Shown here: positions 1 to 64,000 of the stretch, piece after piece
Layout of the letters: every line of letters begins with the position of its first letter
Position numbering within the stretch: the stretch's first letter is position 1
Assembly (NCBI GenBank): GCA_027491315.1
Contig: JAIXWL010000012.1
Coordinates: 1 to 64,000, forward strand
Reading direction: 5' to 3'
Origin: Cytophagaceae bacterium
GTDB lineage: Bacteria; Bacteroidota; Bacteroidia; Cytophagales; Spirosomataceae
Length of the DNA: 64,000 nucleotides
The notes under the pieces: model-generated
Seen by the model: the letters and a program-made list of their open reading frames with translations, nothing else
Told to the model about the DNA's origin: nothing
Databases searched by the model: none
Made by a program: the position numbers and the translations under genes

Positions 1-64
1 GTTCTTCTAAAACTTGTTGTTTGAAACTCTCACTGTAACGATAAATTCTTTTAATTTTTAGCAT
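1..64 (-). CDS. Transposase OrfA N-terminus (partial)
   Basis: Only the first 21 codons are present, reading MLKIKRIYRYSESFKQQVLE. The R-Y-S-E-S-F-K core is the start of the HTH_Tnp_1 helix-turn-helix of IS3-family OrfA proteins, which bind the element ends. The frame is open to the edge. It is too short to place in a subgroup, and I cannot see whether the element is intact. Confidence 0.6.
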   Translation of the reverse strand, partial: MLKIKRIYRYSESFKQQVLEE

Positions 65-107
65 AAGTATTCAGTTTTTAACTGTCTACTTTTTTCAGGA
101 CGGAACA
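1..107 (-). mobile_element. End of an IS3-family insertion sequence, cut by the window edge
   Basis: Read on the minus strand, the element would begin with TGTTCCGTCCTGAAAAAAGT at 107, the kind of TG-starting terminal repeat found on IS3-type elements. About 40 bases later an ATG (64) opens a transposase OrfA reading frame. The outer boundary at 107/108 is supported by the flanking hairpin repeat: its right arm at 147-171 has only its inner half matched on the left (108-119), and the missing outer half is exactly where the IS end lies. The other end and any target duplication are outside the window. Confidence 0.6.
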
Positions 108-171
108 GAATGAAGAATGGGAAAGTTTTACTACCAACTAATTGTACATTCTTCATTCTACATTCTACATT
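108..171. repeat. GAAGAATG-type inverted repeat, left arm shortened by IS insertion
   Basis: GAATGAAGAATG at 108-119 is the exact reverse complement of 147-158. The right arm continues with two more CATTCTA-like units to 171, but the left arm stops at the IS boundary. The same repeat family occurs at 16364-16445. Confidence 0.7.
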
Positions 172-173
172 GA

Positions 174-1022
174 TTAAGGTTTGTAAGTATAAAACCCTTC
201 TCCCGATTTTTGGCCTAGTTTACCAGCATCAATATAAGTCTTTAATAGTGCCGCAAATGCCTTAGAATTAGCATCGGGTAATTGATGCGTTACGTGCCAA
301 GCTGTATCTAGTCCAATCGAGTCTAAGATGGCAAAAGGTCCCATGGGTACATGAAAATTAACCATCCAAGATTTATCAATATCTTCTATCGAAGCCACCT
401 CATTAACTAATAATTTTCCTGCGGCACCCAAAAAAGACAGCAGCATGACATTAAAAATATAGCCGTGGTTTTCTTTTTTGACTAACACAGGAACTTGATT
501 AAGCCTCCGCCCAAATTCCTCTAAGACGGAGATTAACGCTGTATCTGTGCCAGGATGAGGCATGATGTCCACAATTCTTGAATAAAAAACATCATGAAAA
601 TGAAAAGCACAAAAGCGGGCAGGTCGGCCCGTAAAAGAGGCCAAAGAGGAGGGAAGGAGATAAGACGTATTGGTAGTAAAGATGGTTTTTTCGGGGGCTA
701 TTTGGCCCATTCTTTCCCAAACTTTTTGCTTGATAGTTAAATCCTCTGTTACTGATTCAGAAATAATATCAGCAGAAGCTACAGCCTCCTCATCATCCAA
801 TGTGTAGCTTAATCGAGCAAGAGCCAACTGAATAGCTTCGGTTGAATAAATTTTACTGGACACCAAACCTTCGGCAATCTTGTCTATCATCTTCTTGGAC
901 AATTGAAATGAAGCCTCATGGACATCATAGATTTTAACCTCAAAGCCTGATAAAGCTGCTTGAAAGCCAATGCGGCTACCCAAGGTTCCAGCACCTAAAA
1001 TACATACTTGTTGGATTTCCAT
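174..1022 (-). CDS. 3-hydroxyacyl-CoA dehydrogenase (NAD-binding, FadB/Hbd family)
   Basis: A 282-residue enzyme of the family that oxidises L-3-hydroxyacyl-CoA to 3-ketoacyl-CoA with NAD+. The N-terminal Rossmann fold shows GAGTLG at residues 10-15. AFHFHD near residue 140 fits the catalytic His region, and the C-terminal helical domain ends in GEGFYTY, a family hallmark. It is a stand-alone monofunctional form of normal length. It is the last gene of a minus-strand operon (SDR, ACAD, kinase, this gene), with one base between the kinase stop and its ATG, so it probably takes the hydroxyacyl-CoA formed after the ACAD step. Substrate chain length cannot be read from the sequence. Confidence 0.85.
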   Translation of the reverse strand: MEIQQVCILGAGTLGSRIGFQAALSGFEVKIYDVHEASFQLSKKMIDKIAEGLVSSKIYSTEAIQLALARLSYTLDDEEAVASADIISESVTEDLTIKQKVWERMGQIAPEKTIFTTNTSYLLPSSLASFTGRPARFCAFHFHDVFYSRIVDIMPHPGTDTALISVLEEFGRRLNQVPVLVKKENHGYIFNVMLLSFLGAAGKLLVNEVASIEDIDKSWMVNFHVPMGPFAILDSIGLDTAWHVTHQLPDANSKAFAALLKTYIDAGKLGQKSGEGFYTYKP

Positions 1023-1023
1023 A

Positions 1024-2049
1024 TTAAATTCGATGAGTTAAGATACTTTGAACAGCTAATTTCCCACATGCTTTAACCACATGGATTAAGGCAGCAAATC
1101 GTGGATCTGGTGCAAAACCTTGCACATGTCTTTGGTAGATTTGTTGGGCTATCACACCTACCTTAAATAAACCAAAAGTATAGTAAAAATGAATATTATC
1201 TACTTTCAAGGGACTATGCTGAGCATAATAATCAATGACTTGTTGCCGAGTAAAATTTCCCTCTGTATAGGACAAATTAAACATTTTTAAAATTTCGGGA
1301 TCCTGAGCCTCCGCCCAATAGGCTAAAACTGTTCCTAAATCCATTAAGGGATCACCCACGGTAGCCATTTCCCAATCAAGTACCGCTTTGATTTCTGGAT
1401 TTTCAAAACTGTTTAGGACCAAATTATCGTATTTAAAATCATTGTGAATAAATCCTACCTGTTCTTCCTTGGGCATATGTTGTTTCAACCAATCAGCAAG
1501 ATGATTCATATCTAGAATCTCCTCCGTCATTGCCTTTTCATAACGCTCTGCCCATCCATGAACCTGCCTTGAAACAAATCCCTCAGGTTTACCCAAAAGC
1601 CCTAAACCTGACTTTTCTAGTTCCAACTGGTGTAATTCAATTAAAACATCTAAAGAATGAGCCGATAGTTTTTGAAAAAAAGAGGGAGCCAAATCTAAAC
1701 CCTCAGGCATTTTATTTCTTAAAATGGGCCCTTCGACATGTTCCATGATAAAAAATGGAGCATCCCAAATTCCTTCATCTTCACAACATAAAATGGGTCT
1801 AGGGATTTTCTGATAACCCGCCCTTTGCAACCCTTCCAAAATCCTAAATTCACGCACCATATCATGTGCCTTGGAAATTTTCTTTCCTAATGGTGGCCTC
1901 CTCAGAACCCATTTTTTACCTTGAGCTTCGATTCCAAAGGTCAAATTGGAAAAACCACCTTTAAATGGTTTTATTTGAAAATCAGATGCAGGAACATGTA
2001 AATGTTCCGATAAATAGGCTAATAAGGATGCACGCTGTAAATCAATCAT
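1024..2049 (-). CDS. APH-type kinase of the ACAD10/11-LvaA group (putative 4-hydroxyacyl-CoA kinase)
   Basis: A 341-residue protein with the aminoglycoside-phosphotransferase/choline-kinase fold. The nucleotide loop is GGFSNLTFGI (31-40) with WVLRRPP (47-53), the catalytic loop is HNDFKYDN (202-209, Asp204) and the metal-binding motif is LDWE (224-227, Asp225), so all key residues are present. VLRRPP is typical of the kinase-like domain fused to acyl-CoA dehydrogenase in animal ACAD10/ACAD11 and of bacterial LvaA, which phosphorylates 4-hydroxyacyl-CoA. The start overlaps the dehydrogenase stop by four bases (ATGA), implying translational coupling. Antibiotic resistance is unlikely given these neighbours. 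The substrate is inferred. Confidence 0.75.
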   Translation of the reverse strand: MIDLQRASLLAYLSEHLHVPASDFQIKPFKGGFSNLTFGIEAQGKKWVLRRPPLGKKISKAHDMVREFRILEGLQRAGYQKIPRPILCCEDEGIWDAPFFIMEHVEGPILRNKMPEGLDLAPSFFQKLSAHSLDVLIELHQLELEKSGLGLLGKPEGFVSRQVHGWAERYEKAMTEEILDMNHLADWLKQHMPKEEQVGFIHNDFKYDNLVLNSFENPEIKAVLDWEMATVGDPLMDLGTVLAYWAEAQDPEILKMFNLSYTEGNFTRQQVIDYYAQHSPLKVDNIHFYYTFGLFKVGVIAQQIYQRHVQGFAPDPRFAALIHVVKACGKLAVQSILTHRI

Positions 2050-3257
2050 CGATTGGCATAGGATTGAATAATTCTTTTGGCTAACACTGTCTTATGAACC
2101 TCGTCAGGACCATCATAGATTTTAGCCCCTCTTTCATGACGATACCAAAAAGATAATAAAGTGTCATCGGTGATTCCTAAGGCGCCATGTACTTGAATGG
2201 CCTTATCTATCACACGGATCAATACATTAGAAACATAAAACTTGATCGTTGAAATATCTTCTTTGGCAGCTTTGGCACCATATTTCTCTATGAGATAAGC
2301 TGTTTGTAAGACCATCAAACGGGAAGCCTTAATTTCAGCCGCGCTTTCAGCTATTCCATGTTGAATGCTTTGCTGTTCAGCCAATACATGATGTGGATTT
2401 AATTCCCTTGAAAGGGCTCTTTTGCATGTTAATTCCATTACTCGCTCACAGATTCCAATCCAACGCATGCAATGATGTATTCTTCCAGGCCCTAAACGCT
2501 CTTGAGCTAATGCAAAACCTGCTCCAGCTTCTCCAATTAAATTCGATTTGGGTACGCGGCAATCTTTAAATTCAATTTCAGCATGGGATAAATAATCTTC
2601 CCCAACATCACCCATGATGGGAATATTTCGGATAAGTCGATACCCTGGATTATCCAATGGAACTAAAATCATACTAGCCCTTTGGTAGGGATTGGTATTT
2701 TCAGGATCTGTTACCGCCATAACAATCGTAAAATGTGCTCCATCAGCGGAGGAGGTAAACCATTTATGTCCATTGATAACATATTCATCTCCATCCAACA
2801 CAGCTCTGGTAGACAAGTGAATGGGATTACTCCCCGCATGTTCTGGTTCTGTCATGGCAAAACAAGAACGTATTTCACCTTGTTGCAAAGCATGCAAGTA
2901 CTTGGCTTTTAGTTCTTCGGAAGCAAATCGGTGCATCAATTCCATATTTCCGATATCGGGAGCCTGGCAATTAAATACAAAATGGCCCAAAGGACTTAGA
3001 CCCAGCACCTCTGAAATAGAAGCAAACTCCAAAAGGCTAAGACCTAGACCACCATCCTGTAAAGATAAATGGGGAGCAAACAAACCTGCAGATTTAGCTT
3101 TTCGCCTTAGATCATGTAAAGCAGGTAAATGAGCTTTAAAAGATCCATAAATAGCACCTTGCTCCAAGGGAAAAATATGCTGCTCAACAAATTGCCTGTA
3201 TTGAGGCAATAAAGTAGCAACCCGATCAGAAATAAATAAATGAGGTAGAGCTTCCAT
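2046..3257 (-). CDS. Acyl-CoA dehydrogenase, ACAD10/11-LvaC type
   Basis: A 403-residue FAD flavoprotein of the acyl-CoA dehydrogenase family, full length with the usual helical, beta and helical domains. MTEPEHAGSNP near residues 136-146 and NGHKWFTS are flavin/substrate-loop signatures. The C-terminus has YDGPDEVH (381-388) in place of the YEGT of ordinary dehydrogenases. DGPDEVH marks the ACAD10/11 and LvaC group, which handles 4-phosphoacyl-CoA made by a partner kinase. That kinase is encoded immediately downstream with a four-base overlap, so the pair looks like a split version of the eukaryotic fusion. Electrons would go to ETF, which is not encoded in the window. Confidence 0.85.
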   Translation of the reverse strand: MEALPHLFISDRVATLLPQYRQFVEQHIFPLEQGAIYGSFKAHLPALHDLRRKAKSAGLFAPHLSLQDGGLGLSLLEFASISEVLGLSPLGHFVFNCQAPDIGNMELMHRFASEELKAKYLHALQQGEIRSCFAMTEPEHAGSNPIHLSTRAVLDGDEYVINGHKWFTSSADGAHFTIVMAVTDPENTNPYQRASMILVPLDNPGYRLIRNIPIMGDVGEDYLSHAEIEFKDCRVPKSNLIGEAGAGFALAQERLGPGRIHHCMRWIGICERVMELTCKRALSRELNPHHVLAEQQSIQHGIAESAAEIKASRLMVLQTAYLIEKYGAKAAKEDISTIKFYVSNVLIRVIDKAIQVHGALGITDDTLLSFWYRHERGAKIYDGPDEVHKTVLAKRIIQSYANR

Positions 3258-3262
3258 AATGT

Positions 3263-4030
3263 TTAAATGGTAAATCCGCCATCGGCAGTTAAAACGGTAC
3301 CTGTTGTATAAGAAGATGCCTCAGAAGCTAAATAAAGGGCCGCAGCAGCTATTTCCTCAGGTTTTCCTACCCGTTTGATCGGTAAGCTTTTCATCATGTG
3401 TTTTAAGATATGTTCATTATCCCATAAGGCTTCCGAAAACTTTGTCTTGATTAATCCCGGACAAATAGCATTTACTCGGATACCATGCTCGCCCCATTCT
3501 TTGGCAAATACTTCAGTCATGGAAATTAATGCCGCTTTACTGACACTATATATTCCTAAACCAGCCTCTGGCGATAATCCACCAATGGATGAAATATTGA
3601 TGACGGAAGCAGCATCTGATTTTTTGAGATAGGGAAAACAAATTTTCATCAATTGAAAAGGAGCCTTTAAATTAACCTCTATGATTTTATCAAAAGCTTC
3701 CAAGCTGGTATCTTCCACTGGACCAAAAACCGGATTAGTGGCGGCATTATTCACGACAATGTCTAATTGTCCGTATAAATCAATGGTTTGATCCACCAAA
3801 GCTTGTAATTCATCCATATGACCTACGTGACAAGCTACCGCTTCTACCGATAAACCTTTTTCGCGAAGCTCCAGTGCCATTTCATCCAAAGACTCTTGTT
3901 TTCTACTACTTATAACCACTTTAGCGCCAGCCTGGGCAAATGCCTCTGCTATACTTAAACCAATTCCCTTGCTCGCACCTGTAATTAATGCCACTTTCCC
4001 TTCTAGGGAAAACAATGTAAATGGATACAT
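3263..4030 (-). CDS. SDR-family oxidoreductase
   Basis: A classical short-chain dehydrogenase of 255 residues from the chosen start. ITGASKGIG (16-24) is the nucleotide-binding TGxxxGxG motif, NNAA follows, and YSVSK holds the catalytic Tyr and Lys. The frame extends 21 codons further upstream (to 4093), but those residues match nothing in the family, so Met at 4030 is preferred. It is the first gene of the four-gene operon, five bases before the acyl-CoA dehydrogenase. By analogy with LvaD in levulinate catabolism it could reduce a 4-keto (or act on a 3-keto/hydroxy) acyl-CoA. The true substrate is unknown. Confidence 0.85.
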   Translation of the reverse strand: MYPFTLFSLEGKVALITGASKGIGLSIAEAFAQAGAKVVISSRKQESLDEMALELREKGLSVEAVACHVGHMDELQALVDQTIDLYGQLDIVVNNAATNPVFGPVEDTSLEAFDKIIEVNLKAPFQLMKICFPYLKKSDAASVINISSIGGLSPEAGLGIYSVSKAALISMTEVFAKEWGEHGIRVNAICPGLIKTKFSEALWDNEHILKHMMKSLPIKRVGKPEEIAAAALYLASEASSYTTGTVLTADGGFTI

Positions 4031-4141
4031 AAAATATTGTTTTGTTAAGAAACAATTTAAGCATTCTAAGCTAAATTTAGGTGGGCTCTCCAAGTTTTTT
4101 TTTATATTCCTTTTTTATTTCCGCTTTTAAAATCCAACCGC

Positions 4142-5113
4142 ATGAAACAAGTTATTTTTGAACAAACTGGATTACCCAAAGATGTCCTTAAGCTAGTTGA
4201 ATCCCCTATGCCTGAACCGCAACCTCATGAGCTTAGAATAAAGGTAGTAGCTAGGAATATCAATCCATCTGATATCATGTTTATTCAAGGATTATATGGC
4301 ATTCAGCCTAAATTACCTTGTAGTGCTGGTTTTGAAGCCGTTGGACTTATTGAAACAACAGATAGTAATCAATCTTATCCCATAGGTACTCGGGTTATAT
4401 TTACGGCTATAGGAACTTGGAAAGAATATGTATGTGTCCCTGCCAATTCGGTTATTCCGGTGCCTACTAATATGAGCAATGAAATGGCTTGTCAGGCTTT
4501 CATTAATCCCTTAACGGCTTATGCCATGTTGGAAGCCAGTGGATTGAAGGAGGGAGATAAATTATTGATAACTGCCGGAGCCTCGGCTTGGGGGAAATTG
4601 GTGATACAGATGGCCAAGCAAAAAGGTATTTGGGTGGCAGCTACGGTTCGCCAAGCTGCTCAAAAAAGACATCTTTATGATTTAGGGGCAGATTTAGTTG
4701 TTGATACAGAAAATGAAAAAGTAAGCAAGGTCATCAAAGAAAAAGCTCCTCAAGGGGTTCAAGCCATTTTTGATGCTGTGGGTGGACAACTTGCCGCTCA
4801 AATTTTAAATTGCCTTGAAATAGGAGGGACCATGCATGTATTCGGTTTATTAAGCTTAGAAAACATTCCTTTGAATTCAGGTTTACTAATCTTTAAAAAT
4901 TTAAGCGTTAAGGGCTTTTGGTTAACTAGTTGGATGGAAAGCCTTAGTCCTGAAAAGCGGTTTTCGGCCATTAAAACGGTATTTGAACACTTAGCTAAAG
5001 AAAGTATTCAAATGGATGTGGCTACTACCTATCCATTAGAGAATTTTCAAGAAGCCATTGAGGCTTATCAAACTCCAATGAGGAATGGGAAGGTGTTGAT
5101 TGTTAGTGATTAG
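4142..5113 (+). CDS. MDR-family NAD(P)H-dependent reductase (quinone/enoyl reductase-like)
   Basis: A 323-residue medium-chain dehydrogenase/reductase without zinc ligands. It has a GroES-like N-terminal half and a Rossmann half with AGASAWGKLVIQMAK near residues 145-160. Overall it resembles mitochondrial trans-2-enoyl-CoA/ACP reductase (ETR/MECR) and quinone oxidoreductases. It is divergent from the CoA-thioester operon across a 111-bp gap, so it may share control and act on the same enoyl intermediates; that link is inference. Its stop codon runs directly into the TTAGGG-like repeats. Confidence 0.75.
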   Translation: MKQVIFEQTGLPKDVLKLVESPMPEPQPHELRIKVVARNINPSDIMFIQGLYGIQPKLPCSAGFEAVGLIETTDSNQSYPIGTRVIFTAIGTWKEYVCVPANSVIPVPTNMSNEMACQAFINPLTAYAMLEASGLKEGDKLLITAGASAWGKLVIQMAKQKGIWVAATVRQAAQKRHLYDLGADLVVDTENEKVSKVIKEKAPQGVQAIFDAVGGQLAAQILNCLEIGGTMHVFGLLSLENIPLNSGLLIFKNLSVKGFWLTSWMESLSPEKRFSAIKTVFEHLAKESIQMDVATTYPLENFQEAIEAYQTPMRNGKVLIVSD

Positions 5114-5609
5114 GGGTTAGTTGTTAGGGATTAGGGTTTAGTGATTAGGGATTAGTTGTTAGGGTTTAGGGGTTAGGGGTTAGGGGTTAGGGGTTAGGGT
5201 TTAGGGTTTAGGGTTTAGGGGTTAGGGGTTAGGGTTTAGGGGTTAGGGTTTAGGGGTTAGGAGTTAGGGGTTAGGAGTTAGGGGGTAGTCTTGAAATATA
5301 TTGATCAAAAAAGTCAATTTATATGAAAGCATTACCATCGTTTCAAGCACACATTAAACAATAATAACTAATCACTAAACCCTCATAACTATATTCCCCT
5401 CATAACTATACTCTAATCACTAAACCCTAACAACTAATCCCTAAACCATAAACCCTCATAACTATACTCTAAACACTAAACCCTCATCACTATACTCTAA
5501 TCACTAAACCTTCATAACTATATTCTATTCAATAAACCCTAATAACTATATTCTAAACACTAAACCCTAACAACTAATCCCTAATCACTAAACCCTAATC
5601 CCTATTCAC
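5114..5609. repeat. Telomere-like TTAGGG(G) / CCCTAA inverted repeat array
   Basis: 5114-5285 is an irregular tandem of GGGTTTA, GGGGTTA and GGGATTA units. 5340-5607 is the complementary C-rich array (AAACCCTAA, TAATCCC, AAACCCTCATAACTATA). The two arms include a perfect 45-bp inverted repeat, 5125-5169 with 5560-5604. A short non-repetitive centre lies at about 5286-5340. The array fills the whole gap between two converging genes and touches both stop codons. The G-runs could form G-quadruplexes. Confidence 0.9.
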
Positions 5610-6794
5610 TTACAAAACCGCCATCACCGCATCGTCACCTTGTAGGGCATTGGATGGCAGAGGATGTTGAGCATTGAAAACACGAAGTTCTTGATTGGTC
5701 AATATGACTGATTTATTTTCATCTACTTCTCCTTTTTTATTTAAAATCAGACTCATATCCAGGTTCAAGTGCTTGGCTAAGAAAGGGTATAGGGCTAATC
5801 GCTTGTTTATACCATAATCATGAACATCTTTGGCTAAATGAACATTTTCAACTAAAGTATCTTTCTGGTATAAGGAATAAATATGTTGTATAAATGGAAA
5901 TTCAACCTGGGGGGTATTCTTGGTCCAATCGGCTCCATCGGAAATCAATAACATAGGCCTTGGAGCTGTTAAAGCAGCAATTTCTACGTTATTCGTTTGA
6001 TAATCACCTTTCTTATGAATAGGCATGCCGCTTTCACAATTGCACCCTCCAAAGAAATGAGCCGAAACCATGACACAGGGAACGGCTACTTTAATCCGAC
6101 TGTCGATCGCTGCCAATAAAAAGGTTTGTGTACCACCACCCGATTCACCCGTCATAGCAATTCGTTCAGGATCTACTTGTGGAAGACTCAGAAGAAAATC
6201 CAATGCGCGTGTGCCATTAATAGTCTGTAATTTTAAAGACTTTTTGATGTTGTGTGAGCATTGCTGTGCATCTCCATACCCTAACATATCATAGGTAAAA
6301 ACAATAGCACCCATTCGGGCAAGCGTAGCACAGCGGCGCTGTGTTTGTTCTCTAAACCTACCTTCTGCTGCTCCATCATGCCCATGGGTACATAATATTC
6401 CTGGATACGATTTTCCAGCAACTAATTCAGCTGGGCGATACAGGTTTCCTGTCACATAAAATCCTGGAATACTTTCAAAGGCTACATTTTCAATGGTATA
6501 GCCATTATATTCCTTTTTACTATGAATAATAGGCGTAGATTTAGGCGCTATAGGCATTTTATTCAATTCCATGCCTGCTTTGATTTGCTTTCGTATTTGA
6601 TCGGAGCGTTTATTCCAAGCTTTAAGATTCTGGGGTTTATGCTGTTCCAAAAACGCCTTTCCTTCGGCCTCTGTAAAATAGCCTCCACGGCAAAGTTCTG
6701 GTTCATCACCTGCCCAGGTCCAACTTGAAGGAGAGAAACTTAAGGCACCTAAAGCTAGGCTGCTTGATTGTAAAAAATGTCTACGATTGATCAT
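5610..6794 (-). CDS. Tat-exported alpha/beta hydrolase (acetyl xylan esterase/dienelactone hydrolase-like)
   Basis: A 394-residue exported esterase-type hydrolase. The N-terminus has the twin-arginine motif NRRHFLQ (3-9) followed by a hydrophobic stretch, a Tat signal. The nucleophile elbow is TGESGGG with Ser218. LLISDGADWT and the VHDYG region near the C-terminus supply plausible Asp and His of the triad. CTHGHDGAAEG near residue 135 fits the oxyanion region. Related Bacteroidota proteins act on carbohydrate esters, but no polysaccharide locus is nearby and the substrate is not evident. The start matches the Tat motif exactly. Confidence 0.8.
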   Translation of the reverse strand: MINRRHFLQSSSLALGALSFSPSSWTWAGDEPELCRGGYFTEAEGKAFLEQHKPQNLKAWNKRSDQIRKQIKAGMELNKMPIAPKSTPIIHSKKEYNGYTIENVAFESIPGFYVTGNLYRPAELVAGKSYPGILCTHGHDGAAEGRFREQTQRRCATLARMGAIVFTYDMLGYGDAQQCSHNIKKSLKLQTINGTRALDFLLSLPQVDPERIAMTGESGGGTQTFLLAAIDSRIKVAVPCVMVSAHFFGGCNCESGMPIHKKGDYQTNNVEIAALTAPRPMLLISDGADWTKNTPQVEFPFIQHIYSLYQKDTLVENVHLAKDVHDYGINKRLALYPFLAKHLNLDMSLILNKKGEVDENKSVILTNQELRVFNAQHPLPSNALQGDDAVMAVL

Positions 6795-6816
6795 ATGATA
6801 AAATAGGTTTAAAATG

Positions 6817-7197
6817 CTAGGTTAATTTATTCTTTTGAAACTTGAGTTCCATTTCCAGAATTCGGTATTGCACCATTTCCTGGATTAATTGAATAGGTAA
6901 ATCTTTATTCATTGGGAATTGAATGGTACCCTTAGACATGACATAATCTGTTGATTTATCCTGAAATGCTTCAATACAACTTGCATGAGGAAACAAACTA
7001 ATATGTTCTTTAAAAGCTCCAAAGTAGAGTAAAATCTTCCCTTTCCACTTGAAAGCCGGCATATAATATGAAATTACTTCCAAGGCGTCTGGGAGCAATT
7101 GCTTCACTATTTTACGAATAGCTTGTAGTCGCACTTGTTTATCCGAATCATGACACTCAATATAATGGTCTACTGATAGATAAGTAGTTTTATCCAT
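6817..7197 (-). CDS. DUF1801 (YdhG-like) domain protein
   Basis: A 126-residue soluble protein with the DUF1801 fold, sometimes annotated as iron-chaperone-like after the frataxin-like shape of relatives. The typical pattern is an early helix leading to a YYMPAFKWKGK-type strand (near residues 43-53), then a YFGAFKEHISLFP strand and a KGTIQFP motif near residues 90-96. It ends 22 bases before the esterase start on the same strand, so the two may be cotranscribed. Biochemical role is unknown. Confidence 0.7.
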   Translation of the reverse strand: MDKTTYLSVDHYIECHDSDKQVRLQAIRKIVKQLLPDALEVISYYMPAFKWKGKILLYFGAFKEHISLFPHASCIEAFQDKSTDYVMSKGTIQFPMNKDLPIQLIQEMVQYRILEMELKFQKNKLT

Positions 7198-7224
7198 GAT
7201 TAAATTTTTCCAAAAAGTAGAAAA

Positions 7225-7378
7225 ATATTTGACAATTAATATCCTTATACCTGGAAATAATCACCTAAACCTTTAAAATAGAAAAGAAATAAAAAAAGAT
7301 TCATTAAAAAGAATGATCGCTCAAATCTTAATATTTTGTCAAATATTAGAAATTTTCCGTACTATTTGTCAAATCTTA
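7225..7378. repeat. Three TTTGTCAAAT-like sites
   Basis: ATATTTGACAA (7225-7235), TTTGTCAAATATT (7335-7347) and TATTTGTCAAATCTTA (7363-7378) share an ATTTG(A/T)CAAAT-like half-palindromic core. TCAAATCTTAAT is also repeated directly at 7321-7332 and 7370-7381. They lie just upstream of the DUF1801 gene (minus strand), the last copy overlapping the thuA-like stop codon. They could be regulator sites; this is only pattern evidence. Confidence 0.35.
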
Positions 7379-8207
7379 ATTGATCATCTTTGCCAGTGGA
7401 AAAAGCCTTATTGAAATCAATTCCTTTGAATTGACTTGCCACATATTTAATCCCTTGCAAAAGGTGATTTCGGTAGGATGGATTTTGATAATCCGTTTTA
7501 GAATGCCCCAAGGTAGTCACCCAAATATTCCCCCCTTGAAAGTGTTGAAACCAAACCGCTGGGAAATAATCACCAAATGTACCTACATGCTTTTGAATTA
7601 AATCCGATTGCTTTTTATCCAAGCTACGCACATCATGCATCATCAAAACTTGAATGCCCGGGTACATTTCTCTACCAAAATAACATTCATCTTCTTTTGT
7701 CCAAACAGCGGGTATACCTTCCATAGATGGATGTTTAGGATTGATATTGATTAAAGAAAAGGACTGGAAATTGGCATGCCAAGTAAATGTTTCACCTACC
7801 ATTGATTTAAACCATGACCATTTTCTTTCGGTACCGGTAACGGAATGAACCCCGACAAAACCTCCTCCAGCTTCAATATACCTTCTAAATGCCAGGCGCT
7901 GCTCATCAGTGGCAAACACGTCATTGTTGGTACTTGTAAAAATAATCAAGGTGTATTTTTTCAAATTTGCTTCTGCAAAAACAGTAGGGTCGTCGGAAAC
8001 ATCCACTAAAAACTTATTGGCTAGTCCTAGATCTTGTATGCAAGCTACAGCCGAAGGAATATTATCATGGACATAGCCCACTCCATTTTTGGTATAGACC
8101 AAAACCCGACTGTTCTTTAATGAATTCTTTTGAGCCCGAAGGGGTGTCCATATAGAAATCGAAAAGAAAACAAGCAAAAAAAGACCTAAAAAGACTGATT
8201 TTTTCAT
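7362..8207 (-). CDS. Exported ThuA-domain protein
   Basis: A 281-residue protein with an N-terminal signal peptide (MKKSVFLGLFLLVFF, cleavage near LRAQ) and a ThuA-type class I amidotransferase-like fold. Visible family features are RVLVYTKNGVGYVHDNI, a central AGGGFVGVHSVTG turn (near 115-127) and TLGHSK near the C-terminus. The upstream Met at 8219 would place four extra residues before the signal, so Met at 8207 is chosen. ThuA proteins are linked to trehalose and other sugar use, but catalysis is not established for exported forms. The 297 bases upstream to the next gene show only AT-rich sequence and no clear promoter. Confidence 0.8.
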   Translation of the reverse strand: MKKSVFLGLFLLVFFSISIWTPLRAQKNSLKNSRVLVYTKNGVGYVHDNIPSAVACIQDLGLANKFLVDVSDDPTVFAEANLKKYTLIIFTSTNNDVFATDEQRLAFRRYIEAGGGFVGVHSVTGTERKWSWFKSMVGETFTWHANFQSFSLININPKHPSMEGIPAVWTKEDECYFGREMYPGIQVLMMHDVRSLDKKQSDLIQKHVGTFGDYFPAVWFQHFQGGNIWVTTLGHSKTDYQNPSYRNHLLQGIKYVASQFKGIDFNKAFSTGKDDQLRFDK

Positions 8208-8504
8208 AAATAATCCCAATCAAATAAAATGTGATAGATGTATAATCCTTAAAACCCAATTTGAGTAATTTCTTACTCAAATTTCAGATAAGGAAAGTTA
8301 AGCTAAATATTAAAAGCTAAAAAATAAGCTGAAATAAACTGAGCTATCAATTCCCATCCAAAAAATGCTCGGTAATTTTGGCCATGTATTTGGACTGTAT
8401 TCATTTATTTTCAGGAATTAGAATTAGAAAAAATGGGAGAAAATTTGGTAATTTAAAAGTTTGAAACCGAATAATACCATCAAATACCTAATCCAAAATT
8501 AACC

Positions 8505-9614
8505 ATGAAGGTAATCTTATTAACCTTATTAGTCAGCTTTTCTCTCTTTGGCCAAATTGAAAAAAAAGATGTTGGGGTCCTAAAAGGAGGGACATACCAA
8601 ATATTAATTCCTACCAATTGGAATAAAAAATTAGTCATGTATGCCCATGGCTACCAGTTTCAAGGTCAAAAGCCCCAAGATGCCAACCTCGGATTAGATA
8701 AACGCTTACAAGTCATTTTAGATCGGGGTTTTGCCATAGCAGCCTCTGATTACCCTGATGTTGGTTTTGTATTACCAGAAGGTATAGATGCTACAGAAGA
8801 ACTACGACAGGCCTTTGTCAAAAAGGTAGCTAAACCTGATTCAACCTTCATGATGGGACATTCCATGGGAGGAGGAATTACTTTAGGAATCATGGAAAAT
8901 TATGGAGAAAATTACCATGGTGCTCTTCCATTATGTCCATTATCTTCTAGGCCATATTTACAGTGTAGAAAAGAATTTGATATGTACGCTACCTTCAATG
9001 GGCTATTTCCTAGAATTATACCCAGTTTAAAAGAAATTTTTGATGTAAACTCATCTGTGGGATATGTCAATTTAGCCCAAGCTGGACCTAAAATTGGTCA
9101 AATCATGAAAGCTATCATGGAGAAGGATTCTGTATTGGCAAAAGCATTCGCCAAGCGATTTGACTTAAAATTAAAGGATCTTGGAGGTTCCTTATTTTTT
9201 AATCAAAATGTACTCCGGGATTTAGCCATCCGATTCGGAGGAAATCCATTTGATAACCTCCAAACGGTCTATTCAGGTTTTCCGGATGATTTATTAACGA
9301 ACCGGCTAGCAGAAAGATTAGTGGCAACTAAAAATCCCAACCCATTATTTTCCAGATATGATCGTACTGGCAATATCAATAAGCCTGTATTATTAGTGCA
9401 TACGATTTATGATCAATTGATTCCACCGACTTACGCAGTGGTGAATTACGAAAACATGGTGCACCAGCTGCAAAAAGATCAGTATTTTACTGTGAAATAC
9501 ACCAATGGGCAAGCTCATTGTGCCTTTACAGCCCAACAAATGGCAACATCATTTGACACATTAAGGAATTGGGTAAAAAAAGGAATTAAACCGCAAGGAG
9601 GATTTTTAGAATAA
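8505..9614 (+). CDS. Secreted alpha/beta hydrolase
   Basis: A 369-residue hydrolase with a signal peptide (residues 1-17, cleavage near LFGQ). The nucleophile is in GHSMGG with Ser120, Asp303 sits in TIYDQLIPP and His338 in GQAHCAF, which together give a complete catalytic triad. VMYAHGY near 44-50 fits the oxyanion hole. The stop overlaps the next start by one base (TAATG), so it is translationally coupled to an MFS permease. The arrangement suggests hydrolysis of an extracellular ester followed by import of the released acid. The substrate is unknown. Confidence 0.8.
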   Translation: MKVILLTLLVSFSLFGQIEKKDVGVLKGGTYQILIPTNWNKKLVMYAHGYQFQGQKPQDANLGLDKRLQVILDRGFAIAASDYPDVGFVLPEGIDATEELRQAFVKKVAKPDSTFMMGHSMGGGITLGIMENYGENYHGALPLCPLSSRPYLQCRKEFDMYATFNGLFPRIIPSLKEIFDVNSSVGYVNLAQAGPKIGQIMKAIMEKDSVLAKAFAKRFDLKLKDLGGSLFFNQNVLRDLAIRFGGNPFDNLQTVYSGFPDDLLTNRLAERLVATKNPNPLFSRYDRTGNINKPVLLVHTIYDQLIPPTYAVVNYENMVHQLQKDQYFTVKYTNGQAHCAFTAQQMATSFDTLRNWVKKGIKPQGGFLE

Positions 9615-10819
9615 TGAAAGAACAAAAAATAAGTAGCAGTGATACCCCCATGTCTGCATTTCAGGTATTAATGGTGGCTTTGTGTTTTTTAATGAATTTC
9701 AATGATGGAATAGATGTACTTATTGTTTCATTCTCTAGTTCCGAAATCATTCGTGAATTTGGTTTATCAAAAGCTGAAATGGGTTATATTTTTAGTGCTG
9801 GTTTAGCAGGAATGACCCTAGGTTGCTTTTCTTTAGCTCCCTTAGCAGATCAATACGGCAGAAGAAGAATATTTATTATTTCATTGTTTATGATTAGTGT
9901 GGGGATGTTTGGGGTAGCATTTGCAGATGCTTATGTACCGATTCTCGCTTGGCGATTTCTAACAGGTTTGGGAATTGGAGGTATTTTACCCACCATTGCA
10001 ACCACGGCTGCCGAGTATTCTAACGACAAATACCGAGATTTCAATGTTGGCTTAATTCAAGCTGGATGGCCCATTGGTGCTATTCTTACAGGATTAATTG
10101 CTGCTGAAATTATTCCTATGAAAGGTTGGCACTATGCGTTTTTTCTGGCGGGTTGTTTTTCAGCCTTCATGACAGCTTTGGTCTTTTTTGTGATGAAAGA
10201 TTCGGAAGAATTTAGGAGTAAAAAGACGGAAGAACAAGGGGTTAAAGTTTTGTTGACAGAAGAATTTAAACCCAATACTTGGCGACTTTGGTTGGCTGCA
10301 TTTTTTGGTTTTATGACTTTATATACTGTTATGAGCTGGGTACCCACCATTGCAAAAGACGCAGGTATGCCCTTCGAATTAGCCACCTATGTGGGTATTT
10401 CACTCAATATTGGAGCAGCAATTGGTTCATCCTCTATTGGTGCTTTGGGTTCAAAATTTGGATTAAAAAAGACTCATTTCATTTATATGTTGGCAGCCTT
10501 TACCGTCATGCAATTGTATGCCTTTTTGACATTAAATACCCTACTCATATTTATTTTGGTGATGTTCATCGGTGTTTTTGCCCAAGGAGGTTTCAATGGA
10601 ATTTGGCCCATACTTTCACGTATTTATCCGACCTCCATTCGAGCTACAGGAGTGGGATATACGGTGGGTATTGGTCGACTAGGTGCCATTTTAGGTCCAG
10701 CCATATTCGGAATCTTATCAGATAGCCAAGTTGGAAACACAATATTATTTGTCTTATTTTCTTTACCACTATTGGTGATGGGGTTGATTATTCGAACCTT
10801 ACCATCTGAAAAACTATGA
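9614..10819 (+). CDS. MFS transporter, aromatic acid:H+ symporter-like
   Basis: A 401-residue membrane protein with about 12 hydrophobic segments and MFS motif A in loop 2-3 (LADQYGRRRIF, near residues 77-87). FNDGIDVLIVSF in the first helix resembles the motif of the AAHS group (benzoate, 4-hydroxybenzoate and phenylpropionate permeases). RFLTGLGIGGILPT is typical of helix 4. It is coupled to the hydrolase before it (TAATG) and the dehydrogenase after it (ATGA). Together they form a hydrolyse-import-oxidise cassette. The transported acid cannot be named from the sequence. Confidence 0.8.
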   Translation: MKEQKISSSDTPMSAFQVLMVALCFLMNFNDGIDVLIVSFSSSEIIREFGLSKAEMGYIFSAGLAGMTLGCFSLAPLADQYGRRRIFIISLFMISVGMFGVAFADAYVPILAWRFLTGLGIGGILPTIATTAAEYSNDKYRDFNVGLIQAGWPIGAILTGLIAAEIIPMKGWHYAFFLAGCFSAFMTALVFFVMKDSEEFRSKKTEEQGVKVLLTEEFKPNTWRLWLAAFFGFMTLYTVMSWVPTIAKDAGMPFELATYVGISLNIGAAIGSSSIGALGSKFGLKKTHFIYMLAAFTVMQLYAFLTLNTLLIFILVMFIGVFAQGGFNGIWPILSRIYPTSIRATGVGYTVGIGRLGAILGPAIFGILSDSQVGNTILFVLFSLPLLVMGLIIRTLPSEKL

Positions 10820-11808
10820 ATGCTGCCGTTTTAGAAAAACCCCATCAATTAAGCCTTAAAGAATTCGACAAGCCAATTCCCAAGTCGAATGAGGTTTTAA
10901 TCCGTTTAAAATCAACTGGCATTTGTGGCTCAGATGTACATTTATTTTTGGGTGATCGAAGCTTAGCTGTACCTACCGTTTTAGGCCATGAAGGATTGGG
11001 GCATATCGAAGAATTGGGAACTGAAGCACATGGTTTTTCTATGGGTGAACGAGTAGTCATTGAGCCCAATATTCCCTGCGGAGCTTGTCGATTTTGCCTA
11101 CAGGGAAAAGGCAATATTTGTCCAAACAAGCAAGTTTTGGGCGTTAATTCACCTGGATGTTTTGCGGAGTATATCTGTATTGATGCTAAATTTTGTTGGA
11201 AAATACCTGATGGCATTTCCGATCAAGATGCGGTTTGCATTGAACCTCTTGCCGTGGCAGTACATGCATTACATTGTTGTTCCGCCAAATCAACTGAAAA
11301 AATAGCCATTTTTGGATTAGGGGCCATCGGACTTTTATTATGTCAATTGGCCTTAAGCAAAGGATTTCAGGTATATGTAAAAGATTTAAACGAGGAAAAA
11401 AAAGCCATGGCCATCGCCATGGGAGCCAAATCTTTACCAGAAGAATCATTAGCATCATTTTTATATGATCAGGAAGTAGTCGCCATTTTTGATTGTGTTG
11501 GTGTAGCCAAAGCCACTAATTTAATCTTAGAAACAGCTCCAAGAGGCTCCGAAATTATTTTAGTAGGATTAGCTAATGAATTGGCACAATTTGTACCATT
11601 AAAAATTGCCCGGGAGGGTATTTCCATATTACCTTCTATCATTTATGACCATCCTAGTGACTTTGCGGAAACCATCGACTTGATTGCTCGAGGTGAAATT
11701 CATCCAGGAAAAATTATTTCTGGTCGCTTTCCTTTAAACAAAATTGGTAAGGCAATGGAAATGGCGGTGAGTGGTAGAGCCACCAAAGTAGTGGTAGATA
11801 TGTACTAA
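10816..11808 (+). CDS. Zinc-dependent alcohol/polyol dehydrogenase (MDR family)
   Basis: A 330-residue zinc MDR enzyme of the sorbitol/threonine dehydrogenase type. Catalytic zinc ligands are Cys37 in GICGSD and His58-Glu59 in LGHEG. The structural zinc has four cysteines at 88, 91, 94 and 102. GLGAIGLLLCQLA is the Rossmann motif. The start overlaps the MFS stop by four bases. It probably oxidises an alcohol made or imported by the same operon. No terminator is evident after it. Confidence 0.85.
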   Translation: MNAAVLEKPHQLSLKEFDKPIPKSNEVLIRLKSTGICGSDVHLFLGDRSLAVPTVLGHEGLGHIEELGTEAHGFSMGERVVIEPNIPCGACRFCLQGKGNICPNKQVLGVNSPGCFAEYICIDAKFCWKIPDGISDQDAVCIEPLAVAVHALHCCSAKSTEKIAIFGLGAIGLLLCQLALSKGFQVYVKDLNEEKKAMAIAMGAKSLPEESLASFLYDQEVVAIFDCVGVAKATNLILETAPRGSEIILVGLANELAQFVPLKIAREGISILPSIIYDHPSDFAETIDLIARGEIHPGKIISGRFPLNKIGKAMEMAVSGRATKVVVDMY

Positions 11809-11909
11809 GTTCAATTCAATCCATCATATTTTAATTTTTGATTAAAAAGGGATCTACTATTTTATTAGCCAAGGTTTGGAATAAAATGGGTGAATGACCC
11901 ATCATGAAC

Positions 11910-11930
11910 CCGTATTTGATCGAAATACGG
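11910..11930. promoter_or_regulatory. Perfect 8-bp inverted repeat, possible operator
   Basis: CCGTATTT (11910-11917) and AAATACGG (11923-11930) are separated by GATCG. The site lies in the 225-bp gap between the dehydrogenase and the two secreted proteins, about 100 bases before the next start. No T-run follows, so it looks more like a protein-binding site than a terminator. Confidence 0.35.
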
Positions 11931-12033
11931 ACAAATTGTATCATTTTTTGGACAAATGAAAGCCTAATTCTGTCCCATTGGGAGCAGGTAGCATACTAAT
12001 ATTGTGAACACAAGTTTCAATAAATATACTACT

Positions 12034-12777
12034 ATGAAAAAAATCATTCTTTTATTAATGGGCATTACATGGGCAAGCAGTTTCATGTTGGCACAAGAAG
12101 CCCCAAACACCTATTTAATTTTAAATGAAAATAAGGTGACGGATTTAAATGTGTATAAAAAGAACTATCCGATACTTAGAAATTGGTGGTTAAAAACCAC
12201 TGGGCAATTGGTCAGTAATCGTGCTTCTCATTCTTCAGAAATGGGTAAAATTTACAGTTTAATTTTTATTTCGGGAGAAAAAAATCTGGGTGACTATGCC
12301 AGTCAGCGGATTAGTCTTTCCAAAAAAGTAATAGATGAGCTTCCTGAGGCTACTAAATCATTGAGAGAAAATGAAGCAGAGCCTGTTAGTAGATCCACTT
12401 GGGTTCAAGTTAAGAACAATACCATGCTTGTTCCAGATTTCAAGATTGAAAATTATGACTTTAGAAAGGTATTACTCTTTACCGTACCATCGGCTAAAAT
12501 AACTGAATTTAAATCTACCATAGAGGAGGTCCTAAAGGAAGAAAAAGCAGCTGGATTTAATTATAACTACATCACTTATCAAGCTATTGAGGGATATTCC
12601 AACAATACCTTTATGTTATTGCTTCCTGATCGTTCTAGATTGGATTATTATACCCATCAAACTTCTAGAAATGAAACGAGAAAGGGAAATCAAAAGATGA
12701 CAGAATTAAATCAAAAAGCTGCTAAGTTCAGAAATCCCATTCGTATTGATTATTTAACCCGCATTCCCAACAATTAA
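12034..12777 (+). CDS. Secreted protein of unknown function (first of a pair)
   Basis: I do not recognise a named family. The 247-residue product begins with a signal peptide (MKKIILLLMGITWASSFMLAQ). A GTG ten codons upstream would also be open, but the ATG gives a standard signal. The mature part is mixed alpha/beta, rich in Lys, Asn and Tyr, with no cysteines and no membrane segment. It is followed after 19 bases by another secreted protein of similar size on the same strand. Both look like small periplasmic proteins, perhaps dimeric alpha/beta-barrel relatives; that is tentative. Confidence 0.65.
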   Translation: MKKIILLLMGITWASSFMLAQEAPNTYLILNENKVTDLNVYKKNYPILRNWWLKTTGQLVSNRASHSSEMGKIYSLIFISGEKNLGDYASQRISLSKKVIDELPEATKSLRENEAEPVSRSTWVQVKNNTMLVPDFKIENYDFRKVLLFTVPSAKITEFKSTIEEVLKEEKAAGFNYNYITYQAIEGYSNNTFMLLLPDRSRLDYYTHQTSRNETRKGNQKMTELNQKAAKFRNPIRIDYLTRIPNN

Positions 12778-12796
12778 AAAACATATCTATTTAATT

Positions 12797-13594
12797 ATGA
12801 AAAAAATATTTTTTCTAAGCTTCTCCATTTTGGTGATGATCAGTGTGAGTACTCAACTACAAGCGCAAGGAAAAACCGTTTATGCCAACATCGCATTTCA
12901 CAAATTAAAACCTGGACATAGCTTAGAAGAAGCCATGAACTTGGAAAAAAGGTGGAAAACCATTCATCTTATTAGAAAAGAAATGGGCTTTATTGATGAA
13001 TGGGCTGCATTTCCTATAGTAAACGGTTATAAGACAGCCAGTGTCGATTATGACTATATTTCTGTCAATGTTAGCTCTGATTTGAATAAAATCACTCAGT
13101 ATCCTATGGATAAGTACCAGGAATTAGTTAAAAAAGATCCCAGCTTTGCGAACATTTTAGCTGAAACAGAGAAGGTACAATCGGTATCCAATAATATGCT
13201 AATCAAATTATTGGAGGGTACTGGAAGTTCGAATGATTTGAACTCCATTATCATGTTAGAAACGATGAAAACTACAGTTTCAAACTACTTTAATTATGTC
13301 AATTTCGAAAAGCAAATGAAAAGCGTTCACCAAGATCGAATCAAGGCAGGGGAGATACAAGAATGGAGCTTTTGGCAAACCATAGTACCCATAGCGGATG
13401 ATTCACGTGGTCAATTTTATGCCTTCACGTATTACAAGGATCTAGCTCATTTGGATGCCGGTGGAAATAATTTTATTCAATCTGCTCAAAAGCGATTGCA
13501 ATTAAATTCAGATCAACTCTTAAAAAAGATAGATCAGTTGAGGCACATAAATCAAATGGTCCTTTTTCAATATGCCGTTGGTACCTGGAATTAA
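12797..13594 (+). CDS. Secreted protein of unknown function with internal duplication (second of a pair)
   Basis: A 265-residue product with a signal peptide (residues 1-23, cleavage near LQAQG). The two halves look duplicated: a block with W-K-T-I-H, R, G-F-I-D-E-W-A-A-F-P-I and Y-D-Y (about 50-95) recurs as M-K-S-V-H-Q-D-R, G-E-I-Q-E-W-S-F-W-Q-T and F-T-Y-Y-K-D-L (about 175-215). This resembles two ferredoxin-like (dimeric alpha/beta barrel) units in tandem. No catalytic motif is visible. A terminator hairpin follows 25 bases after the stop, so the pair probably forms one unit. Confidence 0.65.
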   Translation: MKKIFFLSFSILVMISVSTQLQAQGKTVYANIAFHKLKPGHSLEEAMNLEKRWKTIHLIRKEMGFIDEWAAFPIVNGYKTASVDYDYISVNVSSDLNKITQYPMDKYQELVKKDPSFANILAETEKVQSVSNNMLIKLLEGTGSSNDLNSIIMLETMKTTVSNYFNYVNFEKQMKSVHQDRIKAGEIQEWSFWQTIVPIADDSRGQFYAFTYYKDLAHLDAGGNNFIQSAQKRLQLNSDQLLKKIDQLRHINQMVLFQYAVGTWN

Positions 13595-13619
13595 GTTTTT
13601 TAGTTTGATTAGATTATTT

Positions 13620-13650
13620 AATGAGAGCCCGGAAGGGCTTTCATTTTTTT
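13620..13650 (+). terminator. Rho-independent terminator of the secreted-protein pair
   Basis: An 11-bp stem (13620-13630 with 13635-13645, one G-T pair) closes a GGAA loop and is followed by a run of T. Confidence 0.8.
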
Positions 13651-13680
13651 ATAAATCATTGTAAAGAATACCTTTTAAAC

Positions 13681-13715
13681 AAAAAAGCCTCTAAACGATT
13701 GATTTAGAGGCTTTT
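13681..13715 (-). terminator. Terminator of tRNA-Lys
   Basis: Stem AAAGCCTCTAAA/TTTAGAGGCTTT (13683-13695 with 13703-13715). On the minus strand it lies just after the tRNA and is followed by T6. Confidence 0.75.
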
Positions 13716-13729
13716 AATTTTACTAGAAG

Positions 13730-13802
13730 TGATCCCGCTGGGATTCGAACCCAGGACCCATACATTAAAAGTGTATTGCTCTACCAACTGAGCTACGGAA
13801 TC
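13730..13802 (-). tRNA. tRNA-Lys (anticodon TTT)
   Basis: A complete cloverleaf. The acceptor GATTCCG pairs with CGGGATC (one T-G pair), the discriminator is A, the D-arm is GCTCAGTTGGTAGAGC, the anticodon loop CTTTTAA gives TTT, and the T-arm carries TTCGAAT. CCA is not encoded. A CAAGC-GTAA-GCTTG hairpin sits immediately upstream (13805-13818). Confidence 0.95.
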
Positions 13803-13911
13803 ATCAAGCTTACGCTTGTATATCAATTGACCCACTCTGGAGTCGAAAGGAAGTTTAGCCACTGGCCAACTTCAGTTTGCAAAAGCAGAACATTTTCCCC
13901 TTATTGCGGTG

Positions 13912-13943
13912 CAAAACTAGTACGGTTTTTCGAATTATGCAAG
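13912..13943 (-). promoter_or_regulatory. Putative promoter for tRNA-Lys with a ~100-nt leader
   Basis: On the minus strand, TAGTTTTG (13919-13912) matches the -7 consensus TAnnTTTG, with CTTG (13943-13940) 20 bases upstream as a near-match to the -33 TTTG. The implied start near 13905 leaves about 100 bases before the mature tRNA. It overlaps the start of the divergent gene at 13937. Confidence 0.45.
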
Positions 13944-14674
13944 TGTACCATCTAAATAAAATTATATTTTTTGTACTTTTTTCTTTTGGCATTTGGCAAC
14001 CTGCTTATAGCCAAATAGATAGAAATCAATTAGCCTTAGCAGATTCTCTATTTAAATCCAATCGATTATTGGAGGCAGAAAAAATTTATTTACCAATCGC
14101 TGATGCTCAGCGAAGTGAAAATGAAAGTATCCGCTTAAAATTAGCTTATATCGCTAAAGCCAAAAACGATTGGCTACAAGAATTATATTATTTATCCAGC
14201 CTGCAAGCAGAACAGGATAGACCTGCTATCGCTAAAAGGCTCCAAGAAATAGGGGATAGGCAGTCGCTTTCTGGTTTTCAAATCAATCTCATGGATCAAT
14301 TTCTGTGGATTTACTTTACCTATTTTCCTTACCTAATGGGATTTTTATTTGCCTTGGCTTTTTATGTGGTTGGAATTCTCAGCTTTAAAAAAGTCAAAAA
14401 AATGAAAATCAAAGCCTATAGCTTGTATTACCTAGGTTTTTATTTATTGTTTTTGGTATGGTTTGCTAATTTTCCATCTTTACTTAAATATGGGATAATC
14501 ACCAAGGAAAAGGCATATTTGAGAGATTTTGCCTCCTCGGCAGCACCTGTCAAACAAATGCTAAAAAAAGGAAATAGAATCGTCCATTGGCAAAAAAAGG
14601 ACATCTGGGTAAACTGCTATTTCGAGGGACAGCTAGGCTATGTTAAAGCGGATGATTATTTACCTATCAATTAA
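13937..14674 (+). CDS. Membrane protein with signal peptide, TPR-like region, two TM helices and SH3-like end (BatE-like)
   Basis: A 245-residue product from the ATG at 13937; the open frame reaches 20 codons further, but the signal peptide (cleavage near AYSQ) fixes this start. Next comes a helical repeat region (ALADSLFKSNRLLEAEKIY), two hydrophobic helices (near residues 125-145 and 160-180) and a C-terminal GNRIVHWQKKDIWVNCYFEG segment that looks like a bacterial SH3 domain. The order TPR-TM-TM-SH3 is that of BatE of Bacteroidota aerotolerance loci, but no batABCD genes are present, so the assignment is by architecture only. Its stop shares TTAA with the converging holA stop. Confidence 0.6.
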   Translation: MQVYHLNKIIFFVLFSFGIWQPAYSQIDRNQLALADSLFKSNRLLEAEKIYLPIADAQRSENESIRLKLAYIAKAKNDWLQELYYLSSLQAEQDRPAIAKRLQEIGDRQSLSGFQINLMDQFLWIYFTYFPYLMGFLFALAFYVVGILSFKKVKKMKIKAYSLYYLGFYLLFLVWFANFPSLLKYGIITKEKAYLRDFASSAAPVKQMLKKGNRIVHWQKKDIWVNCYFEGQLGYVKADDYLPIN

Positions 14675-15720
14675 AGGTTAAATATCTCAAAACTAAGGTC
14701 CAAAATTATTTCTCTTTCCTTATCACTGTTGCCAATAACTCCTTTCACGCGTAAATCAGCATCTTTAATAGCTTCTATGATGCGAACGACCTTGCCAAGT
14801 GGGTAATTGCGTTTTGCCATAATATAATCCTTTACAAAATAAGGATTGACACCTATGGCGCTAGCCATTTCTCCGTCAGAAATTGATCCTAAATCATGAA
14901 CTTGCAGAACCTTGGAGAAAAAATTAAATAACATGATTAGCATAGGTGCAGCCGGATTTTGCTTGGTATTCTCAGCAAAATAAAAAGCTATTTTCTGTCC
15001 CTTTTCGGCATTTCGCTGAACGATGGCTTTTTGATATTCGAAATAGTTATACTCTCGACTAATCCCAATAAACTTTTCAACTTCATCTAAACCTATTTCT
15101 TTGCCCTGTGGTACATTGACGATTAGTTTATCCGCCTCATGGGCCATTCGTTTTAAATCAGTTCCAACAAAAGAAACCATTAAGTCCTGTGCATTGGCCT
15201 GAATATGTAAGGAATGTGATCCTAAATAATCCTTTAACCAAATTCCCAATCGGTCTTCACTGATCTTTTTGGAAGCCACTACAACTCCCTTTTTATCCAA
15301 GGGCGACAAAATTTTTGATTTATCCGTCAGTAAAGTTTTAAGAGTAAAAACAAGGATAGTAGACTCCGTAGGTCTTTCGCAATAATCTACCCATGCTTTC
15401 CAATCCGAATTCCCTTTTTCCTTGGCATCTGTTTTTCCTTTTACCATGGCCTCTAAAAATACCGCTTCCTTAACAATGATGACTTGTTTGTCAGACATCA
15501 TGGGAAATCTACGAGCATAGGAAATTACTTCACCCAAGCTTTGATCCTTTCCATACATCACAAATTGATTAAAGCTTCGCTGATCTGGACTCAACACCTT
15601 ATTTTCAAAAGCATCAACTACCTGGTCAATAAAAAATGGCTCATCCCCGTGAATCAAATAAATCGGTGCCAATTTTTGTTGTTTGATGTCTTTTAATACG
15701 TCTTGAGCACTTTTTTGCAT
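14671..15720 (-). CDS. holA: DNA polymerase III subunit delta
   Basis: A 349-residue clamp-loader delta subunit that opens the beta sliding clamp. The start at 15720 (MQKSAQDVLKDIK) is preferred over a Met 18 codons upstream, whose extra residues are not family-like. IYLIHGDEPFFIDQ near residues 20-33 is the conserved N-terminal region with the degenerate P-loop. The middle SFVGTDLKRMAHEADKL and C-terminal collar helices are family features. Length fits Bacteroidota HolA. A promoter match lies about 30 bases upstream. Confidence 0.9.
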   Translation of the reverse strand: MQKSAQDVLKDIKQQKLAPIYLIHGDEPFFIDQVVDAFENKVLSPDQRSFNQFVMYGKDQSLGEVISYARRFPMMSDKQVIIVKEAVFLEAMVKGKTDAKEKGNSDWKAWVDYCERPTESTILVFTLKTLLTDKSKILSPLDKKGVVVASKKISEDRLGIWLKDYLGSHSLHIQANAQDLMVSFVGTDLKRMAHEADKLIVNVPQGKEIGLDEVEKFIGISREYNYFEYQKAIVQRNAEKGQKIAFYFAENTKQNPAAPMLIMLFNFFSKVLQVHDLGSISDGEMASAIGVNPYFVKDYIMAKRNYPLGKVVRIIEAIKDADLRVKGVIGNSDKEREIILDLSFEIFNL

Positions 15721-15746
15721 GGAAAAATAGAATTTATAACGAAATA

Positions 15747-15775
15747 CAAAGCTAATCAAAAGCTTCTGTTCCAAA
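15747..15775 (-). promoter_or_regulatory. Putative promoter of holA
   Basis: Minus strand TAGCTTTG (15754-15747) is a perfect -7 match, with TTTG (15775-15772) 17 bases upstream as -33. The start site would be near 15740, 20 bases before the ATG. Confidence 0.5.
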
Positions 15776-15816
15776 AATAATAATCAAAGTGCAACAAGCT
15801 TTACAAATTAATCCCG

Positions 15817-15824
15817 TAGGTTTG
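15817..15824 (+). promoter_or_regulatory. Putative -7 element of the FKBP gene
   Basis: TAGGTTTG matches TAnnTTTG 17 bases before the ATG at 15842. A clear -33 TTTG is not seen at the right distance. Confidence 0.35.
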
Positions 15825-15841
15825 CTGCAAAATAGAACAAT

Positions 15842-16357
15842 ATGCAGATTAAACCGAACTCCGTAGTATTCATTTCATATCAATTATCCTTCCCAAATGA
15901 AGAAGGCCAACCAGAAGTGGTAGAGATTGTCGATGAAAATGAACCTATGGTATTTATTCATGGATTGAGTGGCTTACCAGAAGCTTTTGAAGCAAATTTA
16001 AATGGCTTGTCCGCCAATGATACCTTTGATTTCACCATTCAAGCAAAGGACGCCTATGGTGTGGTGGACCCGAATGCCATTATTGATTTACCAAAATCGA
16101 TTTTTCAAATTGAAGGACAGGATACCAGCGATATGTTAAAGATTGGAAATTTCATTCCAATGACCGACGACCAAGGAAACCGAATGCAGGGTATGGTAGT
16201 ACAAGTAGGTCCAGAAACTGTAACTATGGATTTCAACCATCCTTTGGCAGAAAAAGATTTAATGTTCAATGGAAAGGTAATCAAGGTTCGCGAAGCAACA
16301 GCTGAAGAAATTGCTCATGGCCACGTTCATGGTGAGGGTGGGGTGCATCATCATTAA
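15842..16357 (+). CDS. FKBP-type peptidyl-prolyl isomerase, SlyD-like
   Basis: A 171-residue cytoplasmic isomerase/chaperone. The FKBP fold is interrupted by an insert-in-flap domain as in SlyD: FIHGLSGLPEAFEANLNGL near residues 39-57 and DAYGVVDPN in the flap. The C-terminus is His-rich (HGHVHGEGGVHHH), as in metal-binding SlyD proteins. It is divergent from holA. It ends in front of a GAAGAATG hairpin and converges on the dCMP deaminase gene. Confidence 0.85.
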   Translation: MQIKPNSVVFISYQLSFPNEEGQPEVVEIVDENEPMVFIHGLSGLPEAFEANLNGLSANDTFDFTIQAKDAYGVVDPNAIIDLPKSIFQIEGQDTSDMLKIGNFIPMTDDQGNRMQGMVVQVGPETVTMDFNHPLAEKDLMFNGKVIKVREATAEEIAHGHVHGEGGVHHH

Positions 16358-16363
16358 TTATAA

Positions 16364-16445
16364 ATGAAGAATGTAGAATGTAGAATTGCAATAGTATCCA
16401 AAATTCATTCTACATTCTTCATTCTTCATTCTACATTCTACATTC
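16364..16445. repeat. GAAGAATGTAGAATG-type inverted repeat
   Basis: The left arm (16364-16387) consists of GAATGTA/GAAGAATG units. The right arm (16402-16445) is made of the complementary CATTCTA and CATTCTTC units. The two can fold into a long imperfect hairpin. It fills the gap between two converging genes and is the same family as 108-171. Confidence 0.8.
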
Positions 16446-16458
16446 CAAATATTTCACC

Positions 16459-16926
16459 CTATTTTAGGTCCATTTCAGCGTAGGCCTCAACTTCCACGCC
16501 AAATTTGCGTAAGAAATCCACTCCCTCATCAGATGGAAGCCCTTTATAGGCTGCATAGGAATTTAGGTAAATTACGCGTTTAATTTTCATGCTGTAAATA
16601 ATCCTTGCACATGATATACAAGGGGAGAGGGTCACATAAATGGTCGAACCCTCTACATCTGCCCCATTTTTAGAGGCATATAAAATGGCATTTTGTTCTG
16701 CATGCAAAGCCAAGGAGCAAGATCCCTTGGAATCTCTGGGACAGCCTTCTTCTCCAAATTCATCATCGCAATTATGTGTTCCAGCTGGAGGACCATTGTA
16801 TCCAATGGAAATAATACGAGTTTCTTTGGTCAGCACGCAACCTACTTGAGCACGCGTGCAATGTGATCTCAAAGCTAAATTTTGAGCTAATTCCATGAAA
16901 ATCGCATCGAATGGAGGTTTATTCAT
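16459..16926 (-). CDS. dCMP deaminase family protein
   Basis: A 155-residue zinc-dependent cytidine/deoxycytidylate deaminase. The zinc/proton-shuttle motif is LHAEQNAILYA, and the second motif is SPCISCARIIY. The region TKETRIISIGYNGPPAGTHNCDDE matches dCMP deaminases such as ComEB, which supply dUMP for thymidylate synthesis. Length is normal. No partner gene is adjacent; the gene stands alone between two repeat regions. Confidence 0.88.
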   Translation of the reverse strand: MNKPPFDAIFMELAQNLALRSHCTRAQVGCVLTKETRIISIGYNGPPAGTHNCDDEFGEEGCPRDSKGSCSLALHAEQNAILYASKNGADVEGSTIYVTLSPCISCARIIYSMKIKRVIYLNSYAAYKGLPSDEGVDFLRKFGVEVEAYAEMDLK

Positions 16927-16997
16927 ACAGGTTAAAGAAACATTGAGATAAAATCAGGGAACAAATATCCGATTTATTTTTCAAATGAGGTAATGCA

Positions 16998-17375
16998 GGT
17001 GGCTTCTAGAACCTCAGCCACCTAATGTTTTAATGCATTCTACACCACAAAAATCTTTCTGAAGGTGTAAAGTTAAGGTTAAACAGGCGCCTGAGGCTCT
17101 CGAAGGCGCCGAAGAATCAAATTCATAAAAGGTGGCTTCGAGAACCTCAGACACCTTTTGTTTTAGAGCATTCCATACCACAAAAATCTTTCTGAAGGTG
17201 TAAAGTTAAGGTTAAACAGGCGCCTGAGGCTCTCGAAGGCGCCTGAGGCTCAAACTCCCAAAAGGTGGCTTCGATAACCTCAGCCATCTTTTGTTTTAGA
17301 GCATTCCATACCACAAAAATCTTTCTGAGCGTAAAAGTTAAGGTTAAACAGGCGCCTGAGGCTCTCGAAGGCGCC
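16998..17375. repeat. Three tandem copies of a ~113-bp element, period 133 bp
   Basis: Units lie at 16998-17110, 17131-17243 and 17264-17375, separated by 20-bp spacers. Each begins with a GGTGGCTTCGAGAACCTCAG-like palindrome (GGTGGC...GCCACC) and ends with a related palindrome framed by GGCGCC. The core of the end segment (CTGAGGCTCTCGAAG) is the reverse complement of the beginning (CTTCGAGAACCTCAG) with one change. The middle is conserved too. The period is not a multiple of three, so repeated translation is not the constraint. Confidence 0.9.
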
Positions 17376-17396
17376 ACCTCTACCAAAAACCAGCAC

Positions 17397-17426
17397 AAAA
17401 AAAAGACAAACCCTTAAGTTTGTCTT
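17397..17426 (-). terminator. Terminator of tRNA-Met
   Basis: Stem AGACAAAC/GTTTGTCT (17404-17411 with 17418-17425). On the minus strand it is followed by a long T-run (17403-17397). Confidence 0.75.
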
Positions 17427-17443
17427 CTAATTTACATGAATAG

Positions 17444-17517
17444 TAGCGGGGAGCAGAATCGAACTGCCGACCTTTGGGTTATGAATCCAACGCTCTAACC
17501 ATCTGAGCTACCCCGCC
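17444..17517 (-). tRNA. tRNA-Met (anticodon CAT)
   Basis: A cloverleaf with acceptor GGCGGGG/CCCCGCT (G-T at the first pair), D-arm GCTCAGATGGTTAGAGC, anticodon loop ATTCATAAC giving CAT, T-loop TTCGATT and discriminator A. CCA is not encoded. The paired first position argues against initiator tRNA. Elongator Met is likelier than lysidine-modified Ile(CAT), but the two cannot be fully separated by eye. Confidence 0.9.
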
Positions 17518-17528
17518 AAATTGCGTTG

Positions 17529-17560
17529 CAAAGGTAGCAGAAAGCGATTACAGTCACAAA
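17529..17560 (-). promoter_or_regulatory. Promoter of tRNA-Met
   Basis: Minus strand TACCTTTG (17536-17529) as -7 and TTTG (17560-17557) as -33 with a 20-base spacer: a perfect match to the Bacteroidota primary-sigma consensus, just upstream of the tRNA. Confidence 0.7.
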
Positions 17561-17593
17561 TAAATTCTTAATATTGATTAATTTTGTGGCAGA

Positions 17594-17624
17594 TTTGGGA
17601 TTTAGCTTAGAAATAATACCTTTG
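17594..17624 (+). promoter_or_regulatory. Promoter of the START-like/LptF-type unit
   Basis: TTTG (17594-17597) and TACCTTTG (17617-17624), spacer 19. It lies about 55 bases before the ATG at 17680. Confidence 0.7.
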
Positions 17625-17679
17625 CTAAAGAGGGCTAGAATTTTGTCAGTAAAGCCTAATCCATTAATAATTACATAAT

Positions 17680-18072
17680 ATGCCAGCAAACAATTTTGAG
17701 TTTGAATACGAGGTAAAAGCCTCTCCAAAAGTACTTTATCCATATTTAAGTACCGCTTCAGGACTACAACAATGGTTTGCCGACAAGGTTACCGTACCTA
17801 ATGCCAGTACCTTTCATTTTTATTGGGATGACGAAAATCATCCTGCAACTTTAGTTCAGAGTAAATTGAATAAATTCGTACGATTCGAGTTTTTCAATAC
17901 CAAAGATGATTCATCCAAAGGATTTATTGAACTGAAATTAGATGTAAGCGAACTTTCCAATACGACCTATTTAAAAGTAAGTGATAGTGCATCAACTTTC
18001 AAGTCAGACGATGATGCTGCCGAACTTTGGGATTATCTTTGCGATAAATTAAAAGAAATCGTAGGAAGCTAA
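17680..18072 (+). CDS. START-like (SRPBCC) domain protein
   Basis: A 130-residue single-domain protein with the START/AHSA1 fold. EFEYEVKASPKVLYPYLST, GLQQWFADKV and the C-terminal helix LWDYLCDKLKEIV follow the usual pattern of a ligand-cavity protein. A Bacteroidota-specific START-like family has this size. Two bases separate it from the LptF/LptG-type permease, suggesting cotranscription and perhaps a lipid-related role (inference). Confidence 0.75.
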   Translation: MPANNFEFEYEVKASPKVLYPYLSTASGLQQWFADKVTVPNASTFHFYWDDENHPATLVQSKLNKFVRFEFFNTKDDSSKGFIELKLDVSELSNTTYLKVSDSASTFKSDDDAAELWDYLCDKLKEIVGS

Positions 18073-18074
18073 TT

Positions 18075-19535
18075 ATGCGTAAAATAGATAAACTAGTCCT
18101 CAATGCCTTTTGGGGACCATTTGTTCTTACTTTCCTTATTGTCATTTTTATTTTCCTTTTACGATTGGTTCTCTTTTACTTTGCCGACCTGTTTGGAAAA
18201 GACCTAGGAGCCACCGTTTACGTCGAATTATTCTTTTATTTCTCACTCATTACCGTACCGCTAGCCATGCCCTTATCCATTTTGTTATCGTCACTGATGA
18301 CATTTGGAAAATTAGGAGAGAATTTTGAATTGACTGCCCTTAAAAGTGCCGGTATTTCCATATTTCGTATTTTTAGGCCCATTTTTGTCACGACCCTGGT
18401 TATCTGCATTTTCATGTTTTGGTTTGTCAATGTGGCATTACCCTGGGCCAACTTAAAAGGGTGGAGCTTGTTGTATGACATTAAAACCACCAAGACAACC
18501 CTCAACATAAAAGAAGGGATTTTCTACAATGACCTTCCCGGATATTCCATCAAAGTGGCAAAAAAATTTCCGGATAATAAAACCTTAAAGTCACTCATCA
18601 TTTATGACCATACAGGTAATGATGGAAACAGACATGTTACCGTAGCGGATTCTGCCCAAATGTATACCATATTAGACCGGAAATATTTGATTTTCGAACT
18701 ATTCAATGGCAAAGATTACATAGAAGATGCCGACCGAGGCCCAGGAAATGACCTTTCCGAATTAGCCATCCATAGCTTCAAACGTAGTAAAATAGTCATG
18801 TCCCTGGCCGGATTTGATTTACAAAAAACTGAAGAAAATCAGTTTGCACACCACCAAATCATGCGAAATAACAACCAGTTAGCCGATGATGCCGACTCTT
18901 TGTCAAAAAACATTCGCAATATGAGAAAAGGATTCACCTTGGCTTCCAGCGTTTATTATGTTTATTTCAGAAAACCCGTAGGTGCCTCTTTAAGAAGCAT
19001 GAATTTCAACACGAAATGGATAGGTCCCAAAATAGCCGAAAAAATTAAAATTAATAAGGACTATCGGCCTATGGAGGAAATGGCCAGACAAGAAGTTCAG
19101 AATTTAATTGCCTTTGCACAAACAAATGAAGTCAATTTAAACGAACGAGTAACCGAACTGAAAAAGACAGATTTAGAATGGCACCACAAGTTCACCAATT
19201 CCCTTGCTGTTTTGGTCATGTTTTTAATTGGAGCTCCTTTGGGTGCGATTATTAAAAAAGGTGGTTTCGGTATTCCAGTGGTAGTAGCCGTTTCATTCTT
19301 TATTCTAATGTATATTTTAACCCAACAAGGCGACAAAATGGCGAAAGAAGGGAAGGTGCTAGTCGAAATTGGGGCATGGATCTCTAACGGTATTTTAGCC
19401 CTAATTGGCGCTTATTTCTTACAAATTGCACTGAAAGACTCCCGACTTTTTGAATCCGACTTTTATAAAATTCTTTGGGATCGAATAAAAACCTATTGGA
19501 ACAATCGTAAGAACAAAGTTTCCACCCAAGCATAA
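18075..19535 (+). CDS. LptF/LptG (YjgP/YjgQ) family permease
   Basis: A 486-residue inner-membrane protein of the LPS-export ABC transporter LptB2FG. The first helix (LNAFWGPFVLTFLIVIFIF) is preceded by the short amphipathic start typical of the family. Two more helices lie within the first 115 residues, followed by a long periplasmic beta-jellyroll region (about 120-370) and three C-terminal helices from ~375 (NSLAVLVMFLIGAPLGAIIKKGG). Longer than E. coli LptF/G (about 360), as is common in Bacteroidota. The sequence does not decide between LptF and LptG. Confidence 0.85.
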   Translation: MRKIDKLVLNAFWGPFVLTFLIVIFIFLLRLVLFYFADLFGKDLGATVYVELFFYFSLITVPLAMPLSILLSSLMTFGKLGENFELTALKSAGISIFRIFRPIFVTTLVICIFMFWFVNVALPWANLKGWSLLYDIKTTKTTLNIKEGIFYNDLPGYSIKVAKKFPDNKTLKSLIIYDHTGNDGNRHVTVADSAQMYTILDRKYLIFELFNGKDYIEDADRGPGNDLSELAIHSFKRSKIVMSLAGFDLQKTEENQFAHHQIMRNNNQLADDADSLSKNIRNMRKGFTLASSVYYVYFRKPVGASLRSMNFNTKWIGPKIAEKIKINKDYRPMEEMARQEVQNLIAFAQTNEVNLNERVTELKKTDLEWHHKFTNSLAVLVMFLIGAPLGAIIKKGGFGIPVVVAVSFFILMYILTQQGDKMAKEGKVLVEIGAWISNGILALIGAYFLQIALKDSRLFESDFYKILWDRIKTYWNNRKNKVSTQA

Positions 19536-19544
19536 GTAGGTATA

Positions 19545-19576
19545 TTTGGAATTTCTCATTAAAATTCCTACTTTTG
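19545..19576 (+). promoter_or_regulatory. Promoter of rpsO
   Basis: TTTG (19545-19548) and TACTTTTG (19569-19576), spacer 20, both perfect matches. The start site would be near 19583, about 30 bases before the ATG. Confidence 0.7.
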
Positions 19577-19612
19577 CAAATTAATTTTTCACAATTTAAA
19601 AACTGGTAAAAG

Positions 19613-19888
19613 ATGTATTTGTCACCCGAGAAAAAACAAGAAATTTTTGAATCTAAAGGGAAAGCAAAGTCAAAAATCGATACTGGTTCTGCTGAATCGC
19701 AAATTGCGTTATTTACATTCAGAATCAATCATTTGACGGAGCACCTAAAGAAAAACAAAAAAGATCATAGCACTCGCTTAGGTCTTTTGAAATTAGTTGG
19801 TAAGCGTCGTCGTTTACTTGATTACTTAACTCGTACGGATATTACACGTTATCGTGCAATCATCGCTGAATTAGGTATTCGTAAATAA
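19613..19888 (+). CDS. rpsO: 30S ribosomal protein S15
   Basis: A 91-residue S15 that binds 16S rRNA and S6/S18 in the platform of the small subunit. [20 protein letters not shown] and [15 protein letters not shown] are the conserved rRNA-contact regions. It has its own promoter and a strong terminator hairpin, then pnp: the same rpsO-pnp order as in many bacteria. Confidence 0.97.
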
Positions 19889-19896
19889 GATTAATG

Positions 19897-19928
19897 GCAG
19901 GGTTTCATTTCATGAAGCCCTGCTTTAT
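19897..19928 (+). terminator. Terminator after rpsO
   Basis: A 12-bp stem GCAGGGTTTCAT/ATGAAGCCCTGC (one G-T pair) with loop TTC, followed by TTTATT. Confidence 0.75.
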
Positions 19929-19941
19929 TCATTGCGGTACA

Positions 19942-19987
19942 GTTTGAATCATCAAACAAACATCTTTATTCTACGCATAGGGCGTAG
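19942..19987 (+). promoter_or_regulatory. Two small hairpins in the pnp leader
   Basis: GTTTGA-ATCA-TCAAAC (19942-19957) and CTACGC-ATAGG-GCGTAG (19971-19987) lie before the pnp start at 20006. In E. coli the pnp leader stem-loop is the site of autoregulation. Here a similar role is only suggested by position. Confidence 0.35.
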
Positions 19988-20005
19988 CAATTTATTCAAA
20001 AACGT

Positions 20006-22153
20006 ATGTCATTCAACATTATTACAAAACATATTTCAATGCCTGACGGCAAGGAAATCCAAATCGAAACTGGCAAATTAGCCAAGCAAGCCGATGGAGC
20101 CGTTGTTGTCAAATCAGGAAATATGATGTTGTTAGCTACAGTAGTAGCCAACAAAGAGGCCAAAGAAGGAGTGGATTTCCTTCCATTATCTGTCGATTAT
20201 CAAGAAAAATTTGCGTCGAACGGACGTATCCCTGGATCTTTCCTTAAAAGAGAGGCTCGCCTTTCTGATTATGAAATTCTAATCTCGCGTTTGGTGGACC
20301 GCGCTTTGCGTCCCACATTCCCAGATGACTATCATGCTGACGTGCAAGTTTTAATTAATTTGATTTCAGCTGACTCAGAAGTTTTACCTGATGCTTTTGT
20401 AGGTTTAGCTGCAGCGGCGGCATTGGCGGTATCCGATATCCCTTTCAATGGACCAATATCCGAAGTTCGCATTGCTAAAATCAATGGGGAATATAAAGTA
20501 AATCCTACCGTAAGTGAATTAGCTGGTGCCAGCCTAGAATTAATCGTGGCTGCCAACGAAAATGATATTTTAATGGTGGAAGGTGAAGGTGACGAAGTTT
20601 CTGAAATAGAAATGTTAGAAGCTTTGAAAATCGCTCACGAAGCTATAAAATTACAATGTGCTGCTTTAAAAGAATTAACTGTTGCGACAGGTAAGACTGA
20701 AAAGCGTGCTTATTCACATGAAACACACGACGAAGAACTACGTGCTGAATTGTGGAAAAACTATTACGATAAATATTTGGCAGTAGCTAAGCAAGCTAAT
20801 CCTAAAAAGGACGAGCGTAAAGCCGCTTTCAAAGCCATCGTTGACGAATATGTTGCTTCTTTACCGGAAGATCATACCGTGAACCTTTCATTGGCCAAAC
20901 ATTATTTCCACGATATCGAAAAAGAAGCTGCTCGTCAATTAGTATTGCAAGAGCGCTACCGTTTGGATGGACGTAAATTGAACGAAATTCGTCAAATTAC
21001 TTGCGAAGTAGATTATTTACCTACTCCTCATGGTTCATCCGTGTTTACTCGTGGAGAAACTCAGTCATTAACTACCGTGACATTAGGAACTAAGATGGAT
21101 GAGCAAATCATCGATCAACCTATGACACAAGGTTATAATAAGTTTATGCTGCATTATAACTTTCCAGGTTTCTCAACAGGGGAGGTAAAACCGAATCGTG
21201 GCGTAGGTCGTCGTGAAGTTGGTCATGGTAACTTAGCCATGCGTGCCATCAAGAAAGTTCTTCCTAAAATGGAAGATTTCCCTTATACCTTGCGTATTGT
21301 ATCGGATATCTTAGAATCTAACGGTTCTTCGTCTATGGCCACAGTTTGCGCAGGTACCTTAGCTTTGATGGATGCAGGTGTAAAAATCAAAGCACCGGTT
21401 TCTGGAATTGCCATGGGTTTAATCTCCGACCCTAAAACAGGTAAATATGCCGTTCTTTCTGATATTTTAGGTGATGAAGATCACTTAGGTGATATGGACT
21501 TTAAAGTAACTGGTACAGAAAACGGTATCACGGCTTGTCAAATGGACATCAAAGTTCAAGGACTTTCCTACGAAGTTTTAGTGGAAGCTTTATCTCAAGC
21601 TAAAGAAGGTCGTTTACACATCTTGAATGAGATGAAAAAAGCGATTCCACAGGTAAGAGAAGATTTCAAGCCTCAAACTCCTCGTGCTACTGTTATCAAA
21701 ATCATGAAAGACCAAATTGGTGCGGTAATCGGACCAGGCGGTAAAGTGGTTCAAGATATCCAAAAGCAATCAGGAGCTACTGTAACCATCGAAGAAAAAG
21801 AAGATGGTGGTTATGTAAGTGTATTCTCAGCGAATGGTGCAGCCATGGATCACGCGGTTAGAATGATTAAGGGTATAGTAACTATTCCAGAAGTGGGAGA
21901 GGTTTATGATGGTAAAGTAAAAAACATTCAAGCATTTGGTGCTTTTGTGGAATTTTTACCAGGAAAAGATGGTTTACTTCATATCTCTGAAATATCTTGG
22001 GATCGCATCGAAACCATGGATGGCGTTTTCAAAGAAGGAGACAAAGTGAAAGTAAAATTGGTAGAAGTAGACAAGAAAACAGGAAAATTCCGTTTATCTG
22101 CTAAAGTGTTATTACCAAAACCAGAACGTAGCTCAGAAAATTCTGACAACTAA
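20006..22153 (+). CDS. pnp: Polyribonucleotide nucleotidyltransferase (PNPase)
   Basis: A 715-residue 3'-5' phosphorolytic exoribonuclease, also able to add tails. Domain order: RNase PH-like 1 (about 10-145), alpha-helical linker, RNase PH-like 2 (about 325-545, with [20 protein letters not shown]), KH domain with the GPGG loop ([15 protein letters not shown], near 570-585) and an S1 domain ([17 protein letters not shown], near 635). All domains are intact and length is normal. It acts in mRNA and stable-RNA decay in the cytoplasm. Confidence 0.97.
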
Positions 22154-22164
22154 TATGTTATTTC

Positions 22165-22200
22165 ATGGGTTATATGTTTTTATAACCCATTCATTCTTTT
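22165..22200 (+). terminator. Hairpin after pnp
   Basis: A perfect 10-bp stem ATGGGTTATA/TATAACCCAT with a TGTTTT loop, followed by TCATTCTTTT. The T-run is imperfect, so termination may be partial and rpoD may receive readthrough. Confidence 0.55.
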
Positions 22201-22210
22201 GTAAGCCCCT

Positions 22211-23074
22211 ATGAGACAGCTAAAAATTAGCAAACAGATTACCAACAGGGAGAGTCAATCACTCGACAAATACCTTCAAGAAATTGGCAAGGTGGATTTG
22301 TTGACCCCAGACGAGGAAGTAATTCTCGCTCAAAAAATTAGAGATGGGGACCAATTATCCTTAGAACGTCTCACGAAAGCCAATTTACGTTTCGTCGTAT
22401 CCGTAGCAAAACAATATCAAAACCAAGGACTTAGCTTAGGTGATTTAATCAACGAAGGTAATCTAGGTTTAATTAAAGCAGCGCAACGTTTTGATGAAAC
22501 TCGCGGTTTTAAATTTATTTCCTATGCCGTATGGTGGATTCGTCAATCCATCTTACAAGCTTTAGCAGAACAATCTAGAATTGTTCGTTTACCTTTGAAC
22601 CGCGTAGGTTCTTTGAATAAAATTTCAAAAACCTTTTCTGAGTTAGAACAAAAATTCGAACGTGAACCTTCTCCGGAAGAATTAGCCGAAGTTTTGGAAA
22701 TCTCAACCGGCGAGGTAGTGGATACATTAAAGATTTCTGGACGTCACGTATCCATGGATGCACCTTTCGTGCAAGGAGAAGAAAATTCCTTATTAGATGT
22801 ATTAGAAAATGACTCAGAAGACAAACCTGATTCGGGTTTGATCAATGATTCACTACGTAGAGAAGTTCAACGTGCTCTTTCAACTTTAACACAACGTGAA
22901 GCCGATGTGGTAACCTTGTATTTTGGTTTGAATGGAGAACATGCTATGACCTTAGAAGAAATTGGAGAAAAATTCAATTTGACTCGTGAACGAGTAAGAC
23001 AAATCAAAGAAAAAGCGATTCGTCGTTTACGTCACACTTCGAGAAGTAAAGCACTGAAAACATATCTTGGATAA
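22211..23074 (+). CDS. rpoD: Primary sigma factor RpoD/SigA
   Basis: A 287-residue sigma-70 factor. It lacks region 1.1 and opens at region 1.2 ([20 protein letters not shown]), as expected for the short primary sigma of Bacteroidota. Region 2 ([20 protein letters not shown], then [15 protein letters not shown]), region 3 and region 4.2 with its helix-turn-helix ([19 protein letters not shown]) are all present. This sigma would read the TTTG / TAnnTTTG promoters seen through the window. A terminator follows within a few bases. Confidence 0.95.
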
Positions 23075-23077
23075 TTT

Positions 23078-23104
23078 AAAAAGCCTCTCACGAGGCTTTT
23101 TTTA
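23078..23104 (+). terminator. Terminator of rpoD, abutting menD
   Basis: Stem AAAAGCCTC/GAGGCTTTT with loop TCAC and a T-run that ends three bases before the menD start codon. Confidence 0.8.
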
Positions 23105-23107
23105 CCT

Positions 23108-24796
23108 ATGGCCTTCCCCTCTGGACTTGTAGAACTAATCGAAACCTTTAGCCAGCATGGTGTAAATCAGGCTGTTATTTGTCCTGGATCTAGGAATGCA
23201 CCCATCATGCTGGCGATAAGTCGACATGCAGCTATTCAATCCTTTTCCATCAGTGATGAACGCTCGGCTGGATTTTTTGCTCTCGGTTTAGCACTTAAAT
23301 CTCATAAGCCAGTAATTCTTTGTTGTACCTCTGGTTCCGCTGCTTTAAATATGGCTCCTGCCATCGCAGAAGCTTATTTTCAGGAAGTACCATTGATAAT
23401 TCTAACGGCAGACCGACCGCAAGAGTGGATTGGACAGTGGGATGGGCAGACCATATATCAGGAACGAATATTTGGAGCTCATGCCAAACAATATTTTTCC
23501 TATTCAACCCGTTCACATGAATCTTCAGATGAACTTTGGCATAGAAATAGAATAGCCAATGACGCATTTTGGTCAGCCTTTTCTGCACCACAGGGGCCAG
23601 TACACATCAATATTCCTGTCCAAGAGCCCTTTTATCCGGAAAAAGGAGCAGCCCTAGCTCAAGCAAAACCAATCAGAAAAATCCAAAGATGGTCTGCTAA
23701 AAAATCCTTGAATATCAACATCAAAATATTTATTCAAAGGAATGTCAGTGCTTCCAATAAGATCCTAATCACGGTAGGACAAATGGCCTTGAACAAACAA
23801 ATTCAAGACCTCTTGGAAGAATTGATGAAAAAAGGTATACCTGTTTTGGCTGATTCAATTGCCAATTTATCAGAAGTTGCCCTGGATAGCCACGATTTGA
23901 TTCTAGCAAATTCGCAAAACTGGGAAATCCTACAGCCCGATCTTCATATTCACTTAGGTAAAAGTTTTGTTACCAAAAGAATCAAGCAATTTTTAAGAGC
24001 CAATTCTGAAAAGCAGGAATGGCAAATAAATCCTCATGCTCAGGCACTTGTAGCTGATCCATTCAAAGGTTTACAACATCTGATAGAAGTGGATGAAATT
24101 GATTTTTTAAAGGAATTAGTCCAACTGAACATCCCAAATCAACAGCAATCATATTTTCAAGCTTGGAAAAATGCCGATGAAATGGTTTCAACCCAGCAAG
24201 TACAATCTACTTCTGGATGGAATGAATTACATATATTTCAGCAAATAGCTCCATTTCTTCCAAAAAGTAAGGCTGAAATTCATGTAGCTAATTCGCTATC
24301 TGTCAGATATTTAAATTGGATTAAATTCGTGCCAAAAGGCATTGAGGTTTTTGCCAATCGGGGAACATCCGGAATTGATGGTTGTTTGAGTACAGCCTTG
24401 GGTGCTGCACAAAGTAATTCCAATCTCGTGATTTCCATTATTGGTGATGTGGCATTTCATTACGATAAAAATGCATTCTGGAATTCCTATTTACCCAATA
24501 ATTGGAGAATTATACTAATGAATAACCGTGGGGGAGGTATTTTTAGAAATTTAGATGGAGCTAAAGATTTACCTGAATTGGAAGAATTTATGGAAACTCA
24601 ACAAGTTTTTCTTGCAGAAAACGTAGCAAAGGATGCTGGAATAAATTATATCAGCGTTAAAAATGAAAATGAATTAGTTCATGCTCTTAAAAACTTTTTT
24701 CAAGAGTCCGAGCGCGCACAATTGATGGAAATCGAAACTAATTCAAGCATCAATGCCGCTGCTTTGGCACAATACATGGCCTTATTTAAGGGCTAA
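23108..24796 (+). CDS. menD: SEPHCHC synthase (menaquinone biosynthesis MenD)
   Basis: A 562-residue thiamine-diphosphate enzyme that joins 2-oxoglutarate-derived succinic semialdehyde to isochorismate. The N-terminal VICPGSRNAPIMLA (near 23-36), SISDERSAGFFALGLA with the conserved ThDP Glu, and the C-terminal GDVAFHYDKNAFWN (diphosphate/metal-binding region) are MenD signatures. Length is normal. It is the only menaquinone gene in the window. Its ATG lies three bases after the rpoD terminator, leaving almost no leader, and its 3' end overlaps the converging TPR gene by 15 bases. Confidence 0.95.
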   Translation: MAFPSGLVELIETFSQHGVNQAVICPGSRNAPIMLAISRHAAIQSFSISDERSAGFFALGLALKSHKPVILCCTSGSAALNMAPAIAEAYFQEVPLIILTADRPQEWIGQWDGQTIYQERIFGAHAKQYFSYSTRSHESSDELWHRNRIANDAFWSAFSAPQGPVHINIPVQEPFYPEKGAALAQAKPIRKIQRWSAKKSLNINIKIFIQRNVSASNKILITVGQMALNKQIQDLLEELMKKGIPVLADSIANLSEVALDSHDLILANSQNWEILQPDLHIHLGKSFVTKRIKQFLRANSEKQEWQINPHAQALVADPFKGLQHLIEVDEIDFLKELVQLNIPNQQQSYFQAWKNADEMVSTQQVQSTSGWNELHIFQQIAPFLPKSKAEIHVANSLSVRYLNWIKFVPKGIEVFANRGTSGIDGCLSTALGAAQSNSNLVISIIGDVAFHYDKNAFWNSYLPNNWRIILMNNRGGGIFRNLDGAKDLPELEEFMETQQVFLAENVAKDAGINYISVKNENELVHALKNFFQESERAQLMEIETNSSINAAALAQYMALFKG

Positions 24797-25537
24797 TTCC
24801 TTATTAATTTTAGCTAAGTTTTTCAAAAATAGTTCATTGTTAGGTTCTATCTCTAGAGCTTTACGAACCCATTTTTCAGCTAATTTCCATTGCCTTCTTT
24901 CTATCTCCAAGTACCCTAAATTATTGTAAATCAAATGCTTATACTTTCCTTTAAGCAAGGCATGTTGAAATGCTTTTTCAGCTAAATCCAATTCACCCAT
25001 GGTTTGTAATACCACTCCTTTGTTGATCAATGCTTCCACCAAATTGCTATCTAACTGAATCGCTTTTTCATACGAAGCTAAGGCTTGGTTATTTGATTCC
25101 TTTTCAAAGAAAATATCTCCCTGCAAACGGTGGCAGGCTGAGGAATCAGGAAACAACTTAACTAATTTTTGTACCTCAAGCTCGGCTTCATCCAATCGCT
25201 TCATATTTTGTAGCATTTCAACCTTTTTAAATAATGCCGGACCAAATTTCGCATCTAATTCAACAGCCTCGGAGAAGTCGGTTAAAGCTTCCTCATTTTT
25301 TTCCAATTGCTCATAAATCAAGCCACGATTATAATACGCATCCGAAAAGTCCTTTTTCTTCAAAATCGCTTCGCTATACCATTTAATCGCCTCAAAATAT
25401 TCCTTTTCTTTAAATTTTTGATTTCCTCGTAAAAAGAATTGAGTAGCTTCTTTTTTTTCCTTTTCAGAATCACAAGCTAATAGCCCCATAAAGAAGAGCA
25501 TGCAAAAAATGGGACTAAGTCGTTTGATAGAAGACAT
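24782..25537 (-). CDS. TPR-repeat lipoprotein
   Basis: A 251-residue protein with a lipoprotein signal (lipobox LLAC, Cys22) and then tetratricopeptide repeats, e.g. FLRGNQKFKEKEYFEAIKWY, AYYNRGLIYEQLEKNEEAL and ALINKGVVLQTMGELDLAEK, about five or six in all. It probably sits in the periplasm on the inner or outer membrane as a protein-protein scaffold. No enzymatic domain is visible. The 3' end overlaps menD by 15 bases. Confidence 0.8.
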   Translation of the reverse strand: MSSIKRLSPIFCMLFFMGLLACDSEKEKKEATQFFLRGNQKFKEKEYFEAIKWYSEAILKKKDFSDAYYNRGLIYEQLEKNEEALTDFSEAVELDAKFGPALFKKVEMLQNMKRLDEAELEVQKLVKLFPDSSACHRLQGDIFFEKESNNQALASYEKAIQLDSNLVEALINKGVVLQTMGELDLAEKAFQHALLKGKYKHLIYNNLGYLEIERRQWKLAEKWVRKALEIEPNNELFLKNLAKINKELALK

Positions 25538-25597
25538 GTGATGTTTTTAGTTTAGGCAATAAAAAGAATTCAATTTAAATAATTCAATTTTCATTCG

Positions 25598-25605
25598 CAT
25601 CTTTG
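25598..25605 (+). promoter_or_regulatory. Possible -7 element of the cyclophilin gene
   Basis: CATCTTTG differs from TAnnTTTG at one position and lies 22 bases before the ATG at 25628. No convincing -33 is seen. Confidence 0.3.
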
Positions 25606-25627
25606 TGCCTCAAAATTAAATGAAATT

Positions 25628-26068
25628 ATGGCATACGCAGAAATGTTGACCGATAAAGGGTTGATGAAAATTAAATTTTATGAGGAAGATGCTCCCATCC
25701 ACGTGAAAAACTTCATTGATTTATCCAATAAAGGATTTTATGATGGAGTAACATTTCACCGAGTAATTGCTGATTTCGTGATTCAAGGAGGAGATCCAAC
25801 AGGTACTGGTGCTGGTGGCCCAGGATATACTATTCCCTGTGAATTAACGGGTAACAATCAATTTCATGATCGTGGAGTTTTGTCGATGGCTCACCGTGGA
25901 CCAAATACTGGTGGTTCCCAATTCTTTATCTGTCATTCTAGAAACAATACAGCACATTTAGACCGCAAACACACATGTTTTGGTAAGGTGGTAGAAGGTT
26001 TAGAAGTGATTGATTTAATCCGCGAAGGAGATAAAATCCAAAGTATTAAAATCGTAGAAGAGGCTTAG
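25628..26068 (+). CDS. Cyclophilin-type peptidyl-prolyl isomerase
   Basis: A 146-residue cytoplasmic cyclophilin without signal peptide. The catalytic region FHRVIADFVIQGGDPTGTG (near residues 43-61) holds the key Arg and Gln. GPNTGGSQFFICHS (near 95-108) and LDRKHTCFGKVVEG, which replaces the usual LDxxHxxFG, complete the active site. Length fits the short bacterial PpiB class. A 78-codon gene follows after three bases. Confidence 0.93.
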   Translation: MAYAEMLTDKGLMKIKFYEEDAPIHVKNFIDLSNKGFYDGVTFHRVIADFVIQGGDPTGTGAGGPGYTIPCELTGNNQFHDRGVLSMAHRGPNTGGSQFFICHSRNNTAHLDRKHTCFGKVVEGLEVIDLIREGDKIQSIKIVEEA

Positions 26069-26071
26069 TAT

Positions 26072-26308
26072 ATGCATTTCATCAAAGAAATTCCCCACGA
26101 ATCCATGCGAATTTCCTTGTTTGAATGGAACTCCAAATACATTTTAAAATTTGAAGCCCCTAATTTGGAACAAAGCTACAAATTTTCAGTCTTGGACTTT
26201 TCCTCTCAAAAAGAAATAGAGGAGCTGGCATCCAGCTCCTCCTTTCAAAATTTCGTCTTAAATAATTTCCATTCCATGTATGCCGAAATGGGCAAACATA
26301 CACTTTAG
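26072..26308 (+). CDS. Small conserved-looking protein, unknown function
   Basis: A 78-residue open frame three bases after the cyclophilin gene, starting ATG and ending in a TAG that overlaps the converging M61 stop. Composition looks protein-like (acidic and aromatic, IPHESMRISLFEWNSKYILK), with no signal or membrane segment. I do not recognise a family. A 10-bp perfect hairpin (26219-26241) lies inside the frame and encodes a Ser run. This leaves some doubt whether the whole frame is translated. Confidence 0.55.
   Translation: MHFIKEIPHESMRISLFEWNSKYILKFEAPNLEQSYKFSVLDFSSQKEIEELASSSSFQNFVLNNFHSMYAEMGKHTL
26219..26241 (+). other. Strong hairpin inside the 78-residue frame
   Basis: GAGGAGCTGG and CCAGCTCCTC pair perfectly around a CAT loop. 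Only CTTTC follows, so a classical T-run is missing. It could be a weak terminator of the cyclophilin transcript. Confidence 0.5.
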
Positions 26309-28104
26309 TTAATTTTACCCAACCATTTAGCACGTAAAGACTTTTGACCCTCGGTCAATTGATTCATCGTAGTCAGTTTAAAAGCAGCCATGCTTGATTG
26401 TCCAACTGGAACAGCAAAGGTTCTTTCTAATCCATCTCGACGAACCGTAAATAATAAGGTATCACCTATTTTTTTGTCTTTCAAAGATTTTTCAATGCTT
26501 TCAAAGGTTTCTGTATTGACTTTTAAAACTTCATCGCCCACATTTAAACCATAATCATAAGCTGTACTTCCTTTTAAAACACTTGTGATTTTACCTGCGG
26601 TTACGCTAAAACCTAAAAAAGGAATGGATTTTCCCACATTGGAGTCCGCCCAATCGTATCCAACCTCCTTAAATAATTGGGCATACTCGGGAGTTTTTGT
26701 TCCGTATACCCATTGTTCAAAAATCGTTTTTGCTGAAGTTCCAGCCACTTTTGAAAAAGCATTTTCTAATTCAGCATCCGTAAATCCTCGCTGTAATTTG
26801 ACATAATAATTTTGGTATAAATAACGGAACACATCATCTAAATTGGCCTTTCCTTGACTCTGCTTAATCACCCAAAGGTTCAAGACTGTTCCCAAAACTG
26901 ATCCTTTAGAATAATACGAAACAGTGGAATTACGGCTATTTTCATTAGGACGGTAATACTTAATCCAAGCATCCCAAGAAGCAGAGGCTGCAGATTCCAC
27001 TTTGTTTCCTGGTGTATTTTCAACCGAAGAAATCTCATCAGCCATCGATTTCAAATAAGCATCCGTAGTCGATTGCCCTGAACGTTGTAAAATTAATGCT
27101 CCATAATAGGAAGTCATTCCCTCAGATAACCATAAATTATGGGTATAATTCTCATTTTCATAATCAAAAGGCCCCAGGGCTTTAGGACGAATGCGTTTCA
27201 CATTCCATAAATGAAAATATTCATGTGATAATAAGCCAAGAATTCCGTGATATCCATTTTCCGTTTCGTAGGCAGTTCTTGAAACTTGACATGTGGTAGA
27301 GTATAAATGCTCCAAACCACCCGTGCCTCTTTGTAAATTGTGTATGATGAATAAATAATGATCACATGGATGTACACCTATAACGCGTGCCGCTTCTTCA
27401 CACATTTTCTTTACATCGGCAATAAATTTAGTCGTGTCTACTTTGGCTTGACCATAAAATGCAATCTGATGAGGAATATTCCCCACCTTAAATTGGAATA
27501 CTTGATGATTACCAATTTCGATCGGGGAATCAATCAATTCATCTAAATTCTTAGCTTCAAAAGTATTCGGAGCTGTCTGCTTCATGGCAGTAGAAATTCG
27601 TTGAAAGGATTTATGCAGGTTAATTTGAAGCCCCTGAGCTTGTTGAGCTAACTCATTCACATAAAGTAGAACAGAAGCAGGATTGATATAGCCATGCGTA
27701 TCATCTAGGAAAGAAGTACGTACAGATAACTCAAATGCGTATACGTCATAACTGATACTCACTTGCTTTTGACCCTTACTGATGGGTACACGCCAAGTAT
27801 TTTTATTGATTTTATCAACCGGAATCAATTGTCCATTTTTTAGGGTGGTCAAAGATTCCACATTGCGAGCAAATTCCCGAATCAAATAAGAACCAGGAGT
27901 CCATGCTGCCATCTTAAAATCAATATAGGATTTGTTCCAGTGGGCTTGGCTTAGATCGACAGTCGTTTTAACTTGAAAGTAATGCGTATGCGGGGATGCC
28001 ATACTGATTTCATGTCGTATAGCAGGGGAGGCACCAAAGCCTAATAGGTTGATTCCCAATAAAAGTGTGACTAATAGCCAGGAATTTCTAGTAAATTTTG
28101 TCAT
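26305..28104 (-). CDS. M61 family metallopeptidase with PDZ domain
   Basis: A 599-residue exported peptidase related to glycyl aminopeptidase. The start at 28104 gives a signal peptide (MTKFTRNSWLLVTLLLGINL); the frame extends 27 codons further without sense for export. HEYFHLWNVKRIRP is the HExxH zinc motif and WLSEGMTSYYG supplies the third ligand Glu. A PDZ domain follows (GFSVTAGKITSVLKGSTAYD and after) near residues 490-580. It probably trims peptides in the periplasm. The stop overlaps that of the small converging gene by four bases. Confidence 0.88.
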   Translation of the reverse strand: MTKFTRNSWLLVTLLLGINLLGFGASPAIRHEISMASPHTHYFQVKTTVDLSQAHWNKSYIDFKMAAWTPGSYLIREFARNVESLTTLKNGQLIPVDKINKNTWRVPISKGQKQVSISYDVYAFELSVRTSFLDDTHGYINPASVLLYVNELAQQAQGLQINLHKSFQRISTAMKQTAPNTFEAKNLDELIDSPIEIGNHQVFQFKVGNIPHQIAFYGQAKVDTTKFIADVKKMCEEAARVIGVHPCDHYLFIIHNLQRGTGGLEHLYSTTCQVSRTAYETENGYHGILGLLSHEYFHLWNVKRIRPKALGPFDYENENYTHNLWLSEGMTSYYGALILQRSGQSTTDAYLKSMADEISSVENTPGNKVESAASASWDAWIKYYRPNENSRNSTVSYYSKGSVLGTVLNLWVIKQSQGKANLDDVFRYLYQNYYVKLQRGFTDAELENAFSKVAGTSAKTIFEQWVYGTKTPEYAQLFKEVGYDWADSNVGKSIPFLGFSVTAGKITSVLKGSTAYDYGLNVGDEVLKVNTETFESIEKSLKDKKIGDTLLFTVRRDGLERTFAVPVGQSSMAAFKLTTMNQLTEGQKSLRAKWLGKIN

Positions 28105-28286
28105 GAATTTTTTAAAAATTAAACGTTGATCAGGTGTAGGGCATAAAGATAAGAAAATCGCCTTAATCAAACTAAAATTGGACATTGTATCCCCAAATTA
28201 GCCTAAATAAATTGGGAGTTCGCTACAATTATTTGGAAGAAAAATCGTATTATTGTAGTAATTGAGAATGCTGTAATCTTCTACAA

Positions 28287-31200
28287 ATGAGAAAACAAAA
28301 CCGTACACTTTGCTGGATTCCAGCTATTTTATTTTTCTTGCTTTCTTGGTCGGCAGTGGCACAACAAACCTTAAGTTTTGGGGATCAGACACTACACTTC
28401 CGACAGGCCAAAGAATATTTTGATTCAAAAAACTATGTTGCGGCCAAAGAAGAATTTTCAGCCTATCTAGCAAGTTTAGAGCCACTTAATAATGAGCAAG
28501 CGGGTCAAAAAGTCCTAGCTGAGTATTATATGACCATGTGTACCTTGTACATGAGTCAGCCTGAAGCAGAAATTGTAGCCGATCGTTTTGTAGCCAATTA
28601 TCCAGAGCATCCTCAAGCTGTTAAATTAATGCGAGGTATTGGTAGTTTCTTTTACGACAACGGTGATTATAAAAAAGCCATCAAATATTTAAGCAAGTCC
28701 TCTGAGACTAATTTAGAAGCCAAATTCAAACTGGCCGTTTCTTATTATCAATTAAAGGAGCTTAGAGAAGCATTGCCGCTATTCAATGAAATTAAAGCTG
28801 AACCGGAGGAAGAATTTGCTTTTGCTGCAGCCTATTATGCTGGGGTCATTAATTTTGGAGAAAAGCGATACGGTGAGGCCAATACAGACTTAAAAAAAGC
28901 CGAAGGTTCGAGCCGTTTTAGAAAAGATATCCCCAATTGGATAGCCATGTGCTACTTCCATGAAGGGAAATTTAATGAATTATTGAATTATGCTGAACCA
29001 ATTTTAAAACAGAAAAAGCCTGGGTATAATCTAGATGAACTTTCTCTTTTAGTGGCTGAGGTTCAGTTTAAGCTCGCATATTTTGAAAAAGCAGCCATCA
29101 GCTACAGCCTATACAAGAAACTTAATCCCACTAAAATTACTCCAGAGATTCAATACCGCTTTGGATACTCTTTGTACAAAACCAATAAATTCAACGAAGC
29201 CTCAGACGAGTTGAAAGCCTTGGCAGTCAAAAAAGATACTTTGGCTCAATATGCAGCTTTCACTTTAGGATTATCCCAATTGAAGGCTGGAAATCTAGAA
29301 GCTACTTTGCAGGCTTTTGGACAAGCTAAAGCCTTGGCATTCAATGCACAAATACAAGAAGAAGCCTATTTTAATCATGCCAAAGTATTATTAGACTTAG
29401 GTAAGGCAAGTGAAACTATTTATGCGATTCAAGAATTCAATAAAAAATACCCTAAGAGTAAGTTTTTAGAGGAATCCACTGAATTGGTAGCTGATGCCTT
29501 TATCCATTCCAACAACATTCAGGCTGCTTTGGATTATTTAAAAGGTTTGGCCAATCGCAATTCAAAATTAAATGCCGCATATCAAACCTTGACTTATAAT
29601 TTAGGTGTAAAGGCATACAATGAAAACAAATTTGATCAGGCATTGGAATTGTTTCAAACCTCCTCAGAAAATCCAGAAAGTGCTGACTTGAAATTTCAGG
29701 CCTTATTTGGGAAAGGAGAGGCTTTGTCTCAACAAAAGAAATATGAACAAGCCATTCAGGTTTATTCTCCCTTATTGATAGGTACTCCACCAGTTGCTAA
29801 GCCCAATGACTTTTTACAAAAGGTACGTATGGGATTGGCCTATGCCTATTTCAACACCAAAGATTTCAATAAAGCCAATGTTTTATTTAAGGCCTATGTT
29901 GATCGCCTGAAATTAAGTCCAGATGCTAAAAATAATCCAACCATCTTAATACGATTGGCTGATACCTATTTGGTATCTAAAAAATATGATGAAGCTTTAA
30001 CCTATTACAATCAAGCCATAGATTTGGCCAAAACAGAAAAGGATTATGCCTTGTATCAAAAAGGAGTAACCTTGACCTATTTGAACCGCGACAATGAAGC
30101 AAAAGCTAGTTTCAAACAACTAAGAACTTCATTCCCTAATTCAAAATATGTGGATGATGCTGCGTTCCAAGAAAATGTCATTTCATTTAATACCAATAAA
30201 TACAAAGAGGCCATTGTTGGTTTTAGCGATTTGATTGAGAACAATCCGAAAAGTCCATATTTTACCCAAGCCTTACTTAAACGTGCACAATCTTATGCCA
30301 ATACCAACCAGCATGAATTGTCTATCGTTGATTACAAGCGAATCATCCAGGAGTTCCCAACAGATAAAACGGCTAAAGATGCCTTGGTGGGGCTTCAAGA
30401 GGAATTAAATGAGGTAGGTAGGCCTGAGGACTTTGGTCAATTATTAGGAAATTTTCAGAAAAACAGTCCGGATGAAGCTGAAAACGTGGATTTAGAATAT
30501 CGCGCTGCCAAAGGGATATATTTAGGTGAAAAATACGATAAAGCCATTGCCCCATTGAAAGCCTTTATTGAGAAGTATCCCAATAATGAGAATTTAGTGG
30601 AAGCTACTTTTTTAATTGCCGATGCAGCTTATCGTACCAATAACAAACCAGAAGCTTTGATTTTCTACAAAAAGATGATTGAACAAAATGTTCATCCTCA
30701 AATTAATAAGGCCATTCAACGTAGCGCTGAAATGGAATTGGAAAATAAGAACTATTCTGCATCAGCCAATTGGTATCATGTGTTTAAGACAAAATACACA
30801 GGACCTAAAGACCAGATTTTAGCAAACAATGGCCTATTGACAACATTCCTAGCGGCCAATATGCTAGATTCTGCTGCTTATATAACCGATGAATTAATTC
30901 AGTCAAAAGATATCCTCGAGGAGGATAAAGCCAAATTGGCAGAAAAAATGGCAAATACTTTTGAGGCAGGGGGTGATGTAGTAAATCAAAGGAATTGGTT
31001 AGGCATAACCACCAATTTGGATAAAAATGATATAGGAGCTGCGGCCCAATTGAAACTAGCTTCGTTGTTATTCAAGGAATCTAAATTTAAAGAATCCAGT
31101 GAAATGATTTTAGATAAATTCAGAAATACTTATTCCGAAGCTTCTGACGCTATTTTGGGTAAAGCTTATATTTTATTGGCAGATAATTTCATAGCATTGA

Positions 31201-31310
31201 AAAATATACCACAAGCGAGAGCCACTTTAAAATCCATCGTAGATAACTCCAGCGATGCCGAAGTAATACAAACTGCGAAAACTAAATTAGAAAGCTTACC
31301 CTTAAAATAA
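28287..31310 (+). CDS. Large periplasmic TPR protein (1007 residues)
   Basis: The product has a signal peptide (cleavage near VAQQ, ~26) and is almost entirely helical TPR-type repeats, with many units of the form A-x-Y-x-x-G-x-x-x-x-x-x-x-x-Y-x-x-A (for example AEYYMTMCTLYMSQPEAE, YYQLKELREALPLFN, DTYLVSKKYDEALTYYNQAI). Repeats run to the C-terminus, giving a long superhelical scaffold. It is six bases upstream of an outer-membrane barrel gene and heads a co-directional block (barrel, HU-SPOR protein, TonB). It may act as periplasmic organiser for that machinery (inference). The repeat type resembles YbgF/BamD-like outer-membrane assembly TPRs. Confidence 0.8.
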   Translation: MRKQNRTLCWIPAILFFLLSWSAVAQQTLSFGDQTLHFRQAKEYFDSKNYVAAKEEFSAYLASLEPLNNEQAGQKVLAEYYMTMCTLYMSQPEAEIVADRFVANYPEHPQAVKLMRGIGSFFYDNGDYKKAIKYLSKSSETNLEAKFKLAVSYYQLKELREALPLFNEIKAEPEEEFAFAAAYYAGVINFGEKRYGEANTDLKKAEGSSRFRKDIPNWIAMCYFHEGKFNELLNYAEPILKQKKPGYNLDELSLLVAEVQFKLAYFEKAAISYSLYKKLNPTKITPEIQYRFGYSLYKTNKFNEASDELKALAVKKDTLAQYAAFTLGLSQLKAGNLEATLQAFGQAKALAFNAQIQEEAYFNHAKVLLDLGKASETIYAIQEFNKKYPKSKFLEESTELVADAFIHSNNIQAALDYLKGLANRNSKLNAAYQTLTYNLGVKAYNENKFDQALELFQTSSENPESADLKFQALFGKGEALSQQKKYEQAIQVYSPLLIGTPPVAKPNDFLQKVRMGLAYAYFNTKDFNKANVLFKAYVDRLKLSPDAKNNPTILIRLADTYLVSKKYDEALTYYNQAIDLAKTEKDYALYQKGVTLTYLNRDNEAKASFKQLRTSFPNSKYVDDAAFQENVISFNTNKYKEAIVGFSDLIENNPKSPYFTQALLKRAQSYANTNQHELSIVDYKRIIQEFPTDKTAKDALVGLQEELNEVGRPEDFGQLLGNFQKNSPDEAENVDLEYRAAKGIYLGEKYDKAIAPLKAFIEKYPNNENLVEATFLIADAAYRTNNKPEALIFYKKMIEQNVHPQINKAIQRSAEMELENKNYSASANWYHVFKTKYTGPKDQILANNGLLTTFLAANMLDSAAYITDELIQSKDILEEDKAKLAEKMANTFEAGGDVVNQRNWLGITTNLDKNDIGAAAQLKLASLLFKESKFKESSEMILDKFRNTYSEASDAILGKAYILLADNFIALKNIPQARATLKSIVDNSSDAEVIQTAKTKLESLPLK

Positions 31311-31316
31311 AATAAG

Positions 31317-33014
31317 ATGAGATTCAATCGAACAGCTAAACAAGTACTATTCACTGCTACATTCGGACTCTGCTTAGGCACATTTGAGGGTTTTGCCCAA
31401 AAAAGAGAAGGCTCTATCCAGGATGAAGCCATCGAAGTAGAAAAGACTCGAAAAATAGAATTACAGCCTCAGGTATCTCGCGGCTTTGACCCATTGGAAG
31501 AAGCTCAAGATTTACGCAAGGACCGTAAAATGAAATACGATTTAGTGGACAGGAAATGGGAGGGGACTCAATTACCCAAAATCAGTACCTCAGTAGTGGA
31601 TCCCAGAGAAGGAGATGAGTTAACCTCTTCCTACGGGCCAAAATTCAAAAATGTATTTAAAGTAGGTGCCGGAAATTATGGACATACCTTAATGAATGCC
31701 CATTTCGGATTTACTCCAAATGAAAATTCTTTCCATGGATTATATGTAAACCATGACGCCAATCGTAGAGGTCCCGTTGCAACGAGTTTTTCTGGTAGAA
31801 ACGAAAATGAGATTAAGGTATATAGTAAAACTTTTACACCTTCTTATTTATTAAATGGATCAATAGGCTATAAAAGGGTAGAAGCAAATTGGTATGGAAG
31901 ACCTGAAGAACAATTCAACAACATGGCCAATGGGACATTTGGGGTATATTATGACCGATTTAATTATGTAGGAAGCATTTCAAGTGCCAAAAAAGATGCA
32001 AAATTTGACTATATCGCCACGTCAGGTTTAACCATGATGTCTACTTCGCAAAATGAAAGAGAATGGATCTGGGATAGTAAAATTCAAACCGTATTAACCA
32101 TCAATGATAACTTGTCGGCACATTTCTCCGGGGATATGACCATGAGCGAATATGCAAGTTTGGAAAATAACCGAAGAGAATTATATCGTGTAAAGCCAAG
32201 CTTTTTCTACAAGAATGATCGGGTGTCCATACACGCAGGTATCAATGTAGTTAATGAGAAAGATAAATTGCGAAGCCTAAATACCACCAGTTTATTCCCA
32301 GTAGTTAAATTGGATTATAAAGCAGCCAATTTTATCCACTTTTTCGCAGGTCTAGGGGGAGATACTTATTTCAATACCCTAAGTCAAATGGTGGCACAAA
32401 ATCCTTGGTTGAGAAATCGAATTGATTTAAGAAACACCGCTCAAACGGCCAATGTTTTTGGTGGATTTAAAGGGTCAAATGAACGTAGTTTTGATTTTGA
32501 ATTTAAATTCATGTATTCTGAGTTCAGTAATTTGTCCTTTTTTGTCCCTAGTTCAGCTGATAGTTCAAAATATGCTATTGTTTATGCTGGTGATTTGAAA
32601 AAGGCACAAGTGATGAACTTCTCCGGTCAATTTAATTACCAATTGAATGAGCGGTTTCTATCGGTATTGAAATACGATATCAATCAGTATGAAAATTTAG
32701 GTACTTTAGAAAAAGCCTATCACCGACCAGCGATGAATATCTCTTTCACCAATTCCATTACGTTTAAAGATAAAATCATCATTTCACCCGATGTATTTTA
32801 TATGAACGGACTTTATGGTTTGAATCCTAGAACCAATACTGCAGTTGCCATGAAAGACATCATTGATTTGAATTTAAAAGTGAATTATTTAATCACTAAA
32901 AAGTTCAATGCAGCAGTGAGTGCTAATAATTTACTTGGAAAAAATTATGAAAGGTATTTATTTTACCCTTCACAAGGATTAAACTATACCGTAAGCGTAG
33001 CTTATTCATTCTAA
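31317..33014 (+). CDS. Outer-membrane beta-barrel protein (TonB-dependent receptor-like)
   Basis: A 565-residue exported protein. The signal peptide ends near GFAQ (~28), and a charged region (30-85) precedes alternating amphipathic strands rich in Tyr, Phe, Asn and Gly. The C-terminus YTVSVAYSF ends in Phe, as for BAM-inserted barrels. There is no recognisable plug domain or carboxypeptidase-like domain, so it is short for a SusC-type receptor; similar proteins are annotated as TonB-dependent receptor-like. It sits between the large TPR protein and the HU-SPOR/TonB genes with gaps of one to six bases, so the block is probably one operon. Confidence 0.75.
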   Translation: MRFNRTAKQVLFTATFGLCLGTFEGFAQKREGSIQDEAIEVEKTRKIELQPQVSRGFDPLEEAQDLRKDRKMKYDLVDRKWEGTQLPKISTSVVDPREGDELTSSYGPKFKNVFKVGAGNYGHTLMNAHFGFTPNENSFHGLYVNHDANRRGPVATSFSGRNENEIKVYSKTFTPSYLLNGSIGYKRVEANWYGRPEEQFNNMANGTFGVYYDRFNYVGSISSAKKDAKFDYIATSGLTMMSTSQNEREWIWDSKIQTVLTINDNLSAHFSGDMTMSEYASLENNRRELYRVKPSFFYKNDRVSIHAGINVVNEKDKLRSLNTTSLFPVVKLDYKAANFIHFFAGLGGDTYFNTLSQMVAQNPWLRNRIDLRNTAQTANVFGGFKGSNERSFDFEFKFMYSEFSNLSFFVPSSADSSKYAIVYAGDLKKAQVMNFSGQFNYQLNERFLSVLKYDINQYENLGTLEKAYHRPAMNISFTNSITFKDKIIISPDVFYMNGLYGLNPRTNTAVAMKDIIDLNLKVNYLITKKFNAAVSANNLLGKNYERYLFYPSQGLNYTVSVAYSF

Positions 33015-33015
33015 T

Positions 33016-34059
33016 ATGACCCTTAATAACTCCATTGTCAACTTAATTGAAACCTTACTCTATGAGCATGACTGCATCATTATTCCCAATTTTGGGGGTT
33101 TTGTGGTCAATGTTAAAGATTTTGAATTCAATGCCAAGGAGGAAATCATTTACCCTAGAAAAAGATGGATTGCCTTTAATGAGCGACTTCGTTCAGATGA
33201 TGGTATTTTGGCTACCGCTTGGGCAAAAAAGGAGGGAATCAGTCATAAAATTGCTTTTGACCAAATCAATCAATTCAGTAAATCATTGAAAGATTTGCTC
33301 ATGTCAGAACAACACATGGTTTTAAACAAGTTAGGGACATTCAGCCTAACAGCTGAATCTAAAATCGCGTTTACACCAAATCCTGATCAAAATTTCGATT
33401 TAAGTCAGTTTGGACTATTGCCCGTAGCTTTACCAAATTCGCCTAGTATTTCCAAGCCGGTTTTGATTGAAAACCCAATAGAAAAATCCATGTCTTTGCA
33501 TGAAGAGATAAGCGAAGAGGAATTGGAGGAGATTCAAGAGGAATTAGCACCTAAAAGAATAAGTACCAAAGTCTACGTGTATGCATTACTAGCCTTTATA
33601 TTGGGCGGTCTTAGTGCCTATTTTTTAACAGAACCCAATTCTCGTTATGTAAATAGTTCTTTAAGCCCCTTTAGTATTAAAATTAAAAAAGAAAAATCTG
33701 CTCCGGTTCCTACAGAAACAAAAGCCTTTGTTCCAACAGAAAAAGAGATTCCTGTTGATTCGCTTGTAGACGCTCCGTTGGAAGAACCTAAAAAAGCATT
33801 ATCAGAAGGCTCTACAAAAGACGCAACAGAGAAAGTTTATTTAGTGGCCGCGAGTTTTTTAACTCAAGCCAAAGCCGAAATAGCCATTCAAGAATTAAAG
33901 TTGAAAGGTTTTGATCAAGCTGTAATATTACCCAAAGACGAAGACGCCATCCATTTTCGTGTCAGTATTGGTACAGAAGCCAGTATGGAAGCAGGATATA
34001 AAAAGGCGGCTGAATTAAAAAGCCAAAAGAAATTAGACATTTGGGTGTTTAAACCATAA
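33016..34059 (+). CDS. HU-CCDC81 / SPOR domain membrane protein
   Basis: A 347-residue bitopic protein. Residues 1-135 match the two CCDC81-like prokaryotic HU domains (LIETLLYEHDCIIIPNFGGF is the hallmark). A Glu-rich linker leads to one TM helix (186-204) and a Lys/Pro-rich periplasmic stretch, then a SPOR domain (about 273-347, VYLVAASFLTQAKAEIAIQE). HU-like domains would be cytoplasmic and SPOR domains bind denuded peptidoglycan at division sites. The protein could therefore link the nucleoid or a cytoplasmic partner to the septal wall. It is one base after the barrel gene. Confidence 0.85.
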   Translation: MTLNNSIVNLIETLLYEHDCIIIPNFGGFVVNVKDFEFNAKEEIIYPRKRWIAFNERLRSDDGILATAWAKKEGISHKIAFDQINQFSKSLKDLLMSEQHMVLNKLGTFSLTAESKIAFTPNPDQNFDLSQFGLLPVALPNSPSISKPVLIENPIEKSMSLHEEISEEELEEIQEELAPKRISTKVYVYALLAFILGGLSAYFLTEPNSRYVNSSLSPFSIKIKKEKSAPVPTETKAFVPTEKEIPVDSLVDAPLEEPKKALSEGSTKDATEKVYLVAASFLTQAKAEIAIQELKLKGFDQAVILPKDEDAIHFRVSIGTEASMEAGYKKAAELKSQKKLDIWVFKP

Positions 34060-34063
34060 GCAT

Positions 34064-34957
34064 ATGAATAGCGTTCTCGCACAGAAAGAACTTGAGAAAA
34101 AAAATCAGTTAAAAGCATTAGTACTCACCATTTTAATCAATGGAGGGCTATTGTTACTTTTCTGGACTTTAAATATTTGGTCAGGCGATGAGGTGAAAAT
34201 GGAAATACCAGCTGGTGGTTTTGAAGTGAATTATGGTAATACGAATGAAGGGGGTGGGGATATTCAAACTCATAATCAAGCCAATGATTTACTCAACGAA
34301 GTTGAATCAAAACCTGCTGATAAAAAAGTAGAGCCGAAGAAGGAAATTGTTAAGACTACGCCTACCAAGGAGAGCCCCTTACTGAGTTCAACAGTAAAAA
34401 GTACCGTAAAAATAGCTGATAAACCAGCTGAAAAAACGCTCGTTCAACCTCCTAAGCCGGTTGTTGAGGAGCAACCTAAAATAGATGAATCCGCATTATT
34501 CAAAAAGAAATCAAGCAGTAATGGTACCCGAGGTAGCAGTGATGCTGCTGGTGGGAATTCCAATGGAAATGATAAGGGTAAAATTGGTGACAAAGGTCAA
34601 TTAGACGGAGATATTAATAATTCAGCCATTTATTCTGGACAAAAAGGAAAAGGTGGGGGCAGTGGTGGAGGAATTGGAGGTGGAAATGGAGTAGCCTTAA
34701 ATATGACAGGCTGGGCATTAGCCTCTAGACCACAAGTCAATGACGATTCGGATGAATCTGGCATCATTCGTTTTTCTTTAAAAATTGATGAGAGTGGCAA
34801 CATTATTTCCCTTAGAATCATTGAAAATACCTTATCGGCCTCGGTGGCTCAGAAATACAAAAGAGCCGTAGAAAAATTAAGCTTTAAACCAACCTCAGCT
34901 GGGGAGCGTCCTGAGGTTTCTACAGGAACCATTGTATTTAAAATCAATTCGAAATAA
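34064..34957 (+). CDS. TonB-family energy transducer
   Basis: A 297-residue protein with a short cytoplasmic start, one TM helix (about 17-36), a Lys/Pro-rich periplasmic linker with a Gly-rich hinge (GKGGGSGGGIGGGNGVA) and a TonB C-terminal-like beta domain (GIIRFSLKIDESGNIISLRI to KLSFKPTSAG). It would carry energy from an ExbB/ExbD motor to outer-membrane receptors. No exbB/exbD genes are adjacent, although such genes commonly precede this type of TonB. It is four bases after the HU-SPOR gene. Confidence 0.8.
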   Translation: MNSVLAQKELEKKNQLKALVLTILINGGLLLLFWTLNIWSGDEVKMEIPAGGFEVNYGNTNEGGGDIQTHNQANDLLNEVESKPADKKVEPKKEIVKTTPTKESPLLSSTVKSTVKIADKPAEKTLVQPPKPVVEEQPKIDESALFKKKSSSNGTRGSSDAAGGNSNGNDKGKIGDKGQLDGDINNSAIYSGQKGKGGGSGGGIGGGNGVALNMTGWALASRPQVNDDSDESGIIRFSLKIDESGNIISLRIIENTLSASVAQKYKRAVEKLSFKPTSAGERPEVSTGTIVFKINSK

Positions 34958-34974
34958 TTCTTTTTCATCATCGA

Positions 34975-36264
34975 ATGGATTATAAAGAAGTCATAGCTTT
35001 TTTATACAGCCAATTACCCGTATTTCATCGGGAAGGGAAAAAAGCTTTTAAACCTGGACTAGGGAATATACAGCAGCTTTGTGCCCGACTAGGAAATCCA
35101 CAAGATTCATTCCCATCCTTGCATATTGCTGGAACCAATGGAAAAGGGAGCTCTTCTCATTTTATGGCTTCCATTTTACAGGAGCATGGCTATCGAGTAG
35201 GTCTTTATACTTCACCTCACCTCAAATCATTTACGGAAAGGATTAAAATAAATGGACAAAATGTCGCGGAAGATTGGGTGGTTGATTTTGTAGAAAAAAA
35301 CATTCAGCTCATTCAAGATATCAAACCCTCATTTTTTGAATGGACTGTCTTGATGGCCTTTTCCTATTTTAAAGAACAACAGGTTGATTGGGCTATTATT
35401 GAAACTGGTCTTGGTGGACGATTGGATTCAACCAACATCATACAGCCTAAAGCTTGTTTTATCACCAATATCAGCTGGGATCACCAAGATATTTTGGGAG
35501 ACCGGCTTGAATTAATTGCAGCAGAAAAAGCAGGGATCATTAAACAAGGCGTTCCCATTTGTATTTCAGAAAGACAATCCTTTTCAGAAAATGTATTTCT
35601 AGAGAAGGCTAAGGAAATGAATTCCTCAATAGTTTTTGCTGAAGACCAAATTCAATGGACTGGCATTACTCATGAGCAAGATAAACTACGGCTAATTGGA
35701 AAATCTAAGCAGCAGGAGAAATTCGAAATTTTATCACCTTATGCAGGAGAATATCAAGTAAAAAACATTGCTGGTGTATTGGCCTGGTGTGAACAATTTC
35801 AATCACAACATATCATTCCTTTGGAATGGACAAAAATTATTCAAGGTATTGAAAAATCAAAAATCAATACCCAATTACACGGTCGATGGGAGCAAATTCA
35901 GAAAAATCCATGGATAGTGGCCGACACAGGACATAATGAAAGTGGAATAAGCCAATTATTAAGTCAAGTTGAGCGTCTCAATCAGGGTGATTTATGGATT
36001 ATCTTAGGAATGGTGGCGGACAAAGATATTCACAAAGTTTTGAAATTATTCCCAAAGAAAGCTCATTATATTTTCTCCCAAGCACAAAATCCAAGAGCCC
36101 TTTCAGCTGAAAATTTACAAGAAATGGCACTAGAGCACGGATTAGTGGGTATATGTGAGAAGGATGTCAATATGGCCATAGATTTGGCCAAAAATTCGAC
36201 ACAGATAAATGATTTTATATTAATTACTGGCAGTACCTATTTGGTGGCTGAAATAAATGCGTAA
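34975..36264 (+). CDS. folC: Folylpolyglutamate synthase / dihydrofolate synthase
   Basis: A 429-residue Mur-ligase-type enzyme that adds glutamate to dihydropteroate and folates. The P-loop is AGTNGKGSSS (52-61). The folate-binding TSPHL and the VDWAIIETGLGGRLDSTN segment are typical, and DTGHNESGI marks the C-terminal domain. Length is normal. It follows tonB by 17 bases and precedes trmB by three, so it may share the envelope block's transcript. folB lies elsewhere in the window (51956). Confidence 0.93.
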   Translation: MDYKEVIAFLYSQLPVFHREGKKAFKPGLGNIQQLCARLGNPQDSFPSLHIAGTNGKGSSSHFMASILQEHGYRVGLYTSPHLKSFTERIKINGQNVAEDWVVDFVEKNIQLIQDIKPSFFEWTVLMAFSYFKEQQVDWAIIETGLGGRLDSTNIIQPKACFITNISWDHQDILGDRLELIAAEKAGIIKQGVPICISERQSFSENVFLEKAKEMNSSIVFAEDQIQWTGITHEQDKLRLIGKSKQQEKFEILSPYAGEYQVKNIAGVLAWCEQFQSQHIIPLEWTKIIQGIEKSKINTQLHGRWEQIQKNPWIVADTGHNESGISQLLSQVERLNQGDLWIILGMVADKDIHKVLKLFPKKAHYIFSQAQNPRALSAENLQEMALEHGLVGICEKDVNMAIDLAKNSTQINDFILITGSTYLVAEINA

Positions 36265-36267
36265 GTT

Positions 36268-36927
36268 TTGAGTAGAAGAAAAGAATTTAAATATGATTTA
36301 GCCATCAAATCTCCCTGGGTTATTCAATCAGGAAAAGATTTTTTTGATGCTTGCCGAGGAAAATGGAGATCAAGTTATTTTCAAAATACGAATCCTATCG
36401 TGTTGGAATTAGGCTGCGGAAGAGGAGAGTATAGTTTGGGTTTGGCCAAATTATTCCCAAATAAAAATTTTATAGGTATCGATATCAAAGGGGATCGCTT
36501 GGCAGCAGGTGCTAGACAAGCTGAGGCAGAAGGACTAAAAAATGTGGTATTTCTGAGAATTCACATCCAACATTTACCTGAATTCTTTGACGAAAATGAA
36601 GTTGATGAAATTTGGATTACATTTCCTGATCCTCGGCCCAAAGACCGTGATGAAAAAAAGCGGCTAACTTTCCCTTTTTTTTTAGATAAATATCAAACAG
36701 TTTTGAAAAGTCAAGGTATCATTCACCTGAAAACTGATTCAGATTCCTTGTTTGATTATTCAATTGAACAATTAGTCAAAGCTCCATGGCAATTACTCAT
36801 TCAGACTTGGGATTTATATCAATCCGAATGGAATCAAGATCATTTTGGAATTAAAACACGATTTGAAGATTTCTTTTATCGAAAAGGATTTTCAATCAAG
36901 TATTTACGGGCTATCAATAATAAATAA
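36268..36927 (+). CDS. trmB: tRNA (guanine-N7-)-methyltransferase, TTG start
   Basis: A 219-residue SAM-dependent enzyme that makes m7G46 in tRNA. VLELGCGRGEYSLGLA (near residues 46-61) is the SAM motif, and DEIWITFPDPRPKDRDEKKR the TrmB signature; the latter contains the conserved PDPR. Translation must begin at TTG (36268): it is the only start that keeps the N-terminal RRKEFKYDLA region, and no ATG is available there. It is three bases after folC. A bidirectional terminator follows. Confidence 0.92.
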   Translation: MSRRKEFKYDLAIKSPWVIQSGKDFFDACRGKWRSSYFQNTNPIVLELGCGRGEYSLGLAKLFPNKNFIGIDIKGDRLAAGARQAEAEGLKNVVFLRIHIQHLPEFFDENEVDEIWITFPDPRPKDRDEKKRLTFPFFLDKYQTVLKSQGIIHLKTDSDSLFDYSIEQLVKAPWQLLIQTWDLYQSEWNQDHFGIKTRFEDFFYRKGFSIKYLRAINNK

Positions 36928-36953
36928 AAAAGGGAGGCAAGCCTCCCTTTTTT
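36926..36953. terminator. Bidirectional terminator between trmB and gap
   Basis: GGGAGG/CCTCCC with loop CAAG, framed by A6 and T6 runs, so it can stop transcription from both converging genes. Confidence 0.85.
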
Positions 36954-36970
36954 GTTGTATGTTTTAATGA

Positions 36971-37987
<1,017 letters not shown>

Positions 37988-37994
37988 TTAAAAT

Positions 37995-38025
37995 CAAAAA
38001 TAGCCATTTTTCCCCAATTCTCAAA
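37995..38025 (-). promoter_or_regulatory. Promoter of gap
   Basis: Minus strand TATTTTTG (38002-37995) and TTTG (38025-38022), spacer 19; the start site would be near 37988, about 25 bases before the ATG. Confidence 0.7.
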
Positions 38026-38463
38026 AATTGGACGATAAATATATGTTTAATCGCAAAGAAGGCACTTTATACAAAAGTAAACACCGCGATAAATATTTAC
38101 CCATTTGGCTAATTAAATAGATTTTTGTAAAAATTTCATTGGATACGTTTTTTATTCAAGCTTTTTTTGCATATTTACATATACCAATGACTCGGCAAAA
38201 TCAGCAGGGTAGGGGCGTGACAGAATGTCACTTGTCTTTTTAGCTAATTTCTAGCTCGTTTTTCACCAAATTTTATTTTGAACAATTTATCAACTATCTG
38301 ATAATCAATCAATTAACTTATTAAAGTTGAAGTTAAATTTTAGTAAGTTTTTTGGCGGTTTTATACATTAAACACATTTTTCCAGTAGATAATTCCATGG
38401 CCATATTGATTATGCAGGCATTTTCTACGTTCTTTGTATTATCAAATTTTGCATACATATTAT
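38026..38463. other. Long gap upstream of dapD
   Basis: 438 AT-rich bases without a convincing gene. It holds a perfect inverted repeat GTGACA-GAA-TGTCAC (38217-38231) that could be an operator. A weak promoter candidate for dapD lies at the end (ATTG at 38405-38408 and GTTCTTTG at 38429-38436, spacer 20). Nothing else is recognised. Confidence 0.5.
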
Positions 38464-39282
38464 ATGAATTCATTAGAAAATATCATTCAATCAGCTTGGG
38501 AAGACACTTCCTTGCGTCAAAACCCGGAAGTTATTCAAGCCATAGAAGAAGTGGTTGAAAAGGTCGATAAAGGAATCCTTCGTACAGCAGAGCCATTAGC
38601 TGATGGAAGCTGGCAAGTAAACGAATGGGTTAAGAAAGCTATTGTAATGTATTTCCCTATTCGTCAGATGTCAGTAAGTGAGGTAGGTATCTTTGAATAC
38701 CACGACAAAATGCGTTTAAAATCTAATTACAAAGAATTGGGTGTACGTGTGGTTCCTCCGGCGGTTGCCCGTTATGGCGCCTACTTAGCTAAAGGAACTA
38801 TTTTAATGCCATCTTATGTCAATATTGGTGCCTATGTAGATGAGGGAACGATGGTTGATACCTGGGCAACAGTTGGAAGTTGTGCTCAAATTGGTAAACA
38901 CGTCCATTTAAGTGGTGGTGTGGGCATTGGTGGCGTATTAGAACCACCTCAAGCTGCCCCAGTAATCATTGAAGATGGAGCCTTTATTGGTTCTCGTTGC
39001 ATTGTAGTGGAAGGTGCCCATATCGGTAAAAAAGCCGTTTTAGGGGCAGGTGTAACCATCACAGGTAGCTCTAAAATCATTGATGTAAGTGGTCCAGAAC
39101 CCGTAGAATACATTGGTTTTGTCCCTGAAAATTCCGTGGTTATACCTGGAAGTATTCAAAAAACCTTTGCTGCAGGAACTTATGGAGTACCATGCGCTTT
39201 AATCATTGGTAAAAGAAAAGAAAGTACAGATTTAAAGACATCCTTAAATCAGGCCTTACGTGAAAACAATGTAGTCGTTTAA
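38464..39282 (+). CDS. dapD: Tetrahydrodipicolinate N-succinyltransferase
   Basis: A 272-residue enzyme of lysine/diaminopimelate synthesis (succinylase branch), transferring succinyl from CoA. Met at 38464 (MNSLENIIQSAWED) gives the usual length; a TTG ten codons upstream is open but not family-like. Left-handed beta-helix hexapeptides are visible (GAYVDEGTMVDTWATVGSCA, IGKHVHLSGGVGIGGVLEP), and RYGAYLAKGTILMPS is the DapD signature. The transcript ends at the terminator at 39306-39330. Confidence 0.95.
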   Translation: MNSLENIIQSAWEDTSLRQNPEVIQAIEEVVEKVDKGILRTAEPLADGSWQVNEWVKKAIVMYFPIRQMSVSEVGIFEYHDKMRLKSNYKELGVRVVPPAVARYGAYLAKGTILMPSYVNIGAYVDEGTMVDTWATVGSCAQIGKHVHLSGGVGIGGVLEPPQAAPVIIEDGAFIGSRCIVVEGAHIGKKAVLGAGVTITGSSKIIDVSGPEPVEYIGFVPENSVVIPGSIQKTFAAGTYGVPCALIIGKRKESTDLKTSLNQALRENNVVV

Positions 39283-39305
39283 CGTCAGAAATTGAATACC
39301 TTTAC

Positions 39306-39330
39306 ACCCGGCTAATCACCGGGTTTTTTT
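39306..39330 (+). terminator. Terminator of dapD, touching the next start codon
   Basis: ACCCGG/CCGGGT with loop CTAATCA and T7. The last T is directly followed by the ATG of the S1-domain gene. Confidence 0.75.
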
Positions 39331-40173
39331 ATGGAAAATGAATTAAAAATTGGGGAATACAATCGACTAAGAATCGTAAAAGAAGTCCCCTTCGGATTAT
39401 ATTTAGATGGTTATGAGGATGAAATACTTCTACCATTACAGTATGTACCAGAAAGCTATGAAATAGATGGCTTTATCGATGTATTCATCTACCGAGATTC
39501 TGAAGATCGGATTATTGCTACTACGCTAAAACCTCTAGCGACGATTAATCAATTTGCGTTTTTGGAAGTTAAGCAGGTAACCCCCATAGGTGTATTCCTA
39601 GAATGGGGCCTCATGAAGGACCTATTAGTTCCATTTGGTCAACAATGGGAAAAGATGTCTGTAGGCAAATCTTACCTAGTATACGTTTACCTAGACCCAC
39701 AAACCGATCGAATTGTAGCATCTGCCCGCATAGATAAGTTTTTATCCTTGCTGGATGATGTTGAAGAATTCACCATAGGTCAAAAAGTACAAGCATTACC
39801 ATTTGAATATACCAACTTGGGAATTAAATGCTTGGTAAACAATTGTAAACTAGGCCAATTATTCAAAAATGAAATATTTACAAATGTTAAACTTGGTAAT
39901 TTAATTGATGTTTACATTGATAACATCCGTGAAGATGGTAAATTAGACTTACGTATTGAGCCTATTGGTATTCAGCGTATGGATTCACAAAGGAAAAAGA
40001 TTATGGAAGCCATAAATTTACATGGTGGTGTATTAAACCTTCATGACAAAAGCCCTGCTGAAGAAATATATGAGCAATTAGGGATGTCAAAAAAGGATTT
40101 CAAAAAGGCTATTGGAGGTTTGTACAAAAGTAAACTCATTTCGCTTGGTAACAATTGTATAATTAAACTATAA
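39331..40173 (+). CDS. S1-domain RNA-binding protein, CvfB family
   Basis: A 280-residue protein with CvfB architecture: three S1-like OB domains (about 1-65, 70-135 and 145-215; e.g. YNRLRIVKEVPFGLYLDGYE and EVKQVTPIGVFLEWGLMKDL) and a C-terminal winged helix (AEEIYEQLGMSKKDFKKAIG, near 245-265). Relatives bind RNA and influence virulence-factor expression in Staphylococcus. There is no leader at all between the dapD terminator and its ATG, so it depends on readthrough or on an unusual start. Confidence 0.85.
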   Translation: MENELKIGEYNRLRIVKEVPFGLYLDGYEDEILLPLQYVPESYEIDGFIDVFIYRDSEDRIIATTLKPLATINQFAFLEVKQVTPIGVFLEWGLMKDLLVPFGQQWEKMSVGKSYLVYVYLDPQTDRIVASARIDKFLSLLDDVEEFTIGQKVQALPFEYTNLGIKCLVNNCKLGQLFKNEIFTNVKLGNLIDVYIDNIREDGKLDLRIEPIGIQRMDSQRKKIMEAINLHGGVLNLHDKSPAEEIYEQLGMSKKDFKKAIGGLYKSKLISLGNNCIIKL

Positions 40174-40194
40174 ACATTTGTAACACAATTAAAA

Positions 40195-40225
40195 TTTGCT
40201 TTTCTATTTTATAAATTTAACTTTG
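40195..40225 (+). promoter_or_regulatory. Promoter of the XRE regulator
   Basis: TTTG (40195-40198) and TAACTTTG (40218-40225), spacer 19, both perfect; 25 bases before the ATG at 40251. Confidence 0.65.
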
Positions 40226-40250
40226 TAATCCCGTTTGAATTTTTACAAAG

Positions 40251-40763
40251 ATGAATTTAAGTCAAAAGATAGAATTGTTAATTCAGAGAAAACAGATTAG
40301 TTCTTCTCAGTTTGCTGACAAGATTGGTATACCGCGAAGTAGTGTATCCCATATCTTGTCTGGTAGAAATAAACCTAGCTTAGATGTTGTTCAGAAAATA
40401 CTAAAAGCATTTCCTGAGCTTACGGCAGAGGAATTATTATTTGACGATCGACTACTCTCCTTAAATTCGTCAGCTGCTCCTAAATTAGATCTGACTCAGA
40501 GTAGTCCATCTCTTTTTGACGCTCCGCAAGCAAGCCCTTCAGAATCGAATAAAAATTCTTTGGCTGAACCTACCATCGTACAATCAAATCTCAGGCGGAA
40601 CAGAGAAAGCACTAAAAATAACACGGGAAATACTTCAATGGAGATGAATGTTAGCCAAACAGCCGCTTCCTTTGTTCCAAGCAATCACTTGACTAAAAAA
40701 ATTGAACGCGTTATACTATTTTATTCGGACGGATCCTTTTCAGAAAGCAAGCCAAGCGAATGA
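40251..40763 (+). CDS. XRE-family helix-turn-helix regulator
   Basis: A 170-residue protein with an N-terminal Cro/C1-type helix-turn-helix (residues 1-65: ISSSQFADKIGIPRSSVSHI, then LSGRNKPSLDVVQKILKAFP). A low-complexity Ser/Asn-rich linker (70-145) follows, then a short C-terminal conserved-looking segment (TKKIERVILFYSDGSFSES). The C-terminal piece recurs in Bacteroidota XRE regulators as far as I recall. Target genes are unknown. It lies directly before the DnaA-box cluster. Confidence 0.8.
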   Translation: MNLSQKIELLIQRKQISSSQFADKIGIPRSSVSHILSGRNKPSLDVVQKILKAFPELTAEELLFDDRLLSLNSSAAPKLDLTQSSPSLFDAPQASPSESNKNSLAEPTIVQSNLRRNRESTKNNTGNTSMEMNVSQTAASFVPSNHLTKKIERVILFYSDGSFSESKPSE

Positions 40764-41142
40764 TAAAAAACTTAACTAATTAATTCCTGCTGTTCTAACA
40801 TTCCTGTTGTTCTATTAATTAACATTTATTAACCTGGTTATTAACTTATCCACGACTTATCCACATTCGTGCACAATTGTATTTTGGTTCACCAATATTT
40901 CAACATTTTGATATAATAATTCTTAAAATTTGATAAAAACTACGGTTTTGGCTTATACTTATCCACATGTTTCTGTGGATAAGTCGTGGAAATGTGTACA
41001 AAAGGAAACTGAATTGTACTATTTTCCCTAAAATCCAACATTTGTATCAGGTGAGATCTGCTGAAGATGTGGATAAAGCTTCGATTTTAAGGATTTACTT
41101 TAATCAATTAATTGACTAATTTTATTCTATTAGATATACCAT
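40764..41142. other. DnaA-box cluster, candidate replication origin (oriC)
   Basis: A 379-bp gap with five DnaA boxes. On the plus strand: TTATCCACG at 40846-40854 and TTATCCACA at 40857-40865 and 40959-40967. On the minus strand: TTATCCACA at 40982-40974 and 41076-41068. TCCACGACTTATCCACA occurs at 40849-40865 and in inverse at 40974-40990. Boxes three and four form an 11-bp inverted repeat. An AT-rich stretch (about 40866-40950) could be the unwinding element. The dnaA gene is not nearby and gene orientation does not switch here, so a DnaA-titration or regulatory cluster remains possible. Confidence 0.6.
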
Positions 41143-41610
41143 ATGAAAAAAATCGATTCCTTAAATCAAGTTGCCTTATTTCATGAAACTTTTGGAGCAC
41201 CTATATTGGCTCAACCATGCATTCCTTCAGAAGAACGCTGCAAATTACGAGTGAGCTTATTGGCAGAGGAATTGGAAGAGTTACAACAAGCTATCCAAGA
41301 CCGTGATTTAGTGGAAATAGCCGATGCTTTGTGTGACCTTCAATATGTACTTTCAGGAGCTGTTTTAGAATTTGGCTTGGGTGAAAAATTTGTTGATTTA
41401 TTCAATGAAGTCCAACGATCAAACATGTCCAAAGCATGTAAAAGCCTGGAAGAAGCTGAAAAAACGGTTGAATATTACTTCTTAAAGGATGGAACAGAAG
41501 CTGAAATCAAGGAAGAACATGGGTTGTGGAAAGTGTACCGTAAATCTGATAATAAAGTATTAAAATCAATAGCATATTCACCGGCGAATTTAAAAGACAT
41601 CATTGGATGA
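41143..41610 (+). CDS. MazG-like nucleotide pyrophosphohydrolase
   Basis: A 155-residue all-alpha NTP pyrophosphohydrolase-like protein. The metal-binding helices show LLAEELEELQQAI (near 43-55) and EIADALCDLQYV (near 66-77), the ExxE and ExxD pattern of the MazG/HisE superfamily. The remaining part (SNMSKACKSLEEAEKTVEYY, then WKVYRKSDNKVLK) is typical of a phosphoribosyl-ATP pyrophosphatase-like subfamily. It may clean up non-canonical nucleotides. Its stop overlaps the response-regulator start by four bases. Confidence 0.8.
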   Translation: MKKIDSLNQVALFHETFGAPILAQPCIPSEERCKLRVSLLAEELEELQQAIQDRDLVEIADALCDLQYVLSGAVLEFGLGEKFVDLFNEVQRSNMSKACKSLEEAEKTVEYYFLKDGTEAEIKEEHGLWKVYRKSDNKVLKSIAYSPANLKDIIG

Positions 41611-42287
41611 TACGAATCTTACTCATAGAAGATGAACCCAAAACTGTTCAATCCTTAAAAAGAGGATTGGAGGAAAATAACTATGAAGTAGAAGTGGCCT
41701 ACGATGGCCTCATGGGGAAACAATTAGCTACTAGAAATACCTACCAGCTGATTGTATCGGACATTATCATTCCAGGAATGAATGGAATTGAATTATGTAA
41801 AGAATTACGAAGTTTAGGAATTCAAACGCCAATTTTGATGTTAACTGCCCTAAGTACCACGGATGACAAATTGATTGGGTTTGAAGCAGGTGCAGATGAT
41901 TATTTAGCCAAACCTTTTGATTTTAAGGAGTTTATGGCTCGGGTTAAAGCCTTGATTAAGCGTTCCAATCAAACTCTGGTAGACTCTCAAGTGCTAAAAT
42001 TTGCTGATTTAGAGCTTGATCTTACTAGTAAATTAGTCACCCGTTCAGGTCAAAAGATTAACCTAACTGCCAAGGAATTTCAATTATTGGAGTACTTCCT
42101 CAAGAACCAGGAAAAGGTGATTTCAAAGGCAGAAATAGCAGAAAATATTTGGGAGGTGGAGGATGAAAATTCATCCAACCTGATTGAGGTATATGTGAAT
42201 TACCTACGTAAAAAAGTGGATAAAAATTTTCCAAGTAAATTGATTCACACGCAATTTGGAATGGGGTATATCCTCCGACAAGAATAA
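41607..42287 (+). CDS. OmpR-family response regulator
   Basis: A 226-residue DNA-binding response regulator. The receiver domain has IEDEP (7-11), the phosphoacceptor Asp52 in VSDIIIPGMNG and the conserved Lys in DDYLAKPF (near 101). The winged-helix output (about 130-225) shows LTAKEFQLLEYFLKNQEKVI and a final FGMGYILR. It is coupled to the MazG-like gene and six bases before its cognate histidine kinase. Target genes are unknown. Confidence 0.93.
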   Translation: MIRILLIEDEPKTVQSLKRGLEENNYEVEVAYDGLMGKQLATRNTYQLIVSDIIIPGMNGIELCKELRSLGIQTPILMLTALSTTDDKLIGFEAGADDYLAKPFDFKEFMARVKALIKRSNQTLVDSQVLKFADLELDLTSKLVTRSGQKINLTAKEFQLLEYFLKNQEKVISKAEIAENIWEVEDENSSNLIEVYVNYLRKKVDKNFPSKLIHTQFGMGYILRQE

Positions 42288-42293
42288 AAAAAT

Positions 42294-43667
42294 ATGCAGA
42301 TACGTTCCCGATTGACATATCAGTTTACCTATTTGGTGTCGGCGATTTTATTCGTATCCTATCTGATTATCTATATTTTCTCCCAACAGAACTATAAAGA
42401 AAATTTTTACAGTCGACTTCGTCAAAAGGCTAATACGGCTGCCGAATTATTGGTCAATGTAAATCAAGTAGATTCCAAGCTATTGCGTATCATTGACCGA
42501 GCTAATCGTGATATCCTTTTTAGGGAAAATATCATGGCTTATGATACTTGCAATGAGCGCATTTATCGATCTAATGACACTATTTCTTTCCATATCGATG
42601 TCAATCGAGTTAAAGAAGTTCGCCTCAAAAAAGAAGTCCGATTTGCACATGAGGATATTGAGATTTTGGGAACGGTTTTTGCTACGCCTGAGGGAAGGAT
42701 TGTTGTTTTTGCAGGTGCTGTAGATCAATATTCGGCGGAAAATGCCAAAGACTTAAAAAACATCCTAATAGCTCTATTTTTGCTATTTGTATTTATTGTC
42801 GTGATATCTGGTTGGTTTTTTGCTGGCAGAGCAGTAAATCCCATTTCAGAGGTCATCAAACAAGTTGATCACCTTTCACCCAAACGCCTTGAAGAAAGGC
42901 TGGAATCCTCTGATTCTGAGGATGAAATAGGGAAGATGGTATCTACGATCAATCGCTTATTAGAACGCATTGAGAATGCCTTTAAATTGCAAAAAACCTT
43001 TATAGCCAATGTTTCCCATGAACTTAAAAATCCATTAACGAAGATTTCTTCTCAACTGGAAGTGAGTTTGTTGAAAGAAAGAGCCGCAGAGGATTATAAA
43101 GAAACCATAGCATCTGTATTAGAGGATACCCAGGAGTTAGCCGCCATTACTGAATCTTTATTGGAATTAAACAAAATTAGTGTTTCTGATTACCAAGCAG
43201 GTTTCCAATTAATTCGAATTGATGAAATAATTTGGGAAGCTAGAAGCTTAACACAAAAGCTAAATAGTCACTATAAAGTAAGTATTGATACATCATTCAT
43301 GCCAGATGATGAGGAAGAACTTATGATACGTGGTGATGAAAAGCTGATATTAACAGCCATTAAAAATTTAATGGAAAATGCCTGTAAATTTAGTCCTAAG
43401 CACTGTGCTTTTGTGGGATTAAGAGTTTACCATCATACCATCAATATCCGCGTTAAAAACGAAGGAAAAGGAATTCCTAAATCTGATTTACCATTTATTT
43501 TCCAACCATTTTTCAGAGGCGAAAATACAGCCTCATCTAAAGGATATGGAATTGGGCTATCTTTGGTAGAACGCATCATTCATTTACACAATGGAACTAT
43601 TCAAGTTCAATCTAATCCCAATGAATGGACTGAATTTACGATGTCTTTGCCACAGACGAAACCATAA
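42294..43667 (+). CDS. Sensor histidine kinase with HAMP domain
   Basis: A 457-residue inner-membrane kinase partnered with the preceding regulator. TM1 (about 11-30) and TM2 (about 157-176) enclose a ~125-residue sensory region; a HAMP domain follows (NPISEVIKQVDHL). The phosphoacceptor His242 lies in NVSHELKNPLTKI. N box NLMENACKFS, G1 NEGKGIPKSD and G2 GYGIGLSLV complete the ATPase. The extracytoplasmic region is not a known sensor to me. The gene runs into the ATTTAAAT palindrome array at its 3' end. Confidence 0.92.
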   Translation: MQIRSRLTYQFTYLVSAILFVSYLIIYIFSQQNYKENFYSRLRQKANTAAELLVNVNQVDSKLLRIIDRANRDILFRENIMAYDTCNERIYRSNDTISFHIDVNRVKEVRLKKEVRFAHEDIEILGTVFATPEGRIVVFAGAVDQYSAENAKDLKNILIALFLLFVFIVVISGWFFAGRAVNPISEVIKQVDHLSPKRLEERLESSDSEDEIGKMVSTINRLLERIENAFKLQKTFIANVSHELKNPLTKISSQLEVSLLKERAAEDYKETIASVLEDTQELAAITESLLELNKISVSDYQAGFQLIRIDEIIWEARSLTQKLNSHYKVSIDTSFMPDDEEELMIRGDEKLILTAIKNLMENACKFSPKHCAFVGLRVYHHTINIRVKNEGKGIPKSDLPFIFQPFFRGENTASSKGYGIGLSLVERIIHLHNGTIQVQSNPNEWTEFTMSLPQTKP

Positions 43668-43769
43668 TTATCAGGATGAAATACAGATATAAATAACCAA
43701 ATCAATTTGTTATATAATTTATATTATGTTAAATAGATGTTCCATTATTGAATATATATTATTTTAACA

Positions 43770-44484
43770 GCCCTGGATTAAAATCCAGGGCTCGTATCCA
43801 TGGCTCAAGCATTTTTCACCACAATTTGTATACCGGAATTGGATTTTAATCCATGTATGAGGCGTTGGAGGCATATTTTCATTTCCCAGCCCTGGATTTA
43901 AATCCAGGGCGTAAATCCCATGGTATAAATCAATGGATCAGGCGTTTTTCACCATAATTTCATTCCCAACCCTGGATTTAAATCCAGGGCTTGTATCCAT
44001 GGCTCAAGTATTTTTCACCACAATTTGTTTACCCAACATTGATTTTAATCCATCGATGAGGCGTTATCAGCATAATTTCATTATCATCCCTGGATTAAAA
44101 TCCAGGGTTCGTATCCAGGGCTCAAGCATTTTTTTACCACAATTTGTATACCGGAATTGGATTTTAATCCATCGATGAGGCGTTGTCAGCATAATTCCAT
44201 TCCCAGCCCTAGATTTTAATCCATGGATCAGGCGTTTTCACCATAATTTCATTCCCAGCCCTGGATTTAAATCCAGGGCGTAAATCCATGGCGTAAATCA
44301 ATGGATCAGAGGCGTTTTTCATCATAATTTCATTATCAGCCCTGGATTTAAATCCAGGGCTGATATCCAGGGCATAAATCCTTAACTGAAGCCTAATAAA
44401 AAAGGCCCAATCTAACGATTAGGCCTTTTTATTGGTAATTTTGAACATTATTTGTACACCAGCCTGGATTTAAATCCAGGCTGG
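43770..44484. repeat. Array of ATTTAAAT-centred palindromes
   Basis: Eight palindromes of the form GCCCTGGATTTAAATCCAGG: 43770-43791, 43889-43910, 43969-43990, 44088-44107, 44206-44226 (degenerate), 44258-44279, 44339-44360 and 44459-44484 (26-bp, perfect). Between them a second motif recurs about six times: a TGGATTTTAATCCAT-like or AATGGATCA start, then GGCGTT, a short spacer and CATAATTTCATT. Spacing alternates around 80 and 119 bp. The array occupies the gap between the converging kinase and TPR genes. Confidence 0.9.
44398..44430. terminator. Bidirectional terminator inside the palindrome array
   Basis: AAAGGCC plus AATC pairs with GATT plus GGCCTTT around TAAC, with one mismatched bulge, framed by A and T runs. 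It could serve the TPR gene (minus strand) and the kinase (plus strand). Confidence 0.65.
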
Positions 44485-44494
44485 TGGTAATAGA

Positions 44495-45934
44495 CTATTT
44501 CAACTCAGCCAATTTACTTTCCAACTTAAGTTCGCGGTAAACTTGCTTTAAGATTTCCTTTAAATCCTCATCTTTTTTAGTAGCATATGCTTTTTCAAAG
44601 AATGGTAATGCTTCATTGTATTTAGCTGAAATTTGAGCTTCTACATTTTTACCTTCTTTCTTATATGTTTCCATATCCATCGCATTTACTTTCTTCTTGA
44701 TTTCAGCAGCCTCATTGTAACGGAAAGCTCCCATTTGATACAAGGCATCATAGTAATTTGCATCAATAGCCAAAGCTTTGGTGTAGAAACCTGGAACTTC
44801 AGATTTTAATGCATCTATTTTAGAATTTAAATCTGCCAATTTAGCCGTGTTTTGAGCGGCATCCCCTACTTCTGCTTCTGCCTTTGCCAACTCCCCTTTC
44901 AATTCCTCTAATTTACCATTTTGCTCTTTAACGGTTCCGTCTAATTGGTTTATTTGAGCCGTAATAGCTGCTTTTTGCTTTGGCTGTGCTGTTTTTAATT
45001 TAGCTTTATTACGCGTAATCTCCTCCGTGAAGGCTGCTACTTGCTCTTTTTGAGCAGCAATTTTACGCTTAGCTTCGTCAACTTTAACAGCCTTTTCAGA
45101 AATTTTACGAGCATCATCACTCAAACCATTGATTTTGTTCTCATACAATAAACCAATGTTCAATAAAGACATAGCATCTTTAGGATCAGCTGCAATAGTC
45201 TTCTTCAATTGATCGATAGCCTGATCAATGCGATTGAAAGAAATCAACATATTGAATTTCTCATTTTTTAAATCCTTGCTAGCTGGATATAGGGCAATAC
45301 CTTGATCTAACAAAGCCAATGCCTTATCTTCCTGCTTCTTCGTTTTATAAATTTGAGATAAACCATAAATGATGGCCACGTCCTTCCCTCCTATTGACAT
45401 GTAACGTTCATAAGCTGTTTGTGCAACATCATCATTCTGAGACAATTGGGCTACCACACCTGTGTACATAGCTGAAGTTGTATCCTTTGGAGTCAATTCA
45501 GAAGCTTTGGACATGTATTTCAAAGAACTTTTATAATCTTTTCCTTGATACTTGATAACGCCCATGTTCATCAAAGCACTGTAAATCTTCTTTTCTTCAA
45601 ACAATTTCTCTGCATCTTTTGCCACAGAGCCTTTTTTACCTTCTTTGGTATCCAATTTTACCGCTTCATTGATGTACTCAATGGCCTTAAATGCAGCATC
45701 AGCATCCGTTAATGCAAATGTCGAATCAGGAAAAGAGGCTAAGTCAACATAAGCTAAAGCTCTATTTAACCATGATTTGGCCTTCGTAGGCGCTTTTTTT
45801 ACCTCTTCATCTGATTTCTTTACAGATTCTAAGATTGATTTTTTCTGAGCCTCTACCAAAGCCTTATCCGCTTGAGCGAAGGTCGAGCCCATGGCCATAG
45901 CCACAGTAAACAGGGTTAAAACTAGTTTTTTCAT
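44495..45934 (-). CDS. Exported TPR protein with coiled-coil insertion
   Basis: A 479-residue protein from Met at 45934 (signal MKKLVLTLFTVAMAMG, cleavage near TFAQ); the frame opens 12 codons earlier without sense for export. TPR units (SALMNMGVIKYQGKDYKSSL, DQAIDQLKKTIAADPKDAMS) are interrupted at about 275-365 by a Lys/Glu/Ala-rich coiled coil (KRKIAAQKEQVAAFTEEITR and after). More TPR-like helices follow. It is probably a periplasmic scaffold. It lies 15 bases after the gyrA terminator T-run. Confidence 0.8.
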   Translation of the reverse strand: MKKLVLTLFTVAMAMGSTFAQADKALVEAQKKSILESVKKSDEEVKKAPTKAKSWLNRALAYVDLASFPDSTFALTDADAAFKAIEYINEAVKLDTKEGKKGSVAKDAEKLFEEKKIYSALMNMGVIKYQGKDYKSSLKYMSKASELTPKDTTSAMYTGVVAQLSQNDDVAQTAYERYMSIGGKDVAIIYGLSQIYKTKKQEDKALALLDQGIALYPASKDLKNEKFNMLISFNRIDQAIDQLKKTIAADPKDAMSLLNIGLLYENKINGLSDDARKISEKAVKVDEAKRKIAAQKEQVAAFTEEITRNKAKLKTAQPKQKAAITAQINQLDGTVKEQNGKLEELKGELAKAEAEVGDAAQNTAKLADLNSKIDALKSEVPGFYTKALAIDANYYDALYQMGAFRYNEAAEIKKKVNAMDMETYKKEGKNVEAQISAKYNEALPFFEKAYATKKDEDLKEILKQVYRELKLESKLAELK

Positions 45935-45949
45935 GTGATTGATTAAATT

Positions 45950-45978
45950 AAAAAAAAGCCCGATTTTCACCTCGGGCC
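45950..45978 (-). terminator. Terminator of gyrA
   Basis: GCCCGA/TCGGGC (45958-45963 with 45972-45977) around an 8-base loop, with a T7-8 run on the minus strand, 11 bases after the gyrA stop. Confidence 0.8.
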
Positions 45979-45988
45979 GATAAAATTA

Positions 45989-48574
45989 TTATTCTTCAGT
46001 TAAAGTTTCATCTTCTGCTCCTAAACCTTCAGCTTCATTTCCGCTTTCAGGAGAATCCGTGATGATAGTATCTTCCACAACCGTAGCCACTCCTTCTACC
46101 ACTTCCGCCTCTTCAATTTCCGGCTCTTTGTCGATTTTAGTTACAGACGAAATCTCATCTGACTCATTCTTTAAACGAATCAATTTAACTCCCTGGGTAT
46201 TTCTGCCCATTACCCGTAACTCAGCTACACTTGTACGAATTAGAATACCCGCTTTGGTAATGATCATCAAATCATTATTGTCATTAACTTCTTTGATCGC
46301 AACTAAATTACCTGTCTTTTCTGTGATATTCAATGCCTTAACGCCTTTTCCTCCACGATTAGTCAATCGGTAATCTTCTACCTCTGAACGCTTACCAAAT
46401 CCTTTTTCCGAAACAACTAACAATTGTTGGACCTCAGGATCAGAAACACAAACCATTCCAACCACTTTTTCTGTAGGAATATCTTCGTCTATCCAAATAC
46501 CTTTAACTCCAGCGGCTGAACGACCCATAGGACGAACACGCGTCTCTTCAAAACGAACAGAACGACCTGTATTGGTTGCAATCACAATCTGATTATTACC
46601 ATTGGTTAAAGCTACATCCAATAATCTATCCCCTTCACGAATCGTTATGGCAATAATACCATTTTGACGTGGACGAGAATAGGCTTCCAAACTTGTTTTC
46701 TTAATCGTACCATCTTCCGTACACATCACAATGAAGTTATTGTCGATGTAATCCGGATCAGTAATCGATCTCACATTAATCACGGCACGAATACTATCAC
46801 CGTTCTCAATATTCATCAAGTTTTGAATTGGTCTACCTTTGGATACTTTTGAACCCTCAGGAACAGCATAAACCCTTAACCAGAAGCATTTACCTCTTTC
46901 CGTAAAGAATAACAACCAATTGTGCATGGTTGCGGTAAATAAATGCTCAGTATAATCGTCGTCTTTCGTAGCTACCGCACGGGAACCTACTCCCCCTCTG
47001 GTCTGTGCACGATATTCCGTGATTGGTGTACGCTTAATATAACCTTGTGCAGAAACGGTAATTAACATCTCCTCATCTGCAATCATATCTTCTACCGAGA
47101 ATTCATCATCGGTCATATTGATTTGCGTTCTACGCTCATCACCATAACGGGTTTTCATTTCAGTTAATTCGTCCTTGATAATTTGTAGTTGACGTTCTGG
47201 TCTTGCCAAAATGTCTTCCAAATCCTCAATTAACTTCATGATTTCTGCATATTCGTTCATGATTTTCTCACGCTCCATACCTGTAAGACGCTGTAAACGC
47301 ATCTCCAAAATGGCTTTCGACTGCAGTTCAGATAAGTTAAAAGTCGCCATTAAGCCCTCTTGAGCTGAATTGGGATCTTTTGACTCACGAATTAATTTAA
47401 TTACCGCATCAAGATTATCCAGAGCAATAATAAATCCTTCTAAAATATGGGCTCTTTTACGTGCTTCACGTAAATCGTATTTCGTACGACGAACAATGAT
47501 TTCGTTTCTGTGCTCAACAAAATGATGTATTAAATCCTTCAAGTTAAGCATCATCGGGCGACCTTTCACCAAAGCAACATTGTTCACACTGAACGATGAT
47601 TGAAGAGCGGTGTGCTTGTATAGATTATTTAAAACAACGTTAGCTACGGCATCACGCTTTAAATCAAATACTATACGCATTCCTTGACGGTCAGATTCAT
47701 CACGAATCTCTGAAATACCCTCAATCTTTTTATCATTCACTAAGTCAGCACATTGCTTAATTAATGAAGCCTTATTCACCATGTAAGGAATCTCCGAAAC
47801 AATGATTTGCTCCTTACCCGTTTTGGAGGTATCAAATGTGGCATTTCCTCGCACAACAATACGTCCACGGCCCGTTTCAAAAGCATTTTTAATACCTTGA
47901 ACGCCATAAATAGTACCGCCTGTAGGGAAATCTGGTGCTTTTATATACTGCATCAACTCCATGATGGTAATATCTCGGTTATCAATGTAGGCCGAAATTC
48001 CATCCACAACCTCAGATAAATTATGAGGCGCCATGTTGGTAGCCATACCCACCGCAATACCCGAAGTACCATTTAACAATAAATTAGGAATCTTAGCCGG
48101 TAAAACCGTTGGCTCTTCCAATGAATCGTCAAAATTTGGCTGAAAATCAACGGTTTCTTTGTTTAAATCCGACAACATCTCATCGGCAATACGCTTCAAT
48201 CTCGCCTCAGTATAACGCATAGCAGCGGGTGAATCTCCATCCACCGAACCAAAGTTACCTTGGCCATCTACTAATGGATAACGCAAAGACCAATCCTGAG
48301 CCATACGTACCATCGTATCATACACGGATGAATCACCATGCGGGTGATACTTTCCTAAAACCTCCCCGACAATACGCGCTGATTTCTTATATGATTTATT
48401 ATAACTAACACCCAACTCCTCCATTCCAAACAATACCCTCCGATGAACCGGTTTCAATCCATCTCGAACATCGGGTAATGCTCTAGACACAATTACTGAC
48501 ATTGAATAATCAATGTACGCCCCTCTCATTTCATCTTCGATGTTGATTGGGATAATATTTGTTGATACTGACAT
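45989..48574 (-). CDS. gyrA: DNA gyrase subunit A
   Basis: An 861-residue type IIA topoisomerase subunit. Catalytic Tyr121 is in AMRYTEARL. The quinolone-determining region [10 protein letters not shown] has Ser82 and Asp86 at the positions of E. coli Ser83 and Asp87, i.e. the wild-type, drug-sensitive residues. The GyrA box is QTRGGVG (about 530), which distinguishes gyrase from ParC. The C-terminal beta-pinwheel is complete and ends in an acidic tail (EDETLTEE). It has its own terminator; gyrB is not in the window. Confidence 0.97.
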
Positions 48575-49122
48575 AAATTATGGTTTGATGCGTTGAACTA
48601 CCTTCCGTTTTCAACACAAAAAAATGTTTGATTTACAGAGATTTCCAATAGCTACAAATATCATTAATTATGCCAATTTTTCCAAGATAAATCACAATAA
48701 ATTGACAATTTTTCAAGCATTAAATAATTGCATTTCAAGACTAAAAAATAGGCCCTCTTTTTCACACACAATATGGCTCAAATGTTATACTTGTAAATCG
48801 TATGTGACCTTTATTAGCTTAATTTCTAGACCTGCCAAAATAAGCTAAACCCCTGAAAATGAGCATGGCATTTCCATTATTTATCCCCTACCCTTTTGAA
48901 GTAAATGTACAAGCTGTTGAAAATCAAAATTTCAATCAACCAATTTTATCCTTTTAGTATATTTTTTTGAATTCTATATTAACATAAAATATAAAAAATA
49001 CATTGGAATGTTATTACCTATCGGATCAACTATCCTAAGCTCTTTAAATTTTCATAAGTAATTGAGCCATTGTGAAATAAAAAATTTAGGCTTTTGTTTA
49101 TCTTTACTCGATTTCAAAAAAT
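48575..49122. other. 548-bp intergenic region between gyrA and the phosphatase
   Basis: Divergent upstream region for gyrA (minus) and the phosphatase (plus), very AT-rich. An inverted repeat TTAGCTTA (48814-48821) / TAAGCTAA (48841-48848) has a 19-base spacer. I found no perfect TAnnTTTG promoter on either strand. A 74-codon frame inside has no protein-like features. Confidence 0.5.
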
Positions 49123-50895
49123 ATGGACTTAAGAAAATCAATCACCTCAGCTTTTTCCTTCATAGGACTCATCGCCTGTTTATTGATTATTAGTCATTCA
49201 CCTGGGGCAAGGGCTCAAAAAATCACCCGATTTCCCTACATTCAAATGGTCCAGGCCAATGCGGTGTTAATTCGTTATCGAACCGATCAGCCAATTATCT
49301 CTGAGATCAGTTTAAGTACAGATGGAAAAACGTTTAATCCTAGTGTAAAAAGTAGTTCGGCACAAACCGAACATAGTCTGTCCCTAAACTCCCTGCAGCC
49401 AAGCACGAAATATTTTTACCGAGTTCATTTAGGAGAGAAAGAAATCTTGGGGGATTCCACGTACTTTTTCAAAACCGCTCCTATTGTTGGCTCCAAAGAA
49501 AAAATTTCCATTTTTTCAGTGGGAGATATGGCCGCAGGAGAAACTCAAAAGAAAGTATATAATGCTTATTTGAACTACCAAAAGAATAACTACACCCATA
49601 TTTTTCTCAGTTTAGGCGATAATGTTTATTGCGGAGGAAGTGACGCTTGTTGGCAAGATGAGTTTTTCACCCCCTACCACGCAGGTCGATTGTTAAGACA
49701 AAGTGCCCTATTCCCTTCCGTGGGGAATCATGACTACGACAACCAAGCATTCCCATATCAACAAGATGAGCCTAAAATGGCATATTATCAAAATTTCACT
49801 TTACCAAGTAAAGGAGAACTTGGGGGTATACCCTCTTCATCAGAGGCTTATTATTCTTATGACTTTGGCAATGTCCATTTTGTATGCTTAGATTCTTATG
49901 CCTGGGGCAAAGATAATTTTCGCATTTTCGATCAAGTGAATAACATTCAACTTAATTGGCTAAAAGAAGACCTAAAAGCCACAAAACAAGACTGGAAAGT
50001 AGTTTATTTTCATTTTCCCTTATACACCAAAGGTACCTATGACTCTGATGTCAGCGGTGAAATCATCAAGTTACGGGATTATTTAACTCGGGTATTTGAC
50101 GAATACGGGGTAGATTTAGTCATGTCAGGCCATAGCCATGTATACGAAAGATCAAGGCCCCTGAAAGGTCAATATGGCCTATCTAGCGAGTTTTCGCCTG
50201 AAAAGAATTGGTCATTTAATTCCTCAGGGAGATATGATGGTTCTGACAAATCCTGTGCTTATGTCATCAATCACTCCGACCCCAATAAAAAAGGGACTAC
50301 CTATGTTGTCAATGGCTGTGGTGGGCAAACTGCTGCACATCGCTTCAACTGGCCCCATCCCGTTATGGAGTATTCATTAGATAAACGAGGAGGATCCATG
50401 GCCATTGACATCGAAAACAATCGCTTAGATGCCAAATTCATTGATGAAGATGGTGCTATTTTAGATCAGTTTACCCTTTTCAAGGAAGTGAATAAAGTCA
50501 CCAAGCAAACCATAAATGCTTATGATGCCATTGAACTGAAAGCTTCCTGGCCTGCTCCTACTAATTCCTACAATTGGTCTACCGGAGATAAATCACAAAA
50601 AATCAACCTAAGGCCTTTAAAATCAGTAACATACACTGTAACTGATACTCAAAAGTGTTTGCAAGATCAATTTGATATTACGGTAAACCCTCCCCTAGGA
50701 ACCACGAAATGGGAAGAATTAATTGCACAACCTTTTGATTCATTAGAAATTTACGACCTGCTTGGCAGACCTTGGAAATCCATTCAAAAAGCAGGCCTAG
50801 TAGATGAGCATATCCTGGATGGTATACCCAATGGACAGTATATTTTGGAGTATCAATACCAAGGAAAAAGATTTACCCTGAAACTAAATCATTAG
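49123..50895 (+). CDS. Purple acid phosphatase-like metallophosphoesterase with T9SS sorting domain
   Basis: A 590-residue secreted enzyme. After a signal peptide (to ~31, ARAQ) comes an FnIII-like N-terminal domain of purple acid phosphatases (about 35-125). The metallophosphoesterase domain has SVGDMAAGE, LGDNVYCGG, VGNHDYD and SGHSHVYERS, supplying the two-metal ligands. The last ~75 residues (SLEIYDLLGRPWKSIQKAG to GKRFTLKLNH) form a type A C-terminal sorting domain, so it is exported by the type IX system and anchored at or released from the surface. It likely scavenges phosphate from esters. The stop shares TTAG with the converging lacI-type gene. Confidence 0.88.
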   Translation: MDLRKSITSAFSFIGLIACLLIISHSPGARAQKITRFPYIQMVQANAVLIRYRTDQPIISEISLSTDGKTFNPSVKSSSAQTEHSLSLNSLQPSTKYFYRVHLGEKEILGDSTYFFKTAPIVGSKEKISIFSVGDMAAGETQKKVYNAYLNYQKNNYTHIFLSLGDNVYCGGSDACWQDEFFTPYHAGRLLRQSALFPSVGNHDYDNQAFPYQQDEPKMAYYQNFTLPSKGELGGIPSSSEAYYSYDFGNVHFVCLDSYAWGKDNFRIFDQVNNIQLNWLKEDLKATKQDWKVVYFHFPLYTKGTYDSDVSGEIIKLRDYLTRVFDEYGVDLVMSGHSHVYERSRPLKGQYGLSSEFSPEKNWSFNSSGRYDGSDKSCAYVINHSDPNKKGTTYVVNGCGGQTAAHRFNWPHPVMEYSLDKRGGSMAIDIENNRLDAKFIDEDGAILDQFTLFKEVNKVTKQTINAYDAIELKASWPAPTNSYNWSTGDKSQKINLRPLKSVTYTVTDTQKCLQDQFDITVNPPLGTTKWEELIAQPFDSLEIYDLLGRPWKSIQKAGLVDEHILDGIPNGQYILEYQYQGKRFTLKLNH

Positions 50896-51914
50896 TTCCG
50901 TTTTGTTGAAGACTCTCTGACAACCAAATTCGTCTTCAAAACTTCTACTTTAGGAATAGATTCTCCTGTTTTTTGTTCAATTTGCGCCAAAAGTAATTCC
51001 ACTGAAATTCTACCAATTTCATCCAAGGGTTGAGAAACCGAGGTAATAGTTGGAGAAATCACCTGACATATAGGTTCGTTATTAAAACTTACCATTTTAA
51101 CATCCTCAGGCACTCGAATTTTAAGTTCTTTCAATGCGGTCAAAACACCGATAGCCAAACGGTCGGAAACGACCAAAATACCATCAGGACGGTTGTCGGA
51201 CTGCATCAATAAATGGGTTTGGGACCTTGCCGTATCTTGGTAATAATCTGAATGAAGAATTAAGCTTGGGTCAACCGATAATCCTGCCTCTTCCAAGGCA
51301 TGTATATATCCTAATCGACGTTGATTACTAACTGATACATTCTTTGGGCCCGCTAAAAAAGCAATCCGTTTACAGCCATTTTCAATCAAATGTTTGACAG
51401 CTTCATAGGCAGATTGCTCATTATCTACCATCACCTTGGAAGCTTGAATATCTTCACAATTACGGTCAAAAAATACCAATGGTATTCCGCGTCTTTGTAA
51501 GCGCGTTAGATGTTCAAAGTTACTCGTCTCCCGAGAAAGTGATATGATGATACCATCCACTTGACCTCTCGATAAGTTTTGGATATTGGTTAATTCCCGT
51601 TCATAAGACTCCTGAGTTTGGGTAATCAACAAACTGTAGCCCGCTTTAATGGCCGCTTCCTCAATGTGCTTAATCACTGTTGAAAAGAAGTAATAGCCCA
51701 AATCAGGCACAATAATACCCAAGGTCTTTGTTTTACTTTTAACTAAACTTGTAGCCAATAGATTTGGCTGATAATCCCATTCTTTTGCTAAATCCAAGAC
51801 TAATTTCTTGGTATCAGGATGAATGTCAGGTAAATCACGAAGTGCGCGAGAAACGGTCGCCACAGAGACATTCAACTGCTTGGCAATATCTTTGATCGTT
51901 ACTTGATGACCCAT
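50892..51914 (-). CDS. LacI-family transcriptional regulator
   Basis: A 340-residue repressor-type regulator. The N-terminal helix-turn-helix and hinge are clear: VTIKDIAKQLNVSVATVSRA at 5-24, then PNLLATSLVKSKTKTLGIIV. A periplasmic-binding-protein-like effector domain follows (about 60-335). LacI members usually control sugar use, but no sugar locus is adjacent and its operator is not evident. A second hypothesis is autoregulation or regulation of the neighbouring phosphatase, without sequence proof. Confidence 0.92.
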   Translation of the reverse strand: MGHQVTIKDIAKQLNVSVATVSRALRDLPDIHPDTKKLVLDLAKEWDYQPNLLATSLVKSKTKTLGIIVPDLGYYFFSTVIKHIEEAAIKAGYSLLITQTQESYERELTNIQNLSRGQVDGIIISLSRETSNFEHLTRLQRRGIPLVFFDRNCEDIQASKVMVDNEQSAYEAVKHLIENGCKRIAFLAGPKNVSVSNQRRLGYIHALEEAGLSVDPSLILHSDYYQDTARSQTHLLMQSDNRPDGILVVSDRLAIGVLTALKELKIRVPEDVKMVSFNNEPICQVISPTITSVSQPLDEIGRISVELLLAQIEQKTGESIPKVEVLKTNLVVRESSTKRN

Positions 51915-51955
51915 TCCTTTTAACGTTTTGTTTCTATAGTGCTAAAACCAAGTGA

Positions 51956-52318
51956 CTATTCAAATGTTTTATTCCAATGAATAGCTGAATTACCCTGACT
52001 TAAACCCAATGGGGGATTCAATTTTTTAAGACTAATTTCAATCCCTTTTAGGTGTGGCCAGCGATGAACCAAGGCCTTGGCTAGTTTTTCTACAATAGTT
52101 TCCAATAAATCCACAGGCTCTTTCATGGTAGATTGGCAAATCTGATAAACCTGACCGTAGTCTATCGTAAGATTTAAATTATCCTTTAATGTATCCTGTG
52201 CCAGGATGCTCAATGTTATATCTAATTCATACCAATTACCCAAAATTCTTTCTTCAGGAAAATAGCCATGATAGGCATAAAAACGTAAACCATGCCAAGC
52301 TACTTGGTAAAAATCCAT
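51956..52318 (-). CDS. folB: Dihydroneopterin aldolase
   Basis: A 120-residue folate-biosynthesis enzyme cleaving dihydroneopterin to 6-hydroxymethyl-dihydropterin. The start at 52318 (MDFYQVAWHGLRFYAYHGYF) aligns with the family; the frame opens 16 codons earlier inside the upstream gene. GLRFYAYHGYFPEERILGNW holds the substrate-binding region, VDLLETIVEKLA the catalytic Glu region, and EISLKKLNPP the C-terminal Lys. It starts one base after the DivIVA-domain gene ends. Confidence 0.9.
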   Translation of the reverse strand: MDFYQVAWHGLRFYAYHGYFPEERILGNWYELDITLSILAQDTLKDNLNLTIDYGQVYQICQSTMKEPVDLLETIVEKLAKALVHRWPHLKGIEISLKKLNPPLGLSQGNSAIHWNKTFE

Positions 52319-52319
52319 A

Positions 52320-53234
52320 TTAATTAATTTCTCCAATTTTACCCTGTGGTCCAGAAGATTTTGCATAAGCCTCTAACACCTTATTTAAGGTAGGCAAACT
52401 ATCATCTGGACTTAAATTCGAAGGATCTACTACTTTTTTCTTAGTTAGCGCCGCTTTTTTTACTGTCGTTTTCTTAGTCGGTTGCACAGTCTGACTGGCC
52501 TTGTCAGCCAAAGGTTTTCTACCGCGCTTAGCTGGAATTTTATCTACGGTCGCTGAAGGGCTTGATTTGGGCCGTCCGACTTTCGCTTTTGGCTTAGCTT
52601 GTGGAATTACTTTTTTAGGCTTTTTGGTGAGCTTCGAAGGGCTTGAAGATTTAGCTGGGCTTGGTTTACTTGTTCGCTCTTGAAACTTCTCCGTAAGGTC
52701 ATTGGTTTGAACGAGCGCATCGTTGGATACCGACCAGGTCTTTATTTGTTGCAAAGTCTTTTGTGAGATTCCCATCAACTGCTCAGCTACTTCTTTCTGA
52801 GCCTCTTGAAGACCTCGTAAAACACGTTCCTGTTCTTTAATTGTCTGATTGGTTTGCAATAAAATCTGCTTCGATTCTCCTTCTGCCAATAATTTGATTT
52901 TTGCTGCCTCTTTCTCAGCCTGCTCAATCAGAAGCTTTGACTCCTTTTGAGCTTGTTGATGAGCATGAGCAGCATCTTTCTCCGCCTTGATTTTCCAGTT
53001 CAATTGAGCTTCCTCAGCCATTTGAACGGCTTTCAACATGGAAGATTCAGCTTCTCGCAAACGATTGAGCTCTTTCTCTAGTTCCACGATTCTAGACTCT
53101 AAACGATCTCGACTTTGTTGAATAGACTGGTGGTACTCCTCGATGCGCGATAAATAATCATGTACATCAGAAACATCGTATCCACGAAAGGATTTAGAAA
53201 AAGATGCCTCGGGTAGTTCGTATGTATGCTCCAT
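52320..53234 (-). CDS. DivIVA-domain coiled-coil protein
   Basis: A 304-residue protein. The first ~50 residues form the DivIVA lipid-binding domain (SFSKSFRGYDVSDVHDYLSR, with the typical F-x-x-x-x-R-G-Y-D pattern). A long coiled coil follows (about 30-170), then a Lys/Pro/Ser-rich basic tail (about 190-275, e.g. KPKKVIPQAKPKAKVGRPKS with AT-hook-like GRPKS and RGRKP pieces). DivIVA proteins mark curved membrane at poles and septa. A DNA-binding-like tail suggests coupling to the nucleoid, which is inference. It lies between folB and a WD40 gene on the same strand. Confidence 0.8.
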   Translation of the reverse strand: MEHTYELPEASFSKSFRGYDVSDVHDYLSRIEEYHQSIQQSRDRLESRIVELEKELNRLREAESSMLKAVQMAEEAQLNWKIKAEKDAAHAHQQAQKESKLLIEQAEKEAAKIKLLAEGESKQILLQTNQTIKEQERVLRGLQEAQKEVAEQLMGISQKTLQQIKTWSVSNDALVQTNDLTEKFQERTSKPSPAKSSSPSKLTKKPKKVIPQAKPKAKVGRPKSSPSATVDKIPAKRGRKPLADKASQTVQPTKKTTVKKAALTKKKVVDPSNLSPDDSLPTLNKVLEAYAKSSGPQGKIGEIN

Positions 53235-53258
53235 AATCTGCTAAAATAGAAAAAAAGA

Positions 53259-54161
53259 TTAATGAATCTTCCAAACGGAGATATTTTTATCATCTGAAGC
53301 AGAGACCAACTGATCTTCAAATGGAGTCCATATTAATTTATTAACCGAATTTTTATGCCCTCCGTAGCGAGCAGCATCAATCACTTTCAGTAAGGTTAAG
53401 TCACGTGCATCCCAAATCTTAATGGTTTTATCCATGCTAGCACTAGCAAACAATGGCTGCTCTGGATGAAAAACCAAATCGTGGATGGAATACATGTGAG
53501 CAATTACTTCGCTATCTGCTTGAAAATTAGCCGTTTCAATAGTCTTCAATTTCCATTTTTTAATTCGAGCATCTTTACCTACCGACAATAGAACCTCTTC
53601 ATTTTCCCAATATTGTAAACCAAAAACACTACCCTCATGGGCTTTCCAAGCCAATTCCATATCAAATTTGGAATTAAATATTCGGATAAAACCATCACTG
53701 TATGCCGCGGCGATACGCCCATTTGGCAATAATCGTAGGGTTCTGACACTTTTATCGCTGGCCTTGATGTGTTTGATGATTTGTTTGGAATCAAAATCAA
53801 GGACAGTAATCAAACCATCTTGATGGGCTACCCAGACCTGCTTTTGATTAAACAAGATATCAAAGATGGAATTTGGCCCTAGGGCAATAGAAAAAATTCT
53901 ATCTTGATTCGATAATTGAATTCCATGAATACCTTCAAAATTTTGACCAACCCATAAAACCCCTTGTTGGTCTTGCTTCATGGCATAAACAGATCCGTTG
54001 ATTTGAGCTACTACCTTACCAACATCTGGTTTCTGTAAATTCCATTGTACCACCCATCCGTCAGAACCTGCTGAATAAAACTCATGGGCCTGTTCCCCAG
54101 AAGCTAAAGAATAAATCGGTCCTCGATGCCCAGAAAAGGTATCTATCCGCTCAATTTGCAT
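53259..54161 (-). CDS. WD40 beta-propeller protein
   Basis: A 300-residue cytoplasmic protein from Met at 54161 (MQIERIDTFSGHRGPIYSLA); 14 further codons upstream are not repeat-like. Several WD40 blades are visible: FSAGSDGWVVQWNLQ variants near the start, LSVGKDARIKKWKL, FASASMDKTIKIWDA and LVSASDDKNISVWKI at the end, with GH and WD-type dipeptides. About seven blades would close one propeller. It has no signal and no enzymatic domain, so it is probably an interaction platform. It is divergent from the PPTase gene by 54 bases. Confidence 0.85.
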   Translation of the reverse strand: MQIERIDTFSGHRGPIYSLASGEQAHEFYSAGSDGWVVQWNLQKPDVGKVVAQINGSVYAMKQDQQGVLWVGQNFEGIHGIQLSNQDRIFSIALGPNSIFDILFNQKQVWVAHQDGLITVLDFDSKQIIKHIKASDKSVRTLRLLPNGRIAAAYSDGFIRIFNSKFDMELAWKAHEGSVFGLQYWENEEVLLSVGKDARIKKWKLKTIETANFQADSEVIAHMYSIHDLVFHPEQPLFASASMDKTIKIWDARDLTLLKVIDAARYGGHKNSVNKLIWTPFEDQLVSASDDKNISVWKIH

Positions 54162-54185
54162 GATGTCGACTTTTGAATACAAAAA

Positions 54186-54199
54186 TGGTAATTTTACCA
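54186..54199. promoter_or_regulatory. 14-bp perfect palindrome in a divergent promoter region
   Basis: TGGTAATTTTACCA is a perfect palindrome in the 54-bp gap between the divergent WD40 and PPTase genes. It could bind a dimeric regulator serving both. Confidence 0.3.
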
Positions 54200-54215
54200 G
54201 CAAATACGCTCAACT

Positions 54216-54845
54216 ATGCCTCAAATTTTCCCCAATCTTGAATTAAGCTTACCAGGAACTTCTTGGTTAATTTGGGAAATTAAGGAGAATGAAAACTTTT
54301 TTGATCAAATACCTGATTCATGGAAAACAACACTCCCTCCAGAACAATCCCATGAAACAAAAAAAATCGAATCATTGGCAGCCCGTTATTGCTTGTGGCA
54401 ATTAGTGCAAGAACAAATTGGTCAAGATGTCTTGTTGGTCAAATCAACAACTAATAGGCCCTATTTAAATCATTCAGATTGGCAAATTAGCCTCAGCCAC
54501 TCATTTCCTTATGTTGCTGCGGCCATCAGTCACCAAAAAAACATTGGCCTGGATCTGGAAAAAAAAGCTAGAAAAATACTAAAAATTGCACCTAGATTTC
54601 TTTCCATGGAAGAACTGGATTGGTCTAAAAATGATGCATCAAAACAAGTGGCGGCATGGACAGTCAAAGAAGCCATGTACAAGGCTCAGCATCAAGCTGG
54701 GCTTGATTTCAGAAAAGAAATTAGTTTTGATTTAGAATTTCCACTTCAAAAAGGATACATCCACTTAGCGGAAGCGCGTTATGACTTTCAGCTATGGCAA
54801 GAAGAATTCCCTGATTTTTGGATCAGCCTAGCCATTCGCCATTAA
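54216..54845 (+). CDS. 4'-phosphopantetheinyl transferase family protein
   Basis: A 209-residue Sfp/AcpT-like enzyme that moves phosphopantetheine from CoA to carrier-protein serines. ESLAARYCLWQLVQEQIG, SLSHSFPYVAAAIS, IGLDLEKKARKI (metal-binding Asp/Glu) and WTVKEAMYKA (catalytic K-E) are present in the usual order. It is of Sfp-type length, broader than AcpS. No PKS/NRPS gene is present, so a general acyl-carrier role or a flexirubin-type pathway elsewhere is possible. The stop shares TTAA with the converging gene. Confidence 0.88.
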   Translation: MPQIFPNLELSLPGTSWLIWEIKENENFFDQIPDSWKTTLPPEQSHETKKIESLAARYCLWQLVQEQIGQDVLLVKSTTNRPYLNHSDWQISLSHSFPYVAAAISHQKNIGLDLEKKARKILKIAPRFLSMEELDWSKNDASKQVAAWTVKEAMYKAQHQAGLDFRKEISFDLEFPLQKGYIHLAEARYDFQLWQEEFPDFWISLAIRH

Positions 54846-55675
54846 TCCAAGGATTCAATGATTTGGTTTAATTCATTTTTGTGTTCCTCATCTCCTGCCT
54901 TGTCATAGGCCATGATTAAGTTTCTAAGCACCCGACGAATAATTTCTAGATTAGAACAAGGATTGTAGTAAATCTCATTCGGAGCTAAATTCAATTGAGC
55001 TAAATAATTATCAATATCCACTCGATTGAAAATTAATCCTTTATTGAAAACATTGATATAGAACTGAACTCCTTTTTGTTTGTAAGTCAAAACAAACAAA
55101 TTCGGCAAATTAACCCCATAAACCGGGAATCCTAGTCGCTGTGCAATCCACATGTAAATAACACAAAGGCTGATAGGGTTTCCCTTTCTACTCTCCAACA
55201 CGACATTAATATAGGAATTATTGGCGGCATGAAAGTTTTTGGTATTTGCCCCAAATTTCAATTGATCAAAAATAACACCGTTTAAAACTTTGATTTGATC
55301 CATAGGATGCAAATTCTCCCTTATTTGAGGCCATACTTCATAGTAAAGTTGGTCCAAATCTGTTTTCAATTGGGAGTAAGAATAATCCGGAAAACGATAG
55401 GTAGCTACAATCCACATTCCCTCCATTAAGTCCATCCCTCCTGCTTCCTTCCAATGCATTAAGCGATTTCGCATGGATTCCAATTGAAAATCATGAATCA
55501 GATTCTCAATTTTCTCCTGAAGAAAAGGATTTAAACTTAATTGCTCCCACTCAGATTCCAAAACAGGTATGATGGAGGGTCCCAAGGTTCGAATCTGTTG
55601 CTCAACCAATTGTACGACCTCAGAATCACTGTCGTCGAGCAATTGAATCATGGCTTTGATAGCTGGTTCCTTCAT
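54842..55675 (-). CDS. Transglutaminase-like (SirB1/UPF0162-type) protein
   Basis: A 277-residue protein with the transglutaminase-like core of the SirB1/UPF0162 group in the C-terminal half: RKGNPISLCVIYMWIAQRLG followed by FPVYGVNLPNLFVL. Where relatives usually show a GH pair in the second motif, this one has NL, so a catalytic His looks absent. The first ~60 residues resemble HEAT-type repeats (AIKAMIQLLDDSDSEVVQL). It is probably a non-enzymatic or altered fold; function unknown. Confidence 0.75.
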   Translation of the reverse strand: MKEPAIKAMIQLLDDSDSEVVQLVEQQIRTLGPSIIPVLESEWEQLSLNPFLQEKIENLIHDFQLESMRNRLMHWKEAGGMDLMEGMWIVATYRFPDYSYSQLKTDLDQLYYEVWPQIRENLHPMDQIKVLNGVIFDQLKFGANTKNFHAANNSYINVVLESRKGNPISLCVIYMWIAQRLGFPVYGVNLPNLFVLTYKQKGVQFYINVFNKGLIFNRVDIDNYLAQLNLAPNEIYYNPCSNLEIIRRVLRNLIMAYDKAGDEEHKNELNQIIESLD

Positions 55676-55792
55676 ATGGGTTGTAATTTACATCAAAAAT
55701 AAGTACTAAGTGTTGAATTACAAACCTCTTACATGGTAAGCCCTTATAATAAATGTTGACTGCATAAATTTTTTTTCAAGAGAATATAAGCC

Positions 55793-55800
55793 TAAATTTG
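55793..55800 (+). promoter_or_regulatory. Putative -7 element of the galE-rfbBA operon
   Basis: TAAATTTG is a perfect TAnnTTTG match 28 bases before the galE ATG. The -33 position is only T-rich. Confidence 0.45.
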
Positions 55801-55828
55801 CTAGCTCATTGAAGCACCATTTCAATAT

Positions 55829-56848
55829 ATGAATATTTTAATAACTGGAGGAGCGGGTTTCATAGGCTCTCATACCTATGTGGTCCTAAAAGAAAATGGC
55901 TTCACTCCTATTATTGTCGATAATTTTGCCAATTCCTCAGTAGATGTGATTGATCGATTAAAGACCATCACCCAGGATGAGGTAATTTATCTAGAAGGCG
56001 ATGTGAATGATGCGGCAGTATACGATCAATTATTCCAACAATACTCCATCGATGGCGTCATTCATTTTGCAGCAGCAAAAGCCGTAGGAGAATCGGTAGA
56101 AAACCCATTGAAATACTATCGAAATAATGTGGCTGCTACAGTCCTATTATTAGAAAAAATGAATGAATACGGGGTAAAAAACCTCGTTTTTTCCTCTTCT
56201 TGTACGGTTTATGGCCAGCCTGAAAGCCTACCTGTAACCGAGTCAGCACCAGTGCAGCCAGCTGTATCTCCTTATGGAAATTCCAAGCAGATTTGCGAAG
56301 AGATTATTCGAGATAGTGTTCAAGCCAAAGATGCTCATCTAAAAGCTATATCCTTACGTTATTTCAATCCGATTGGAGCCCATGAAAGTGCCTTAATTGG
56401 CGAATTACCCTTGGGACCACCAGCCAATTTAGTGCCTTTCCTGATGCAGTCGGTGGCAGGACTGAGAGGTCCATTACAAGTATTTGGAAATGATTATCCA
56501 ACAGCTGATGGTACTGCCATTAGGGATTACATTCATGTTTGTGATTTGGCTGAAGCCCATGTTAAAGCATTGAGTTACTTATTAGACCAGCCAAAATCCA
56601 CATATTATGACTTTTTTAATATAGGTACTGGCAAAGGCAGCTCTGTGTTAGATGTCATTCAAGCCTTCGAAAAAACCACGGGAAGAAAAGTGCCTTATGA
56701 AATAAAACCTCGTCGTTCTGGAGATATTACGGCCGTTTATGCTGCTACGGATAAATCCAAAGAGATTTTACATTGGTCAACCAAAAAAAGTTTAGAAGAA
56801 GCCTTACTAGATTCTTGGAGATGGCAAGAACAGCTTCTTAAATCATAA
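55829..56848 (+). CDS. galE: UDP-glucose 4-epimerase
   Basis: A 339-residue extended SDR enzyme interconverting UDP-glucose and UDP-galactose. GGAGFIGSH (7-15) is the NAD motif, FSSSCTVYG carries the conserved Ser, and YGNSK the catalytic Tyr-Lys. RDYIHVCDLAEAH and the substrate loop near PIGAHESALIGE are GalE-type. It heads galE-rfbB-rfbA with gaps of 4 and 1 bases, so it feeds surface polysaccharide synthesis. Confidence 0.93.
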   Translation: MNILITGGAGFIGSHTYVVLKENGFTPIIVDNFANSSVDVIDRLKTITQDEVIYLEGDVNDAAVYDQLFQQYSIDGVIHFAAAKAVGESVENPLKYYRNNVAATVLLLEKMNEYGVKNLVFSSSCTVYGQPESLPVTESAPVQPAVSPYGNSKQICEEIIRDSVQAKDAHLKAISLRYFNPIGAHESALIGELPLGPPANLVPFLMQSVAGLRGPLQVFGNDYPTADGTAIRDYIHVCDLAEAHVKALSYLLDQPKSTYYDFFNIGTGKGSSVLDVIQAFEKTTGRKVPYEIKPRRSGDITAVYAATDKSKEILHWSTKKSLEEALLDSWRWQEQLLKS

Positions 56849-56852
56849 TTTT

Positions 56853-57908
56853 ATGAAAAAAATAGTCATTACCGGGGGTGCCGGATTCATTGGTTCACAT
56901 GTGGTTCGTTTGTTCGTTCAAAAATACCCAGATTACCAAATCTACAACCTAGATGCCTTAACATACGCAGGTAATTTAGCCAATAACGAGGATATCGCTC
57001 ATTTGCCAAATTACCATTTCATTAAAGCTGACATCACCGATGCCGACCATATAGATGCTTTATTTGCTGAACATCAGTTTGATGGTGTTTTACATTTAGC
57101 AGCTGAATCGCATGTAGATCGCTCCATTTCAGATCCTTTGGCTTTTGTGAAAACCAATGTCATTGGAACTGTGAATTTATTACAAGCTGCTAAAAAACAT
57201 TGGGCCAATCAGTTTGAGGGAAAGCGTTTTTACCATATTTCCACTGATGAGGTTTATGGTGAATTACACAATCCGGAGGAATTCTTCTTAGAAACTACTC
57301 CCTATGACCCTCGCTCCCCTTATTCCGCTTCCAAGGCTTCTTCTGACCACTTTGTAAGGGCCTTTCATGAGACGTATGGCTTGCCAACAGTTATCACGAA
57401 CTGTTCCAACAATTATGGCCCCAATCATTTTCCAGAGAAACTAATTCCTTTAATGATTCACAATATCCTCAATAACAAACCATTACCGGTTTATGGAAAA
57501 GGGGAAAATGTGCGGGATTGGCTTTACGTAGTAGATCATGCGCGAGCAATTGATACCGTTTTTCACCAAGGTAAAATAGGTGAAACCTACAATATTGGAG
57601 GATTCAATGAATGGAAGAATATTGATTTAGTTCATTTATTATGCCAAATTATGGATAGTAAACTTGGACGAGCAGAAGGAACATCCAAGCAACTAATCAC
57701 CTATGTGACCGACCGTGCTGGACATGATTTACGTTACGCGATAGATGCACACAAAATTATGAATGAACTGGGTTGGGAGCCCTCATTGCAATTTGCCGAA
57801 GGTTTAGAGAAAACCGTAGATTGGTACCTAAACAATGAGAAATGGCTGAAAGATGTAACTTCTGGAGCCTACCAGCAATATTATCAAAACATGTATCAAG
57901 GAAGATAA
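56853..57908 (+). CDS. rfbB: dTDP-glucose 4,6-dehydratase
   Basis: A 351-residue NAD-bound extended [14 protein letters not shown] (7-17), [12 protein letters not shown] (near 80-91), the [11 protein letters not shown] motif with catalytic Asp-Glu (near 130-140) and [10 protein letters not shown] (catalytic Tyr-Lys) are textbook RmlB features. It converts dTDP-glucose made by the next gene to the 4-keto-6-deoxy sugar, the first common step to dTDP-rhamnose. rfbC and rfbD are not adjacent. Confidence 0.95.
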
Positions 57909-57909
57909 A

Positions 57910-58770
57910 ATGAAAGGAATTATTCTAGCTGGCGGTTCAGGAACTCGCCTTCATCCATTGACTTTAGCAGTAAGTAAGCAATTAATGCCTGTTTACGACA
58001 AACCAATGATCTATTATCCTTTATCCATTTTGATGTTATCAGGGATACGTGAAATTTTAATTATTTCTACGCCACATGATTTACCTCATTTTGAGAAATT
58101 ATTAGGGGATGGTTCACAAATTGGATGTCATTTTGAATATGCAGTTCAACCAGAACCCAATGGACTGGCACAGGCCTTCGTCATTGGAGAGAAGTTTATT
58201 GGAAAAGATAAAGTGGCCTTGGTTCTTGGAGATAATATTTTTTATGGATCTGGATTGAGTAAACTACTTCAAGCCAACAATGACCCTGATGGTGGTGTGG
58301 TTTATGCCTATTCTGTCAATGATCCAGAACGTTATGGTGTTGTAGAATTCGATGCAGATAATAATGTTTTATCTATTGAAGAAAAACCAAGTCAACCGAA
58401 ATCAAATTACGCGGTTCCTGGTTTATATTTTTATGATAATGAGGTAGTTGAAATAGCTAAAAACATAGCTCCATCTCCTAGAGGTGAATATGAAATCACC
58501 GATGTCAATAAAGAATATTTGAAGCGAGGAAAGTTAAAAGTAGGCATTTTAAACCGAGGTACAGCTTGGTTAGATACAGGAACTTTTGCCTCCTTAATGC
58601 AGGCGGGGCAATTTGTTCAGGTTATCGAAGAGCGTCAAGGAATGAAAATCGGATGCATTGAAGAAGTAGCTTACCGCATGGGTTTTATTGATGCAAAGCA
58701 ATTAGAAGCCATTGCTAAACCTTTGGTAAAGAGTGGCTATGGCCAATATTTATTGAATTTATTGCGCTAA
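57910..58770 (+). CDS. rfbA: Glucose-1-phosphate thymidylyltransferase
   Basis: A 286-residue nucleotidyltransferase forming dTDP-glucose. [16 protein letters not shown] (3-18) is the nucleotide loop, [16 protein letters not shown] follows, VLGDNIFYG (near 107-115) has the metal-binding Asp, and [15 protein letters not shown] and TAWLDTGTF are family motifs. Length is of the short RmlA form. It is one base after rfbB. Its stop shares CTAA with the converging chrA stop, and no terminator is visible. Confidence 0.95.
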
Positions 58771-59939
58771 GAAACGATAATTCCTGCTACTAAAGCGATC
58801 ACAAATAAGGCGATGGGAGGAAGCTTCGTCATTTGAGCAACCAAAAACGTCACAATCACAATACCGAATCCAATCAGGTTCGCTTGTACAACCATCGGGT
58901 GAATGAAAGTATAAACCGCCACGATGGTTAATCCAACCGAAACAGATTGGATTCCTGGTAAAGAGGCTCTAATAAAGCGATATTGCTTTAATTGTCCCCA
59001 AATTCGGTACACAAAAAAGATAAGGAAGGTCCCCGGTAAAAATATTCCTAAAGCCCCAATCACGCTTCCGGCAAGTTCTCCCAAAATGCCATAATCTTTC
59101 ATCAATAATACACCCAGATAAGAAGTCAGGGCAAATACAGGACCAGGAAGAGTCTGAGACAAGGTCATTCCTGTTAAGAAATCATCTTCCCGAATGAGTT
59201 GCTTAAATTCCACAAATTCGGTAAATAAAACAGGTACTAATACTTGCCCTCCCCCAAATACTAGACTACCATTTCGGTAAAAATTCTCAAAAATACGGAT
59301 GGGGTAATAATCCGTAAAATGACCTAAAACGGCCAAAAAGACCAAAAATCCCCAGAATAAATGAAAATTGGCCCAAGGGATAATCATTTTGTGCTTATTC
59401 TGCCGAGGAAATTCTTTGAAATTTAAGGATGAAATCAAACCTCCCATCAGCAATAAAAGTGGAAATATAAAGGGGCTTTGAAAATACAAACCAATCAACA
59501 CAGTAAATAAGAATATGAAAATGTACATGGGAGCCCGAAGGAATTTCTTAGCCATAATCCAGCCAGCTTGCAGGATTAAACCAATACCCACCGGAGTAAC
59601 AAACTGAATGATATCCCTATTTCTGAGATAAGTCATTCCAAAGGCAGCCAAGGTCATTACAAAAACGGCAGGACTTATCCAGGCGATTAAAGTGGCGTAA
59701 GCCATATTGGCACCACCACGTTTATACCCGATAGCGGTTATCATTTGCGTGGAAGTTGGGCCTGGTAAGAAAGAACATAAGGCCTGAATTTCAAACAATT
59801 CATCCTCAGTTAGATAGCCCTTTTCCTTAACTAATTTTTTAAGGAAAAGGGCTATATGCACTTGAACGCCACCAAATGAAGTCATAGCCAACACTAACAC
59901 ATCCCAAAGGAATTCGACATGTTTTGGCTTTCTCCACAT
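58767..59939 (-). CDS. chrA: Chromate efflux transporter (ChrA family, two-domain)
   Basis: A 390-residue membrane protein with about ten to twelve hydrophobic helices in two homologous halves. Half one has [15 protein letters not shown] and [15 protein letters not shown] (near 60-74). Half two has [13 protein letters not shown] and [18 protein letters not shown]. These FGG and PGP repeats are the CHR signatures. The protein is believed to export chromate, though many relatives have untested substrates. A perfect 17-bp inverted repeat lies in codons 29-42 (59814-59855). The gene is four bases after the oxygenase. Confidence 0.88.
59814..59855 (-). repeat. Perfect 17-bp inverted repeat inside the chrA coding region
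   Basis: ATAGCCCTTTTCCTTAA (59814-59830) is the exact reverse complement of TTAAGGAAAAGGGCTAT (59839-59855), with an 8-base spacer. It encodes residues 29-42 of ChrA. The mRNA could form a stable hairpin soon after the start codon. Confidence 0.9.
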
Positions 59940-59943
59940 GGGC

Positions 59944-60909
59944 TTATTTTTTCAATCCTAATTCAATCAAGCGCTCGGTTAAAAACTCTCCTGCACTCAT
60001 ATCGGTATACATTTTGGGATTATCAGCTGAAACACAGGATTCCAAGCAGGTTAAATCCATTTCGGACCTAGGATGCATGAAGAATGGAATGGAATAACGA
60101 GAAGTCCCCATTTTTTCTCTAGGAGGATTCACCACCCGGTGAATCGTTGATTTTAAATGGTGATTGGTTAATCGATCAAGCATATCGCCCACATTTACCA
60201 CGACTTGATCTGGTAAAGCGGTGATAGGTATCCATTTACCATCCATGCGTAAAACCTCTAATCCTTCGGCAGAAGCACCCATTAATAAGGTAATCAGGTT
60301 AATATCTCCATGAGCAGCAGCACGCACTGCCCCTTCAGGTAAAGCATCTGGATTGGCAATTGGGAAATAATGGATGGCGCGTAAAATAGAATTCCCATTT
60401 TTCACCTTGTCCTCAAAATAATCCTCTGGCAATTCTAAATATAAGGCAATCGCGCGTAAAAGCGATTTTCCAGCATTTTCTAGGGTTTGGTAGGCTCCAA
60501 CTGTATACGTTTCAAAATCAGGATATTCCTTTGGAAACACATTGGCCGGATATTCACTCCAAACTGAATCTCCATCTTCTTGATGCTTTTGACCAACATG
60601 ATAAAATTCCTTCAAATCAGGAACTTTAAAGCCCTTGGCTGTCTCTTTCCCTTTACCTACGTAACCACGTTGACCAGCGATACCTGGAACCTCATAGGCC
60701 TGTTTTAATGAATCAGGTGATTGGAAAAACTGCTCAACTTCTTGATACAATTTTTTTGTAAAATCATCTGACAGTCCATGCCCTTTCACCGCAACAAAGC
60801 CAATGGTATTAAAGGCATTACCTAAATCTTGAACAAATTTGGCTTTTCTAACAGGATCGCCAGAATTAAATTCATTCAAATCCAAGGAAGGTATTTCTTC
60901 TAATAACAT
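59944..60909 (-). CDS. Isopenicillin N synthase-like 2OG-Fe(II) dioxygenase
   Basis: A 321-residue oxygenase of the plant/IPNS-like family. The N-terminal DIOX_N part has FNTIGFVAVKGHGLSDDF (near 32-49). The iron ligands are His and Asp in AAHGDINLIT (near 200) and His in STIHRVVNPP, with SRYSIPFF giving the Arg-x-Ser that holds 2-oxoglutarate. The Fe(II)/2OG site therefore looks complete. Substrate is not predictable. It lies between chrA and the superoxide dismutase with 3-4 base gaps, so the three genes probably form one transcript. Confidence 0.85.
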   Translation of the reverse strand: MLLEEIPSLDLNEFNSGDPVRKAKFVQDLGNAFNTIGFVAVKGHGLSDDFTKKLYQEVEQFFQSPDSLKQAYEVPGIAGQRGYVGKGKETAKGFKVPDLKEFYHVGQKHQEDGDSVWSEYPANVFPKEYPDFETYTVGAYQTLENAGKSLLRAIALYLELPEDYFEDKVKNGNSILRAIHYFPIANPDALPEGAVRAAAHGDINLITLLMGASAEGLEVLRMDGKWIPITALPDQVVVNVGDMLDRLTNHHLKSTIHRVVNPPREKMGTSRYSIPFFMHPRSEMDLTCLESCVSADNPKMYTDMSAGEFLTERLIELGLKK

Positions 60910-60912
60910 GAT

Positions 60913-61620
60913 TTATTTTTTAATGGATGAAAATTGTTGAGATACAAAATCCCAATTGACTACATTCCAAAAAGCAGTAATATAATCAGCTCTTTTATTT
61001 TGGTATTTCAAATAATAAGCGTGCTCCCAAACATCTAAAGCCAATATGGGGGTTCCTTTTACCTCCGCCACATCCATGAGTGGATTATCTTGATTGGGGG
61101 TAGAACTGATAACTAATTTTCCGTCTTTCCAGATTAACCAAGCCCAACCAGAACCAAAGCGACCGGTGGCAGCTTTCGCAAATTCAGCCTTAAAATTATC
61201 CAAGCCACCTAAATCTTTTTGAATTTGTGCCAATAAATCAGCACTTGGTTTAGATGCATTAGCTGGCCCTATCAATTTCCAGAAAAAACTATGGTTCCAG
61301 TGTCCTCCTCCATTATTACGCACGGCAATAGGTAATTGACTCATTTGTCCCATCATGGCCTCTAGCGATAAAGAAGCTGCAGCCGTTCCTGTAATGGCTT
61401 TATTTAAATTATCTACATAGGCCTTGTGATGACGATCGTGGTGAATTTCCATGGTTAACTTGTCGATATGAGGCTCCAAAGCATCAAAAGAATAAGCGAG
61501 TGCTGGTAAGCTAAATGGGGCTGTTTCAATAGTGCTTTTTGCCGAAGCGCTAAAACGAGGTAAAACGATACTCGCGCCTAAAAGCCCGGCTGTTTTCTGC
61601 AAAAATTGTGATCTTTTCAT
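60913..61620 (-). CDS. Fe/Mn superoxide dismutase with Tat-like signal
   Basis: A 235-residue SOD converting superoxide to peroxide and oxygen. Metal ligands: His in EIHHDRHHKAY, His in NNGGGHWNHSFFW, and Asp/His in LDVWEHAYYLKYQNKRADY. An N-terminal extension KRSQFLQKTAGLLGASIVL has a KRSQFL motif, a Tat-like but not perfect twin-arginine, suggesting export. Met at 61620 fits this signal; an earlier Met at 61644 overlaps recR and would precede the signal with eight residues. Metal specificity is not decided. Exported SOD of this type is unusual for the cytoplasmic norm. Confidence 0.85.
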   Translation of the reverse strand: MKRSQFLQKTAGLLGASIVLPRFSASAKSTIETAPFSLPALAYSFDALEPHIDKLTMEIHHDRHHKAYVDNLNKAITGTAAASLSLEAMMGQMSQLPIAVRNNGGGHWNHSFFWKLIGPANASKPSADLLAQIQKDLGGLDNFKAEFAKAATGRFGSGWAWLIWKDGKLVISSTPNQDNPLMDVAEVKGTPILALDVWEHAYYLKYQNKRADYITAFWNVVNWDFVSQQFSSIKK

Positions 61621-61636
61621 GAGCGTGGAAAATGGT

Positions 61637-62248
61637 TTATTCATAGACTACTCGGCCGACGATACTTCGCCCAAGGGTAATTTCATCGGTATATTCCAAA
61701 TCACCGCCAATCGGAATACCGCGGGCAATGGTAGATATTTTAATAGGAAATTCCTTTAATTTTTTAGTTAGGTAAAATGCCGTGGTATCTCCTTCCATGG
61801 TAGGACTAAGTCCTAAAATGACTTCATTTACCTTCCCCGTACTAACTCGCTGTATGAGTGAATCAATTTGTAAATCACTGGGCGAAATACCAGCTAAAGG
61901 AGAAATAATACCACCTAAAACATGATATAGACCCACAAATTGCCCTGTGTTTTCGATTGCCAATACATCACGCATATCTTCCACCACACAAATCAAATTC
62001 TCCTCACGTTTGTGACTATTGCATATTCCACACAATCCCCCATCGGAAATCATGTGACACTGCGGACAAAACTGTGTTTCGGTACGTAATTGAACTAAAG
62101 CATGAGCTAATTGCAAAGATTGCGTTTCTGGCCTTTTTAATAAGTGCAGTGCCAGACGTAAGGCTGACTTTTTCCCTATACCCGGCAATTTCGATATTTC
62201 TTCTACCGCTTGTTCAATGATCCGAGAAGGGTAATTATTCATGGCCAT
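61637..62248 (-). CDS. recR: Recombination protein RecR
   Basis: A 203-residue RecFOR-pathway protein. The N-terminal HhH (ISKLPGIGKKSALRLALHLL), the four-Cys zinc finger (CPQCHMISDGGLCGIC) and the Toprim domain starting at ICVVEDMRDVLAIENT with GLYHVLGG are all present. Length is normal. It follows clpS by three bases on the minus strand and overlaps the region of the SOD start. Confidence 0.95.
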   Translation of the reverse strand: MAMNNYPSRIIEQAVEEISKLPGIGKKSALRLALHLLKRPETQSLQLAHALVQLRTETQFCPQCHMISDGGLCGICNSHKREENLICVVEDMRDVLAIENTGQFVGLYHVLGGIISPLAGISPSDLQIDSLIQRVSTGKVNEVILGLSPTMEGDTTAFYLTKKLKEFPIKISTIARGIPIGGDLEYTDEITLGRSIVGRVVYE

Positions 62249-62251
62249 AAG

Positions 62252-62584
62252 CTATTGATAAGACTCAATTTCCGCTGAGATACCTCGTCGGCATATTTCA
62301 TTCCGCATGCTAACTAATTCTTCAAAACCACCCGATTTAACGCCACATTTACCTCTAAAATGAATTTGGAGTGTACACTGTTCCGCTTGTTCAGGGCTAT
62401 GCTCACATACTTCCATCAAGGTAATGATGACATAATCAAAGGAATTAACCTCATCATTATAGACCACCAATTGATGCGAAGCTATCACTTCTTCATCAAA
62501 GGCCACCTCGACATCTTCTTGATGCTTTTCTTGGTTTTGAAAAGAAATACGAAAACGAGAAATGTTATCTTCCGAGAATTCCAT
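62252..62584 (-). CDS. clpS: ClpS adaptor protein
   Basis: A 110-residue N-recognin adaptor that delivers N-end-rule substrates to ClpAP. The core starts at SHQLVVYNDEVNSFDYVIIT (near 36-55), followed by VCEHSPEQAEQCTLQIHFRG and ISAEIE at the end. NDE and the D-x-x-N-S-F region hold the degron-binding residues. The N-terminal ~30 acidic residues are the flexible tail that enters ClpA. It precedes recR by three bases. clpA/clpC is not in the window. Confidence 0.88.
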   Translation of the reverse strand: MEFSEDNISRFRISFQNQEKHQEDVEVAFDEEVIASHQLVVYNDEVNSFDYVIITLMEVCEHSPEQAEQCTLQIHFRGKCGVKSGGFEELVSMRNEICRRGISAEIESYQ

Positions 62585-62648
62585 ATTTTTGATACGATTT
62601 TAAAAAACGACCTCTTAGCAAATTTAAAAAAAATCCTTTGAAACACCT

Positions 62649-64000
62649 ATGTCTGTAACTTTAGCCGGAGGAATTCTTGCCATCTATTTTGGCCTACTTT
62701 TAATCATATCCTACATTACTTCCAAAGGTGCAGATACACATGCATTTTTTACGGCCAATAGGCAATCTCCTTGGTGGCTAGTCGCCTTTGGAATGATTGG
62801 CACTTCCATTTCGGGATTAACTTTTATCTCAGTACCAGGAGCGGTTGGTAAAACATCTTTTACCTATTACCAATTAATCTTAGGGCATTCCTTAGGCTAT
62901 TTGACCATAGCCCTGGTTCTCATGCCCTTGTATTACCGACTCAACCTCATTTCCATTTATGGTTATTTAGAAAGTCGATTTGGCTTTTGGTCCTATAAAA
63001 CCGGTTCAGCCTTTTTCCTTTTATCTAGAACCATTGGTTCGGCAGCCCGTTTATATTTAGCCGTCAATGTCTTACAAATTGCCATCTTCGCTCCTATTGG
63101 GGTACCTTTTGGCTTAACGGTATTTATTTCTATCCTATTAATTTGGTTGTACACCCACCGAGGAGGAGTGAAAACCATCATCTGGACGGACACCCTACAA
63201 ACCTTATTTCTACTAATTGCCTTGTTTATTACCATCTTTTTGGTAGGCCAACAAATGAACATGGGATTCATGGATATGGTTCATACCATCTCTGACAGTA
63301 AGTATTCCCACATGTTTGAATGGGATTGGAAAAACACGCATTTCTTTGGAAAGGATTTTCTAGCGGGTGTTTTTATTGCCATCGTGATGACTGGTCTAGA
63401 CCAAGATTTGATGCAAAAAAACCTGACTTGTAAATCCATTGGTGAAGCTCAAAAAAACATGTTTTGGTTTTACTGGGTACTTCTCTTGATCAACCTGTTA
63501 TTCCTTTCCCTTGGCGCATTATTATACATTTATGCCCAAAGCAAAAACATAGCCATTCCTGCGCAAACAGATAATTTATATCCTATGCTGGCCTTAAATG
63601 GGCACTTTGGCACTTTAGCTGCCGTTACTTTTTTATTAGGAATTATTGCCGCCTCCTATGCCAGTTCAGATTCAGCATTAACGGCTTTAACTACTTCTTT
63701 TTGTATTGATTTCTTGCGGATAGAGAAGTTTCAAGAGCAAAAAAGACATAAAATTAAACATTATGTCCACTTAGGTTTTTCAGCTCTCTTCTTTGTGGTG
63801 ATTGGCTTATTCCACATTTTCAATAACCAAGAATTAATCTCCGCCGTATTTAATTTGGCAGGTTACACCTACGGCCCCTTACTAGGTCTGTTTTCTTTTG
63901 GATTATTTACCAAAACCCAGGTAAAAGACAAATGGGTGCCCATCATTTGTGTGGCCTCTCCTATCATCACCTTCTTGTTGGAATGGCAATCTCAAGCTTT
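62649..64000 (+). CDS. Sodium:solute symporter (SSS family), 3' end outside window
   Basis: 450 codons are visible from ATG 62649. The first helix (LAGGILAIYFGLLLIISYIT) and the FFTANRQSPWWLVAFGMIGT turn are SSS features. FISVPGAVG and the SARLYLAVNVLQI region continue the LeuT-like 10-helix core. About eleven hydrophobic segments precede the edge. It probably imports a sugar, amino acid or vitamin with Na+; the substrate is unknown. It is divergent from clpS across 64 bases. Confidence 0.88.
   Translation, partial: MSVTLAGGILAIYFGLLLIISYITSKGADTHAFFTANRQSPWWLVAFGMIGTSISGLTFISVPGAVGKTSFTYYQLILGHSLGYLTIALVLMPLYYRLNLISIYGYLESRFGFWSYKTGSAFFLLSRTIGSAARLYLAVNVLQIAIFAPIGVPFGLTVFISILLIWLYTHRGGVKTIIWTDTLQTLFLLIALFITIFLVGQQMNMGFMDMVHTISDSKYSHMFEWDWKNTHFFGKDFLAGVFIAIVMTGLDQDLMQKNLTCKSIGEAQKNMFWFYWVLLLINLLFLSLGALLYIYAQSKNIAIPAQTDNLYPMLALNGHFGTLAAVTFLLGIIAASYASSDSALTALTTSFCIDFLRIEKFQEQKRHKIKHYVHLGFSALFFVVIGLFHIFNNQELISAVFNLAGYTYGPLLGLFSFGLFTKTQVKDKWVPIICVASPIITFLLEWQSQA

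Follow-up and report, generated by a model that had tools for sequence, protein, structure and literature searches.

Four closely packed genes at one end of a 64,000-nucleotide stretch of Cytophagaceae DNA (the window) raise the question of whether this bacterium carries a split form of the ACAD10/11 pathway, in which a kinase and an acyl-CoA dehydrogenase (ACAD) act on 4-hydroxyacyl-CoAs. In the ORF list, the genes for an SDR, an ACAD, an APH-type kinase and a 3-hydroxyacyl-CoA dehydrogenase occupy positions 174–4030, all on the minus strand (Table). The original prediction of a four-gene cluster with a four-base overlap of kinase and ACAD was borne out; the spacing is 5 bases between the SDR and the ACAD and 1 base between the kinase and the dehydrogenase. 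The ORF of the SDR spans 3263–4093 with a TTG start, but the ATG at 4030 reads as the better start. All four genes and the divergent neighbor were present in 6/6 of the congeneric loci fetched (L028–L033). The SDR, ACAD, kinase and dehydrogenase genes occur together in 12 of the 80 named loci, as counted from stop-to-stop frames and BLAST against the proteins of the window and a few others.

Table. Features of the operon and its divergent neighbor in the window
Feature	Position	Strand	Evidence
SDR, DHRS4 type; proposed 4-oxoacyl-CoA / 4-hydroxyacyl-CoA oxidoreductase	3263..4030	-	Pfam, PDB matches, trees, co-occurrence
ACAD, 403 aa, sister clade of ACAD11; proposed 4-phosphoacyl-CoA phosphate-eliminating flavoenzyme	2046..3257	-	R254, H262, R265, D382
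APH-type kinase, 341 aa; proposed 4-hydroxyacyl-CoA kinase	1024..2049	-	APH, E 5.6e-42; His202, Asp204, Asp225
Four bases shared by the end of the ACAD gene and the start of the kinase gene	2046..2049	-	ORF list
3-Hydroxyacyl-CoA dehydrogenase, 282 aa	174..1022	-	3HCDH_N/3HCDH (Pfam); NF006143, above its cut-off
Quinone/enone-type oxidoreductase, divergent; possible associate	4142..5113	+	Kept next to the operon in congeners

The kinase and the ACAD were found in an identical set of genomes, 27 of the 395 of the phylum, and in 6 of these 27 the kinase lies more than 5 kb from the ACAD. The SDR is present in 23/27 ACAD genomes versus 1/368 of the others, and in 8 of the 23 it is unlinked to the pathway genes. 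It was not found in the remaining 4/27; such absences are weaker than presences, because at most six candidates per genome were scored. The thresholds were chosen once the score lists had been inspected, at breaks between the scores, and the Fisher values ignore kinship among the genomes. At 7 of the 80 sister-clade loci with full flanks, no kinase was found nearby.

The SDR ORF matches adh_short_C2 (E 3.5e-69), and its best PDB matches are DHRS4 of pig and human. The pathway SDRs, defined by at least 42% identity to the window SDR and not by linkage, form a clade with animal DHRS4 at a support of 98/98, with 26 other SDR rows and two PDB SDRs outside; near copies from L028–L031 and L033 were omitted from this tree. 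After addition of the six nearest SDRs at 37–40%, in a tree of 16 hand-picked loci and phylum rows (the latter counted as pathway SDRs from 43% identity to the window SDR), the support was 93/96, slightly below the usual 95. Very long branches were flagged by the program in the SDR tree, as in the ACAD and kinase trees. What these trees and counts show is membership of the SDR in a DHRS4-type group found together with the pathway genes. It is plausible that it performs the putative LvaD step at carbon 4. It is somewhat unlikely that this SDR instead reacts with free carbonyl compounds or works at carbon 3, which would make it a second 3-hydroxyacyl-CoA dehydrogenase with D specificity. Substrates of SDRs are hard to predict, the broad subfamily NF005559 is the sole curated NCBIfam cut-off passed among the matches listed, and a passage of PMC10288848 describes DHRS4 as a retinol, carbonyl and steroid reductase. 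However, the operon already has a 3-hydroxyacyl-CoA dehydrogenase, the SDR accompanies the pathway even where it is unlinked, and LvaD of the lva pathway is named 4-oxopentanoyl-CoA 4-dehydrogenase in an excerpt of PMC9628823.

The closest solved relatives of the window ACAD are ACAD11 and 4hr3, both by sequence (E 1e-77 to 5e-81; next, 1e-38) and by fold (Z 45.6–47.5; next, 39.4). A tree was made of the window ACAD, ACAD11 and further relatives. In it, mouse ACAD11 shares its clade with 21 other rows (support 100/100), and the window ACAD falls outside, in the sister clade, which has 39 rows (98/99); the 38 matches besides the window were hand-picked for spread from 111. The identity of the window ACAD to canonical members is 37–44%. 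Placement within the ACAD11 clade is rejected on this tree. Since the ACAD sits in the sister clade, the outcome named beforehand as counting against the prediction was found in a narrow form; the function still looks alike.

The surroundings of the pocket differ between the two clades: for instance, the sister clade has AGSNP versus SSDAT in canonical members, and APH or GLQ versus NLF. Pro463 of human ACAD11, a pocket proline that widens the cavity, is termed highly conserved in a passage of PMC11342911. In its column the window has His92; His is found in 101/112 sister-clade rows and Pro in 0/112, and Pro is found in 10/22 canonical rows. The differing stretches around the pocket (AGSNP, and APH or GLQ) would fit a natural substrate other than 4-hydroxy or 4-oxo fatty acids, such as an aromatic, isoprenoid or carrier-bound side chain, handled by the same chemistry. 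In a Moorena MAG, one sister-clade member is flanked by NRPS genes. Plant IBR3 is an APH-ACAD fusion of the ACAD10/11 kind. Furthermore, two members have plant homologues whose substrate is indole-3-butyric acid, according to parts of PMC10288848 and PMC6616111. Nevertheless, another acid seems distinctly unlikely, as the operon has a 3-hydroxyacyl-CoA dehydrogenase and none of its genes is specific to an aromatic or otherwise unusual substrate; the more probable substrates are 4-hydroxy and 4-oxo fatty acids.

Pfam assigns the ACAD to the Acyl-CoA_dh_N/M/1 families, and its motifs are IYDGPDEVH and RLGPGRIHHCMR. R626, H634, R637 and D753 of mouse ACAD11 are linked to turnover of 4-phosphoacyl-CoA; this published numbering runs one ahead of the count along the aligned chain. 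The window equivalents are R254, H262 and R265, on the active-site helix, and D382. This tetrad is complete in 112/112 sister-clade rows (all 111 matches and the window ACAD) and in 22/22 canonical rows, but in 0/11 ordinary ACADs. The catalytic Asp replaces the Glu that is present in 10 of the 11 ordinary rows. Several ACAD members read DGADEVH rather than DGPDEVH. The DGPDEVH signature on which the prediction relied is thus present in the window ACAD but is not the best marker; as judged from the alignment, the R...HCMR helix with the Asp separates the kinds of ACAD better. These residues support the assignment of the window ACAD to the ACAD10/11-LvaC kind in the broad sense, as a putative phosphate-eliminating enzyme. 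That it is an ordinary acyl-CoA dehydrogenase with an unrelated aminoglycoside-type kinase as a chance neighbor, which would agree with the broad Pfam families, is extremely improbable and was rejected on the tree placement, the tetrad and the identical sets of kinase and ACAD genomes.

In the kinase, which matches APH of Pfam, the alignment bore out the claim of intact residues: His202 and the catalytic Asp204 are present, as is the metal-binding Asp225. The motif is H-N-D in the window versus H-G-D in mouse ACAD11, and H-N-D kinases were found beside both ACAD clades. In the kinase tree, the root of which was not used, a subclade supported at 99/100 unites 3dxp, mouse ACAD11 and four plasmid kinases; the window kinase, which groups with H-N-D kinases, is outside it. 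This tree also shows that kinases were exchanged between the two ACAD clades. Judged by its residues and trees, the kinase and the ACAD together represent a diverged sister of ACAD10/11 that falls outside the ACAD11 clade proper. The predicted split ACAD10/11-type pair holds as regards the intact tetrad, the nearest structures and the co-occurrence, but not as regards the clade of the ACAD.

With good confidence, the operon is considered to encode a catabolic route feeding 4-hydroxy- and 4-oxoacyl-CoAs into β-oxidation, with the divergent pair at its center. From the observed homology, active-site residues, gene order and co-occurrence, we infer every substrate and reaction of this route, which would lead from 4-oxoacyl-CoA via 4-hydroxyacyl-CoA and 4-phosphoacyl-CoA to 2-enoyl-CoA and β-oxidation. 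The SDR would interconvert 4-oxoacyl-CoA and 4-hydroxyacyl-CoA. The kinase would transfer the γ-phosphate of ATP to the 4-hydroxyl group of 4-hydroxyacyl-CoA. The ACAD flavoenzyme would then take hydrogen, the phosphate would depart and the electrons would be returned, giving trans-2-enoyl-CoA with no outside acceptor. The reactions of the kinase and the ACAD are taken from passages of PMC11342911 and PMC12440821. The hydration step could fall to a crotonase whose gene lies outside the operon, or in part to the ACAD, an ability that LvaC and ACAD10 are reported to have. After hydration, the 3-hydroxyacyl-CoA dehydrogenase of the operon would pass its product to thiolase. Genes for crotonase, thiolase, AMP-binding proteins (five) and ETF are found elsewhere in the genome. 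The idea of 4-hydroxyacyl-CoA catabolism is supported in part, by the residues, the relatives and the co-occurrence; the clade placement speaks against it, and the H-N-D motif of the kinase is a departure from mouse ACAD11. Also counting against this route are the 37–44% identity to canonical members, the His92 in place of Pro463, the kinase missing at 7/80 loci, the SDR missing in 4/27 genomes, and the ORF list of the four-gene operon, in which no LvaB-like gene and no CoA ligase gene were found.

ACAD11 (mouse 8v3u/8v3v, human 2wbi) and ACAD10 resemble the window pair in that a kinase and an ACAD work on the same acyl chain. The tetrad of ACAD11 and the catalytic Asp of its kinase are kept in the window, and the fold agrees with Z of 45.6–46.0. 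In contrast to ACAD11, the window pair consists of two separate proteins, and its ACAD is approximately 37% identical; LvaC shows 62% identity to the ACAD domain of ACAD10 and 56% to that of ACAD11, by the figures in a passage of PMC11342911. The closest solved fold is the putative ACAD 4hr3 of Mycobacterium abscessus (Z 47.5, 2.0 Å over 388 residues). It shares the R...H.MR helix and the Asp, but is a member of the canonical clade and 37% identical to the window ACAD. The lva operon of Pseudomonas putida likewise has a separate kinase, ACAD and SDR in one operon and the same proposed route, the Lva proteins being likened here by their published description (parts of PMC12440821, PMC11342911 and PMC9628823). 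Of the full lva set (kinase, LvaB, ACAD, SDR and CoA ligase), the window has the kinase, ACAD and SDR alone, so that the set is incomplete, and it has an added 3-hydroxyacyl-CoA dehydrogenase. Nothing relevant on an lva operon in Bacteroidota was found among the literature matches listed.

The operon SDR is in the same group as DHRS4 (pig 2zat, human 3o4r, worm 5ojg), although DHRS4 is a peroxisomal animal enzyme. Among the open-licence literature matches listed, no tie of DHRS4 or IBR3 to the ACAD10/11 pathway was found in the portions covered, including that of PMC8919083, in which DHRS4 and ACAD11 are mentioned together; IBR3 was named in one match, within a list of yeast genes. The likeness to plant SDRa/IBR1 comes from its grouping with human DHRS4 in a passage of PMC10288848.

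The ACAD10/11-type pathway is known, and its mammalian enzymes were assigned as late as 2024–2025 (PMC11342911 and PMC12440821, in part); what is new is the third partner, a DHRS4-type SDR, for which the co-occurrence is genomic evidence. A large sister clade, present across many bacterial phyla, is added to the pathway; no solved or assayed members of it were found, and its small separate proteins are on offer for mechanistic studies. It may be proposed, as a doubtful extension by homology, that this SDR is an ancient third member making or removing 4-hydroxyacyl-CoA. In animal peroxisomes, DHRS4 would then act together with ACAD11; in plants, IBR1 and IBR3 would cooperate by the same chemistry, so that indole-3-butyric acid would be converted to indole-3-acetic acid via 4-oxo, 4-hydroxy or 4-phosphorylated CoA intermediates and not by plain β-oxidation. 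The mechanism of SDRa/IBR1 is stated to be still unknown in a passage of PMC10288848. With 4-oxo- and 4-hydroxyacyl-CoAs as substrates, this mechanism can now be tested directly, and so can the part that DHRS4 plays alongside ACAD11.

It should be mentioned that the window begins at base 1 of the contig, and the operon ends 173 bases from the contig end. The operon is probably complete, because in two relatives examined the next gene of at least 100 aa beyond it is convergent; continuation past the contig end was rejected as far as these two congeners show. In a scan of promoters and terminators, promoter-like sites numbered 14 versus 15.6 expected, and terminator-like sites 9 versus 5.4 expected (sd 2.2). 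On the other side of the operon, a homologue at least 45% identical to the divergent oxidoreductase is present in 10/80 named loci.

The operon at 174-4030 is real and conserved. Its four tightly packed genes and the 4-base overlap of the kinase and the acyl-CoA dehydrogenase (ACAD), as described in the original prediction, were borne out by gene calls. The family assignments were borne out by Pfam and NCBIfam, and the four genes recur in all six congeneric loci fetched (L028-L033), each of which also carries the divergent oxidoreductase. The SDR-ACAD gap is 5 bases and the kinase-dehydrogenase gap is 1 base. The window starts at base 1 of its contig, in a genome of 2.9 Mb; beyond the operon, the next gene was convergent in both relatives checked. 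The ACAD was present in seven of eight congeneric genomes, the window's own counted, and absent from one (G090).

Genes of the operon and its divergent neighbour
Feature	Position	Strand	Remark
SDR	3263-4030	-	Pfam and NCBIfam family agrees
ACAD	2046-3257	-	Pfam and NCBIfam family agrees
APH-type kinase	1024-2049	-	Pfam and NCBIfam family agrees
3-hydroxyacyl-CoA dehydrogenase	174-1022	-	Pfam and NCBIfam family agrees
Quinone/enone-type oxidoreductase	4142-5113	+	Divergent from SDR

Among PDB sequences, mouse and human ACAD11 and 4hr3 matched the ACAD with E values of 1.5e-77 to 4.5e-81; the next of the 88 matches was at 1.3e-38. The AlphaFold model (mean pLDDT 88.7) was closest in fold to 4hr3 (Z 47.5), human ACAD11 (Z 46.0), and mouse ACAD11 (Z 45.6), followed by an entry at 39.4. 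In mouse ACAD11, Arg626, His634, Arg637, and the catalytic Asp753 are reported at the 4-phosphoacyl site (PMC12440821). In our alignment, this R/H/R/D set is found in all 112 rows of the clade holding the window ACAD (the "sister clade", window included) and in 22/22 rows of the ACAD11 kind ("canonical"). None of the 11 ordinary ACAD rows has any of the four residues, and their catalytic position is occupied by Glu in ten and Gly in one. Pro463 of human ACAD11 has been termed highly conserved (PMC11342911); the equivalent residue is His92 in the window ACAD, and proline was aligned there in 0/112 sister-clade and 10/22 canonical rows.

The ACAD tree comprised 72 rows. The 39 sister-clade rows, including the window, formed one clade (paired branch supports 98/99), the 11 ordinary rows a separate one (100/100), and 21 of the 22 canonical rows, with mouse ACAD11 and 4hr3, a third (100/100); a canonical row from a Rhodococcus plasmid (L164) was unplaced. 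This placement puts the window ACAD beside the ACAD11 clade and outside it. It shares 37-44% identity with 20 canonical rows. The ACAD10/11-type reading of the original prediction is right in kind, and is corrected in three respects: the ACAD belongs to the sister clade, and the class of the kinase and the identity of the SDR are revised. The sister clade is broad. A scan of named genomes matched 592 stretches, 589 of which were confirmed; the best 80 of these 589 loci, mostly from metagenome-assembled genomes, belong by record title to Bacteroidota, Ignavibacteriota, Gemmatimonadota, Chloroflexota, Thermodesulfobacteriota, Planctomycetota, Myxococcota, Verrucomicrobiota, Deinococcota, Cyanobacteriota, and others. 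Within the window's family (101 genomes searched), the ACAD was matched at 56% identity or more in 64 genomes and at 39-40% in 4, by row count.

The kinase is most closely related, among solved structures, to 9o56 (E 3.6e-78), 3dxp, and the ACAD11 kinase domain. Asp204 and Asp225 are intact, as had been predicted, and His202 is also present. The window kinase has H-N-D at the catalytic stretch, as do 28 of the 29 other sister-clade kinases in the tree; the remaining one has H-G-D. Beside canonical ACADs (n=17), H-N-D occurs in 11 kinases, H-G-D in 4, and H-Y-D in 1, with the pattern unmatched in 1. H-G-D is also found in mouse ACAD11 and 3dxp, which formed one group with the four H-G-D plasmid kinases (99/100). 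In this tree, whose outgroup was very long and whose root was left unused, 11 of the 18 canonical-side rows were nested among sister-clade kinases, and the clade labels require 8 changes, where the minimum would be 3. This nesting and the excess of changes show that the two ACAD clades have exchanged kinases, consistent with a single shared function. The only sister-clade locus in the tree with an H-G-D kinase, L135 from a Thermoanaerobaculales MAG, was nested among canonical-ACAD kinases, a clear case of partner exchange.

Among 255 PDB sequences matching the SDR (E ≤1e-30), pig DHRS4 ranked first (6e-63), human DHRS4 second (2.3e-61), and worm DHRS4 fourth, after a gluconate 5-dehydrogenase. 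In an 80-row tree, the three DHRS4 chains clustered in one clade (98/98) with the 49 SDRs of 42% identity or more, to the exclusion of two PDB SDRs and of 26 further SDRs from the same set of loci. When the six nearest SDRs of 37-40% identity and 23 SDRs from the phylum screen were added, the support was 93/96, slightly below the usual mark. Six of the 49 come from canonical-ACAD loci (L024, L155, L156, L158, L159, L163); therefore, the DHRS4-type SDR goes with both ACAD clades. The plant protein IBR3 has an APH domain. Plant SDRa/IBR1 has been grouped with human DHRS4 (PMC10288848), and zebrafish Acad11 and Dhrs4 have been handled as peroxisomal proteins with PTS1 signals (PMC8919083). A link of DHRS4 and IBR1 to the ACAD/kinase pathway is testable; neither DHRS4 nor IBR3 nor Arabidopsis is named in the main text of the two ACAD10/11 papers (PMC11342911, PMC12440821).

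In the phylum screen, the same 395 genomes were searched for ACAD (E ≤1e-60), kinase (E ≤1e-30), and SDR (E ≤1e-65, at the score gap). The ACAD was found in 27 genomes from nine families (20 sister clade, 7 canonical), and the kinase in the identical 27. The two genes are within 5 kb in 21 genomes, on different contigs in four, and 101 kb and 7.7 kb apart in one each. The SDR was found in 24 genomes, namely 23 of these 27 (all except G149, G286, G188, and G410) and G255; in 15 of the 23, it is no more than 5 kb from the ACAD. Fisher values for co-occurrence, ignoring genome relatedness, were 2e-42 and 4e-32. G255 (SDR at C2:277722-278462, L199) is alone among the 395 genomes in having a pathway-type SDR without any ACAD or kinase match. 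Since its congeners G103, G108, G150, and G158 keep all three genes, it looks like a case of ACAD and kinase loss.

Among the best 80 of the 589 named loci, the kinase is close to the ACAD in 63; seven have full flanks and no kinase, and contig ends interrupt the other ten. Further genes near the ACAD are a same-strand SDR with 40% identity or more (31 loci), the 3-hydroxyacyl-CoA dehydrogenase (16), and a histidine phosphatase (12); 12 loci combine SDR, kinase, and dehydrogenase. The histidine phosphatase family gene, which adjoins either the kinase or the ACAD in loci from several phyla (L024:9028-9741, L027:7023-7727, L163:3438-4109), might clear stray phosphorylated products. In a Moorena MAG (L078; WTKN01000217.1, 1-14643), a sister-clade ACAD (6992-8188) and kinase (8178-9209) are flanked by two NRPS-type frames with condensation, AMP-binding, PP-binding, and thioesterase domains. 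This pair may take part in natural product synthesis, perhaps acting on a carrier-bound 4-hydroxyacyl group.

Neither the chemistry nor its split bacterial form is new, as LvaA/LvaC exemplify, and either half of ACAD10 could be replaced by its bacterial counterpart, a kinase or an ACAD (PMC11342911). Among the matches listed, there was no print record of the sister ACAD clade, the kinase exchange, or a third, co-conserved member in the form of the DHRS4-type SDR. We infer every reaction of the route from homology: the SDR would interconvert 4-oxoacyl-CoA and 4-hydroxyacyl-CoA, the kinase would phosphorylate the 4-hydroxyl group, and the ACAD would oxidize the product, with departure of the phosphate and return of electrons from the flavin, to give trans-2-enoyl-CoA. 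Such an electron return was proposed for ACAD10, which was active without added acceptor, and partial hydration to 3-hydroxyacyl-CoA was reported (PMC11342911); the latter would suit the dehydrogenase of the operon. The rest of the genome contains matches to crotonase (3), thiolase (3, one below the cut-off), AMP-binding (5), and ETF (2) proteins, and therefore activation and the remaining β-oxidation can be supplied.

For the 3-hydroxyacyl-CoA dehydrogenase, the closest solved structure is a diketoreductase (4dyd, E 2.9e-60). In their alignment, at the position of the Glu of the His-Glu pair, the window protein has Asp (VDIM), whereas the diketoreductase has Glu (AEVM). As to the oxidoreductase neighbouring the operon in the congeneric loci, an enone or enal reductase would, speculatively, suit the 4-oxo or 4-hydroxy alkenals of lipid peroxidation.
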